Shown here piece by piece: positions 1 to 64,000 of a DNA stretch of 64,000 nt. Under the pieces are notes generated by a model. It saw only the letters and a list, made by a program, of their open reading frames with translations. It was not told the origin of the DNA and did not search any database. Within the stretch, counting starts at the first letter, position 1; each line of letters starts with the position of its first letter. This DNA comes from Tubulanus polymorphus (Eukaryota > Nemertea > Palaeonemertea > Tubulaniformes > Tubulanidae): NCBI RefSeq assembly GCF_964204645.1, contig NC_134033.1, forward strand, positions 12,712,155-12,776,154, in the 5' to 3' direction. The translations under genes and the position numbers were made by a program.

Positions 1-409
1 GTATTTCTTTTTATTCTGGGTGGAGGTATTTTGGACACATATGAGGGTATTCTGGGTGGAGGGATTCTGGGTGTGGGATTTTGGACGGAGGTATTATGGG
101 CGTATCCCCGTAACGGTATATTCAATGATTAACCGCAGGAGTTCTATATAGGCCTGTGTAAAACCGGCCATTCCACGGTATAGAAAGTTTGAAAATGTGT
201 GAGTTTCTGTGAGAAATTTACACAAATATCATTGTGAAATGTTGTTGAAAAAATATGCCTACTGCCCACTTGTTCATCCGATGGTCTTTGAATACGGGTC
301 CATTGGAGGCCTCGACTACCGACCTGTTCAGTCCGATCCTCTTTTTGAATTGAATCGAATTTCTTCCTAAAAAATACTAAGATGATTTTTTGCGTATCTT
401 TTTTTCAAG
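1..409. other. Intronic sequence with short G-rich degenerate repeats
   Basis: This is presumed intron upstream of the first visible exon of the JmjC gene. Positions 1-110 hold several imperfect copies of a TTCTGGGTGGAGG-like motif alternating with TTTTGGACGGAGG-like variants, a small decayed tandem repeat. Nothing else was recognised. Confidence 0.5.
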
Positions 410-1770
410 CGTCGATTTCGAAAAGTACCCGAAAATGGCCGACAACGTGGAATATTATAACGTCAATATATCGGCTGGAGACTGTCTGTATGTGCCGTAC
501 ATGTGGTAAGTTTTAGGGGGGTATCAGACCACGCGGTTGATATTTTCAAAAATTTGGGTTAAAACCAGTTGGTTACAACGGCGCCGATCTAGAAAATTGT
601 GTCTTAGCAAATTAATGTTCGGGTTCTTTTTCAGGATCCACCAAGTCAATTCTTACGGCAGTAATATCGCCGTGAACTTCTGGTGGAGTCACTACGGGTT
701 CCTGCACAACGAGGAGGCGGACTCGATCGCGGACTGCGACCGCAAACCGGAATGTTGGTTGACCACGCATCCGAATGATCTGACCGGAAATGACCAGGAA
801 CGCGATTATCCATTTGAAATTCTGTAAGTAGTTGAATGGCGGATTTTGATAATGTCATTCCATATTCCCGCTACAACCAACTACCTTACAGTCTTAAAAC
901 CGCTACAACAACCCGTCACTGAAACTTAAGTAACTGAATGACTGAATCCAGTGCCCCAGAAAGATGGAACTCACCGAAAATTCCAGAATGCATCTTATCT
1001 TAAGCTCAACCCTTAATTTCTTTCGTAAATTGCTACTTATAATAATGTGACATTTACTTCTATATCAATCTATTTTACAGGGATATTATGCGTGTATTGG
1101 TCGTGCAATCAGAATCGAATCAACTTACTTCGGAACAATTGCAAAACATTCCGAAACAGGTATCGAAAACGTGTGCAAGCACAGTAGTGGTCTTTACTAA
1201 TAATACACACACGACGTAATAACCACTTGATTCATTTCAATATATTGTATCATATAGAAATTCGAATTGCGTGACGTGAATTGCGTATCTACAGTGTACA
1301 CGGATTACAGTGTTTATTCGACTACTCACATTCAGTCTTGTTTTGAGAACTTTTGCTACATAGCTGCATCATCTTTTTGAAGCCTCCTTCGAACTGTTTC
1401 ATATAAACTAAAATAGGTATTTTTGGAAAAAAATGAGATTGAAAATATAATTACTGTAATTATTATATTATCAGGGTTTGTCAGCTGAAGAGAAATCGTA
1501 TTTAGACAAGGCGTTTAAGGCCGCGGACACGGATAAAGATGGCGTCATTTCCATTGTAGAAATTGACAAAATCCAATCGGATAAAACGGTACTAACATTT
1601 TCGGATAATTCGTTCCGCCAACGGTCTTGAAATAAAACGTGTAATTTCTCTTTTAGGTCGGGGACAAATTCCGAAGCGCCATACGAAAACTGGCTCGCCT
1701 TGTCAAAGAAAACGAGAAACGAAGCGAAATCCAGAACTCGTCTGCAGAAAAGGCGAAAGATGAATTATGA
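410..1770 (+). CDS. JmjC-domain (cupin-like) protein with C-terminal EF-hand, 3' part of gene
   Basis: Five exons are seen: 410-505, 635-823, 1081-1159, 1475-1588 and 1657-1770. All have GT-AG borders and their phases join cleanly; the stop is TGA at 1768-1770. The first two encode the end of a JmjC/cupin_8 fold: an AGDCLYVPYMW strand, then IHQV, whose His is the expected distal Fe(II) ligand, then a SNIAVNFWW strand. Exon 4 has a canonical EF-hand loop starting DTDKDG, with acidic or oxygen ligands at positions 1, 3, 5, 9 and 12. The tail is basic and helical. JmjC proteins of this class are 2-oxoglutarate/Fe(II) hydroxylases, so a Ca2+-responsive oxygenase is inferred. The HxD half of the metal site and the start codon lie upstream of the window, so catalytic competence cannot be judged. 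Which JMJD subfamily it belongs to is not determined. Confidence 0.85.
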
Positions 1771-2894
1771 AAACCACATCGCAAGAAAAGAAGCAATGAG
1801 GGGTACAGGACTTGGGCGAAATCTTGCCCAAGCCTCGCGTTATATTTTAATTTAAGAATAGGTTGTATCTGTATAGAGATTAGACAAAGTTGACGCTCCG
1901 ATATCTGAAACCATTTCCGCAGTGGTTCAAATGAAAATTAGCTACGTAGTCAAAAACCTTCTCGTGCAACTGTGGAATGGTCTATCTGGACGAAACATTA
2001 TTTTCATTCTTGAACTTGATGAACTTAAACCGATTTTTACTATAACTAAAACAACTGTGTATCTGCCCCCGATGGCGGATATTACTTATTTTTGGACGCC
2101 GTAAAAACCGTTACAATACTGTTTATATACATTTGATACCTAGCATGCGGTTCTGTGCACTACGTCATCGAATATTGGCGCTTCGAAATATCAATTACAA
2201 ATATGAATTTAGGCGTTTACTTTGTAATTAAATATATCGCATAAATCTTATATCAATTTTGATAAATTTTAACAATCATTTTTTGAGATGTGCAATACGT
2301 CATCGATATTCGGGGCTAGACTGGTTGCCGGTCAATTCAATTCAATGATCGATATATCCAAATCCAAAATAGCTTCATGGGTCGACGTTATTTTTCAAGG
2401 CGTCAAAGATGAATTATGAAAACCACAACTTTCAAGTTCGTTTTCTTGTTGCCACTGTTAAATATCGTTAGATGTTAAAACGGTTTGAAATTCTAAATTC
2501 TAAATTTGACACTACTTCCATTTCGTTCGGCGTCGGAACTTAAATAACGAACGTTAACGCGTTGATTAAATGTGTGTCTAACGTTCGAATGAAGCTATTA
2601 TTTTCGACCGCGATAATATTGCGAGCACCTACTGAGTGATAAGATTGGCAAACAGAACTGATAAGTTATTGCATGCACTTGAATGGTATGCCGATATATG
2701 TTTATGTACATTATCAAACGGATTTTTCAAACTGCCGTGCTTTAAACGCCCAAATGCTTACCTACATTATTAAGAGATAAATCCTGTCACCTACTAAAGA
2801 TATAGGCTACATATCAACCTATACGTTATAAGTGTATCACATTTGACCGTAGTTTATTATGTCTTAAGATCGGAAAGGGATTCTAGAGACCAAC
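1771..2894. other. Intergenic region with a small local duplication
   Basis: This is 3' flank of the JmjC gene and 5' flank of the next gene, AT-rich. The 20-odd bases around the JmjC stop codon (about 1757-1779) recur at about 2406-2428. A TGTGCA-TACGTCATCGA segment occurs near 2154 and again near 2289, showing local segmental duplication. No gene was recognised. Confidence 0.5.
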
Positions 2895-4071
2895 ATGTCA
2901 GCAATTGTATTTATTTTAGGTGAGTGGATTTTATGATTTTTATATGTCTCCTTCGAGTATATATGTAAAATTTGAAAACTTGTATTATTAGGATGAGATG
3001 TCATTATTTTCGTGTTTTAGTTGTAACCTTATTCGACAATATTGAATGTATCTAAAATGGATTACAAATTTTATCATATTTATCATGATATCATTGAATG
3101 CTTTATTCTGTGTGAATGCTGTTTAAACTAAAATGGCACGTCATTAATGTGCCCTTTATTTTTTAACGATATACATATCCTTAAAAAATGTTATATCTGT
3201 TAAGGGTCAGATATGGACATAATGAGGTTTACACTGAGCTAATAAACTGGAAGTTATCAACTGGAGAATTTTATCTTTTCTGTTTTATTGAAGGTTTTCT
3301 CTTGGTCGGTAACGGATTTCTACCGTCAACGGCCGCGAGTCCTACTGTGAGTATTAGGCCATCGACTGCAGGACCTGTCAGATCTCTGTCATCGACAACT
3401 GCTCAGTCTACAGCTTCGCCAATGGGATCGGCCACGCCACCGATGCCAACCGGCATCACGACAAGCCCTTTCGTCACAGCAAGCCAATCCAGCCCTCAGC
3501 CCAGTGCCACTGCAAACTCTTCCCTTCCGCCCAGCACCACAGTAAACCCCTCCATTCAGCCCAGCACCGCGATAAACCCTTCCGTCCTGCCCAGCACCAC
3601 AGTAAACCCTTCCATCCAGCCCAACACAACTGCAAACTCGTCATCAGTGGGACCAATTGGACCTTCAGCGTCAGTCGGACCAACAGTAGAGCCATCCGTG
3701 TCACCCGGACCGAGTGGAAATCCGGGAGCAAACACAAATGACGATACTCATACCACGACAATCGTGCTAGCGATCTGTATTCCTGTAGCTGTGATCATCG
3801 TCATTATTATCATATTCGTTCTCTATTACAAGTAAGTATTATAGCGATAGTACATGAAATATCACGCGCTGGCAATGCCCCAACAATGCGCCATCAATGC
3901 CCCATCAATGTGCCATCAATTCTCTATCAGTTTCACCAACGAACGCTTTACTTTTTCAGGAAAAACAAAACTAATTTCGACTTATCGACGGGTGACCAGA
4001 ACGTCCATTACCACAACGAGGGCGACTATCGGAATCCTAGTTTTGTCGACGAATCGTCTCATCGAAATTAA
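2895..4071 (+). CDS. Mucin-like type I single-pass membrane protein
   Basis: Three exons, 2895-2919, 3294-3831 and 3960-4071, join in phase to give 224 aa. The start at 2895 is chosen because its 8 codons plus the beginning of exon 2 make a signal peptide (MSAIVFILGFLLVGNGF). Residues about 20-160 are Ser/Thr/Pro/Ala-rich with imperfect repeats of the type PSTTVNPSIQ, a heavily O-glycosylated stalk. Residues about 164-187 form a transmembrane helix of Ile/Val residues, followed by a 37-residue tail containing YHNEGDYRNPSF. There is no globular ectodomain. It may be a cell-surface sialomucin-like protein or adhesion stalk; the specific function is unknown. It converges with the Ig-receptor gene, whose 3' end lies 770 bp away. 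Confidence 0.8.
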
Positions 4072-4267
4072 CCAATCGTCGTCTCGGGTCGTATCAATTC
4101 ACGGTGCCAAGCTCTTGTGGCAGGTTCTGTAGTTTCCACGAGGTGGTGCCCAGCACCAATCAAAAACCAGTCTTAGGATATAAGACCATTTTCTTGGCTA
4201 TGAACGAAGCTCTGAACTGAATAACGAAAGACAGTGTGACCGTGATTTTTCTATTTGTATATTTCAT

Positions 4268-4273
4268 AATAAA
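4268..4273 (+). terminator. AATAAA poly(A) signal of the mucin-like gene
   Basis: A canonical AATAAA hexamer lies about 195 bp downstream of the stop codon at 4069-4071, on the same strand and before the convergent gene. Confidence 0.5.
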
Positions 4274-4841
4274 TCTGCACCAAATTTAACTCCCGTTACA
4301 ATGAATGGAAAAATATATCTACAAATAGTGATCGAAAGCTGAAACAGTAGATGAAGAAACATATAGACATTTTTACGTGTGGAAATTGAGCTATATATAC
4401 ATGAAATACGAAATTGCGTAATCCTTATATGAAAAACTTCTTCTCTGTTACTTTTGAGAGAGCGAATATTGTTAAATGTTTCTATGTACATAGAATTCGA
4501 ATGGAGAAAAAAGAAAAATATATCGAGTAAACTTTAAAGGAGGACTTCTTTCTGGTGAACTAATTCACAGTCGGGACAGAGCTAGTCGCAGACGTCGAGT
4601 GTTAAAATATCTAAATGTTATCGTAATCGGAGTCTTCGGTAGTTCGGAACTGAAATTAAAAAGAAACGACTATCAAACGTTAGATTTTATGAATAGAAAA
4701 TAAGCGCTACTTTAGTCAAGACCAGATTTAATTAGCCTTCAGTCCATTTGGAGGTCTGTTAGTCGAGAGAAAAGTCAAACAAATAATAGACCAGACCAAA
4801 ACGATATAAAACAATATGGGAATAGTAACGTTACAATACTC

Positions 4842-7800
4842 TCACATCACCTTTTTCTTCTTGACCTCACTATATACCGGATTCAGACTTCTCAGACTTT
4901 TAGTCAACGCTTCCGATGCTAGCGTCGCTTGGTTGTGGTTTGGAACACCTTTCACGATGCTTTTCGCGACTTGGTCGTCGTTTATGTATTCAGCGTGCGA
5001 AGCAGCAATGTCATGGGCGACGTAATCATCTTCTGGGACGCGGCCAGCGATGACGTAACTGTCATATTCCGGGCTTGGTACGGAGTTAGACGGCGGCGGG
5101 TGGTTCTGCGTTATGTTCGATTTCTTCTTTTTCATTATCGATTTTCCCTTCGATTTCCTGCCGGCGCCGAGAAGTTCATCAGGGTCGCAGTACGCATCGA
5201 TGGCTACAGCTGTCGAGAATAATATCAACATCGGACCATTATTGTCATATCAAAAAAGCAACAAGAAAATACTGCGATAACGTAAAAATATCCACTGGAG
5301 TTAATTATTATACTGAATAATTAGTAAAGCAAATTCAAAATCTTAGTTTCGAGTTTGGGACTAATTTCACAGTCAGTGATTGTATATTCGACCATTCTGG
5401 TTCTATACCCGATGTATAAATTTCATGAGATGTGCAAATGATCCTAGAATTTGGAAGATAAATTTCGAAAAGGTGGTTCGAATTCGGTCCAACCAGACTC
5501 ATATTCTGTAAATAGTGACTATTTGTGCGGATAAGCAGAATGTTAGGTCTATATACATACACATAGCTCTACCACCTCCACCAGACGGAATGTTGGCAGC
5601 GACCTCTTGCGGTCGGCTGGGACGGTTCACGTACACTTCATCCCCGCGATATCTCAACAAGCAATCTAAATATAACGTATAAACCGGTATCACAGGGGCT
5701 CGTGTTTGAAGTTTGAAGGGGTGAACTGTAGTTCAGAGCATCCAGTATTCCAGGTACTGGGAGTAAATTTCACCCGACCCGAACTTCGACTACGAGCTCC
5801 TGTGATATCGATCTAAAAATCATACAATGATTAGCAACGATTATGAAATTAGAATATTTTAGATACGGGTGAGACCTATCTTAGATACGGATGAGGCCTA
5901 TCTTAGATACGGGTGAGGCCTATCTTAGATACGGGTTTGACCCCGCCTACCTAAATTATCGAACGCGTAATCAGGTAGGACTGACGTTGGGCTCAAGTAC
6001 GGTGTTCGGAAATGTATTGTATTAAACTAGACAAATTTCCATTCATATTCTTAACTGCTTTAATGTTTCGTTTGGGAATGTATTTCTAAAAACGTTGAAG
6101 CACTTTTTAAAAAAAGTTTTTGCTTTTTCATTTCATCAAATTTTTCCATGAGATCTTTGCTCATTGAAACGCCTATAAGACAGCTCTAGGGCGTGTTGAT
6201 GCAGTAAGAGCAGCCAGGTTTGACTAGTTTGCCATCTGGCGGAAATTTGAGTTATTAATCTGTCACACCTGTCACTCCCAACTGCGCGCTTTCTCTGATA
6301 TTTTCATTCTACATGCAATAGATTCGACAGAGTTTCCCGGTCAACTTTAACGTAGTAAATCTTACGGATAAGTCTCGTGACGATCTGCTGTCCATAACGT
6401 CGATAGTGGATGTAACTAACCAGGGAGCACACCGATATAACGATTCCGATAACAAGCATTGCGATTCCCGCGTTGAAAATGGTTCCTGAAACAATAAGTA
6501 TAAACATGTATTTATAAGACAGCCATACGACCATATTTCATTGCATTTTAGTCTCTAAAGTTCCCTAAATGCTAAATGCTTTGAGATAGTCCAGAAATTT
6601 CAGAATGTCCCTCTCCTAGAACCCCCCGACCCGTATCAAGTGATGATCTGGCGATCACCGTGCATGCTCCGGCAGCGTTTCGACCGCTGGTCATCATCTA
6701 ATGATTCGGTCCACTCGATCAATCCATCGGCTTAACCATTGACTAACCGTTGCCCCCCCCCCCGACTAACCATTACGGTCATCCCTCCCCTTATAGCGTA
6801 TTTGACTTACGGCCATCGCCTACAGCGCGGAATTCGTAACGTTTATTCGCGTGCTCAGGTTCGAAGACAAAATAGTTACTAAAGCTGTCCCGTCGTAAGC
6901 GACTCCAATTACTGCCGATAGTATCGTCTGCCAAACGGTATTCTAATATCACACCGCTAGATAAGTGGGTAATACTTCCATCAGTGCGTCGTTTAGAACC
7001 TGTTTAATAAAGAAAGCTTCATTGAGAAATAACCTGCCAGCAATATCATCTCAGTTGAGATAACCATAAAGCGCTTCGGATGGGCCGATCATATATAGGC
7101 TACAGTCGGCAGTAAAGTTCACTCAATGAAAAGTTATTACCAATCAAGACCGATTCTGAGATTTCAACCCAGTCGTGGAAAAGTATCCGCTCTGAAACTG
7201 GATCCCGGGCTGATTCGTGTGTTGAAACATAACATTACTAATAGGCTCAGCCTTTTTTCCGACGTATAATGGAATCAAATGAAATGAAATGGTCGACCTA
7301 AAATATCGACGTCAATTTATATCTGGGACTTTTCAGTGCGTCGACTGTGAGACTAACCGGACGTTTGGAGAGTGACTGGTCGCCTCGCGGTGCTTCCCCC
7401 GGAAGGCAGTCGTTGTTCACCTTTTATTCGTAGTTTCAATTTCCTACTCATGTCGTTGAGGTAGCTACATTTCCAATAGACTGCAGAATCACTTTCAGTC
7501 AGGTTGTCGATTATCAGTTTGACTTCTCTGACCAAACCGGCCTCTCGGACGCACTCGATTCGATAACGTTTGTCTTTGTCAGTATAGTAACAGCCTTTCG
7601 AAACCGGTCTCGAATTGGAGTTCCAAGATAAGGATTGTAGGTGTTGTTCTTCTTTATTTGCGGGGCTCAAGGAACAGATTAGCTCAACGCTATCTCCCAA
7701 ATGCAATTCCGTATCGGGACTAATTGAAGCTTCTAGACTCAGCGATGTCACGATATCCACTGAAAAAAATGATATAGTGTATATGTTTCCCATTTAGAAC

Positions 7801-8303
7801 AATGTTGTCTAACCATACAGTAGTGTTCGGTTGGAATATAGCTCGCGAGTTTCGAAGAAAAAAAACAATTGAAAATTAACGATCAAATATTTAACTCAGT
7901 TTTTATTTCCGAAGAGAATCAACGACTTGTGCGTTCCCATCGCAGCTTTTTCGATTTCAGTTTCATAAACGATCTTTTCAATTCTAATTCAGTTCCAAAA
8001 TGAATGCCAATAGGCACAAACGATGTATAGGCTGATGTAAAATTCGGATTTATATTTATTAGAAAATATTTTTTCATGCACAGTCTTACGTATATCCAAT
8101 GACGCGATAGATAGCTGTATATCATACTTAATTACATAAAAATACGTGAGAATGCTCCTATTTTTCTAATAAAATGTGACTAAAATTTCATTCTGAGAGT
8201 ATTGCACATCTGTAAACTTACGAAAGATCAACCACGCCGTCAACAGAGCTATGACGTATGAACGATGGTGCAGCTTCGGAGGGTATAAGTTAACAGAGCG
8301 CAT
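4842..8303 (-). CDS. Ig-domain, FN3-like single-pass receptor with tyrosine-rich cytoplasmic tail
   Basis: Six exons on the minus strand, 8222-8303, 7421-7759, 6811-6999, 6366-6485, 5561-5665 and 4842-5209, join in phase into 400 aa. ATG at 8303 gives a signal peptide with core SYVIALLTAWLIF. Residues about 30-140 are one Ig-like domain with the B-strand Cys in ELICSL, Trp in LSWNS, and the DSAVYWKC F-strand motif; two further Cys may add a disulfide. Residues about 141-203 resemble a fibronectin type III half (ILEYRLAD, then YEFRAVGDG). The transmembrane helix is about 209-229. The 170-residue tail is rich in Tyr, including EDDYVAH, AEYIND (a YxN GRB2-SH2-type motif) and NPVYSEV (NPxY plus YxxV), and ends in KKKKVM. 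It is likely a signalling or adhesion receptor. The family is not recognised and no kinase domain is present. Confidence 0.8.
5859..5940. repeat. 22-bp tandem repeat
   Basis: About 3.5 copies of a 22-bp unit with core TTAGATACGGGTGAGGCCTA lie in an intron of the Ig-receptor gene. The copies differ by only one or two bases. Confidence 0.8.
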
Positions 8304-10199
8304 TCTTTGCCGAATATAAAATATTACACATACACGTACCAAGTAGCTCGATGGTATGAAAATTCCCATTTCGATCACCTCATTTGTGACGGAGCAGGGT
8401 TGAGGCAAACAAAACGATGAGGAAATAAATTATCAAATAAACACGATTTAAATGGTCTATTTAATCATCGCTTATTCCTTGTATTTCGTTGTAATGTATC
8501 GAACGAGGAAGTTATCATTCCTATCAATAAACTGATAAAAGTTTCTTTCTATTTGACCAAACTGTACGTGATTCATTCCATTATCTGTAACATCTCATTA
8601 AGCAAACAATCAAACGATTAATGTCTTTGTCAGCAGATATATTTAGGATCGTGATTTGAATGCTGTTTTTTGTCGCATTGACCCCGAAATGGCCGTCGAT
8701 TGTCACTGCGTCAACAGTATATGATACGCCACGCTCCATCCTCGCTTACCAGGGTTTGAATGCCTCCTACCAACGCTCATGCCAACCAAACCCTGGCCGC
8801 GCCCCAGTTTCTACATCAGTCCGAAATATTCTCCATTGTTTTGACTTTGCGTGGCTTCTGGTCCAACGAGGATTATCCGACCCCGAGCGTTTGTCGAAGA
8901 TTCAGCATCCCCGTGTCTCTCTGGTTGCAAGACATTAACGATCTTACTAAATCCCCTAAAACTCTGTTCTAAAAAAACTATTCAAAAACTGGTTCTCACT
9001 ATCATTATCATTATCTCCTCATTATCATTATTCTACAAAAAGAAAATCCGACCCTGAGGAAGAACTTCACCAAACTTTGTATAAGTTCCTACAACTTAAA
9101 AATTCAATAAGGCTGGCTTGCCTCTCTAACAATTTCTCACCCATCTTCGATTTTGCCCCAGAAGATGAGCAGCACTTCATTCTTTTCTGCCCCAAGACAA
9201 CCTTAAAGATCTGTTCTCTTTTCAATTATCTTACCCCCCATCTGTTGGCCTAATTGACTCGCTGTTTTGTTTTATGATGTCGTATGGTCAGGGTGATACA
9301 AAAGCCGCTAAGTAAGTTATTGATTTCACAAATTTGTGTACTGCTAGCAGGCATGGACGGATCCAGCCATTGACTATATTCCTTAAAATTATTGCTCTCT
9401 GATGCCGGTGGCAAAGCTCATTAAAGGGGGTTCGGGGTTCCTGCCAAAAAGAAATTTGAAAATTGACTCTTTTTCTTGTATTTAAATGCATTCTGGACCT
9501 GTTAGATTAGGTACTTTTAGAACATATGTTATTCACATTTTCTGACTATGTTCTGGAATGCAGTGGAGTTGCTTGTCAAAGCCGCCACCCTCTGGGCAGA
9601 ACACTAAGCCCCATAATGTATTAATAACTCTTGCAACTTGTCAACTGAATGTAGTGTGTTTGCGTGAGCATCACTGGGAGGATATCAAAGCCTGGCAAGC
9701 GAAAATGACCTCGCTAAGAACCTCTGTGACAGAAATTGTTCGCTGGTGAGGGAGAGAGGGAATGTGAGTGGAAAGTGGGAAGCAAGAGATGATAGTGTGG
9801 GAATGGAGAATGGGCCTAAAGGGAGAGTGGAGCGGCCAAGCGATAACGTCTTAGTTAATATTGTATATCCATTTCAAAATGTGTCTTCTATGCTCTGTAT
9901 CAAAGGAGCTCATGTATTAAAAAAATATCAATTATTTATGATTGTTTGTGATATAAGTATTGCATTATGGTTTACGAAAGCTAGATGTCACTAAATATTG
10001 CTGGGTGTTTATTGTTCGTTCCCGGTCGTTCGTCACCTTCCTGTACAGTACTTGCGCAACGAAATTCCTCCAGGGGCGACTACAACCAAGACTACATCGA
10101 TACGAGCTGAGCGGGTTCAAAATATTAAAGAGTGGTGAATAGAATTAAGAGACGAGTTTATCAGTTTTATTTTACTTGAGTTCACTTTTCTTTGTTAAA
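8304..10199. other. Intergenic region between Ig-receptor and thyroglobulin-domain genes
   Basis: Apart from the LINE remnant annotated separately, no gene is supported. Open frames between 8.6 and 10.1 kb overlap one another in several frames and have no conserved motif beyond the retroelement tail. Confidence 0.5.
8640..9490 (+). mobile_element. Decayed non-LTR retrotransposon (LINE) 3' coding remnant
   Basis: On the plus strand around 9085-9220 a broken frame reads RLACLSN, then APEDEQHFILFCPK. The EDExHFxLxCP pattern is the Cys/His signature common near the C-terminus of LINE ORF2 proteins. Upstream short frames (8660-9057) may be parts of the same ORF2 but are split by frame changes. 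It is a dead fragment; clade is not determined and the boundaries are approximate. Confidence 0.4.
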
Positions 10200-10740
10200 T
10201 TTATAGTGAAAACCGTAGTTTGTGGTAAAGACCGTTAGGTGCTGCCGCTATGGTCATCGTTAGCGGATATTTCGTACACTAATATCAATCGACTGTGGCA
10301 ATCAGGGGACAGTGGTAGCACCTCGATTGCCGGAGTCGATAGAGGTTAGTGTACGAAACATCCGCTAACGATGAGCATAGCGACAGCACCTGACGATAGA
10401 CTGTAATAGTGCATCCACGGTTCGCCAAGCCAGTCTGCAATGGATTCTTGTCAGTCGTCAAAGTCGCTATTTGTGTTAAAACACGGATATATCGATGGGA
10501 ACGATGATTGCATCCGCGTGTGACTCGTTTGGGGTCGTGTCTAAGGGTCTGTCCGAATGGCAGGTACCGCTGGCGGTCTTAAAGATTCATGAATCTAGTT
10601 GCCGACACAGAGAAATATTTCAATACTGTTCATACGCAGTTCAAAGGAACTAATTTCATTCTAGTTACTTGAGACGATAGGACAAACTTCACCGAGCCTC
10701 GATTCATCAAATTCATACGAACGTTTTTATTATGCCACAA
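10200..10740. mobile_element. Foldback/MITE repeat family A, copy 1
   Basis: Positions about 10235-10393 form a long imperfect hairpin. One arm runs from GTGCTGCCGCTATG through CATCGTTAGCGGAT; the other carries its complement, CCGCTAACGATGAGCATAGCG. The loop carries CAATCGACTGTGG. Flanking sequence to about 10740 (AGAGAAATATTTCA, then CATACGAACGTTTTTAT) is shared with the second copy at 14840-15310, so the mobile unit is about 0.5 kb. It has no coding capacity. Confidence 0.7.
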
Positions 10741-10884
10741 TTCATCGATTTGAGCCCGGGTTCAAAATATGAAAGACGTTATTTCGGAAAGTGGTGAACA
10801 AAATCAAAGACAAAATCAGTTTCAGTGAGATACGTTCATTTTCAACGTGACAATACTTTATTCATTCAATTGAAACAAAAACAA

Positions 10885-12552
10885 CTAGCAATTCATTTCA
10901 TCTTTCCTGCCGATGCTCACAGAATCCGTTCCTTCGATTTGTTTACCGAATTCGTCCGCGCAGAAGCAGGCTGATCCGCGACACTGTACGGGGTTATAGT
11001 TGCCATTGTCGGCGCAGTCAAATGAAAGCCCGACCATACCAGTTCTCAGAAATTCAGCTTGATCTCTCGCGCATCCTGAAAGATAGACGTATTTCATTAT
11101 CTTAAGAATACCAGTACCGAAAAAAACGGAGGCAGATGTGCTCCAGGATTCATTAGATAGGCGGTGACTATTTTGTAGTTAAGATAAAGATAAGATGAAT
11201 GTTTATTCTCCTGACTTGAGTTAAGTATAAGTCAATTCTGAGAGTACATCCTATAGTTTGTAATACATACGACAAGTGGCGCCCTCTGTCTCCCAGGCGT
11301 TCATTCTGTGGTTAGTCTCAGTTCCATCCTTTCTCAAACATGTACATCTATACGAAAACGGGCCAAGAGCCGTGAAATTTAAAAATGAAGTCTTCATCTT
11401 AAAATATGACAACAAAGATGTCATCGGTGTGAAAATATTAGCTGCACATAATGGCCCATCACCCTCGCTTGCCAGCGGGGTTTGGTTTCAACCGGTGTAT
11501 CTCGGTTTCGGGAATGGCTAGGATTGATAGATATAGGGAAATCTTACACGGATCCTCGACAACGCATTCTGGAGTAAGATCCATCCTCTTCACAGTTCGG
11601 TACGCTTACGCCCAACATATTCTGCTGTGCCAGTTTCAACATCTCGGCTCGTTCATCGAGGCACTTGTCTGCATAATACAACAACGAAACGCATTAACGA
11701 CACCAGACTCAAGTTTCAAGAATGAGTTGAAATCTATTGATGATTATATCGTTAAATCACTGTGTTTTTTGATATAGTGAGGATATTCTGTTCCTGGTAC
11801 CTTATCTACTAAAGGCCCGGACACACTGGGCGATTTCGTTGGCCGACGAAATCGCCCAGTGTGTCCGCGGCTTAACGACAAAGCTGGGGTGCCTAGTAGG
11901 ATGACTTCAAATTCCCCGTTTGATATTTTCTTTCAGAATGTAACATATTGTACTTACAAGCGCAAACGCCTTTTTCCGGGTGGCATTTTGTGTTACCGTA
12001 GCATTTCCCAATAATCGAAGCTCCTAAAAGCCTGGTTGCGCATGTCTCTCCAATTTCTGAATGTGCAAAATATTGTGAGATTCAGTTAATTTGATGAGCA
12101 ACTTTAACCGAAAAAAGCTACCGAAAAATACGTAATATCAGATGGATGATTTACATGAAAATCCATCATACTTACATAAAAATCGAAAGAAAAACTTGAA
12201 ACAGAAAGTTGGTCCTAAGATGGGAGAGGAGATATATGAAAAGGGAACGGGGCGTTGGGAATTACAAACGATTGAACAGAGAGTGGGTGGGAGTGGGTAA
12301 TAGCTGGAACGTGAATGAACCACAAGTTTGCCGTATACATATTGAAGCAGGGAAGCCGTTGCTATATACGGACTTACCTAGACTCTTAACGCAAGTGTCG
12401 CAACAGCCACAGAAGCTGGACTTTTCGACGAGTTCCTGGCGAGGACCGCAGCCATTTATCGTCGGGCACTTGACCGTGTCGCAGTAGTTCGGCGGGCAGA
12501 CGATACCGTAACAAGAAACCAGTACGCTGCTTAATATTATCAGAAACTTCAT
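10885..12552 (-). CDS. Secreted Cys-rich protein with two thyroglobulin type-1 domains
   Basis: Five exons, 12378-12552, 11958-12056, 11548-11668, 11271-11347 and 10885-11075, join in phase to give 220 aa. MKFLIILSSVLVSCYG is a signal peptide. Residues about 19-90 are a Cys-rich module (CPPNYCDTVKCP, then FCGCCDTC, then KCYGNTKCHP) resembling IGFBP- or antistasin-like cores. Two thyroglobulin type-1 domains follow. The first starts KCLDERAEM and runs through NCEEDGSY and CTCLRKDGTE to EGATC, split across two exons. The second starts CARDQAEF and has DCADNGNYNPVQC, then CFCADEFGK. The classical CWCV is CTCL in the first and CFCA in the second. Some proteins with this domain are thyropins that inhibit cysteine or aspartic proteases; that role is inferred. 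An AATAAA (complement at 10858-10863) lies just past the stop. Confidence 0.85.
11818..11867. repeat. Perfect 22-bp-arm hairpin in an intron
   Basis: Arms 11818-11839 and 11846-11867 are exact inverted complements (CGGACACACTGGGCGATTTC and onward) around the 6-base loop TGGCCG. The hairpin lies in the intron between exons 2 and 3 of the thyroglobulin-domain gene. It is probably the relic of a short MITE. Confidence 0.9.
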
Positions 12553-13312
12553 TTTTGCTCTGAAAATAGATTTGAAGAATAGTTCATTAGAAAACGTAAA
12601 AACCGATTGATTTCTTTGCGTCGTATTTCGCCAGTGATATTTTCGAATTTCCGTTCAAGAAACGTTCGTTTCGACAAAAAAACACTCACAGGGAAATTCT
12701 GCAATAAAATGAATTCAGAAAAGAGATTCACAAGTTTGTGTACGTGTTTTCTGAAAAAAAGCCTGTTATGTCTAAAACGAGCTGCGCCTATCGGATCTAA
12801 TCAACGAGCAGCAAACATGATAGGGATTGTAACAAAATCGGAAATCTACAGTATTTGCGATGTAAATATTTCATCTTTATCTGACGATTGAAATCATTGA
12901 TAGCAAATACATATTTTGTTTTACAACATAGAGATTGTATATGTGTCCGGTAGAAATTTGGAATAATTTTTCATGCAGTTCAATCAACAGCTTGAATTTG
13001 GTATGGACTAAATAAAGGCTTTTTGAAATTTCTAGAATGTGCCGAAATCGATATCGAATCAATATGTATCTAGATTGTGGGTACGAACAATACACCATAG
13101 TGACATGATTTGGTTTCAGACATGATGATGAAGATTCCTATTCAAAAATTTAAAAAGTTAACTTTCGAGTGCTGATGAATGTGGTTGAATGATGACGGCG
13201 TTTGCAAAAAAAATAGAAAACGTTTAATAAATGTAAGAACACTAAGAAAGTCCCGGCCAGGACGCTGTCGTGAGGGCGGTCAAATCAGGGCACAGTTTAT
13301 GATGATTGTCTG
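12553..13312. other. Intergenic/5' flank of the thyroglobulin-domain gene
   Basis: This holds the putative 5' UTR and promoter side of the thyroglobulin-domain gene and the 3' flank of the GPCR gene, both minus strand. It is AT-rich. No further gene or clear regulatory motif was recognised. Confidence 0.4.
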
Positions 13313-14416
13313 TCATTCATTTCGAAGAACAATTACCATAAACATCTTTCGAAGCTGATTTCGAAAGCGACGCCTCGAAGCGCAGTAGATATAGAAATTA
13401 CAAGACGCTACGATCATTCGTATCAAATTCTGTATCGGATAAATATACGTTGTTTTATTGTGTTTGCCTTTATAGAAACGTACGATATTCATTATGGCTC
13501 CTCTCAGAGAAAAAGTACGTTTCACTAGAAATAAACATGAAATGAGAACTAATGTCAGCGTTAAACTACGGTCGCTGCTGCTGCTGCTGCTGCTGCTACT
13601 GCTAAAAGTTTGATTATTTCTAGACATGGTTTTTCTCGCTTCTCCTGCGCGTCTCAACGTGAAAATCAACCGGATAGTTATAAGAATCATTGTCACTGTC
13701 GGTAGGAAATGTATTAACGGAGCCCGCACGAAAGTGGAATAATATTTCAGATAGACATTTCTGCCAAACGCCGTTAGCTTCTGAGTCCATCTGCCGTGCC
13801 CGGTGCATGGGTTACGGTACCGACGAGTTGTGTACCTTAACATATTTCTGCTACTGATGTCGGTCAAAGAAAATATCACGACTAAACTGACGTAGATACG
13901 ACTTCTCTCCATTCTTATAATTCGTACCGCATTTAGAGGCCAACAAACTACAATATATCTGTCTATAGCTATTAGTAATGTTGTTAGATCAGAAACACTC
14001 GCGAATATGAATTGAATAAATTGCGTGTACGAATAAATACGTTTCATGTCGTGATTGAATGCAGCGGTCATGTCCAGTAACAAGGTGTGAGTATAAAGCT
14101 GATACTGAAACTCAATGACCACATAAGATAGACACGTGAATAGATCGGCAACAGCCATGCATCTCAAATAGAATATACTGGTGTTAGTCGAGCGTTCTTT
14201 AGTAAGGATGATAAACGACAAAACATTCGCAAAGACGCCAGAAACAGAAACACTAAAAATGACGTAATTCATGACTTGTAGATAGAGGTTTTCGTGTAAC
14301 GGTTTGAAATCTGCATGATGAATGTATCTACACCGAGGATGAGGTCTAAACCCTCCTCTTTCAGTTGTGACGTCTGATACATTGAGGTTAAGCACGATCG
14401 ATAATGTATTTCGCAT
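13313..14416 (-). CDS. Intronless rhodopsin-type (class A) GPCR, peptide-receptor-like
   Basis: A single uninterrupted 367-aa frame has seven hydrophobic segments: about 49-71, 82-104, 131-158, 174-189, 229-254, 284-304 and 325-346. Class A landmarks are visible: Asn64 in TM1, AVADLF (Asp91) in TM2, IDRYIVVCWPL after TM3 (DRY at 152-154), and NFYIYC (340-345) replacing NPxxY at the end of TM7, followed by a basic helix-8 region, RRRFRNQLRK. N12 is an N-glycosylation site. The NFYIY/ASRRRFR ending resembles invertebrate FMRFamide-type receptors; the ligand is unknown. Oddities: intracellular loop 3 holds a run of ten Ser (272-281) encoded by a CTG/CAG repeat, and no Cys is seen at the top of TM3 for the usual disulfide, although ECL2 has Cys204. 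Lack of introns suits this receptor class. Confidence 0.8.
   Translation of the reverse strand: MRNTLSIVLNLNVSDVTTERGGFRPHPRCRYIHHADFKPLHENLYLQVMNYVIFSVSVSGVFANVLSFIILTKERSTNTSIFYLRCMAVADLFTCLSYVVIEFQYQLYTHTLLLDMTAAFNHDMKRIYSYTQFIQFIFASVSDLTTLLIAIDRYIVVCWPLNAVRIIRMERSRIYVSLVVIFSLTDISSRNMLRYTTRRYRNPCTGHGRWTQKLTAFGRNVYLKYYSTFVRAPLIHFLPTVTMILITIRLIFTLRRAGEARKTMSRNNQTFSSSSSSSSSSDRSLTLTLVLISCLFLVKRTFSLRGAIMNIVRFYKGKHNKTTYIYPIQNLIRMIVASCNFYIYCASRRRFRNQLRKMFMVIVLRNE
13574..13602. repeat. CTG/CAG trinucleotide repeat encoding poly-Ser
   Basis: Plus strand reads GCTGCTGCTG repeated about nine times with one ACT interruption. On the coding (minus) strand it gives AGC-type serine codons in the third intracellular loop of the GPCR. 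Confidence 0.85.
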
Positions 14417-14839
14417 TCCAATTAAGTATACACCAGAAGAGAGAAAGTTACAATATGATAGAAATGAAAATAGAGAATGATGAAGGCAGATATAGGCGGC
14501 TGGATGAAACTTATATAGCTACAGTGCTGACTAGTAAGATCAGGACAGTCCCGGATATCAGTGAATTCCATATCCAATTAGCAAACACTCTGGCTGATAT
14601 TTTAGCAGCGGTTTTTTCTACGGGGTTTAGATTTCTAATTGAGAAACACGTGAAATTACGTTTGATAAAATTCATATCAAAAAGAATATGCTGATCTTCA
14701 TAATGATATATTCAAAATATATCACATAGTGATTTGACATATTTCCAAACGAAATCTTCCTCGCGTAGCTCCAACGTGGTTCGTTAACTCGACGTAAAAT
14801 GATTACTGTGAAGTTTTTATCAGACGTACCTAATCCGAG

Positions 14840-15310
14840 TAAAAGCCCTAGTTTGAAGTAAAGACCGTCAAGTGCTGCCGCTATGCTCATCGTTAGCGGA
14901 TTGTTTGTACACTAATGTCAATCGACTGTGGCAATCAGCGGACAGCGGTAGCACCTCGCCTGCCGGAGTCGATTGATGTTAGTGTATAAAAATTACGCTA
15001 ACTATGAGCATAGCGGCAGCACCTTACGGTATAGTTAGTAGTACACTACGATTCGCCCGTGTCCCGCGCGAAGGCGGTCTGTCAACCAGAAAATAAAGGC
15101 CCATCTTAAGAGTTAAAACTCAAAGAATCATTAAATTAGTTACCGCAGAGAAATATTTCACGGCCATACTGTTTTTACAAAGTTCTACCCACTTACTTAC
15201 TTACTTACTGGACCAGACCGATGTGACTCCAACTTTGAGACGGAGGCGACCGTGTGAAATAACGGCCTCGATTTATCAAATTTATACGAACGTTTTTATC
15301 AGAAACAACT
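14840..15310. mobile_element. Foldback/MITE repeat family A, copy 2
   Basis: The hairpin arms at about 14872-14905 and 14990-15024 match copy 1 at 10.2 kb (GTGCTGCCGCTATGCTCATC and its complement). The loop motif CAATCGACTGTGG and the downstream AGAGAAATATTTCA and ATACGAACGTTTTTAT blocks are also shared. It is non-coding and lies upstream of the GPCR gene. Confidence 0.7.
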
Positions 15311-16134
15311 GTAGAATATGGCTATAAATTTTCCGTCGAAATCTATAGCGACCACGGCGACTAAAGTTACGGGAGATAAGAGATAAGGAAATTGAGTGCC
15401 ACACGGCGTGTGGCGTTTATCAAAAACTCGTTTTACGATCAGACGACTCGCCGTGCGTTTGAAATTGGTTTCAACTTACTTTGACCCTACGTAATCAAAA
15501 TTTGGAGTTGTTGACTTCGAATATAACTGAAACTAATTGAAATTGAACTGATATGTACAACTCTAGCCATATCCAATAAACTGACTCTGGCCGGTCTTTG
15601 CGCACGCTTTATGGTACCGAAGTCCCTAATAAAAAAGAAATGGGCCCATGTAAAATTATCTTTATCGTGCGTCTAGCTCTGTACAGAACATACTTTCACA
15701 AACGCACTTAAATATATAGAATATGCTTCCAAATAGATGAACGAGGTATTATTATACATACGTGTATAGAGGCCTGCTTGTTTTCCAAGTGCGTCGAGTA
15801 TTTGCGACGTAGAAACTACGCACTATTTATGCATGCGTAGGCGTGTCTTAAAAAAAAATTCATTATCAGAACACAGTAGGCCTAGGCCCTACATAACGTT
15901 AAGTCCTTTAAACCATGTGTTTATATACGCATACCTCTATAAGACATAAGCCCTACCGTTGTAATAGAAATCTAGAATATCCCTCTCGGATGCGTTATAG
16001 TCTAGTCCGGTACGTGTAATGATGAGTAAGCGCTGAACTAAATATTTTGTATTGACGCTAGTGGAATTTATGGTAGCAATTCAAAACGCAACTAACTACC
16101 AGCATAGTTATAAATAGATCAAGTTTTAAACACA

Positions 16135-16765
16135 AGAGTGATTATTATGATCGTATAACTGAATTTATTTGACGAATTACACACGCGGGCTGATGACCTT
16201 TGAATGACAAATGGAATGTAGGCGACATAAATTAAGTCGACCTGATTAGGAGAATATCCGATCGTGAAGTTCCGTGTTGAAAGTCCAATCCCTGGACCGT
16301 GTGCCGTATGTACGGGTTCTATCAATCCGCTGTCTCAGTCTGTATCCACCCTCTCATAGACAATCAACAGACTATAGCCATCCTGACAAAAATGATCTTC
16401 AAACCTGTCAGCAATTCAATTACCCTACGCCACTGACTGACATCCGGCATCAGTAGAATAAGTTAAATACCAGTAATTACCATGCTTGTATAACAGTATA
16501 ACTGAATTTATATGGCGACTTATACACGAACTGATGACCCCTAAATGACAAATGGAATGTACATATAGATTAAGTCGACCCGATTAGGATATATCCGAGT
16601 GAAATTCCGTCGGACTCCGGCGCTAAGTCCAGTCCCCACTGGTGCAGGTATCAATGATCTGCTGTCTGTCATCAATCGGCTGTCTGCCATCCTTAGACAA
16701 TCGACAGACTATCGTCATCCTGACAAAAATGACCGTCAACACTTCATCAGCTTTTAAGTGGGCAG
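16135..16765. repeat. Tandem segmental duplication of about 270 bp
   Basis: Segment 16135-16415 is repeated at about 16490-16755. Shared blocks in the same order include TATAACTGAATTTAT, AATGACAAATGGAATGTA, ATTAAGTCGACC(T/C)GATTAGGA, GACAATC(A/G)ACAGACTAT and CATCCTGACAAAAATGA. The copies are diverged by substitutions and small indels. Confidence 0.75.
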
Positions 16766-17869
16766 CTCAAAAACCGATCGCCAAACCCTCGCCAGCTCTC
16801 AGAGCGGCCTGGGTCACCTTTTAATTGAAAATGAAATAAATTTTTTACCTGACCCTATTGAGACGTCCTCGGCAAAATATATATTTCAACGAGGCGATAA
16901 TCTTCAACTTCAAAAACAATTTTTTATTGTTTTCTTAAATTTCACATAGCAACGTAAGCGATATTTCATACACATTTCACCGTTAGCAGCAGTCGTTCAC
17001 ATACATTGACAAATACTGTATTTTATGTACGTACGTCTTAACGAGGCTAAACTAAGATATATAACTATACTTTCTAAATCTAACCGTTTAACAATAAAAT
17101 AAATAAACATTAATAACATTATTGAATATCATATCGTACATATATGTGTATATGTAAAGGTATAAAATACACTGAAGGAAGATGAAGGAAGATTTTATTC
17201 ATGCTTGGAAGTGAAGTATACTATGGACCTGTTTCTGACCACGTTCTGGGTAACGGGACAGTATGATCCACCGTTGAGTCGCGTCAACTTATGAGATTAA
17301 AATACGAACTTTCGGATTGAGTAGACGCCCTTGACCTTGGTGATAGCGCGCGCGTAGGAATCGTTGAGGCGTGACAAAACTTATAAGCCACGACCACGCG
17401 CATTTTGCTAGGGATAAATTTGGTTCGTGCTAGTTTAGGCCCGGACCTGTTTAACCAATTCGTCTCCATGTGATCGCGGCTATTTTGTTTGATCATGGAC
17501 TCTTCGTTGTAGAGTCCATGGTTTGACCATCGATATTGGGTTGTGACGACAACGAAAGCACATGGATGCAAGATCTCTTGTACCTGTTTCACCGAGGAGG
17601 CCACCCATTTGTCAATTACAATGGATAAAAGGAGTATTGTTTTCTAAGTTCAGAGTATTCGTTTTCTAGTACTGGCATTCTTAGCAATAAACATTATCTT
17701 TTTATCGGAAGGAAAATATCTACACTGGTATCGTTTGGACAATAGTCACACCCGCCACCACAATTTAGAAGGCATTATATCAGCAGCCTGGACCCACCCC
17801 CTGGAACGTTTAATGATTTATCAATAATCATTTGTCTATTTGGACCCCCACAACATAGTCACCGGGACT

Positions 17870-17960
17870 CAGCGTCGAGTTAAGTGTTAACTCAAAGAAA
17901 ATGAATTAATTTCAGATCAAGAGTTAACTCTAAGCCTCAACTGTGGAACTGGGTCCAGAG
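17870..17960. repeat. Short foldback repeat family B (AACTGGGTCC type)
   Basis: A sequence ending GTGGAACTGGGTCCAGAG with internal GAGTTAACTC blocks belongs to the family seen as an adjacent pair at 40033-40255. Other diverged members lie at about 22606-22720 and 30643-30725. Confidence 0.5.
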
Positions 17961-18080
17961 ATAACTCTAACTTACAAGTGTAAAACTGGATCCAGCAGTC
18001 AACCAATTTATGGTCTTCACGCAATCAGGACCTCAGACAAAAGTGAACAACAAATACACTACACAAATGCCAGTAAGTTA

Positions 18081-18303
18081 GGCCAAAAAAAAATTGATAC
18101 CTTGTTTCTCCGCTCTGCTGAGCTTAAATTTTGATCCGGCCGGCCGCCTATCTACCCTATACATTACTCTTTTTTTTAAATCGTGATCAATTTCACCATA
18201 ACAGACCCGGCCGCTATAGAAATGAACTGTTTATAAATTTTATCATATTTTACAAAAATGACCCGGCCGCTGCGGAGAAACAAGGTATCATTTTTGTTTA
18301 GCC
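18081..18303 (+). mobile_element. MITE family C, copy 1, with TTA target duplication
   Basis: Terminal inverted repeats begin GGC(C/T)AAA and continue with TTGATACCTTGTTTCTCCGC at the left, matched in complement at the right (GCGGAGAAACAAGGTATCA, then TTTAGCC). TTA flanks both ends (18078-18080 and 18304-18306). The interior has three CCGGCCG-type motifs. TTA duplication and short size point to a PIF/Harbinger-type non-autonomous element. Copy 2 at 33.4 kb is inverted relative to it. Confidence 0.8.
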
Positions 18304-20043
18304 TTAGCGATATATGCTATCAATGTCACCATAAGCGCCAGATGCTAGAGATATTTCATCAACGCACTTTTTAAGGTCATAATTCAAGACTTCGTACGGC
18401 AAATGGTGAAATTTTGTAGGGTGTTTCCAGACTGTAGATAGAAACTTGCATTATACATGATATCGAAGTAGAATTGAAATTGTTTACACATAATACAATT
18501 TACATACACATACAGCAATAAAAACAGGACTCAAGTTTCTGTGCATGCAAGTACGCGAATTAATTTCCACAGCCAGCAGAATGAACCAGGACTTGCAGAC
18601 AGTCGTGTACCCCGGAGTGTTACGAAGCTTAGCAGAATAGCATTACACGATTTTAAACGAAAAATCAAAAATATATTTCCAAATTCCGAGAAAACGAAGG
18701 TTGCATACATATGTATCAGCTATAACACCATATTTACTCACAGTAAGAAAATAAAAGAAATGAAAAAAATAAATTGTGGCTTTAGTAGAAAAAAAACATT
18801 CATAATATTTGTATAGACGATATAATATATGATAGTAATACAGTTAAATAAACACTGCTTAATCTGGATTGGACTTTTTATTTAACCTAATTTGGACAAT
18901 ATCTATCTACAGTCGACTTATTGTAGAAAACGAAACACAAAACTTAAGTCCAAAAGTGGTCTTAAATCCCTAGATTCGTCCCAAGTTTTTAGATTGGCTT
19001 TTGAACTGAATAAGTCTAATACAGGTCTTCAATCTAAGCGATGGCTGTGCAACTGGTGGCTGGATACAGTTTCACAGTCGTGACTTAGGTTCAAAAGCGG
19101 TGTTGAACCTTAACATTGGTTTTAAGTTGTTAGATTGGCTATAGAACTAAGGACGTGAGACTGGTCATAAGTCTGAGCTATGACTCTGCAACTGAAGCCG
19201 GTTCTACAGTTGCGTATGAGCCTTAAGATTATAAGTTGAACTTGTGTAGTTTCTTTCCACTTTTTAACTGGTACTCACAACCGCGGAACTTGTCAGTCCT
19301 CGTCACATGATGATCCGGATTAAGCAGGTTTTACAATTTAACATGCTGCGGAAACCTTTCAACATTTTAAATATAATAACACTTTATAATTCGAATATAA
19401 ATATAATATATATATATATATAAATTGCATAGAGATTGGGAAGTGGAAACATGATTTTAACATATTGGTTCCACAGTAGACAACAGTGCGGCCATTAGAT
19501 ATTAAAATCAAGTTGGAGAAGCACTGAACGAGAGGTTCTGGAAAGGGTGAGAAAATCCACCAGTTTTACAAATTGAACAACATCTGAAAGTCTGTATCAA
19601 TTCAATATTGATGATATTTGAATATCGATTCAAAATTTCATACAAAGTGGATTCGTTCATTAATTTGTTCAAAGAATAGTTCATCCATGAGGAATCCCTT
19701 CGAAAATAGAATTTCTAAATTCAGGGACAGTTCCTGACAATCAGGGGACAGTCAACTACAGTATTTTCAGAGATAGTTCCTGACAGTCAGGGGACACAGA
19801 CAGTCAGGAGACACGAAACCGTTATTTAGGATCTGTCCTTGCTTTTGATCTTGTATTATATACATACATGTACACAGCAGCATTATCCATTAAAATATAA
19901 TATATCTATTCCTTAGCTTGGAAATATTGACCAGTTAAATATATTCCCAATAAGATACATCACGATTGTATTCTTTTGATTGCGATGTTAACATGAATTA
20001 TTTTACTTTGGCTGTTTTACACCTCGGATTCTAAGCTGGGATT

Positions 20044-23000
20044 TTACAACGTGATGAGGTTTTGTTTATTGACCAATTCGACGTACAGCTTTCCCGGTCG
20101 TACCAGATCTTTCTTGTCCTTCGGTTTACCTTCCAGTCCGACTGATAAGACGTAGCCTTCCTTATCTTCGACCCCGGTGAAAGCGTGACGTCCCATGAAC
20201 TCGTCCAACAAAGTGTTTCGGTTCCAGACCTGTAGCGAACAAAATCAAATGATTCTGCAACATGGCGCGTGTGATTAGCTATAGAAACAAAGTCAGCTTA
20301 GTTAGCTTGGTAATAGAACTAACTAAAATAAGCATAGACTGGTAATTGGACATAAAATTGGTTGTACAAACAAAATCAGCTTCTACTGGTCTTAAGTAGA
20401 ACCAAAATGAGCTAAGACTGGTCTTAAGCTATGAGATTGGTATAGAAACAAAATGAGCTTGAGAATGATCCTAAGTTGGGCTAAAGAAACTAAATTGGCT
20501 TATGATGCACTGGTCTTGAAATCGACACTATCTTACCTGTACCCCTGGGCTAACTTCTGAATATGGAATGGAAATGGGCTCACGAAAGAAGGAATCAGCC
20601 CCCCGATTGAGAACTGAGATGACAGAGGAGTGCGGAGTGTTACATTCAGTTTCACGTAACTGGCTCGGCCTTGGACTGAATGAAAACTTACGGTGACTAT
20701 AATCGGTGATTTGATTGGGTTTTTCCGGTAGAAAATCGCCGACTGATCCCACACTGGATTTAACGTGTCCTTACAAACATTCGTCGATACTTTCTGCCCT
20801 TCGCACTCAATAATACAATACGGGTCAGCTCCTACAAACACATACAACACATATTTAACGCAAGCCATTCCTGAAAAGATTTTGACAACGAATCATGAAA
20901 TCGAAGTTTGAAGCAGACTCGAGATCATAGTGTCAAATTAAGCACATTCCCAATAGATTTTTTAGTCAGTATGGTAGTAATCAGTAGAATAATTATTGAA
21001 TACTTTCAATACGTCATTTTCTACTATGACCAGCCTTAATATGGACAAAGAGTTTGTAAAAATACACATTTTGTGAGCAAGTATCACTTAACTCTTATAT
21101 GCAAATAATTTGACTGAGAAGTAAGGTACTTGAAAATGAAGATCAATTTTACGGTCCAAATCGATTTTGAATGAGAACCAATGATGATTTTAAGTTTGGG
21201 ACGAGTCTGGATAAGAATCGAACACAGTCAGGGAACGAGGGGTAACGTTTATAAAACAAACATTTAACATTACAAAAACGTACAAACCCTTCAAACCGGG
21301 TAAGGAGATTAAACACGTAAAATTCACCCAACCGCAAATTTGTTACGTACAACCATAATTGACTTTTTAATGAATTAACTTGACACAATCATGTAAGTAA
21401 ATGAACCATCCCCATTACAACGAATCATTCGAACATTAAGGTCTCAAATAAAATGTCCTTAAATTTCTTAATTCTAATGGAGTACCGGCACACCAGCTAT
21501 CCCGTCAGATGGCGCCTTTTAGATATCAGACAAACTCGATCAAAATTTGTTCATTTTCATCAAGTAATTTTCATCTCAGTTTTCCGTCTTCCAGTCCAAA
21601 AATCAGGCAAATAATTTACGAATCTAAATAAACTCAGATTAATCTCAAGAGTTTATATGTGGCACAATTACCGTACATCATGCATAGAATGTGAGAAATT
21701 ATTGTTAGTTGAGTTTGAAAAGAAATCCAGCATCGATGTCACACTGTACAGTAGTGAACCTGGTAGATAATGGCGGAATTTTGCTTGCCCCAGTAGCGTT
21801 GCCGGTAACCCATTGCGGGAAATTCACATAAATTCATTGTTAATCATTATCAAAGTATAATCGGAACTACTGCTTTTAACAATACACTCGAATTCAGTCT
21901 CACCTTTCTTGAACACTGCAAATTTCATAGAATGAAAAACGAAGTCGTTAAATAAACTAAATGAGTTGAAATGTAACAGCGTGTATATATGTAAATGTAT
22001 ATATACTGGTTACATCTAACTATATAAAACAAGCAACAGAAAAAAAAAGTGTGAACGTATAAAAATAAATACCCTATTGATAAAAATGATGAAAACAACA
22101 AGCTAGAAATATCTCCTCTGGTCGGTTTTCTATAGCATAACTAGAGGCAAAATGGGATTGGTGTCTACAAAGGACAGCTTTGGCCATCTGGGCCCGGTTT
22201 CATAGACCGAGTATCAAAGTTATCCCTAGGGGTAAATCCTCAATCTGGGTGACAACCACCATAGTTACAATGAGAAACCATGGTTATAACAGACAAATTT
22301 CAAAATGTTCCCAGGGACTATTTTTCTACCAAATCTATGAAACCCAGCCCAGTGTTTAAGGGTTTGAATCCTATCATATTAGTTTTGATGGGTTTCAAAG
22401 GGGTGATTTCTGGGTTGAGACTTAAGACCAAGTTAAGTATAATTTGTCCTTCTAAGTACCAACTGGCGGTATTAAGTTTGGATAGGTATTAATGAGATTG
22501 ATTCTCCTATGAGACTTTAGACCGAGTCGAGGTTTTTCTCCAATCGAACAAATTCAGATCGGTTTTAATCGAGAATAAGCCAATGTTGGAATTGAAATTT
22601 TACTAAATCCCCAGTTCCACAGGTGTGGGTTATGATTTGACTAAGAATCAACTCATTGAAAATGAATTCATGTAATTCTAGTTGAATTCAACGAAGAACC
22701 GCGGAACTGGGTCCTGGTCTAGGCCTAGTTCATATAAACATTCCGACAGAGGAGATTAAAAAAAAACAGAGATCGGTTTTATAGACCGGTTTTAACGATA
22801 AGCCTAGCGTTAATTCAGCTATAAATCAATTGGTTTTGGGCAGGTTTCGATTGAACATACTCCAGTTTCAGAATAGCTATTCCGGATTACAAACTCTCTA
22901 CCGGCCGTTTCTATCGGATTTACGGATAATACTTTTCCGGAATAGGTACAGCGTATTCTGGTCGAAACAAACGTGCCAGAAAATTCCGGAATCGGTAGAG

Positions 23001-26000
23001 GCCGATCGAAACCTGCCTTTCAGTGAAAACAGGTTTATAAAACCAGTCCGAATGGTCTAATTCTCTAGTGCGATATACAACATGCAGCCACAGCATCGCT
23101 TTACTTACCGCCATCTTCATAAAAAAACAACACAATAAACAAGACATTAGTATGAACAACAATTCTAATGACTGATTCAACTATGAAAATTTGATAATTC
23201 GATGCAGGTTCAGGTGCATTCGTAGCTTTCTGTGTCGAGGGAGAAATCAATGCGAAATCATTGATATCATGCTTTTAAATGCAAGGTAAAATTGTAATTG
23301 CTTTCGGGCCAGTCGCTCGCAGGAAGTTTGTTAAAAACAGTGTTTGAATACACTATAAGGATGAAATCTAGCAAGTTAACTCCTAACTTGTTCGAGTGCT
23401 TAGCCGGCAACCATTAACAGGCATGATAACTCAGTATGACTACTGCAAGAGACTGCTATACCAGTTGCCATTGTGAGATATTTCATAGTTCCAGGGCTAC
23501 TTTGAGATATCTCATAATCATTTATATAAGATACCACATAGTTCCAGAGGTAAGCTGATTGCAATTTTGAGACATCTCATTGTTCCAGTGTTAAACCAGT
23601 TGCTTATACAAGACATCTCATTATAATCACTTATATGAGATATCTCATTGATGTGGAGCTAAGCTCATGCCAATTTTGTGCTACACATGCTGCCATTCTG
23701 AGATATCTCGAGATTCTGAGATATCTCTAGTTTCAGTGCTATACCAGATGCCAAACACTGCTTGCTTAAAATCCGACATCCTTCGAACACTGGCCACATG
23801 CGGATGCAAACTTTACCGACCTCCTATCGTATCCTGACGAGCCAAACCTTCCGCTTTCTTCACGACGATTTTCGACACGAGTTCTGGATATTTCGCAAGA
23901 CAGAAACAAGCGCTACGCGGCGGTACATCGCGAATAGCCTCCCTTTAAATGAACGAATGCAACAAATGAATATGAAAGAATCGGCAGAATATGAAAAAGA
24001 GAAACAGAGAGAGGAAATGACCGTTGTATAGTAAAGACTACTTAATCTGAATCACTAGGGCACGCAGACAATAGATGTGCATCAAGAACTTTATTCTGCA
24101 TAGATTTAAGGCCAAGTAAACTTATGAAGGATTCATTTTTGATACACTAGGCATAAAGGTATCTTTTAATCCAGAGGGTGCACAGTCATGGCTGAGATTT
24201 AAGATTAGTCAAAGCCCATCCTAGTTCTATAGCTAATCTAACAACTTAACACCAGTCTTAAGATTTAAGACCACTTTTAGACTTAAAAAATTTCCAGGGG
24301 CTTTATAGATTTAGGTCCCAGGTTAAACGAAAATGTAAGCGCTGGTCTCAGAGGATCAACTGATCCTCAGCGGATCAACTGATCCTCAGCGGATCAACTG
24401 ATCCAGGAGGATCTATTTTCACTTACTTGGCGTGATTGCTGCTTCCGGTGTAAAGACGCAATAAGAACTTCCCGGTTTCCCCCGGGGCGAACGTGGCCGG
24501 AATGATCACGTAGCGCCCCCTAGTGAGTTTATAACGTAAGAAGATGCTGCGACTGTTTTTGAACGAAGACGATTTGACGATTTCCGGCAATTTGTGCACG
24601 CGATATTCGCGATTCAGCTCCACCTGGTGACAAAACGAGAATCAAAGTATATTGTATAGTTCACTTCATTAAGAACAAGGGGGTCCTGAGTTATAGAATA
24701 GTATTCACTTCATTCCGTAAGTTGCCAGCTACTCAAAACCATTCACTACAAATCCTTCTTCATATTCGACTTACTTTTAAAATCGAGAATCCGATCGTTA
24801 ATTTCTCGTTGGTTTGACTGCGTTCGCTTTTCTGCATCAGCGAAAACAAGCATTCGTCGAAATCTTCGGTAACGTCGAATATAAACTGAAAATCAAATAA
24901 AAACAAAGGTGAACGGTTTAAATTCGGGCTGTGATGTTTCGACAAATGTTTCGACTTAATTCTATGAGCAATTTTCAAAACTGAACAGTATTGAGTTCAG
25001 TGCATCTACACCGCAGTGCAGTGTATGTGGTGTATATCTCTATTGAAAGATGTCAGCAAACAGTGAAATATTAGTAATAGTAAGACATTCATAACTAATG
25101 ATACACCGCACCGCGGTGTAGACGCACTAGATCGGTATCCTCATTGCTCAACACGCCAAGGTGGAATTTCTTAGAATTTTGAAATTATCTCCAGGATGTC
25201 TGCACTGAAAGGGGTGCCAAAAATGTTTCCGCCAAAAATGTATAAGCGTTTGAATTCTAACCTGTGGATTATTGAGGAACGTATCTTTGTTGTTCAGACA
25301 TCCGCCGTTTAATTGCGGTCCCTTCCATTCGCTGTCGAATCTCGCGTCGCGGTACGTTTTACGAATGCTGAAAAACGACGTGTTGACGATTCTACAAATC
25401 GAGATGTTCTTGAAGTGTTTGCAGAAATCGTCCAGCGTCATCCTACGAGAAAAAATACAAAATCTCGATTCAGCAATATAACGGTGAGACGAACGTGTTT
25501 GATACCAAGTACATGATATCTCGTAGTTCCGGTTCAGCCATCATTGCCACTATCGCTATACTAGACCTTGACAAATAACAACAGAGCCAAGTAACAATTT
25601 CACGCTGCTTACCAGAATTCGCCATCTTCTTCGAAAGTTAAACCCATTTTTTCGCGGTCTTTTTGACTGATTTTCTGCCAGTGGGGATCGCTGCAAAAGA
25701 TGCAAACCAGAAAACATGTATCAGAAACAAGGAAAATAATGCGTATTTTGTACGTACTGTTACCATAATCAAAAACAGCAAATTTAACGTCACTAGATAA
25801 ACTGGACGAATAAAGATGCCACCGAGAACCTTTTAAGCATGCTAAATTTATGCAAATTTATGCATAGTAAGGTTTGTGCTTGTACTGTATATGTTGTTTT
25901 GTGTAAACGGGTTGGTCTGTAGATTAACAAATTAACTTTATTTTTCAATCAGAAAACTGCTACGGTATATTTCTAAAGAATTGAATTAATCAATTTGGAA

Positions 26001-29000
26001 ACTGACACAAGGAACATTACTGAAATAGTGCCTGAAATAAGGAGCTACCAGAAAGTTTCATATCTCGGATAACCAGGCCTCGAATATTCTATTACAAATA
26101 ATGATATTAATAAATATTATGATAAAAATAATCCACACAATTGAAATAAAAAGTGCGAAATAAAACTGATGATCGATGATACTTTACTTAAGAAAACATT
26201 AGTCGTGTGAATCAAGCAGAAACTAACTACGTAAAAACAAATGTCTTTAAATACTACGATTAGTGTTGAAGCCTCTAAAGAAAAGGTTAATGACCTGGAC
26301 TGATCTATAGCAGACAGACTGTGTATATCAGTATCTGTGAAACTGTCTGGCGATGTGAGTAAGTGTCTATTTATGTGCATCAAATGAGCAATTTTTGCTA
26401 ATATACATTCATTTGTTCTTCGTATGTTTTGCGAGCTACAAACACCGAGGGACCTCATTCCGTCTTCGATTCACTAGTACTTGATCGACAATTTTTACCG
26501 AAATCCTTCACAATCTCCAAGAATTGAGGATGTTATTTGAGGCCGTGCATACGTGAAATTGTTTATACGAATTTGGTTCATTGCATAATAATAACAATAG
26601 TGAACGGAATCCGAGGTTTCCTTGTTATTTCTTTCTTCATTTTTGTGAATTGCAACAACAAGCATTTTTACCCGCATTCATACCTACATATATAACAATA
26701 ATGATAATTGTGGATATTGAAATAGTGTTGAATTATTACAATCAACCCGACTTAATGCGGGAAAACGTCGATGAATATTTGCGACTATATATGTGAGACA
26801 TTCGGTGAACGGTTTGAATTGCGGTGTATTAGATATTTTTTTAGAGAAAAACCACCAAACACTTTCCACGTATTATAACCATTAGATAAATTATACTATA
26901 TATTTTACCATTAGAGACCAATTCGTGAAAACAAAAAGTAAAATTCCGGCATACAATCGTACGTACGTCAACGTCGAGGGTTGGAAAAATAGAATTTTAC
27001 TTTTTATGACCCAAAATCGGCCGCTTCAATATAAATCATACATAAATATAGAGCACGATTTTGAGTGTGATTAATATACAATCACCAACTGAGGAGTTAA
27101 AATATCACAATCACGCCGAATATGATAAAGCAATGCCGACCCGACTCAACTGCCAGCTACCCCCCACCAGGTGGCGCATTTTAAGGGGCCTGATGCGGCG
27201 TTTGTTACCACCCTGGTCCTGGTTTTCTAGATTGGTATCAACTTAAACCTGTGGCCTAACTCGATTGAAAATGCGTTAACCGTTGGGTTTTGAAGATAAC
27301 AACAGTCTGGGATCATTTATTAATTACGTACGCATAAAATTGGAATTTTTCAACCCCCCTCCCCCTTTGTACGCAAAATCTGCCATTTTTTCATATACAT
27401 TAAACATTACAGTACGCAATTGCAATGACCCCTCCCCCTCCCCTAATGCATACGTAATAAATGAATGATTGGCAGAGTAGGGCAGTTTCATATTAAAGCC
27501 ACCTGGTGGATGGTAGATTGCCGCAGTAAGTTCGTCGGGTCCTCATTGCGCCGTCGTTAATACCCCTTCGCGAAATCTCCAGTCCATCGACTCTTCGACG
27601 AGGTCGCCGCTGGCATCGGCGCCGTCGATTTGAACGTCGGCAGAATTTTATCGGGCGAGATTTCGAAGAAAGCGCCTTCGGTCTCGGTCGGAGGAATGAC
27701 TTCTTCTTTAAACGGATTCGTGTCGGCGAGGTCGTTCGTCTCGCCTTCTGCGTCGTCTTCGAACGGGTTTTTACCGGTCGCGGTTTCTTCGTCTTCGAAC
27801 GGGTTTTTACCGGTCGCGGTTTCTTCGTCTTCGAACGGGTTTTTTACCGAGTGTCGAAGGTCCATTTTTGAAATCAGTGTCAGACGCGCGTTGTTTTTCG
27901 ATCGTGTCAGCCGGCGTCGTGCGTTCAGTCGTGAGGCTGTAAGGTTTTATATTCGATCAAATCTTAAAACACTCGGAAGATTTCAGAAATGATTTAAAAA
28001 AAGTTGCGTCGAGCAAAAGGAAATGTTTAGTTTTTAAAGATGTTTTAGTTAATGGATGCATAAAGGTCATATCAAGAGTAATATAGTAGGCTCCGCCTTA
28101 CCTTGGAGTAATCATTAAATGATTACTCCAAGGCCTTACGCAGTAGCATCGGGACTGAAAATATTTCAAAGGATCAGAGAACTGATGGGTTGCGTTGGGA
28201 CTGCTGTAAATATTGAGTTGAGAATCTGGGAACTCATCAGCATTGGGACTGATTTCACTGACTTGAGAGTAGCTTGTGGACTGTTTAATGAAATATGGTT
28301 TTGTTTACCAAGGGTGGAGGATCAGTATTTTAGTGGTCTAAGTTGAGCAGATGAAAAGTTGGTAATAAGGGAAAAGTGAAAGTCTTTCTGCTAGATTATA
28401 CATAAATTCATCTCTGCCTGAAATGTTTTGAGTTTACCGGTACCGACTTAGGCAGAGTCAATTTGTTTTAACACAAGACCCCTGTTTCAAAGACAAGCAT
28501 GAATGGAAGTTAATCCAAAATGTTGAGGATACTCAGTGGGCCTATAGGTCAACTGCTTAATTGATTCAAGATAGATTTAAAGAAGAATTCAAAAGTGACC
28601 TTTTTTAAAAACTGGGCCCAAAAGAGTTTACTTTAATACCTGATCTAAGTAAAAACAGGTGTCAGATTCCAAACAGAAAAGTAACTCAACCCGATGAACT
28701 AGTTTCCTTCCATTTTGTTTCTTTAAATGAAACTTGATTTTTTTCTCTCAGTACGTTGACTTGAGAATATGAAACCAAACTTTTTAAGTTATTGCGAAGC
28801 TCTTGAATAACTAACAAATTGCTTATGAATAGGAGGAGAATTATATCAAGTTCAGTCAAGTAAGCACTCTTAAGCCAGTTCTACTGACTTTATTTTTTCT
28901 TGAATACTTTTTTCACAGAAAGGAAACTGATTCCGCGAGTTGATGGTTTTACCTGTGACCGTCACCACCGTTAGAAGAGCGAGGAGGAACCGAGTAACTA

Positions 29001-32000
29001 GAGGAGTATATACCGCCTCCGGGTACCCAGTCCTCCAGACTCGTGCTAGTGCCTCGACTCTGTTCAACGCTACAGCGAAACAAACATCGATACAAAACAA
29101 TCGGTTAAATCATCGTTTTAGAAGTTAATCATCACTAAAATGATTCGTAGCTTTCTTCTTACACCAGAAAATTATTAAACACCGATATCCGATTAGATCA
29201 CCACCTTTCAACATCATATAAAAAATCCCACATTGAGAATAAAATGAGTCCGAAATGTTTGTTTTAGCTAATGTTTATTCGATTGACTTTATCCCTATAG
29301 TCATTATCAGGAATACTGCCGAAATATTTCTCGAGCCAATATATTATTCCATGTTTCGACTAAACCCTAATAGTCATCATCAGGAATATAATCAGCAATC
29401 TTCAGGAGTTTTCTTGAAGATTGGATATAATCAAAATGTCGAATCAGCTCAAGGAAACATTTGAGACTCTTTTTATCTATGAGTGGGATTTCTAATTATC
29501 TTCACAACGTGGGCGGAAATTTCATTAATCGTTACCTCAATACATATTTAGGAAAAGTCTTTGGAACTGATGATAAGAAATTTTTGCTGATTTAAATATT
29601 TGCTGATTTTCAGAAGTGATCAATTTTTGACAAAATCAAGGGGTTCATAATCAAGATACAATAGATGACATAGCGTTAACCTTTGCCAGCTCGAAAATGA
29701 AAAAAATTGGTCATCACAATTTCCCACTTGACGAACTGACAATCGGTTATAAAGATCTGGTCGTGAAGTTTGTTGTAAAGTGGTTCATACTCGCACAAAA
29801 TAATCATTTCAACGACACTGACAAAATTGTTGTATACAATAATATATAATACATCTTGCAGTTGAACCGAAATTTTAAGTAAAAAATTAAGTGAAAAAAG
29901 TGTCACAAATATTGCAAAAGCCCAACGGCAAATTTCCTAGGTTTTTTAAGATCTCCTAGTCGGCCCGGTTCAGCGGCAAAAACGGAGGAAATTTGGCGAA
30001 AAGTGGCGATGACCCTCGGGCACGCCCAAAAAGTACGTCCCATTATTGCTTTTAACTTCAAGTCTGAACAAGTATCAATACTTTAGAGCGGGAGGTAGTG
30101 GAAAGAGAAGAGATATTTTTTTCGGTACATACTTTTTGAACGCTGCACTTAAATCATGCATACGGTTATGATGATGATAATAATGGAAATTGAAAGCACA
30201 CGAATGAAGGATGGCTAATTTTCAGATAGTTATGTTGAAGCATGATATAGTGACTGTGATACTGTCTGACACTGAGGAATAAGTAAAAAACTCTATTTTT
30301 AGTATATTTATCGAATATACATGTAAAAAAACATAAATTTACGCGTATGCAATATCATGGCAATTATTATATTCATCATCCTGTATTTTTGCGGATTCAT
30401 GACTAAGATCTTAAACCAGTCTAAGTTTATTCAAAACAAAAGATAGCTAGTTAAGACTTACGTAAATCTACATACACAAGTCAAGATCTGAATTAAGGGG
30501 ACAAATCGTTTTCTGCACTACATTGAGAAATGTAACTAAAGATACGTAACAAACTATGCATGCACCGAGCTCTTTTGGGGAAACTTTAAGCCATAGGGGC
30601 CGGCTTATGAGGGGCCAAGAACTTTATACTGGGGGTTCAGTAACCAGTTCCACAGTTGAGAATCTGGGTTCAATATTTACACTCAAAAGTCAAATTCGAG
30701 TTAGATTTCAACCGTAGGCTCGGCTACCACCACTAATCCTGTTGAACCCACACAGCACAGATCAGTTGAATGACAATTTATTTATTATGATATGATTCAA
30801 ATATTGCGTCAAAACTTTCAAAAAGCAGACCTCAGAACTGCAAAAACGCAAAGATTGACAGGAAATGAATATCAGACTGGCAGCTCGAGCTCAATGCGTG
30901 CATAGCGTCTAAACTCCAATAAAAGCGACATCTAATGGTATTATATATTTGGTTATATGATTATAGTCTCTATACCTCCTCAAAATGTATCATATTTAAC
31001 TTATAAAATCTGAAAACACAAGATACGACTTACAGAGAAAATCATTATTATCATTATATTATTATTATCATAAAATCATTACTTATTATAACGATGAATG
31101 GGACTCAACAAATAGAGACAAGTAAATTATGATGACTTCTCCGATTACGTCTTGAGCAAGTTTGACTGTATTAGTCAATCGAGTTTGAGCCCTGTAGTCA
31201 AAAATTTGTCAGTTTGAGCCCTGAAAACTGTTGTCAAATAAAATCAGGCCAAAGTATTTGATCTCTGAAAAATCTTTCCTGGATTGATCCAAAGTTTGAG
31301 GGTCTTACGTATGTCCAACAATTTTACATGTAGCAAGTGCGAGGTAGGTAAACCCTTAGCTGAGAAAGGATATTTCACTCTTTTAGCCTAGAACTGGAGA
31401 GCCACACTTCACAAGGACTCCAGTTGTATCAATAGACTACTTGAAATAAAGTAACACGAGTCTTCAACAGAAAAATAAATCAAACGATCTGTCAAAATTC
31501 AGTCGTTAAAAATTCCAGCAGTGGTATGTACATAGCCTAGTGGGCTATTTACTTTCATATTCCATAATTCATGCCATTTATGTAACTTCAAGCACTGTGT
31601 TTAGAAAGGTTTAAATTTGAAATGTGTATATTTTATGTACAACACCATTAAACTGTTTTAAACAGCCTGAGTGAAGATGACCAATGCGGGACATGGAATC
31701 AGCGATTCAGTGACCACAGATTCAGAAACCTCAGCCATATTGCCCAGGGCCCGTATCATCTTTAACCTGGGGGTTGACTCAATTCCATTTCAATTGAGTT
31801 AACCCCCGGGTTTATACCAGTCTTTAAAACCAGCCCAGTGAAGCAAAAATTTTGAACTGTCCTACTAGTTTGTGTTGTAAATATCTACCGGCGCGATGAG
31901 GACATTTTCCGACTTAGTCAATTTTCCAAATTGTCAGGACAGAACCCACAGAACCAGGTCTGAGGTACAGTGTGAATGGTGAATATTTTGCAATGAAAAC

Positions 32001-35000
32001 TGCTCTGTATACAGTGTGTTTGTGTATGAATATCATGTCTAAATCACCAACGCGATGAAATGATGAATTACGGATGAATTACATTCTAATCAAATTAACA
32101 ATCGACTGACTAAAACGAAAACATTGCAATTAATAAATTAATGAAATTAGATTGCCTCCACGCAACCTTCACCTCATGCAATGTGTCATTAAGTGGGGTA
32201 TAAGTTACAGACACTTCTAAATCTATTTTAGGGATTTTCAGACGCTTATTTAGTCGTGAATTGGGGAAGTTTAGTTAACATTACCGCTTGCATTAGAATT
32301 AGGGAGTTTCACATTACGTGTTACGCTTCTAGACGATATAAGAAACTTTCTAAAACCTACCCGTCGCTGAAGGCGCCCTTCCATTCACCTTCGCCCCACG
32401 GGTTTCGACATCGAATCATGCGTATTTTCTCCTGGTTGAATATGCCGAGTAAACCGGTGCCGTCGAGCGGCACGCGTTTAACGGCCGTGATACCGTACGC
32501 GTGACCCTTCACGAGACCCATATCTGTCTGCGCTTCCATTTCTTCGGCAGACGCCGCCTGTGTGTCAGGGAAAACGAGAAATAATACCATATTGACGTAT
32601 GCAAATTAGTACAGGCATCAGCCTGGACCCTGCGCACCCTTAAGATATTTGTCCACAATTAAGTTCTCAACATCACTGCAGACATTGAATATGAACTAAA
32701 AACACAAGGCACGAGACATTTTATCAGCACGCTTTGAAAAACTGGCCATCCACAGTTTACATGTGTTCAGTAAATTACGTGAGACATTTCTAATGGACGA
32801 ACAAATGAACTCAAAACGAAAGACATTGAACATTTTATCAGCACACTTTAAAATAAATAATCAATCCATTCATGCCTACACTGCATTAACGCAGCCTTTA
32901 CATTTGGCCCCAGATTTTTCATTTTATTGAATTCGGCAAATCAGAATCCGGTTGATTTTATTCATTTATATACGTACGGGTATAGCGGCCGCCATCAGCG
33001 ATTTGTGTTCCATTTCTTTATACATCATCTCGAAGAGCTCGGATCGAGCGGTCTCGTCGGTGGCGTAGTGACCGGCGACCAGATCGAGCGGCTCGGCGAC
33101 GCCCGACGTGAAATCGACGAGAGCCTCGGACAGATCGCCGCCGTCCAGCGCTTCGTAACATCCGAATAATCTACGGAAGAAAATGAGAGAATTTCGGAAA
33201 TCGAGCGACTGCAATTTGAGCGTTGAACCCGGTTTAAAACCCTTTAAGTGCTGACCAAAAAATTCTGGAGATAATTTGAAAATGTAGAGAGTGCAGCCAA
33301 TCCCACTGGCCTTCATTGCAGGACCGAGTATGCTAGCTCTGTTAGCTCTCCCCTTGGTATCATTCTTTCAGACTTAGGCTAAACAAAAATGATACCTTGT
33401 TTCTCCGCAGCGGCCGGGTCATTTTTGTAAAATATGATAAAATTTGTAAACAGTTCACTTCTATAGCGGCCGGGTCTGTTATGGTAAAATTGATCACGAT
33501 TTTAAAAAAAGTAACGTATAGGGTAGATAGGCGACCGGCCGGGTCAACATTTAAGCTCAGCAGAGCGGAGAAACAAGGTATCAATTTTTTTTAGCCTTAT
33601 ACAACTTTTTCTTACGCTTTTGAGAAATTGAACGTGAAACGAGATCGGACGCTGAAATGATGTACTCACTTAGCGTAGGCTTTCTCCAGCAGAGCGCTCC
33701 AGAATTCGTTACGACTTTGCGAATGACAGAAGATCAATTCGTTGTTCAACGTCGGCAGAAAGTCGTCGACGACGACGTCGATCCATTCTCCGTAACGCCA
33801 GAATCGAAAGTGGAAAATACCGGCGTAATTCTCCGGCTTCTCGTCGTCCCATTCCTGCGACTTGTGATCAGGTATTACCTGTGGTATAAACAAATCACGT
33901 TTAATTTCGATGTATTAAATTAGGCAGCCAGAAAAATTCACCCCAATCAGTCGCTTGCCGGTTCAGACTGGTTGGGAGATTGTTTGAATGAACCAGAACC
34001 TAATTTCCAATTATGTAGGCCTACTTCGATTTAAAAAAAATTCTGTAAATTAGACCGCCGATCACGCAACTATATCTGTACTTCGATTTCCGATTTCAAA
34101 ATCAAACCCCCCGGTTTCGCTCCCGACAGGTGTGGTGGGTCTGTAAGGGTCACTCAATCAAAAAATCAACGAAATTTACTAACCAAATAAACAACAGGGA
34201 CAATCCCTATTTCAAGATCAAAACCAGTGCTGACTTATTTATACCCGAAAGTGCTCGGTAAGCGAGGTGATTTACTTCCAGAACCAGTAAGCATTCACAC
34301 ACAATTGTTTGACCAGTGCTCAAATTTGACATGGACCTCGTTTGACGTTTTTTAGCTGGGTCAAATATGGCCAGGGTCAAAAAGGCTCCACGCGATCAGC
34401 ACTTTACGGATTTTGCTTGAAAAGTAAGTTACACTAATGAAAAGGGGCTTTACTTAAGAGAAGCATGCAGTGAACTCTTTATCCTTAAATCTGAAAGAAA
34501 ACGCGAGGCTGCTTACCTGATGCCAAATCTCTTTATACAACGTCAGACAAGAGCACGACGCAACAAACCAACAATTACCCAATCGACCTTGATGCACGTC
34601 ACCCGAGCTGACTCCTTCGACGAACAATTTCGGATTCGGACTGATATCCTAAATCATACAACCGATAAAATTCAGTTAATAGTTAACAGATATTTCTAGA
34701 CAGAAAAAGGTTAGGCCCTAAATTGACTTCACAGAAAGGAAGACAGCTTCAAAAAAAACATTTCATTACTCTTTGACAAGTTTTGCCCATTTCCAGTAAG
34801 GTAGTAATTTCAACAAATTTCTTATTACTTATCCCCGATTTTTAGCATAATTCCCTGAGTTTTTTAAAGAAAAGAAAATCCCCGACTTTTTCCTGATTTC
34901 CGGGTAAGTGGTCGCCGTGTAGCCTAGTATGAGTCAAAACGCAGTCTAAAAGTTACCAGAAATGCTTAAAACACAAATCGGTCGCAATAGAAAAGGATAT

Positions 35001-37002
35001 TAACTTTTTCATAGTTTCAATGATAGAACATATACATTGTAGACTATAGTTGGCTTAAATTGACGAATTTCAAATTGAACATGTGAATACACAATATCGA
35101 GTCGCGTCGAAGACAGATGTTTAATAAATATACGGAGTATCGATCCGAACATGACTGGACTGCGGAAACCCCCCTCAACAATTATAAAGCCACAAAACTA
35201 ATCTATAAATTCACTCGACGCTCCTAGTCTGTACTGTATAATATAGGTTATTTATTGTAAATCACTTATTCGCAGATGTCGCGAAAAAGATCGTTTCTCA
35301 CAACTATAGGATCAATACGAGACTGTACGCTTTACTTTATTCTCGTGAAAATAAATCCGATACTCAATACTACAGTAGTCATAGTTAAAGCCCAACCGTT
35401 CCAACCGTGTTCCAAATGTGTTCCAACCGTTGCATGAATTCCAAATTCCCAAGTTTTTCCCAAGCCTCATAGGTGTTTTTTCAATTTTTCCAAATGGAAA
35501 TGGAGCCTTTGTAAGTAAGGCTCTTTTTAAGTACTCGATGTACGTATCTGGCTCCTGGAATTCTGAAAAAATAATCAAATCTAAAAAAAAAATATATTTT
35601 TAAAATCTTTTTTAGTCCTCCATGTTTTCATGACAATTTTTCCAAAAATATTTTTTTTGATACGTCCATCTTGATTTTCAACCCAGATATTTACAAAGGT
35701 TATTTATGCTCATCTTAATTTTCGATCTCGCCATTTGCCAAAAAATTAGTTATTTTTATTTCTCCCATCATTTGAATCAAATTCATAACAATTTTCACTC
35801 TTTTTTATTTTTTCTGGAGTCCTTCCGAGGTTTTATGTGAATAATACCCAAATGATACAAAAATTTTATCTTCGTTTTTTCCTGTTCCATTCATGAATTA
35901 CCAACACCCAAAATGGAAAATTTCCAAGCCTAAATGAATTTTAGCGATTTTCTATTCAATATCTCCGAATTTGAATAATGTTTACAATATGCGATAAAAA
36001 TATTTTAAAATAACGAAATGAAAATTAGGACGACTCCATTTTTTTCACCGCTCCAGCGGTATTAGAGTTATGGTATCCTGCGTATTACATAAATTCTGAT
36101 ATACTGTGACAGATGTAACGACAATTACCAATGAAACAAAGACAAATGCACAACAGCTTCGAAAACCGAACAAAACAAAAATTCTCTGCACGATTCAAAT
36201 CTATAATTGCTAAACATTTACATCATATTCCATATAATTCTCATCTGTGTGTGTGGATGAGATTGACACATTTTATTATGACTAATTCAGGATTTGAGTT
36301 GAGTAACTTTAATTCCACCAAGAACAGACATGAAAAATTTTTTTTTGTGTTTTCATCATGATTTTTCATATAAAGAAAAATATTTTCCCTCAATATTTTT
36401 GTTCACATTTTTTATCTAATGATCTTCATTTTGTCCATCATTTGAATTCAACACCTCACAATTTTCAGTCCATTTAATATTTTAATTCTACGCAGTCCTT
36501 CTGAAATCTTACGATATTACATTTCATATTTCTTGCAACCATGATCCAGTTGTCATGCTATGCCGCACGCAGAGGGCCAGCAGGATGCAATAAACATGGA
36601 AATCGCAAAGATTAAGCTTATGCCTGCAAAACCTTAAACTTACAAAAAACCACTTTCCACTGGCGATTGCTACAGAGTATATCTCCTCTCTAAGAAGATA
36701 ATAATGCTGATATGACCATAAAAAAGCAGGACCAGGTGAACGAAATGAAAATAATTTGATGAAAATAATTTTCCTGAAAAATGGGCTTGGCTGGCACGAA
36801 ACTGAATAAAAGACGTTGGACCTACCTTTGGACGCTTCCACACGACGCCGGCGAGTTTTCCTTTCGTATAAAACAAACTCTTGTCGTCCGGAGGGAACTC
36901 GCTGTCGATGAATAGATGTCCGCTTTCCTGCGATTGTTTCTTCAGTTTGTGAAACTCCTGCGCTTTAAACGGCCGAGGCGATTCGAATAATCCGAACACC
37001 AT
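20044..37002 (-). CDS. CAPN5: Calpain-5 (TRA-3-type) cysteine protease, complete
   Basis: Twelve coding exons join in phase to 640 aa: 36826-37002, 34517-34648, 33670-33878, 32978-33170, 32361-32557, 25613-25690, 25262-25442, 24775-24885, 24427-24623, 23821-23942, 20692-20831 and 20044-20229. The domain order is CysPc protease (about 1-345), calpain domain III (about 346-500) and C2 (about 510-640); there is no EF-hand (PEF) domain, as in calpain-5/6. The catalytic triad is visible: Cys85 in [12 protein letters not shown], His256 in KGHAYGIT and Asn289 in [11 protein letters not shown]. Domain III has [16 protein letters not shown], and the C2 has [10 protein letters not shown] and [13 protein letters not shown]. 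The length equals that of human CAPN5. The start is supported by AAACATGG and by an acceptor at 37019-37021, implying an upstream 5' UTR exon. The exon ending at 23821 uses a weak GTCGGT donor. The enzyme is a Ca2+-regulated intracellular protease. Confidence 0.95.
23460..23740. repeat. Cluster of palindromic GAGATATCTC motifs
   Basis: At least eight exact or near copies of the self-complementary GAGATATCTCA occur at roughly 25-70 bp spacing. They are often followed by TAGTTCCAG or TAATCA(C/T)TTATAT. The cluster lies in the calpain-5 intron just downstream (in gene sense) of the exon at 23821-23942. A diverged minisatellite is the simplest reading. Confidence 0.7.
24339..24410. repeat. 19-bp tandem repeat in calpain intron
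   Basis: Three copies of CTCAGCGGATCAACTGATC, the first with AGAGG for CAGCGG, adjoin the exon at 24427-24623. Each unit carries an internal GATCAACTGATC near-palindrome. Confidence 0.85.
25000..25126. mobile_element. 127-bp MITE with 27-bp terminal inverted repeats
   Basis: The left end is GTGCATCTACACCGCAGTGC followed by AGTGTAT. The right end, reverse-complemented, is GTGCGTCTACACCGCGGTGC followed by GGTGTAT, so 24 of 27 bases match. It lies within an intron of calpain-5 and is non-coding. Confidence 0.8.
27557..27865 (-). CDS. Small NPF-repeat protein nested in calpain-5 intron
   Basis: An intronless 102-aa frame starts in good context (AAAAATGGACC) and is GC-richer than its surroundings. 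It has four Asn-Pro-Phe motifs: NPFEDEE twice in identical [12 protein letters not shown] repeats, then NPFEDD and NPFKEE. The tail is [14 protein letters not shown] tripeptides are ligands of EH domains (Eps15, EHD and intersectin type), so an endocytic adaptor role is a reasonable inference; the protein is acidic and probably disordered. It lies on the same strand as calpain-5, inside its largest intron, with its own TATA-like box. It could be a retrogene, a young gene, or an unrecognised alternative exon. Confidence 0.6.
   Translation of the reverse strand: MDLRHSVKNPFEDEETATGKNPFEDEETATGKNPFEDDAEGETNDLADTNPFKEEVIPPTETEGAFFEISPDKILPTFKSTAPMPAATSSKSRWTGDFAKGY
27945..27951 (-). promoter_or_regulatory. 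TATA-like box upstream of the NPF-repeat ORF
   Basis: The minus strand reads TATAAAA about 80 bp before the ATG at 27865. That would place a transcription start near 27915-27920 and leave a 5' UTR of about 50 nt. Confidence 0.4.
28101..28133. repeat. Perfect 16-bp-arm palindrome
   Basis: CCTTGGAGTAATCATT at 28101-28116 is followed by a single A and then its exact reverse complement to 28133. It lies in the calpain-5 intron. Confidence 0.9.
31764..31812. repeat. Hairpin AACCTGGGGGTTGACTCAAT
   Basis: An arm beginning at 31764 pairs with CAATTGAGTTAACCCCCGGG and onward, ending at 31812, with two mismatches. It is probably a minimal foldback MITE related to the GTTAACTC-rich family B. Confidence 0.7.
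33377..33596 (-). mobile_element. MITE family C, copy 2, with TTA target duplication
   Basis: It begins GGCTAAAC and ends TTTAGCC, with TTA on both sides (33374-33376 and 33597-33599). The interior is the near-exact reverse complement of copy 1 at 18081-18303, including CGGCCGGGTC motifs and GATACCTTGTTTCTCCGC ends. It sits in the calpain-5 intron between exons 33670-33878 and 32978-33170. High similarity between the copies implies recent activity. Confidence 0.85.
33905..34115. repeat. Dispersed repeat D, copy 1
   Basis: A block of about 200 bp (CGATGTATTAAA, CTTGCCGGTTCAGACTGGTT, CCAATTATGT, CAACTATATCTGTACTTCGA in order) recurs at 56180-56385 with scattered differences. This copy is intronic in calpain-5. 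No ends or coding capacity were recognised. Confidence 0.75.
34649..36825. other. Calpain-5 intron between the first and second coding exons
   Basis: T-rich and AT-rich sequence with many CAATTTTTCC- or TTTTTCAATT-like low-complexity phrases from 35440 to 36500. No gene or clear mobile element was recognised. Confidence 0.5.
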
Positions 37003-38312
37003 GTTTTACTTTTTAACCCTGAAATATAATTTTAAAAAGAAAATCATTAAATCGAGTGGATAGGGTAGAAATTTGGTCCTTCTACAGATCAGTCATGACC
37101 TGTAGATGGAAATTTCAAATAAGTGTCTGCATCACTTTCATATTACCCTCCCCCAAATACAATTTTTTACTATCTAGACCTGGGATACTTCAACTTCTCC
37201 GTTGTGGGTTTTTATTTCAAATAGTAAGATACAGTCTCTTTACAAAGAGCACTTCTCAACATCATTGCGCAACTTCAAATACATGATCGAAAAACATGAG
37301 ACAAATCCCGAGCCAGTCAGACAAAAAAACAGAACCTTCAACAATCAAATTGAATTTCGATTCAACAAGATTGAACCCGTCCGCGGCCGGTCGGTCGGTG
37401 TGTACTGTGTGTGCCTGTGGGGCCACACCCACGACAAGAATTTAATGACAGTAAATAATTAGGTGAGGTTTAACTATAACTGTATATAGAGGACCTAAAG
37501 TGGTTGTTTCATTATCAAACTGACACAAACCTCAGTCACAATCCTCGTAAAATACTAATAAATGTCAGACTTTATTTGACAGATTCCTTCTTAAATTTTT
37601 ATTTCCGGGTTAATCGCGCTAACTACCGCGCGAGACCGTCATACGTTTCATGGTTTGACGGATGCGAACGAGTACGTATGTAATCTAACTATTTATCGCA
37701 ATGGTCCGACGTATTTTCAAATGGGATGCAGCGGGCCGCAAAATTCCGAGACGTCCACACGAACTATCCGGATCCCTTTCGCCTTTTCGACTCTTAGCCG
37801 TATATTGAACCTTTGATGAAAACGAAAGACAATAATAAATAAATTTCTAATTTTGATATAAAATAGCAGTAGTGTACACTGGCTAATTAGTGTTTAGTGT
37901 TCAGGTGTGGTGAGAACCCAAAAAATAGAGTCAGAACAAGTAGAGGTTTAAGTCTGAAATATTGCCTTGAACGAGAAGTTTATTATTCAAAATTTCGACT
38001 GCATCCAAATAGTCACATCTAATGTTGTAACAAAACTATGAGATACACACACGATCCAGCAGAACACACTACGTGATACAAACTAGGGCAGTACCCGTAA
38101 TATACATACAGTTACATACTAAATAAATCTCTATTGGACCCTATTTTTTAATAGTGTGGAGTTTAAATTATTGCAAATTCTACATGCAGTATAAGAACCA
38201 TAGGGCCAGAATAGGGCCAGCCCGGTAGCAGCGACAGTCGACAGCCTAGTATAGTTCTAATTAACCTTATCATAATCTGCTTGTTATAATCCTGTTTTAT
38301 CAAACACATTAA

Positions 38313-38508
38313 AGCCCAACGCACACGGCAAAACATTTGTTTCGCCGAAACAGAAAACACGTTTTTCAGAAAACGTTTTTTGCTCGTGAAAAACGTTTTT
38401 CAGTTCGGCGTTTTGTGTTTTGCATCCCCCGCACACGGCATAACAAAAAACATCGAACACGTTTTTTCAGGAGGAAAAAACTTTTTTCGGTACTGTGTGC
38501 GTTGGGCT
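38313..38508. mobile_element. 196-bp MITE with TTAA target site (piggyBac-like)
   Basis: The ends are the perfect inverted repeat AGCCCAACGCACAC / GTGTGCGTTGGGCT, each flanked by TTAA (38309-38312 and 38509-38512). The interior is rich in AAAACGTTTTT-type palindromes and a GCACACGGCA repeat. TTAA duplication is characteristic of piggyBac (and Kolobok) elements; no transposase is present. Confidence 0.8.
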
Positions 38509-38789
38509 TTAAGGTTCATATTTTGAAAATTAATTAACACTAATAATAGTGTGTAATATGTAATATGACGAAAATCTTGTGTACAATAAATAATGCACTT
38601 GTAAAGACTAATTCTCTTCCAAGGAATACCATTTCTGATAAACTGTATTGGCTTTCAATCTAATAATCTCAACATTAAACATTATAATGTACTATTTTTA
38701 GAAATGATAAATAACATAAATTTTTCTTGTAACGTACATTCATAAACATGTACAATAACGCGTATTTGTTTAGAAAGCTAAATCCTATA

Positions 38790-39174
38790 CAGTCAAGCCC
38801 CGATATACCGCCCACATCGGTAATTAGGGATTTTGTTTATTGCTCATCTTCATGTCTTCAGATCATGGTTTTCCAAGACTCAACCTATCGGATTATTGAA
38901 CCTCACGACAGGACAAACTTTGTAGTGTTGCCTGCGTTCTGTACTCAGCCAGCAGGACTCGGGTCCACTTGTCACTCCGTAGTGATAGTGAATTCAACAA
39001 CATCCTGCCTTATTCCGCTGAGTCACCCACTCCTTCGGGGATATGGAGAGTACAGCGGTTAAAGGGTTTAATTTTAACTAGTTGCAAGATAAAATACAGA
39101 TGTTCCGTCCTCAGAAAAATCCTGGCATTAGACAGCGCAGCGGACTATTAGGGAGATATACTGGGGGTTGACTG
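38790..39174. mobile_element. Tigger/pogo-like non-autonomous Tc1/mariner element
   Basis: The left end CAGTCAAGCCCCGATATACC and the right end TATACTGGGGGTTGACTG form imperfect terminal inverted repeats, flanked by TA at 38788-38789 and 39175-39176. CAGTCAACCYCGATAT-type termini are a hallmark of pogo/Tigger elements. The roughly 385-bp interior has a 104-aa open stretch without similarity to a transposase that I recognise. Confidence 0.7.
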
Positions 39175-39584
39175 TATTAGTATATACAATTCAAGTAGGT
39201 ATACATAAATAAATCAATAATAGATAGAAATATAATAACACATCATATCACAGCATGTCACGATCACATCACTGATTTGCTGCCATTTTTATACCAATAC
39301 AAAGGGGCAAAAAACAAGTACTCATGATGAGGTATCTTCTGTGTGGCTAAATACGGAGTGAAGGTTCAATAAGCATTCGAGCTCAGTAAATAAAATTATC
39401 ACCACAGAAATCAAATTCTGCCTTACACAGTAGCAGTTGAGAATAATCAGGAAAATAGAAGGTTTTGTTCAAATTCAAATTCCCAAGATTTTATCCCGAT
39501 TTTCAAGAAAATAGTCAGAATTTGCCGTAGAATAAATCCAGAATCTCCTGATCTTTGACAGATCTGTCAGAAACCGTGTATATT

Positions 39585-42500
39585 TTACGAACTGCTCGCC
39601 GCCAGTATGCTAGCGTACATTTTTCCGCCAGTTCCGAGCGCTTGTTTCAGATGATCGGGGACACCCGTCGTCTGGCCAGCCGCTGCACCCAACAACGCAC
39701 CTAACGCTGCTCCTCGATGACAGCATTCACCTGAAACAATAAGAAATATTTTCAGATAACTTTGTATACTTATAAGGAGACCCTGCTCACATAACTACAT
39801 TTAGCAGGGAGGGATCCAAGGGGACTTGAGACCACTTGTATAAATAAGTCCATCGATCTTTTTTGAGCGCCCTTATTCATTGTGTGAACAAAGATAATGT
39901 GCCTTTCAGTGTGGAGGAAAGCATCGACTGCCTTTGCAGACATCAAAGTTTTCTTTTGAAACTTGACAAGTTCTTCGAAATCAACCTTCAGCACAGGAGT
40001 ACATCTAATATCGCCTATTTTAGACATCAGAGTCCTGTTCCACAGTTCAGAGTTAAGATTTGACTCTGAGTTGACTCATTGAAAGTGAACTAAATTTAAC
40101 TCAGAGTTAACTCTAACTCACGACTCTATGGAACTGGGTCCAGGGTCCTGTTCGACAGTTCAGAGTTAAGATTTGACTCTGAGTTAACTCATCGAAAATG
40201 AACTAACTTTAACTCAGAGTTAACTCTAACTCACAACCGTGGAATTGGATCCTGAGTGCCATTTTCGGATGTAACAAGTCCTTCAAAATTGGCCTCTGTA
40301 TCCGGTCCTGTTTAGAGTGAAATATTCATAAAACGTACCTCCAACATTAGCGTTCATTAAGAGTCCGGCCTCGCAGTTGTCATGGAATGTCAGCGCTAAC
40401 AGTAACATCGAACTCATAGCGCCTTTAATGTAGCACGGCAATCCGAGGTCGGCGACAGCTTCCTGATACGCTTCAATCTGCTCTTCAGACCCCGTTTCAA
40501 ACCTTATGTAGAACACACAAATTTGTTAATCAATTAAACATGGCTGCTATATGACAACATCGACAATGGGATACCAGCAACGCTAGTGGATCAATTTCTA
40601 GTAAAATAGAAACCATTAACTGAGTGAGAAAGCAAATTTTATATCCATCTGATGACTTGATAATTTTCGAATTTGGAAGCCTAAAAATCAAGTTCATATT
40701 TCATTGAAAATTAACTGATCTTCACTACGAATGACCAAATGTGCTGTGGCGCCATCTTGTGAGTGTAAAAGATGGCTGCTATGTATCTAAAAATTTCAAC
40801 AATTAAAGATGACTGCTATCTGACATTTATGTCAATTCAATATGGCGGCTATATATGTTTAATTACCAATATTCGATAATTCTCAAACTCAAATTTGTTA
40901 TTTCGAGCAACTCTTATTTCCTAAAAAAGAATTCTACCCCGCTCCTTCAAGTAAAACGAATGACATAAACGAAATTAGTCACTTACTCGAGAACCATTTT
41001 ATTGTAGTTGATGATTTTCTTCGTCACAGTTTGGTCGTACAACCCGGAAGAGAGAACTTGCGTGATCGAGTCTTTCAGATTTTTACCGTTGCACACGTCT
41101 CGTAGCATGCGAGCGTACGCCTCGAGGTACGGTACCAACGTCTTAACGGGATGCGTCAACTTGACGAAGTCGACCACGTTTTTAACGCATTCGTTCTCCT
41201 CCAGGTGGCTGTAGTGTACGATCCAAGGTACGGCCATGACGAACGCACCGATGGACGGAAGTTGACCGTCTTCCGGTTTGCCTAGCATATCATTCGACCT
41301 GATTGAAAAATTTGAGAAACAAAAATATAATGACGTTCCACATTTAACAAGCAAATTGAATGGGAATTAATAGAAATAGGCTCGTAGACGACTTAAGAAA
41401 CGATGACTGTACAGTAGACTCTGCCTCGAATAAGATGGCTAAAGTGAGACGATGACCTGCCCAGTTAAGACTTTAATAGTAAACTCCACATGCCCCAGAC
41501 ACAATTTCAAAAATCTTCAATTCATGCCGATCTGACCATCCCATAATTTGCTGCTTTCTTGGCAGTCAATATAGGCCTATCAGTCCTACAAATGCAGAAT
41601 CTACTGTATTTGTAGTTCATGTATTCTGAGTTTGATTCACATTATGAATAAGGTACACAGTCGAAAACACTGCCGTATTTTATGACATTTTTTACACGAG
41701 ATTGAAAAATAAATCTATAGAATCTGATTCTACCTGGTTTCGGCAAATGTCAGAAGTTCTGCGGCCGCTTTCGGAGGCGAAGAACACATCGACCAATCTT
41801 TGAAGAACAGACGATGAAAAGACTCGGCGTACGTGTCGTTGTGCGTTCCGGGAGTCGTCATGAATTCGACGTAGTCGGCCATGACCGCCGCGCGAGTCTC
41901 GGCAGACGGATTCTGACCGGCGGCGTCGACTCGTCGTAACGTCTGCAGAACTCGCAACGAACACAAACTGTTCAAAGTGCTATCACCAGCAGCCATACCT
42001 GTCAATAAACAACTACTTAATCAGTTTCAGGATTGGCACTCCGGTACAAATCTAGCCTACTGCCGTTGAAAATCGGTACTTGAAAATAGATTGTATCGAA
42101 TATAAAAAGAGCGAGAATCATCCTTATTTCAAGATCAAGAACACCCAAATAAATCCATATTTTTCCAGTAAAAATTGAAAATAAAAGTTGGCAGGCAGTT
42201 CAATCTTTCAAAACTGTCACCAAACTTATGTTAACGTTGTCCCACTCTTAAGCAGTTTACCTTGATGATAATGCGTTCCACGGTCATTACTCTGCCAGTA
42301 TTTCAACTTATCGTGTAGAATGATGTTGCCGATGATGGGAGCGGATGGTTTAGAAGCACCGTGTCGTCCGGAACCATCTGCAAAACAAGAATTTCTTATT
42401 CAACGAGCTGTAACCGTATTAATTGATTGATACCTGGGTTGAAAGTCTAACTATCTAATAAGTGGATTTTTAGCTAGATTGTGACATTCATCACTAACTG

Positions 42501-42996
42501 GGTTAAGTGTCTTTGACTGTCATGGCTTTAGACCTGTCTAAGACCAAGTCTGTTCCCGATCTAACAATGTTTAAACATAAATTTGATGCCAAATTCAGAC
42601 TACTTACCTAAGTCTTGACTATAGAACTAGCCTCAGGTTATGACCCTTAATAAAATCTGGGTCATGGACCTTGACCAATAACTAGTTCATGAGACCTTAG
42701 CTTTAACCAATAAATAGGTTGTAACCTTAACCCTGTTCTAATGCGGCGGAAAAACCTTTTTCAACAAATGACAAAAGGCTCTTACTCCGAATACAGATGA
42801 ATAAATCGATTCAATTCTTACCAGTAGCCGATAAGGATAAGATACAGGAAGGGTGACGTATGCACGGTGGTCTGTAAGTTGTGATCCAACCGTTGTATAA
42901 ACGTTTAATATCCGGAGGCCGATAAAACCAATGAACCGGCATCGATAGACTATCAGCTACGAGCATTCCCCATATCGCTTCAATCTTAGTTGCCAT
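39585..42996 (-). CDS. ADP-ribosylglycohydrolase-family protein, crystallin-J1-like
   Basis: Six exons, 42822-42996, 42261-42377, 41734-41998, 40987-41298, 40339-40502 and 39585-39730, join in phase to 392 aa. The N-terminus IEAIWGMLVADSLSMPVHWF matches the opening helix of the ADPRH fold (GxxxGDxxGxPxE-like). HYHQGMAAGDSTLN (about 94-107), THNDTYAESFHRLFF in the middle, and NANVGGECCHRGAALGALLG near the C-terminus match the crystallin-J1 branch. Canonical hydrolases have a GGDxDT metal-binding motif where this protein has GGECCHRG, so classical Mg2+-dependent hydrolysis is doubtful. The protein is predicted to be soluble, with no signal peptide. The start in GCGATGG is good, and an acceptor-like CTGCAG at 43034-43039 may mark a spliced 5' UTR. 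Confidence 0.85.
40033..40255. repeat. Two adjacent copies of foldback family B
   Basis: Two copies with a 113-bp period (starting 40033 and 40146) share TCCTGTTC(C/G)ACAGTTCAGA, GACTCTGAGTT(G/A)ACTCAT, AACTCAGAGTTAACTCTAAC and GGAA(C/T)TGG. Each is itself a near-palindrome. They lie in the intron of the hydrolase gene between its last two exons. Confidence 0.8.
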
Positions 42997-43222
42997 CGCT
43001 GCACTGCGTTATTCCCAATACCGTACGAGGCAACTGCAGAAGAAATAGATATATTACATAACAGATGTCAGCGACATGGATGGCAATAAAGTGTCGGCAA
43101 CATGTTTTAACCTGTCAGCAGGGCCGTCGGAAGGAAAATTTCTGTGGGGCAGCAATTATATTCATGAACTGATAAAGCTGTATTACAGCGAAGGCGTGAA
43201 GCCCAGGTCTAGGGGTCCTCCC

Positions 43223-43345
43223 TAGTTAGTTACCTAACTAGTTTCACAGTCGGATATTTTCACAAACCACATATAACCGTTGGTATAAGCCCATCTGATT
43301 ATAAAAAGCTTACCACCAACGATTAGCTGATTAGGTAACTAACTA
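43223..43345. mobile_element. 123-bp MITE with perfect 15-bp inverted ends
   Basis: TAGTTAGTTACCTAA at 43223-43237 is the exact reverse complement of TTAGGTAACTAACTA at 43331-43345. The interior is non-coding. It sits upstream of the hydrolase gene. Confidence 0.75.
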
Positions 43346-43670
43346 CTGAAATGAAAGATATGTCAGTGGTAAGTTGTAATGGCACCTCTGAGGAAAGTTT
43401 GTTATTTTGTAGGATTTTACATTTTTTGAATAAATAAATTCTGGATTTTAAAATTCTTTTATTTTTAGTGGGTTTTTTATCGTATTGAGATTTGAGACTG
43501 AGACTATTATGCAATGCAAATTGCAATGCTGAAATTATTGTAAACATTTTTTGGGGATGACATTACCTTCAAGGAACCAAGGAGCAAATACGAATTTTTA
43601 ATACGAATCTCAGAATAAAACGAAACAGGTTAAACTGCAGCTATGCAGCATGTCCCGTGAGAGGACCTGG

Positions 43671-43706
43671 GGCCTGTGACGGGACAAGGATGTCCCGTCA
43701 CAGGCC
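43671..43706. repeat. Left subterminal perfect hairpin
   Basis: GGCCTGTGACGGGACA, loop AGGA, then the exact reverse complement. The same GGCCTGTGACGGGACA sequence recurs inside the right-end hairpin loop (50727-50742, inverted), tying the two ends together. Confidence 0.9.
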
Positions 43707-44097
43707 GCGATGGAAAATGAAAACTTTGCATTTCGTAGACGAAATGTCGAAAGAAACTGCACTCGATTGGTTACTATATACACTCAAAATAATGTTAAGA
43801 ACATGTTAATAATCGAAATTTGTTCGTAATTTTATTATTTCAGATCAATGATATCATCAAATCGAAACATTAAATGTAATAATGAAGATCGGATCAAGAG
43901 AAGACAGAACCACAGCTATCGAAATTTCAATTTTTAGTGTATAGACTGACTCATACTATCGAAAATAAAGTGAATGTATCTTGACAATTTTGGTGCCAAT
44001 GGTGTTAGTAACCGTTTGTTAAGCGTTACACTGCAAACAAAAGTAAAAGTGGAGGGGGCAACTTAATGGCCCTAGATCACTCTCGAGAGAGAATTCA

Positions 44098-45272
44098 AAG
44101 TGAGGGACCCGATTCAACACACTGTCCCGTGAGAAGACCCGATTCAACTTACTGTCCCGTGAGAGGACCCGATTTCAAATACTGTCCCGTGAGAGGACCC
44201 GATTCAACACACTGTCCCGTGAGAGGGCCCGATTTTAAATACTTTCCCGTGGGAGGACTCGATTCAACACACTGTCCCGTGAGAGGACCTGATTCAACAC
44301 ACTGTCCCGTGAGAGGACCCGATTTCAAATAATGTCCCGTGAGAGGGCCCGATTCAACACACTGTCCCGTGAGAGGACCCGATTTTAAATACTGTCCCGT
44401 GAGAGGACCCGGTTCAACACACTGTTCCGTGAGAGGGCCCGATTTTAAATACTGTCCCGTGAGAGGATCCGATTTTGAATACTGTCCCGTGATAGGGCCC
44501 GGTTTCAAATAATGTCCCGTGAGAGGGCCCGATTCAACTCACTGTCCCGTGAGAGGGCCCGATTTTAAATACTGTCCCGTGAGAGGACCCGATTTTGAAT
44601 ACTGTCCCGTGAGAGGGCCCGGTTTCAAATAATGTCCCGTGAGAGGGCCCGATTCAACACACTGTCCCGTGAGAGGACCCGATTTTAAATACTGTCCCGT
44701 GAGAGGACCCGGTTCAACACACTGTTCCGTGAGAAGACCCGATTCAACACACTGTCCCGTGAGAGGACCCGATTTTAAATACTGTCCCGTGAGAGGACCC
44801 GATTTTAAATACTGTCCCGTGAGAGGACCCGGTTCAACACACTGTCCCGTGAGAAGACCCGATTCAACACACTGTCCCGTGAGAGGACCCGATTTTAAAT
44901 ACTGTCCCGTGAGAGGACCCGGTTCAACACACTGTCCCGTGAGAAGACCCGATTCAACACACTGTCCCGTGAGAGGACCCGATTTTAAATACTGTCCCGT
45001 GAGAAGACCCGATTCAACACACTGTCCCGTGAGAGGACCCGATTTTAAATACTGTCCCGTGAGAGGACCCGATTTTAAATACTGTCCCGTGAGAAGACCC
45101 GATTCAACACACTGTCCCGTGAGAGGACCCGATTTTAAATACTGTCCCGTGAGAAGACCCGGTTCAACACACTGTCCCGTGAGAGGACCCGATTTTAAAT
45201 ACTGTCCCGTGAGAAGACCCGGTTCAACACACTGTCCCGTGAGAGGACCCGATTTTAAATACTGTCCCGTGA
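44098..45272 (+). repeat. Left 30-bp minisatellite arm (about 39 units)
   Basis: Each unit is a near-constant 17-base part, GTCCCGTGAGAGGACCC, plus a 13-base variable part of two main kinds: GATTCAACACACT (type A) and GATTTTAAATACT (type B). A and B alternate irregularly. The unit is a multiple of 3, so frames stay open (decapeptides RGPDSTHCPV and RGPDFKYCPV). The frames are a by-product of the period; nothing else suggests a protein. The array runs without a gap into the first partial copy of the exon module of the internal gene at GTGAGCCAAAAG. Confidence 0.95.
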
Positions 45273-45545
45273 GCCAAAAGTTGTTGAATGAGTATCTTTA
45301 TGACGAATAGTGAATATTGGTGGAATATTTCTCTATTTTGATTTGTAGGTGTCCGGCGAACGACAGGACCAAGACGACGACGTGGACAATGATATTTCAA
45401 ACGTGAGTCAAAAGTTGTTGAATAAATATCTTTATGACAAATAGTGAATATTGTTGGAATATTTCTCTATTTTGATTTATAGGTGTCCGGCGAACGACAG
45501 GACCAAGACGACGACGTGGACGATGATATTTCAAACGTGGGCCAA
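45270..45545 (+). repeat. Tandem triplication of an exon-bearing module (about 134 bp)
   Basis: Two full copies (starting near 45311 and 45445) and one truncated copy (45270-45310) share CAAAAGTTGTTGAAT, then TTTATGAC, then GTGAATATTG(G/T)TGGAATAT. Each full copy ends in a 54-bp exon coding for SGERQDQDDDVD. The truncated copy abuts the last minisatellite unit. Confidence 0.85.
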
Positions 45546-47818
45546 AAGTTGTTGCATGAAAACTTCAATGTACAATATGAAAAAATGATCAAATATTGAA
45601 AAAAAATATATTTTACTGTATGAAATTACAGGTTTCCGCAGAAGACGGCTGGCTTAGATTGTATGACGACGTCTTTGATATACAAAATCTCACCGAGGCA
45701 GAACAGATTAAAATCAGTATGAAGTTATCACTCAAAGAGTCACATCTCCGTCAGAGTGCAGAGAAAAGGCTTCAATCTCTAGTTTCCGAATCCAATCTGA
45801 ATATTGTGTCGGTCGCGGATGACGGAAGCTGCTTTTTTTGCAGCTGTTGTCGAACAATTGAGGCGAGAAAACGTTGACATAACAGCACATGAGCTACGAT
45901 TAATGGCTGTTTCATACCTTTCTGAAAATAGACATTGCGCTGTAAGTAAATTAAAAACCCATTGATATATCAAGACAGACTACAATAAATATTATATACA
46001 CATATTATGGTTTGCTTCGCTGGATGGGGCTGATAAGGCCGACTTTCTGGAGTCTCATCTGACATGGCCATTATATCTTAATAAAATGAGACAAAGAACC
46101 ACCTGGGCCGATGCTTTAGTTGTCCGTGCCACAGCTGACTGTTAAGGGAGACCAATGGTACTATATACCAGTTCAGAGCAGTCAAACATCAATATGATAG
46201 ATCCTGTCGAATGTAAAAATGCTGAACCCATCTTACTAGGGCATATTCAAGATATTCACTACGTTGCCCTAGTAAAAAGGAGCTATATCCCAAGACGACG
46301 CGTGTCAGTCGAGAGTGTCAGAGGGTAACCTTGCGGCCTAACCCACGGAAGACGGTAAGTTGATAGTATATGCCACCCCTTCTGACTATTTGGCAAAAAT
46401 AATACAGCCATCAGAAGCCTTGTTCATGTCAGCTAAGGGTTAATTAATTGAATTAGCGTCAAAGCGTCAAAGTGACAGTTACCTCTGAGAACCGCAGAAA
46501 AAAAGAAGACGGGTTGTCGATAAAGGAATCTACTGCGTTTGCAAGAAACCAGATGATGGAAGGTAAAGCTTAATTATATCATATAAGATCAGGCTGTTGT
46601 TTTAAGATTCAGTCGTCATTGTCGAAAAAATCTTTTACCTTCACTTTCACTTTCACTTACCTTCACTTTCAAAATTTTCTGCATTTGCATTTTAGGAAGT
46701 ATTTGCAATGCGATGAATGTAGTGGGTGGTTCCATCCGAAATGTATTGGTCTGAACGAAGATACTGTGGAGAAAATTGACTATAGATGCGAAACGTGTTT
46801 TCAGGTAAGCGATGAACTAAAAAAATATTTTGATCGAATAAGCTATGCCTATATCCTTGCTATGCTATCCTTTTATACAATGTGATTGCATTCTTTTTAT
46901 ATAGGTACCTAAACGATTCATTAAGAGTCAGGTATGGAATCCGATACATAATGCATACGAAACTGTTGCCATCTTCCACTAAAAAGCAATGAATCAAATG
47001 TTTTTCTTTTCGCAGCTTGGCGCGGTTGAATATCACGTTTCTCGTATAATTAATGCCGAGATAAAAGACAAGAGGTAAATATTGTACCTTAGTAGAAATC
47101 TCGCCAGTTTGTTGAATTTTTCAAACTTTTGTTGATAATATACAATCTTTGGTTTCAGAAGGCCGGAATTCAGGAGACATTTGGACTTGATTAACAAAGA
47201 CCATGAAAGAGCCGAAAAAGAACTGAAAGGATATGGCTATGGGCTTTTAACTGATGAGGTAAGCATTGATAACAGAAAATATGAAATGCGTACAAATAAA
47301 TGAGCTTTCTTTCGATCATCGTAATATTCAATATTTTAAAGGGCCATGCATATCTCTATAGTGTAATGAAATCATACGTCAGCCCTACCTTTGCGGACAA
47401 ATCGTAAGTATATACATGAATCAGACGTGAAGTTTTTTTACTATATTTCGAAATGATAATCAATTCATTTCAATTACAGGAAACCATATTCAACTCGCTA
47501 CATGACCCTCCGACAACATCATTCTAAAATGCTGAATTCAGTTTTTAAAGAAGGAAAGACGTAAGTTCATTCTCATCTTCTATTGCTAATTTCTTAAAAG
47601 AATTTCATCCATGTTATATTCATTGTATTAAAATATTTTTCAGGTCAGCAGTAACGTATGTTAATGACGTTTTGCTTAAAGAGGCCATTTGTTTATTGGT
47701 GTCAACCTACCGAAATATCACATACAACGAGGCTGATATTCTTGGAAGAAGAACAGAGGCCAAAAAACTAAAAGATGTACAACGACTAATGTCCAAATAC
47801 TTCTTGCCAGATTATTGA
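45349..47818 (+). pseudogene. Internal gene of the foldback element: OTU-protease-like region (damaged) plus PHD finger
   Basis: Exons inferred from splice sites and phase: 45349-45402, 45483-45536, 45632-45941, about 46036-46330, 46498-46562, 46696-46804, 47016-47074, 47159-47258, 47342-47403, 47480-47560 and 47644-47818 (stop TGA). The first two are duplicated acidic exons. The third reaches the OTU catalytic motif DDGSCFF, but a run of seven T (45833-45839) shifts the frame; its length is one base over a multiple of three. The OTU end (TTWADALVVRATAD, then LGHIQDIHYVAL) has an in-frame TAA at 46143-46145. The PHD part is intact: KKRRR, YCVC, YLQCDECSGWFHPKCIG, YRCETC, a Cys4-His-Cys3 set. 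The roughly 150-residue C-terminus has no family I recognise. Start codon and 5' end are not identified. The PHD-to-stop part still reads cleanly. Confidence 0.6.
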
Positions 47819-48746
47819 AGAGTGAAGCAGTTTTCGATTCTTAAATGGGAGCTGTTGTAGATTGGTTATCCCGTAATGATTGTATTCTATGGAATAAGTT
47901 TTCTTGTTGCGATGAATTTTTGGATTGCTAGAGATGGTCTTTGCTGAATTTTGGTAATGGTTTTAATAGGAACCAGATTGTGACATGGATGTTTGAATTG
48001 TTGAAATGCTGTCCAGTCTTCTAATAGATGTGTGTAGTATATAGCCTATAGAAGTTCTTTGCAATGATGTTTCAGAAGTTATGAATGATGGTTGAAAGAT
48101 TCCAGCCGGGGCCGAGATGGTATTGTAAATTGTTGTTAATTAGTGGATCGTTTTATCTGCCTGGTTTGTTGTCGATGTCTTATGCTGTGTACTACTTCGT
48201 GTTAAATATTATTTTTGTATTGTGTCTTAACAGACAAGGGCGTTTTCTGTCATCCAATATGAAATGATAATTTTTGGTTCAAATTATAATACATCTATCC
48301 GGAATTGGGAAATATTGCTGAAGAGTAAAAGGGGAAATATGAAAGAATTGATGATAACCTTTTTTACCGTGTAAAGTAATAATTAATAATCAAATGATAA
48401 GTAATAATTTAGTTTGGCGACAAAGATTTAGTAATCTAAAATGCTAAATTGATTTCGAATTCCAACGTATGTTGTTTATGTTCAAATATGAATAATATAG
48501 TCTTCGAATGTAATATGGTTTACAGATTTTGATAAATAAATAACTGAACATAATTTCACATATATACGATTTGTTTTATGTTTTAAGGGGACATAGCCAA
48601 TTTGGCTTTTAGTACGTACATCCAGCCATCATTGTACGCATATTGTTGAAATAATAATTTCTTGTTGTAATTTTTATATATGGCAAAAATGCATTATCAT
48701 TATGAGCATGGGACTCAACATTGACAAAGTGGACAATTTCATTAGT
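47819..48746. other. 3' non-coding part of the foldback element
   Basis: AT-rich sequence between the stop of the PHD gene and the right minisatellite arm. AATAAA at 48534-48539 is a possible poly(A) signal. No other feature was seen. Confidence 0.45.
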
Positions 48747-50450
48747 CCTCTCACGGGACAGTGTGTTGAACCGAGTCCTCTCACGTGACATTCTTTGAAA
48801 CCAGGTCCTCTCACGGAACAGTAAGTTGATTCGGGTCCTCTCACGGGACAGTGTGTTGAATCGGGTCCTCTCACGGGACAGTATGTTGAATCGGGTCCTC
48901 TCACGGGACATTATTTAAAAGCGGGCCCTCTCACGGGACAGTGTGTTGAATCGGGTCCTCTCACGGGACAGAGTGTTGAATCGGGCCCTCTCACGTGACA
49001 TTATTTGAAACCAGGTCCTCTCACGGAACAGTAAGTTGATTCGGGTCCTCTCACGGGACAGTGTGTTGAATCGGGTCCTCTCACGGGACAGTATGTTGAA
49101 TCGGGTCCTCTCACGGGACATTATTTAAAAGCGGGCCCTCTCACGGGACAGTGTGTTGAATCGGGTCCTCTCACGGGACAGAGTGTTGAATCGGGCCCTC
49201 TCACGTGACATTATTTGAAACCAGGTCCTCTCACGGGACAGTATGTTGAACCGAGTCCTCTCACGTGACATTCTTTGAAACCAGGTCCTCTCACGGGACA
49301 GTAAGTTGATTCGGGTCCTCTCACGGGACAGTGTGTTGAATCGGGTCCTCTCACGGGACAGTATTTAAAATAGGGTCCTCTAACGGGACAGTATTTAAAA
49401 TCGGGTCCTCTCACGGGACAGTGTGTTGAACCGGGTCCTCTCACGTGACATTATTTGAAACCAGGTCCTCTCACGGAACAGTAAGTTGATCCGGGTCCTC
49501 TCACGGGACATTATTTGAAACCAGGTCCTCTCACGGGACAGTGTGTTGAATCGGGTCCTCTCACGGGACAGTATTTAAAATCGGGTTCCTTCGCGGGACA
49601 GTATTTAAAATAGGGTCCTCTCGCGGGACAGTGTGTTGAATCGGGTCCTCTCACGGGACAGTATTTAAAATCGGGTTCCTTCGCGGGACAGTATTTAAAA
49701 TAGGGTCCTTTCACGGGACAGTGTGTTGAACCGGGTCCTCTAACGGGACAGTATTCAAAATCGGGTCCTCTCACGGGACAGTGTGTTGAATCGGGTCCTC
49801 TCACGGGACAGTATTTAAAATACGGTCCTCTAACGAGACAGTATTCAAAATCGGGTCCTCTCACGGGACAGTGTGTTGAATCGGGCCCTCTCACGTGACA
49901 TTATTTGAAACCAGGTCCTCTCACGGGACAGTAAGTTGATTCGGGTCCTCTCACGGGACAGTGTGTTGAATCGGGTCCTCTCACGGGACAGTATTTAAAA
50001 TCGGGTTCCTTCGCGGGACAGTATTTAAAATAGGGCCCTCTCACGGGACAGTGTGTTGAATCGGGTCCTCTCACGGGACAGTATTTAAAATCGGGTTCCT
50101 TCGCGGGACAGTATTTAAAATCGGGTCCTCTCACGGGACAGTGTGTTGAATCGGGTCCTCTCACGGACAGTATTTAAAATCGGGTTCCTTCGCGGGACAG
50201 TATTTAAAATAGGGTCCTCTCACGGGACAGTGTGTTGAATCGGGTCCTCTCACGGGACAGTATTTAAAATCGGGTTCCTTCGCGGGACAGTATTTAAAAT
50301 AGGGTCGTCTAACGGGACAGTATTCAAAATCGGGTCCTCTCACGGAACAGTGTGTTTAATCGGGTCCTCTCACGGGACAGTATTTAAAATCGGGTCCTCT
50401 CACGGGACATTGTGTTGAATCGGGACCTCTCACGGGACGGTAACTTGAAT
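48747..50450 (-). repeat. Right 30-bp minisatellite arm (about 57 units), inverted relative to the left arm
   Basis: The minus-strand unit is the same GTCCCGTGAGAGGACCC plus 13 bases as in the left arm, with more variants (GGTTTCAAATAAT, GAATCAACTTACT, and GAACCCGATTTT with GCGAAG). Higher-order structure is visible: a 7-unit block of 210 bp starting near 48783 is repeated almost exactly from about 48993, and a three-unit 90-bp block recurs between about 49560 and 50310. One unit at 50160 is 29 bp. Confidence 0.95.
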
Positions 50451-50789
50451 CGCGGGTTCCGTTGTAAAATCCTGCGTGAAAAACGTGCATTCATATCCCC
50501 TATTGTCCCCCTGGCCCTGCAGTAAATTAGAATTTTTCGGTAGGCCCTTATGTATTTATAAATGAAATCAAAATGGAAAATGTAATAATTACAATCGATA
50601 GTTGAATTTATTTATTCATAATCGTTATAGGCAGAATACATAAGAATATATAAGGGACTCGAAACCGCTAGCATTGGAATCGACGTTTCATGTAAGAATT
50701 CTACATTTGTCCCGTGAGAGGACCCATGTCCCGTCACAGGCCCGGGTCCTCTCACGGGACGCTGCAGTTAAACTCATATGAATAAAACG

Positions 50790-51879
50790 CTTTCGACCCG
50801 GAAATAACTTAGCATTGCGTAACACCGACAAATCGTCATATGGCGTCACAAGCCCCGAGGCTTGTCATGCCATATTGGGGCCTGACACGCCATGTAGTAA
50901 ACATAAAATAAAAATCAAATCCTATGCAGGAGATGAAACGTCGACTACGTCTCGCGGCTTTACTTCCGAAGTTGAAATATTGGATATTTATTTGTCATAG
51001 ATTATTTACAACGTACTATATATACATAATAAGACCTAGATATTGCATCGCATATATGAAAATTATTTGATGCCGTGATGAATTAAAAAATTAGACCAAA
51101 TCAAATTTGATTATGACAAGATAAAAACGATTTTACTTAAAATCAAATTTGATTTGACGTGATAAATTCGCCTTCCTCCAGCGATGGGAAACTTCGTGTG
51201 CTCCGGCGGCGTCGAGGGTTAAAAAGTCTGGACTCCGGCGTTCAAGGTTTATTTAATTCTGTGTTTATTATTTGAGGACTGTAACCTTTTAAATCGAACT
51301 CAGTTTCTTCATGCTTTTGTCATTTCAGCAGGTTAGGACCCAGACGAACGATCGACTGACGCTCGAAGAGTACGAGCTGTACCTTAAAAACTGACCGGAG
51401 CCGACTGACTGGAGCCGACCGCAACAGACTGAAAAAAACCAGGCGGCGCTAAATTCGAGGGTCGGGAATCGAGTAATTTATTTTATATGGCCTTGTTCTA
51501 CGGTAGGTTCGGCTGGCTACTGGCGCGTATTCAAAGTAAATCCATTCAACAATAGAGACACAATAGCGGTTTTTCAGAGTTGTTGATAACGCTCACATGC
51601 CCTATTGAATACGTCACCGGCTAACCACGGTGTAGTACAAGCATAGACCATTCACCTCTGCACACTCACACTGTGAACATGCTACCGTGGATTCTCCTCC
51701 TGGCGATTTTCGCTGCGCTCCCGCTCCTGTTCCTGCTTCCTGAGGAACGACGTCTTTATGTTTTATGTGTTACTGTTCGTCTCCGTGCTGTCCTGTACTG
51801 TTTCGTGTTCATTAATCCGTTCTATTTTTCAGGATTTAACCCGTTTTATTTTTCAGGGTCGAATTTCAACATTTGCTGG
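50790..51879. other. Flank of the foldback element; no firm gene
   Basis: A hairpin with 17-base arms and two mismatches lies at 50838-50875 (ATATGGCGTCACAAGCC). A short open exon-like stretch after an acceptor at about 51330 reads QTNDRLTLEEYELYLKN then stop, but no upstream exon was found. A hydrophobic open stretch at 51680-51750 (LLLAIFAALPLLFLL) precedes the LINE tail. Confidence 0.35.
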
Positions 51880-52505
51880 AACAAAACTAATGTCCGAAAG
51901 CGTCGGCTCTCCTTCGCCGGTCATGTGTCGAGGATGTCAGACAAAGAGTCGGTCAGGAAATGGCTGCCCTCTACACGCCCTCATACGGAACACGAAAACC
52001 AGGATGACGAGGCCTCACTCTCCCCACATATCAACAGAGTGTGCTTGGTGATGTCAATGACAGGCAAGTCAGTCGGATTGCACGGGTTAAAAGTGGAGTG
52101 GTAAAGCTGGACTGTCTACTAGTATTCATTGATTCCTTTTAAGGGATTGCTTCGGGCAGGGATTAATTTCCCTGTCTTCCTTTGAGTGTTAGTATTCATT
52201 GATTCTGCGTGGGTCGCTTCGGGCAGGCTAAGTCTTGTCTTCCTTTGAGTGCTAGTGCGGGCAATCCAGTTGCGCTACCCTATTTTTGGCTTGGGCAATT
52301 TGATAGGTTTGTCAGTTACTGACATCACCTAGCACACCCTGTTGGTAAATGGTGAAAGTAAGGCATCGTCATCCTGATTTTCGCGTTCTGTGTGAGGGCG
52401 TGTAGAGGGCAGTATATTCCTGGCTGGCTCTTTGTCTGGTGTTCTGGGCATGTGACCAGCGACGGAGAGCTGAAAAGCTTTCGGACATTAGTTTTGTTCC
52501 GGACC
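51880..52505. mobile_element. Inverted pair of LINE ORF2 tail fragments
   Basis: The plus-strand segment 51880-52070 encodes KRRLSFAGHVSRM, the RRLRWxGHVxRM-type motif near the C-terminus of many LINE ORF2 proteins. The complement of 52310-52505 carries a diverged second copy of the same roughly 190 bp (shared GAACAAAACTAATGTCCGAA, GCCCTCTACACGCCCTCA, CAGGATGACGA). The two copies face each other across about 240 bp containing a small direct repeat (TAGTATTCATTGATTC, twice). Both are dead fragments. Confidence 0.65.
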
Positions 52506-52708
52506 AGGTTTTCATCGCTCTTCTCTTTTTTTTCATTTCAGGACTCCCAAGATGAAGAAGAAGATGCTGAAGGCGACTACAGAAGATGACGAAAAAAGAA
52601 CACTGAACTCAGTAATATTGAAAGTTAAGTTGATACACATGTAAATTACGATGCGTGATACGGAAAGGATAGTGTAACTACAGAATATCGTTCTTTTACT
52701 CATTTCAG

Positions 52709-52996
52709 GTTAACCCAGAAAGGCCCATCTAAAATCTACCCGCTAGAAGTGCCAAGAGAAGACTCCACGTTGAATGAACCAAACACCGAAAGACCTGCCG
52801 CAACCAAACCTGGCAGTCTCATCCTGCATGGCAACAGGAATGCATACATACATAAAGCTAAGTTGATTTTTTATATCTGGGGTAGATCGATAGGCACTGG
52901 TGAGGATACAGACGCTGGTCAAGCTCACCATCTCCGCACTACTTTATTGAAGCTCTATGGCCGGTATATTGTTAAAAGTAAATTAAAATATAGCTA
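52709..52996 (+). other. Open exon-like stretch of unknown nature
   Basis: After a TTTCAG at 52703-52708 a frame stays open for about 95 codons to TAG at 52994-52996. It includes KIYPLEVPREDSTLNEPN and ERPAATKPGSLIL. A short acidic stretch after another TTTCAG near 52540 (DSQDEEEDAEGDYRR) may be related. No family was recognised; a retroelement gag- or pol-tail remnant is possible. Confidence 0.2.
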
Positions 52997-55900
52997 GGGC
53001 AATGATTGCTTGAATATTTACAATATTAGACGAAATGATTGAGTGAGGTCCCTTGAATATTCTTTGGTCTGATAATTAAAATGTAGATTAGTCAGTTGTT
53101 GATTAAAAGATTTTTTAAGTATGTACAATTAAGGTAAATTCAATATCTTATGTGAAATTTTCCGAATGTACCGTAGATATTTCAGCCCTCATATGGCTTG
53201 TTTAACTGACAATCAAGATATAGATAGGACAATTTACTAACTTACCAATCGCTTAGATATTAGCAATCATTCAATATCTTATAATGTTTATCGAGAAATT
53301 CTTCAGGTGTAGATATTTTAGGGCCCCACATACATTTAGGCTGGCTTTACTTGTAAAGATATATATCAATTAAACTTTATCGTCGGTTAATAGATTTTTT
53401 TACAAATAATATATTGATACATATGTCATTTATAAACATTGGGGCACTTTACAGTATATATTATATGCTGCTTTACCCATTGCATTAATGAATTCCTGGG
53501 GGAAAGATGTATAAAATAGTGTCTAGGGCTCAATCGAGATCGGGTGTAATATATATGGGGAAAACTAAGGACTGCAGGTTAGAAACTGTGATTGGGTCTC
53601 AGCACTTTGATAAATCTAAAATAAAAAAAAGCTTCAATTGATTCAAATCATTCCCCACAGCCATACTCTGTGCCTTGTTTTGGGCTATGATTGTTGTTTA
53701 ACTGACAATCATCATATATCTATAGCTAGGACAAATTGCTCATTAACCAATGGCTTAGATATCCACAATTAAGATGAATTTATTATTTCATGTAAGATCA
53801 AAAACTATTTATATGCTATGTATGAAATAATTTATATCTGAATGATACAGGTCCATTATGAATATCATTAAACTGACAATTTAGATATGGCTGATATATG
53901 TATATTTGAGCATATCTGTATAATAAGTGTATCAGTCTCATCGACTGATCAGTATTTACATCTCCAACTGCCGTACTTACGGCGACTGATCATGCTCTTC
54001 AATATTGCCAAAATTTACCAAAACCTTACTGATTCAAATGATATCTAAAAGCCATACTGTGTGTCAAGTGACGCATAATAGATATTGTTTATTAACTGAC
54101 CATTAGAATATAGCTAAGATGAATTACTCATTAACGTATTACTTAGATATCTACAATTAAGGTTAATTCAATGGTTATGTGAAATTATTTTTTATTGAAG
54201 TCCATTGACATTTAAAATGTAGCTGATACATGTGTATCTGAGCAAATTAATTATTTATCTGTATCTAAAGTGAACCTATGGTGTCGTCATACAGCTGTAT
54301 TAGTTTTGATACATATTGCCAAATTCATTTAATGCAGATTTACTTCCGATTGAAGGGAGATAAAACAAATCTGTAAATGCACAAATACATTCCTGAATTT
54401 GGAAGGGAGAATACTTCAATTTCACTGTGTATGTCAGATTGAGAGCCTTAATCTGACAGGATATCCTAAACTTAGGTCTTATTCCTCTTGCTAATAGCTC
54501 TTTTACTAACCCCTCTCCTTCAAACTATATTCCAGCATCATGTCTTGCACCGCACCATGGAGGTCCGGTCATAACAAGGTCTTTCGATCCTTATACACAG
54601 TGTACTGTAAAAGATATAAAAGAAATAAAGATTACATAGCAATTCGGCTCTAAGGGAATTTCTAATTTACCACTAAAAATGTGCTTTTATCTTAAGTTCT
54701 GATGAATTCAAATAGTGATGAATTCACCACATCTGAAATTCTACTCGTGTAGATTTTCAGGCTCCATATAAATATAAATATTGTTGACTGACAATTAAGA
54801 TGTAGCTAGTATGATGACTTATTAACGGATCGCTTAGATATCTAGAAAATTAGTTAAAATTAATTCAATATAATGAATATAACTGAAAATTATTTAAAAA
54901 ATAGCGCAGTGGATGAGACAACTGTATCATGCAATGTTGTCTGCATCTAACTGGGCCACTTGTGTGAGGGATCTGTTGAATCAGTTAGGTTTTGGGGAAT
55001 TCTGGGTTCGTTAAGCTAGGTATCAAAAGCTCTGATGCTAAATTAGCAGTGGAAATAATGATGAATTCAAATTTATATTGGATCTGAAATTCTTCTCGTG
55101 TAGAAATTTCAAGCCCCATATAAAATATTGTCCGAGACAATTTTAATTATAGCTAGGACATTAATTGATTTATTAGGTATCTACAATAAAGATTAACTCA
55201 GCATCTTCATATAAGGTAAAAGTGCTCAAATCCAAACCATATGGGTTGATAAGACAACTGTATAATTAACTATTGGTTTAGGCCTATACCCTATACGGGG
55301 TGTGTTTTAACTATGTCTCTTGTGCGTGGGATTTATTGAATCATTAATGCTTTGCAGAATTCTGGATTTGTCAAGGTGTGGGGTGATTCAAGGTTTCTTA
55401 AATCTGTAGAACCATATTACTTGTAGGATCAGTGTGCTCAATGCTGGCAGCCCACTCACTCTTGTTAGTTATCATAATTACAAGATCACTGTATATATTT
55501 TACGTGCAATATTTAGAATTACTGAAATGGATGAGAATACCATTCACTGGGCACAGATGTCACCATCTGTGGGTAGAAAACATATCTCTTAAAGTTTATT
55601 AATTGACGATGAAGTTAATTTGATAATATGAACATGGTTCAGCTGACAATCGAAATGTATATAGGGGGCAATATTACTAGCAGGTTTGCACTATATGATG
55701 GGCCTGGGTTTTAATGAAAGCCTACTGACCACTGGGTGTTTAGCACCCAAGAAAGAAAACCATCAAGAATTTCTGAAGATAGAAGAAGAGAAACTACAGT
55801 ACAAAAACAATTTGAACAGATTGATTATGCATTATTAAATTTTCCGTAACTCTGGTATTCCTCAAGATAGCTAGAGATGCTTGAGTCGAATTGTTGTTGA

Positions 55901-56150
55901 ACTATAATAATCAATATCAGATATCTAGAATGAATATAGATGAATTACAATATGAATTGAATTTCATATAAATATTGTTTAATAATTGACTATTATCAAA
56001 ATCTACTTACCGGTCCACATTGCTCATCTATACTAGTGAATGAATTGACACGTTAATTATGATCAGTGATATTCGAAAGGATTTTCTGCTCACAAGATTT
56101 TGCTCTTTTTCAGCTATACTATTAATAAACTGGTCATAAAATGTACAAAG
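52980..56150. repeat. Diverged AT-rich tandem repeat family
   Basis: A module built around CTGACAAT(T/C)AAGATATAGCTAGGACA, then TTAAC..AT.GCTTAGATATCTACAAT recurs near 52985, 53205, 53700, 53865, 54092, 54786, 55130 and 55640 with strong divergence and irregular spacing. Between modules, phrases such as GAAATTCTTCTCGTGTAGA recur (53293, 54736 and 55088). No coding capacity. Confidence 0.55.
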
Positions 56151-56179
56151 TGATCTTCAACCTTGTAATATAGATATTC

Positions 56180-56385
56180 CAAATCTCGATGTATTAAAAT
56201 AGGCAGTCAACTTAATTGACCTCAATCAGTTGCTTGCCGGTTCAGACTGGTTGGAAGATTAATTGAATGAACCGGAACCGGATTTTCCAATTATGTGCTT
56301 GGTTTTAAAGAAAACAAAATTTATGTAAAATCGACCCCCGATCACACAACTATATCTGTACTTCGATTTCCGATTTTGAATATAA
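56180..56385. repeat. Dispersed repeat D, copy 2
   Basis: The counterpart of 33905-34115, in the same orientation, with TTGCTTGCCGGTTCAGACTG and CAACTATATCTGTACTTCGA among the shared blocks. It leads directly into the 73-bp repeat. Confidence 0.75.
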
Positions 56386-56386
56386 A

Positions 56387-56606
56387 ACTAGACAAAATTA
56401 TTCAACCTTGTAAACTTTCGGACTATTTACATGAAAAAGAAGAGCAAAGAATTGTAAAAACTAGACAAAATTATTCAACCTTGTAAACTTTCGGACTATT
56501 TACATGAAAAAGAAGAGCAAAGAATTGTAAAAACTAGACAAAATTATTCAACCTTGTAAACTTTCGGACTATTTACACGGAAAAAAACGACAAAAAATAT
56601 GTAAAA
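56387..56606. repeat. 73-bp tandem repeat, three copies
   Basis: Copies start at 56387, 56460 and 56533 with ACTAGACAAAATTATTCAAC and include TTTCGGACTATTTACA. The first two are essentially identical; the third degenerates after about 50 bases. Confidence 0.9.
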
Positions 56607-56619
56607 TTAGACAACCAAC

Positions 56620-59510
56620 TTAGGAGACCCTCGCCAATAATGAACCCGGCAATCATAAAAGGTAACTTAACATAGATGGAATTATTGCGATAAATTCTAA
56701 TTTCAAAAATTTGTCATTACAGGATAACTTCTTTTAATCATTGCAGCTAGATTTCAACTATATGAAAAACCCAGATTGAGATCAACTACTTGTCCAAAAT
56801 CGACCAACTGGAACAGCGAACAGATGAGGCAAACAGAATCGAACTCATTTACCAACCAACTAATAAGATAATTGCCGATAACGAACCCAGCAATCATAAA
56901 AGGTAACTTGATATACATGAAATTATTACGATTAATTCTTATTGAAATATTTTGTCATTACAGAATATCTTCTTTTAATCATTGCAGCTAAATATCAACT
57001 ATGCGAAAAAAACCCAGTTTGAGAACAACTACTCGTCAAAAATCGACCAACTTGAACGGCGCACAGCCAACTAGGATCGACCTCATTAACCAATCAACTA
57101 ATAAGATAATCGCCAACAAAGAAACCGGCAATCATAAAAGGTAACTTGATATACTTGGAATTATTACGATTAATTCTTATTGAAATATTTTGTCATTAAA
57201 GGATATCTTCTTTTGATCATTGCAGCTAAATTTCAACTATGAGAAAAAAACCCAGCTTGAGAACAACTACTCGCCCAAAATCAACCAACTTGAACAGCGC
57301 ACAGATGGGGCCAACAGAATCGAACTCATTAACGCACAAACTTTAGATGATCCACACACCGATAACGAACCAAGCAATCAAATAAGGTAACTTGATATAC
57401 ATGAAATTATTACGATTAATTCTTATTGAAAAAATCTTCTTTTGATCATTGCAGCTAAATTTCAACTATGCGAAAAACCCAGTTTGAGATCAACTACTCG
57501 TCAAAAATCGACCAACATGAGCGGCGCACAGCCAACTAGGATCAAACTTATGTACCAACCAACTAATGAGATAATTGCCGAACCCAGCAATCACTAACTT
57601 TAACAGCGCACAGCCAACTAGGATAGAACTCATTAACCAAACAACTAATAAGATAATCGCCAATAATGAAACCGGCAATCATAAAAGGTAACTTGATATA
57701 CATGGAATTATTACGATTAATTCTGTCATTGTCATTAAAGGATATCTTCTTTTGATCATTGCAGCTTAATTTCAACTATGAAAAAAAACCCAGCTTGAGA
57801 TCAACTACTCGCCCAAAATCGACCAACTTGAACAGAACACAGGTGGGGCCAACAGAATCGAACTCATTAACGCACAAACTTTAGATGATCCCCACCGATA
57901 ATGAACCAAGCAATCAAAGAAGGCAACTTGTTATACATGAAATTATTACGATTAATTCTTATTGAAAAATTTTGTCATTACAGAATATCTTCTTTTAATC
58001 ATTGCAGCTAAATTTCAACTGCGAAAAAACCCAGTTTGAGAACAACTACTCGTCAAAAATCGACCAACTTGAACGGCGCACAGCCAAAGGATCAAACTCA
58101 TTTACCAACCAACTTATAAGATAATTGCCGATAACGAACCCAACAATCATAAAAGGTAACTTGATATACATGAAATTATTACGATTAAATCTTATTGAAA
58201 TATTTGGTCATTACAGGATATCTTCTTTTAATTATTGCAGCTAAATATCAACTATGCGAAAAAACCCAGTTTGAGAACAACTACTTGTCAAAAATCGACC
58301 AACACACAGGTGGCGCAAACCAAATCGAACTTATTAACGCACAAACTTTAGATGATCGACACGGATAACGAACCAAGCAATCATAAAAGGTAACTTGATA
58401 TACATGAAATTATTACGATTAATTCTTATTGAAATATTTGGTCATTACAGGATATCTTCTTTTAATCATTGCAGCTAAATATCAACTATGCGAAAAAACC
58501 CAGCTTGAGATCAACTACTCGTCCAAAATTGACCAACTTGAAGAGCGCACAGCCAACTAGGATCGAACTCATTAACCAATCAACTAACAAGATAACCGCC
58601 AATAATGAAACCGGCAATCATAAAAGGTAACTTGATATACATGGAATTATTATGATTGATTTTTATTGAAATATTTTGTCATTAAAGGATATCTTCTTTT
58701 GATCATTGCAGCTAAATTTCAACTATGCGAAAAAACCCAGTTTGAGAACAACTACTCGCCCAAAATCGACCAACTTGAACAGCGCACAGATGGGGCCAAC
58801 AGAATCGAACTCATTAACGCACAAACTTTAGATGATCTACACCGATAGCCAACCAAGCAATCAAAAAAGGTAACTTGATGTACATGAAATTATTACGATT
58901 AATTCTTATTAAAAAATTTTGTCATTAAAGGATATCTTCTTTTGATCATTGCAGCTAAATTTCAACTATGCGAAAAAACCCAGTTTGAGAACAACTACTT
59001 GTCAAAAATCGACCAACTTGAACAGCACACAGGTGGCGCCAACCAAATCGAACTCATTAACGCACAAACTTTAGATTATCCACACCGATAACGAACCAAG
59101 CAATCAAAAAAGGTAACTTCATATACATGAAATTATTACGATTAATTCTTATTGAAATATTTGGTCATTACAGGATATCTTCTTCTAATTATTGCAGCTA
59201 AATATCAACTATGAGAAAAAACCCAGCTTGAGATCAACTACTCGTCCAAAATCGACCAACTTGAACAGCGCCAGATGAGGCCAACAGAATCGAACTCATT
59301 AACCCACCAACTTTAGATGATCCACACCGATAATGAACCAAGCAATCATAAAAGGTAACTTAATATACATGGAATTATTACGATTAATTCTTATTGAAAT
59401 ATTTTGTCATTACAGGATATCTTCTTTTAATTATTGCAGCTAAATATCAACTATGAGAAAAAACCCAGCTTGAGATCAACAACTCATCAGAAAATCTACA
59501 AGTAGATGAA
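56620..59510 (+). repeat. 12-copy array of about 240-bp units, each carrying an exon-like module
   Basis: Units recur with acceptor-like ATTGCAG followed by CTAAAT at about 56743, 56984, 57222, 57451, 57761, 58004, 58236, 58471, 58707, 58951, 59194 and 59437. Each has a T-rich run (ATCTTCTTTTAATCATTGCAG), a module of roughly 120-150 bp that reads KFQLCEKTQFENNYS then KIDQLEQRTDGANRIELI in the best-preserved copy (58709-58848), and AAAAGGTAACTT, a donor-like end. Two subtypes differ in their last 40 bases (CCAACTAATAAGATAAT or GCACAAACTTTAGATGAT). Most copies carry frameshifts or stops, so a functional repeat protein is doubtful. Confidence 0.75.
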
Positions 59511-59639
59511 TACTGATTGACCCATTTGCTGATGAAAAATGCAGAAGCCCAGATTAGAAGTTGAGGAGCCAGCAACGGATTGATCACTCAACGATGGATT
59601 CTTCTACAAACGGTGGTTGATTTCTATAAAATATTTTAT

Positions 59640-59845
59640 CAGGAGCAGCAGAGACTATAGTGAATCATATAAACACTGATTCGAGCGACAAAGCTAATGG
59701 ATTATCTCATAAACACTGATTCAGGAAAAGTACTGTTTTAAAGCAGCAAAGACAATAGTGTATCTTATTAGGAGCAGCATTAACAATAGCGCATCTTATA
59801 AACACTGAGATCCAGGAGCGGCAAAGACAATAGCGGATTTTTGTC
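59640..59845. repeat. Degenerate repeat of about 60 bp
   Basis: Four imperfect copies share AGCAGCAAAGACAATAGTG, TATCTTATAAACACTGA and TTCAGGA. They follow directly on the exon-module array. Confidence 0.7.
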
Positions 59846-59849
59846 GTAA

Positions 59850-61300
59850 AGTATTGATTTTTTTACTTATCACCCTTTTTCAACCAGTCTGATATAGTGT
59901 TGTAAAGGAAATTATTTTATAATGCTTAATGCAATGTGAGAGTCTAATAAAAGCTAAGCTCCATTAATTCACAATATTGATATTCGATCCTTGGTTGATA
60001 GAGAAGTCAAGTTAGGTTAGTCACTAGGAGTCAATTGGTCGCGCTGAGCGCCTTGTTTGGGCTCGCAGGTCTGTTGAGTTAACTCCTAAACTGAGATATA
60101 GTTTCAACATGATATTGTGAGTTTTAACTTTACCATAGTTAAACATAGTCAACTATGGCTATTTGTCCGTGTAGGTATCACATAGTTAGGAAACATAGAA
60201 CATGACGTTAGGCCAGTGTTGATGTACAAATATTAAGTATTTGCTGAATTGTAGATGTATTAATTTGATGGATATATATTTTCGAAGGCCCGTGTAACTG
60301 ATTTCACAAGTGAATCATATATGTCGATTTTCACATCGAGTTTTGACTTTGAGCCTCGATCAATCTGTTTAATGATCATATAGCTACGTATTTGAAATCA
60401 GAAGCTTTATTTGAAAGGAGACCATTATTTACATTTGAGAGGTAAAGCTAGGAATAACAAGGCATAAAGTTATAGATAGGACTTATTTTGAATATTTTAA
60501 CATTGTTTATAGCTGTTTGAACTTCCGTTATTGTAATGGGTAAATCCATATCACGAGATGGCTCTCGTGAATAATCACTTAGCTTCAAATCGGGTGTATA
60601 ATGATTATAAAGGAGTGGCAGTGAATCGGTAGCGCTTTTTTAAAATGGGCCCAGAAACTTTACAGTGAAAAAATGCCTGCAGTTGTAAATAGAGGAGTAT
60701 AAATAATACATAATACAAACTACAAGTACATAAATTAATCAAAAATTAAATTTAAAAAAACCAATGAATAATAAGTAGTAAATAATACAAAATACAAGTA
60801 CATACATAAATAGATAATATTAAAAATAGATAAAAATAATAAACAACAATAGAAACAAACAATAAATTAATATTCTATTTACATGAAAAGGCATTTTTTC
60901 AAATATTTATCAACAAGGTTCTTCATTCATCGAACAACCTTCCCTAAGTATAGCGAAAACCCAAGATCTTTTCTGTTGTTGTTTTAAGCATTCTATCGGA
61001 CTCAGTTATTGTAATGAACAAAACAAATAACCATAAACCTTAACTAAATCGAACACACTTAAAAAAAATAACTGATATGATAGAATGCTTTGAATAACTG
61101 TGATGAAAGATCGACCCTCCTTAGAACTAGCTGCGCTCAGTCACTGCTGTGACTGTTTATTGTTATACAGGGAGGGGGGGGGGTAGACTTACTATCTAAA
61201 ATCTCGCACATACATTTTACTTTTATAAAGAATGTAAAACAGCTATAAACTTAAGTTATTGATGTTATTGATTAGTTACCGATTGTATAATGATGTTGAT
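59850..61300. other. AT-rich gene-free region
   Basis: Includes an A-rich stretch at 60690-60880 with duplicated AATACAAACTACAAGTACATA phrases, a small inverted AAGCATTCTATC/GATAGAATGCTT pair around 60987 and 61079, and a G10-12 run near 61174. No gene was recognised. Confidence 0.5.
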
Positions 61301-64000
61301 GTTTTTTAAGCTGCCAGAAAAAAACATCAGAATACTTAGTATTTAATGCCAAGGTGCTTGGACATCTTTAAGACAAGGCAAAGTAGGCAAAATTCTAGTT
61401 TTCTAGTGAAAGTAATGATTAGTTGATACTTAGTTTCCAGAGTGAATCTGTATGTTCCATCTCTAGTTTTAATGCTCTATGTTGGAGACTGTTATTGTAA
61501 CACATAACGCATGTTTGGAAATTAGGAACTTGCATGATGATTCCTCGATTAAGATATTATTGTTGTGTGAATAAAACGATGTACATTTTCATCATTCATG
61601 TTGAAACTTTTTAGCAGTTAATTTTTATAGCAACAATTCCACTGTGGTGCTTTTCAGTGGTTCATGAAATACTGACTTAATTAAGGCCCTGTCGAAAATA
61701 GCAGGAGCATAGAATAGAAGGAGCTGTTTCTTGATAAGGCTAACGTGAGGATTCAGTGCTAATTGGTCAATTGTCCTAGCTTTGTTTTGATCTAATCAGT
61801 TAAACCGCGTCTGTATGGGGCCTGTAATATCTGGACAAGAATTTCTGATCTTTATGTATTGTTGTATTTATATCTACTATCAAGTTGAATAAAACGATTA
61901 AGAAGTTAAGGCCCTTATGGAAAAAAGAGTAGCAAAATAGAGGAGCAATCTCTTGATAAATGAGGATATATGGGTTCTGAAATATCTGCACAAGAAGCAC
62001 CTTAAAAAGTTAGTTATTGAATCTTAACTTAATTGTAGCGAAGCCATTAGTTATTAGTAATTCCCCTAGCTCTATTCAAATTGACAGTTGAACAATATTT
62101 ATATACTCGATTTATATACTCTTGTTGAATGCATAGAAGAAAATACCTCCAAAATACTTTGCATTAAATGTAACACTTGAGAAAATAACCAATTTGATAA
62201 TGTCTTGAAACCTCTTAAAGACAAGGCAAAGCTGGCAAAACTAGTTATCTTGGAAAATAATGTAAATGAAAATTAAATCAAACACTGTTTATTTAATCTA
62301 ATCTTAAGCTTTCCAGATTGAATTTGTGGTTTTTATCTCCGGTTATAATGTTTTTATGTTGGAGACTTTTTTGAAATACAGGTCACGTTTTTGTATATGA
62401 CTGGCACTTCCTCCAGTCATTTAGGTATAATTGTTGTTGTAGAGATAAAACGACATGTTCATGTCAATTGTTCATAAAACATTGATTCATTAAGGTCCTA
62501 TCGAATAAAAGTTGAGCTTTTTCTTGATGTCCTCAATCGATGTCATTTGAAAAGTTGACATGATAGATTCATATTTCATGAAATATAACAAAGTGTCGGT
62601 TATATTGACCTCATGTATTATTGTCAAATTCATAATCTTAGACTTTCAGACTAGTCCAATTTTCGTTTTTTTTATGTATGACAGTTTATAATTCTTTGTT
62701 TATTTTTGTTATTTTCCTATTGATGCAAATTGTATGAATCAGCTGTAGTGGAAATGTATCGTAGATAAAGACTTCTAAATACCTTACATGTAACTTTGTA
62801 TAGAAATAAAATTACTATTAAAATTTGGGAAAAAATAAGCTAAAAGTAAATAATATGATATGTGAAAATAAAATGATGTAAGTATGTAAATCAGATTGAT
62901 TACTTAATCCTTCGTTTCCAGAGTATTTGGCCAGGTTTATCTCACGGTTTAAGAGTCCATGGTTGTGGGCCATAGACGTTTCTGTTTTAGAGTCTATGGT
63001 TGGACCATGGGCGTATAAACTCTCGTTTATAGTTAATACGCATATGGTGGTTGGACTAGTTGTTTTTGTAAGTCCCTGTTTACGGTATAATTCCTCGAGC
63101 ACAAACCTGGCATTTTGTATAATTGTTGTATGTTGTGTGCTTTTATGTTGAACTGTTTTTCGAATACAGTTCACCCATTTGTTAACGAAGAACTGATAAT
63201 TCCTCGAATACAAAGCAAAGTTTGCAAAATTTCGGTTTTCTTGTAAAAAATAATGTTAATGAAATGAAATTAGAAATTGATTATTTGAGTGAATTTGTGG
63301 TTTTATGTCCAGCTTTAATGTTTATATGTTGGAGATATGTTTTGCAGTTTTTTGTATTAACAGAAATCTTTCTTATTTTGTCATTTGCTGAATAGTTGAT
63401 ATGATAGAATACTTCATATTTTATGAAATAACCAAGTGTCACTTATGCCTGGTGACTCCATGAATTGTCAAATTAATAGTCTTAAACATTCAGACTAGTC
63501 CCCATTGTCGGTGTTTTGTGGATCAAAGTTTACAATTCTTTGTGTAATTTTGTTATTTTCCTATTGATTCAAATTTTATGAATCACTTGCAGTGGAAATG
63601 TTTTTGGTGAATAAGAATGTGCTAAAAATGATACCTTGTTTTTCCTGATCGGCTGGGTCATTTCATAATCAATGAAATCAATGAAATCAATGAAATTTGA
63701 TATTTCTATCTGTCGGGTCTGTTGTGTTTAGCTTGATCATGATTTCAAAAAACGATAGATAGGCGGCCGACCGGGTCAACTTTTAAGAGCAGAAATGTAA
63801 ATCAGATTGATTCATTAAATCTTACGCTTTCCAGAGTATCTGGCCAGGTGTATTTCTGGTTTTAGTGCGGGGAGCCATGGACTCTCACAGTTTAGAGTCC
63901 ATGGTTGTGGGCCATAGACGTTTCTGTTTTAGAGTCTATGGTTGGATCATGGATGTATAAACTCTAGTTTATGGTTTATATGTCCATGGTTGGACTGTTT
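61300..64000. repeat. Degenerate tandem repeat of about 0.85-0.9 kb, at least three partial copies
   Basis: Ordered blocks recur: AAGACAAGGCAAAG(T/C) near 61371 and 62218; ATGTTGGAGA near 61482, 62355 and 63329; TGATTC-type ATTTTGTTATTTTCCTATTGAT near 62706 and 63546; and GTAAATCAGATTGATT, GGCCATAGACGTTTCTGTTT near 62887 and 63798. The last copy is interrupted by a MITE (63631-63795). No coding capacity was identified. Confidence 0.7.
63631..63795 (-). mobile_element. MITE family C, copy 3 (diverged)
   Basis: It starts TAAAAATGATACCTTGTTTT and contains GGGTCTGTT, TTGATCATGATTT and GATAGGCGGCCGACCGGGTC, matching copies 1 and 2, but lacks a clean right terminal repeat. An ATGAAATCA triplet repeat replaces part of the interior. 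Confidence 0.7.

Follow-up and report, generated by a model that had tools for sequence, protein, structure and literature searches.

The 64,000-nucleotide window of the Tubulanus polymorphus genome analyzed here (G000:C9:12712155-12776154) contains a foldback-type mobile element of 7,159 bp (43622-50780), in which two inverted minisatellite arms enclose a broken gene with OTU and PHD domains. The element begins with GAAACAGG and ends with CATATG. Its left terminus, GAAACAGGTTAAACTGCAGC (43622-43641), and its right terminus, GCTGCAGTTAAACTCATATG (50761-50780), both given on the forward strand, are near-identical among 14 aligned copies, one position of the latter being T or A. The inner 13 bp of the left terminus recur inverted at the right end, and the inverted ends GTTAAACTGCAGC expected at this locus are present, as are the expected hairpins near both ends. 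By direct reading, the left hairpin is GGCCTGTGACGGGACA-AGGA-TGTCCCGTCACAGGCC, with a 16-bp stem (43671-43706), and the right one has a 17-bp stem formed by GTCCCGTGAGAGGACCC and GGGTCCTCTCACGGGAC (50709-50760). The termini are flanked by a target-site duplication, AATAAAAC, at 43614-43621 and 50781-50788 (hairpins and duplications are unstranded).

The original prediction had placed the element at 43613-50789, with a 10-bp target duplication lying six bases outside both ends. Comparison across copies confirmed a mobile element but shifted its boundaries: the six bases are part of the element, and the duplication is 8 bp rather than 10, because on either side the outer G agrees with the terminal G of the element only by chance. 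All 14 stitched copies (genomic copies joined from adjacent pieces, with no consensus built) have the termini [G/T]AAACAGGTTAAACTGCAGC...GCTGCAGTTWAACTCATATG. The 8-bp duplication is exact in 12 of them and matches at 7/8 positions in the other two, each of the eight positions agrees in 13-14 of the 14 copies, and the next position outward matches in 1/14 and 3/14, which is the chance level. Flanks deliberately mispaired as a control never matched at more than 6/8 positions, whereas all 14 true pairs matched at 7/8 or 8/8, which excludes chance as the source of the duplications. A fifteenth copy (C7:8152434), whose flanks were read directly outside the automatic stitching, has CAAATTTA on both sides. 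Inverted ends and a duplication of fixed length, 8 bp, at independent sites in 14 stitched copies characterize the element as a cut-and-paste transposon.

Repeat analysis located the pair of large inverted arrays, both built from one 30-bp unit, at 44100-45273 (reverse strand; conserved core (G)GTCCTCTCACGGGACA) and 48745-50452 (forward strand; about 57 units). Across copies, the left array holds 6 to 70 units and the right one 0 to 106, indicating that arm length changes. The inverted arms are long, consist of short tandem repeats and vary from copy to copy, which, together with the many copies found, gives good support to the earlier description of a mobile element that is of foldback type and has minisatellite arms. 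The terminal motif GGTCCTCTCACGGGACA recurs in the arm unit, which suggests that the arms are probably multiplied terminal motifs acting as putative transposase-binding sites; in this regard, multiple binding sites for a transposase domain have been reported in the tandem-repeat arms of Galileo (PMC3688188). Mean entropy in an unanchored register was 0.26 bits in the unit core versus 0.71 bits in the spacer, a difference in line with repeated binding sites, although the low diversity of the core could instead come from repeat homogenisation. Elsewhere in the window, 56384-59485 is occupied by tandem repeats with unit lengths of 73, 238 and 243 bp; the 243-bp repeat has about 7.6 copies.

The left array is fused to an intron-exon repeat at the motif CGTGAG (45268-45273), and this junction is identical in all eight full-length copies. 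The array unit contains CGTGAG, which is also found where the intron of a 134-bp repeat starts; two tandem copies of this repeat were identified by repeat analysis upstream of the OTU region (45268-45554). The OTU protease region itself, with exons and introns, spans 45632-46330; it scored 26.4 bits against the Pfam cut-off of 23.3 with a read-through peptide whose last part is partly in the wrong frame, and a cleaner score of 35 bits was obtained with the frame of a relative. It is followed by a PHD finger (46513-46804; Pfam PHD, 42 bits) in two exons, 46513-46572 and 46694-46804, and by the exons of a C-terminal domain (47146-47818, the last at 47630-47818) with relatives at 42-55% identity, all of these features lying on the forward strand. 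The HMM search recommended for the internal protein returned only Pfam OTU and PHD, left the C-terminal domain unassigned and recognised no transposase.

The internal OTU/PHD gene had been correctly noticed, and it is the sole gene of the full-length copies, but it is broken in every one of them. Comparison of copies revealed an in-frame TAA in the OTU region (46143-46145, forward strand) in 8/8 full-length copies, and a 7-T run (45833-45839, same strand) that breaks the frame at the OTU cysteine motif identically in 7/8; in the eighth, C10_3215, the stretch with this site is deleted. The OTU frames of relatives on C11 and C4 stay open across the cysteine motif. As judged from the shared stop and frameshift, the OTU/PHD gene is a passenger pseudogene with lesions older than the spread of the family.

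Searching the 268-Mb haploid assembly with the left- and right-end sequences gave 66 and 54 matches, respectively, sub-matches included, and the end pattern with a short spacer was found at 17 exact sites compared with 0 for a control pattern. This search, which the original prediction had called for, yielded at least 15 complete two-ended copies at different sites, from 0.78 to 13.8 kb in size, so that the lack of further copies named there as refuting the element was not borne out. The family has moved recently, since core identity is 99.3-99.7% among six of the seven full-length copies that were aligned (97.3-97.6% for the seventh). Internally deleted derivatives of 0.78-5.1 kb keep both ends and have lost the OTU region, and the 13.8-kb copy owes its extra size solely to the insertion of another element, one with a gag-like frame. 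A family copy at C2:9097208-9107266 is split by a likely LTR retrotransposon, which has a gag-like frame of 355 aa as well as repeated flanking frames. When the joined window flanks were searched against the haploid assembly for an empty site, they matched only themselves.

Elsewhere in the genome, relatives of the C-terminal and PHD exons occur at 42-61% identity. On C11 and C4, a transposase-like gene lies upstream of OTU, PHD and the C-terminal exon, which stand in the order seen in the window element. We call this gene transposase-like on the basis of its CxC4 cluster, its acidic motifs, conserved in an alignment, and its repeated occurrence in the genome. The CxC4 matches in the relatives score 26-34 bits, around the cut-off of 26.9; the cluster is visible upstream on C11, and the C4 piece starts inside the gene. 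The CxC4-type gene gave no match to the MULE, KDZ or other catalytic transposase models in Pfam, and a sequence search against solved structures found nothing. At other loci a Josephin domain replaces OTU (38 bits versus a cut-off of 26); at C4:1322000-1329200 and C11:9703700-9709000, the transposase-like frame is fused to a deubiquitinase domain of this Josephin type, and a PHD finger lies downstream. Josephin-type loci on C4 and C6 give colinear matches of equal score and so are probably recent copies. Structure prediction for a transposase-Josephin frame of a relative was too poor for use (pLDDT 43). The locus C1:2260800-2268800 was also considered as a relative and was rejected, as it gave no transposase-like gene. 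It contains a relative of the C-terminal exon beside 59-bp repeat arrays of about 40 units, as well as a 662-aa reverse-transcriptase-like frame, and four other loci are near-equal to it in score.

The ends also connect the window family with the C11 element. The arm unit shares a 16-bp exact match, ATCGGGTCCTCTCACG, with the subterminal repeats of the C11 element, longer than any match in 1000 dinucleotide shuffles (longest 14); TCGACGTTTCAT lies near the right ends of both, and CATATG forms the right end of both families, while most other terminal sequence differs. The C11 element appears to be about 10.6 kb long, with a putative target duplication matching at only 6/8 positions. In the window, 48 bp from the target duplication of our element, a solo end of a related family occupies 50837-50984 (148 bp), beginning with CATATG and sharing 93% identity with the C11-type element at its right end.

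Taken together, we consider it likely that the window element is a non-autonomous, foldback-shaped, cut-and-paste DNA transposon, derived by deletion from a CxC4-type lineage and moved in trans. It shares with that lineage the OTU-PHD-C-terminal module and the terminal motif, but the absence of a recognisable transposase noted for the window element holds for every copy of the family, and none of the transposase-like matches in the genome falls inside one; the family is therefore at most a deletion derivative of the lineage and not a full member. The ancestor would have encoded a CxC4-type transposase followed by the OTU, PHD and C-terminal domains. Since one junction at the short homology CGTGAG is common to 8/8 copies, a single deletion may have joined the left arm to the intron at this motif, removing the transposase. 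The shortened element would then have spread by means of a transposase that related elements provided in trans, and the arm motifs may serve as sites bound by the transposase, which expand and contract from one move to the next in the way proposed for Galileo. We found no copy of the window family with its own transposase in the genome, so the trans supplier, like transposase binding and cutting, is inferred.

The original prediction had pointed to a Mutator-like affinity, which found no support here, and a non-autonomous Rehavkus or other Mutator-like element moved by a MULE transposase is a close rival, although we regard it as unlikely. The majority of foldback elements have been placed in Mutator (PMC4079207), Rehavkus-1_TC has satellite arrays within its inverted termini (PMC10218199), and MULE genes are common in the T. 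polymorphus genome. However, the duplication is 8 bp and not 9, a search with PF10551, in which weak matches could be missed, matched neither the copies nor the CxC4 relatives, and the OTU-PHD module adjoins a CxC4-type gene in the relatives. An autonomous element in which the OTU/PHD gene is an unrecognised transposase would agree with this being the only gene of the full-length copies; it is nevertheless highly improbable, since the gene is broken in all of these copies, its recognised domains are OTU and PHD beside the unassigned C-terminal domain, and the duplications are intact in derivatives that lack the gene.

OTU domains can also occur in Helitrons (PMC9741609), but a Helitron/Helentron-type rolling-circle element is hardly credible given the inverted ends and the clear target duplications of 8 bp, with no Helitron domain in the core or in the relatives scanned. 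The same is true of an inversion or collapse artefact of the assembly: long inverted arrays pose a challenge for assembly, but the 14 stitched copies have different flanks and independent target duplications. Under our preferred reading, a trans-mobilized deletion derivative, we file the element as a foldback-type derivative of the CxC4-type lineage rather than under a named superfamily. In addition, we found no paper on this foldback family in a literature search, and it is possibly undescribed, with Rehavkus compared by description only.

To date, foldback arms have been linked chiefly to the Mutator and P transposases, and a third lineage with this shape would support an independent origin of tandem arms for transposase capture. 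More tentatively, and rather against the odds, CxC4-type transposons may form a separate animal lineage in which tandem-repeat arms, an exchangeable deubiquitinase (OTU or Josephin) and a PHD finger are standard, and whose defective members out-compete enzyme suppliers by multiplying arm binding sites. The link of both OTU and Josephin to one transposase-like gene raises the question of ubiquitin control of transposition; this pattern parallels the exchange of deubiquitinase class reported in Helitrons and herpesvirus relatives (PMC9741609).

Several known systems resemble the window element in part. Like Rehavkus, it has tandem arrays in its inverted termini and a PHD finger in its coding part (PMC6446971, PMC10218199), and the 9.5 kb of Rehavkus-1_TC is a similar size, but the reported duplication is 9 bp versus 8 bp here, and the Rehavkus transposase is grouped with MULEs (PMC6446971, PMC10218199) whereas the relatives of our element carry a CxC4 cluster and gave no match to MULE. 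Zisupton/KDZ elements share the 8-bp duplications (PMC12730594), and the CxC4 cluster of the relatives' genes is KDZ-associated according to Pfam; however, the KDZ catalytic model PF18758 misses the relatives' gene, the presumed partner, while matching other loci in the genome. Galileo, of the P superfamily in Drosophila, has similar foldback-like long arms with internal repeats carrying transposase-domain binding sites (PMC3688188), but the relatives' genes showed no P-element or THAP domain. Tetris, from Drosophila virilis, is also a non-autonomous foldback element with 8-10-bp duplications, and its arms consist of tandem repeats sharing sequence with the flanking domain (PMC4079207), although its unit is about 220 bp rather than 30 bp and it is without a protein-coding remnant. 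Finally, Tm1 of root-knot nematodes has 9-bp duplications and a Phantom-type Mutator transposase, but resembles our family in its composite arms of variable length and its MITE-like derivatives (PMC3169594).
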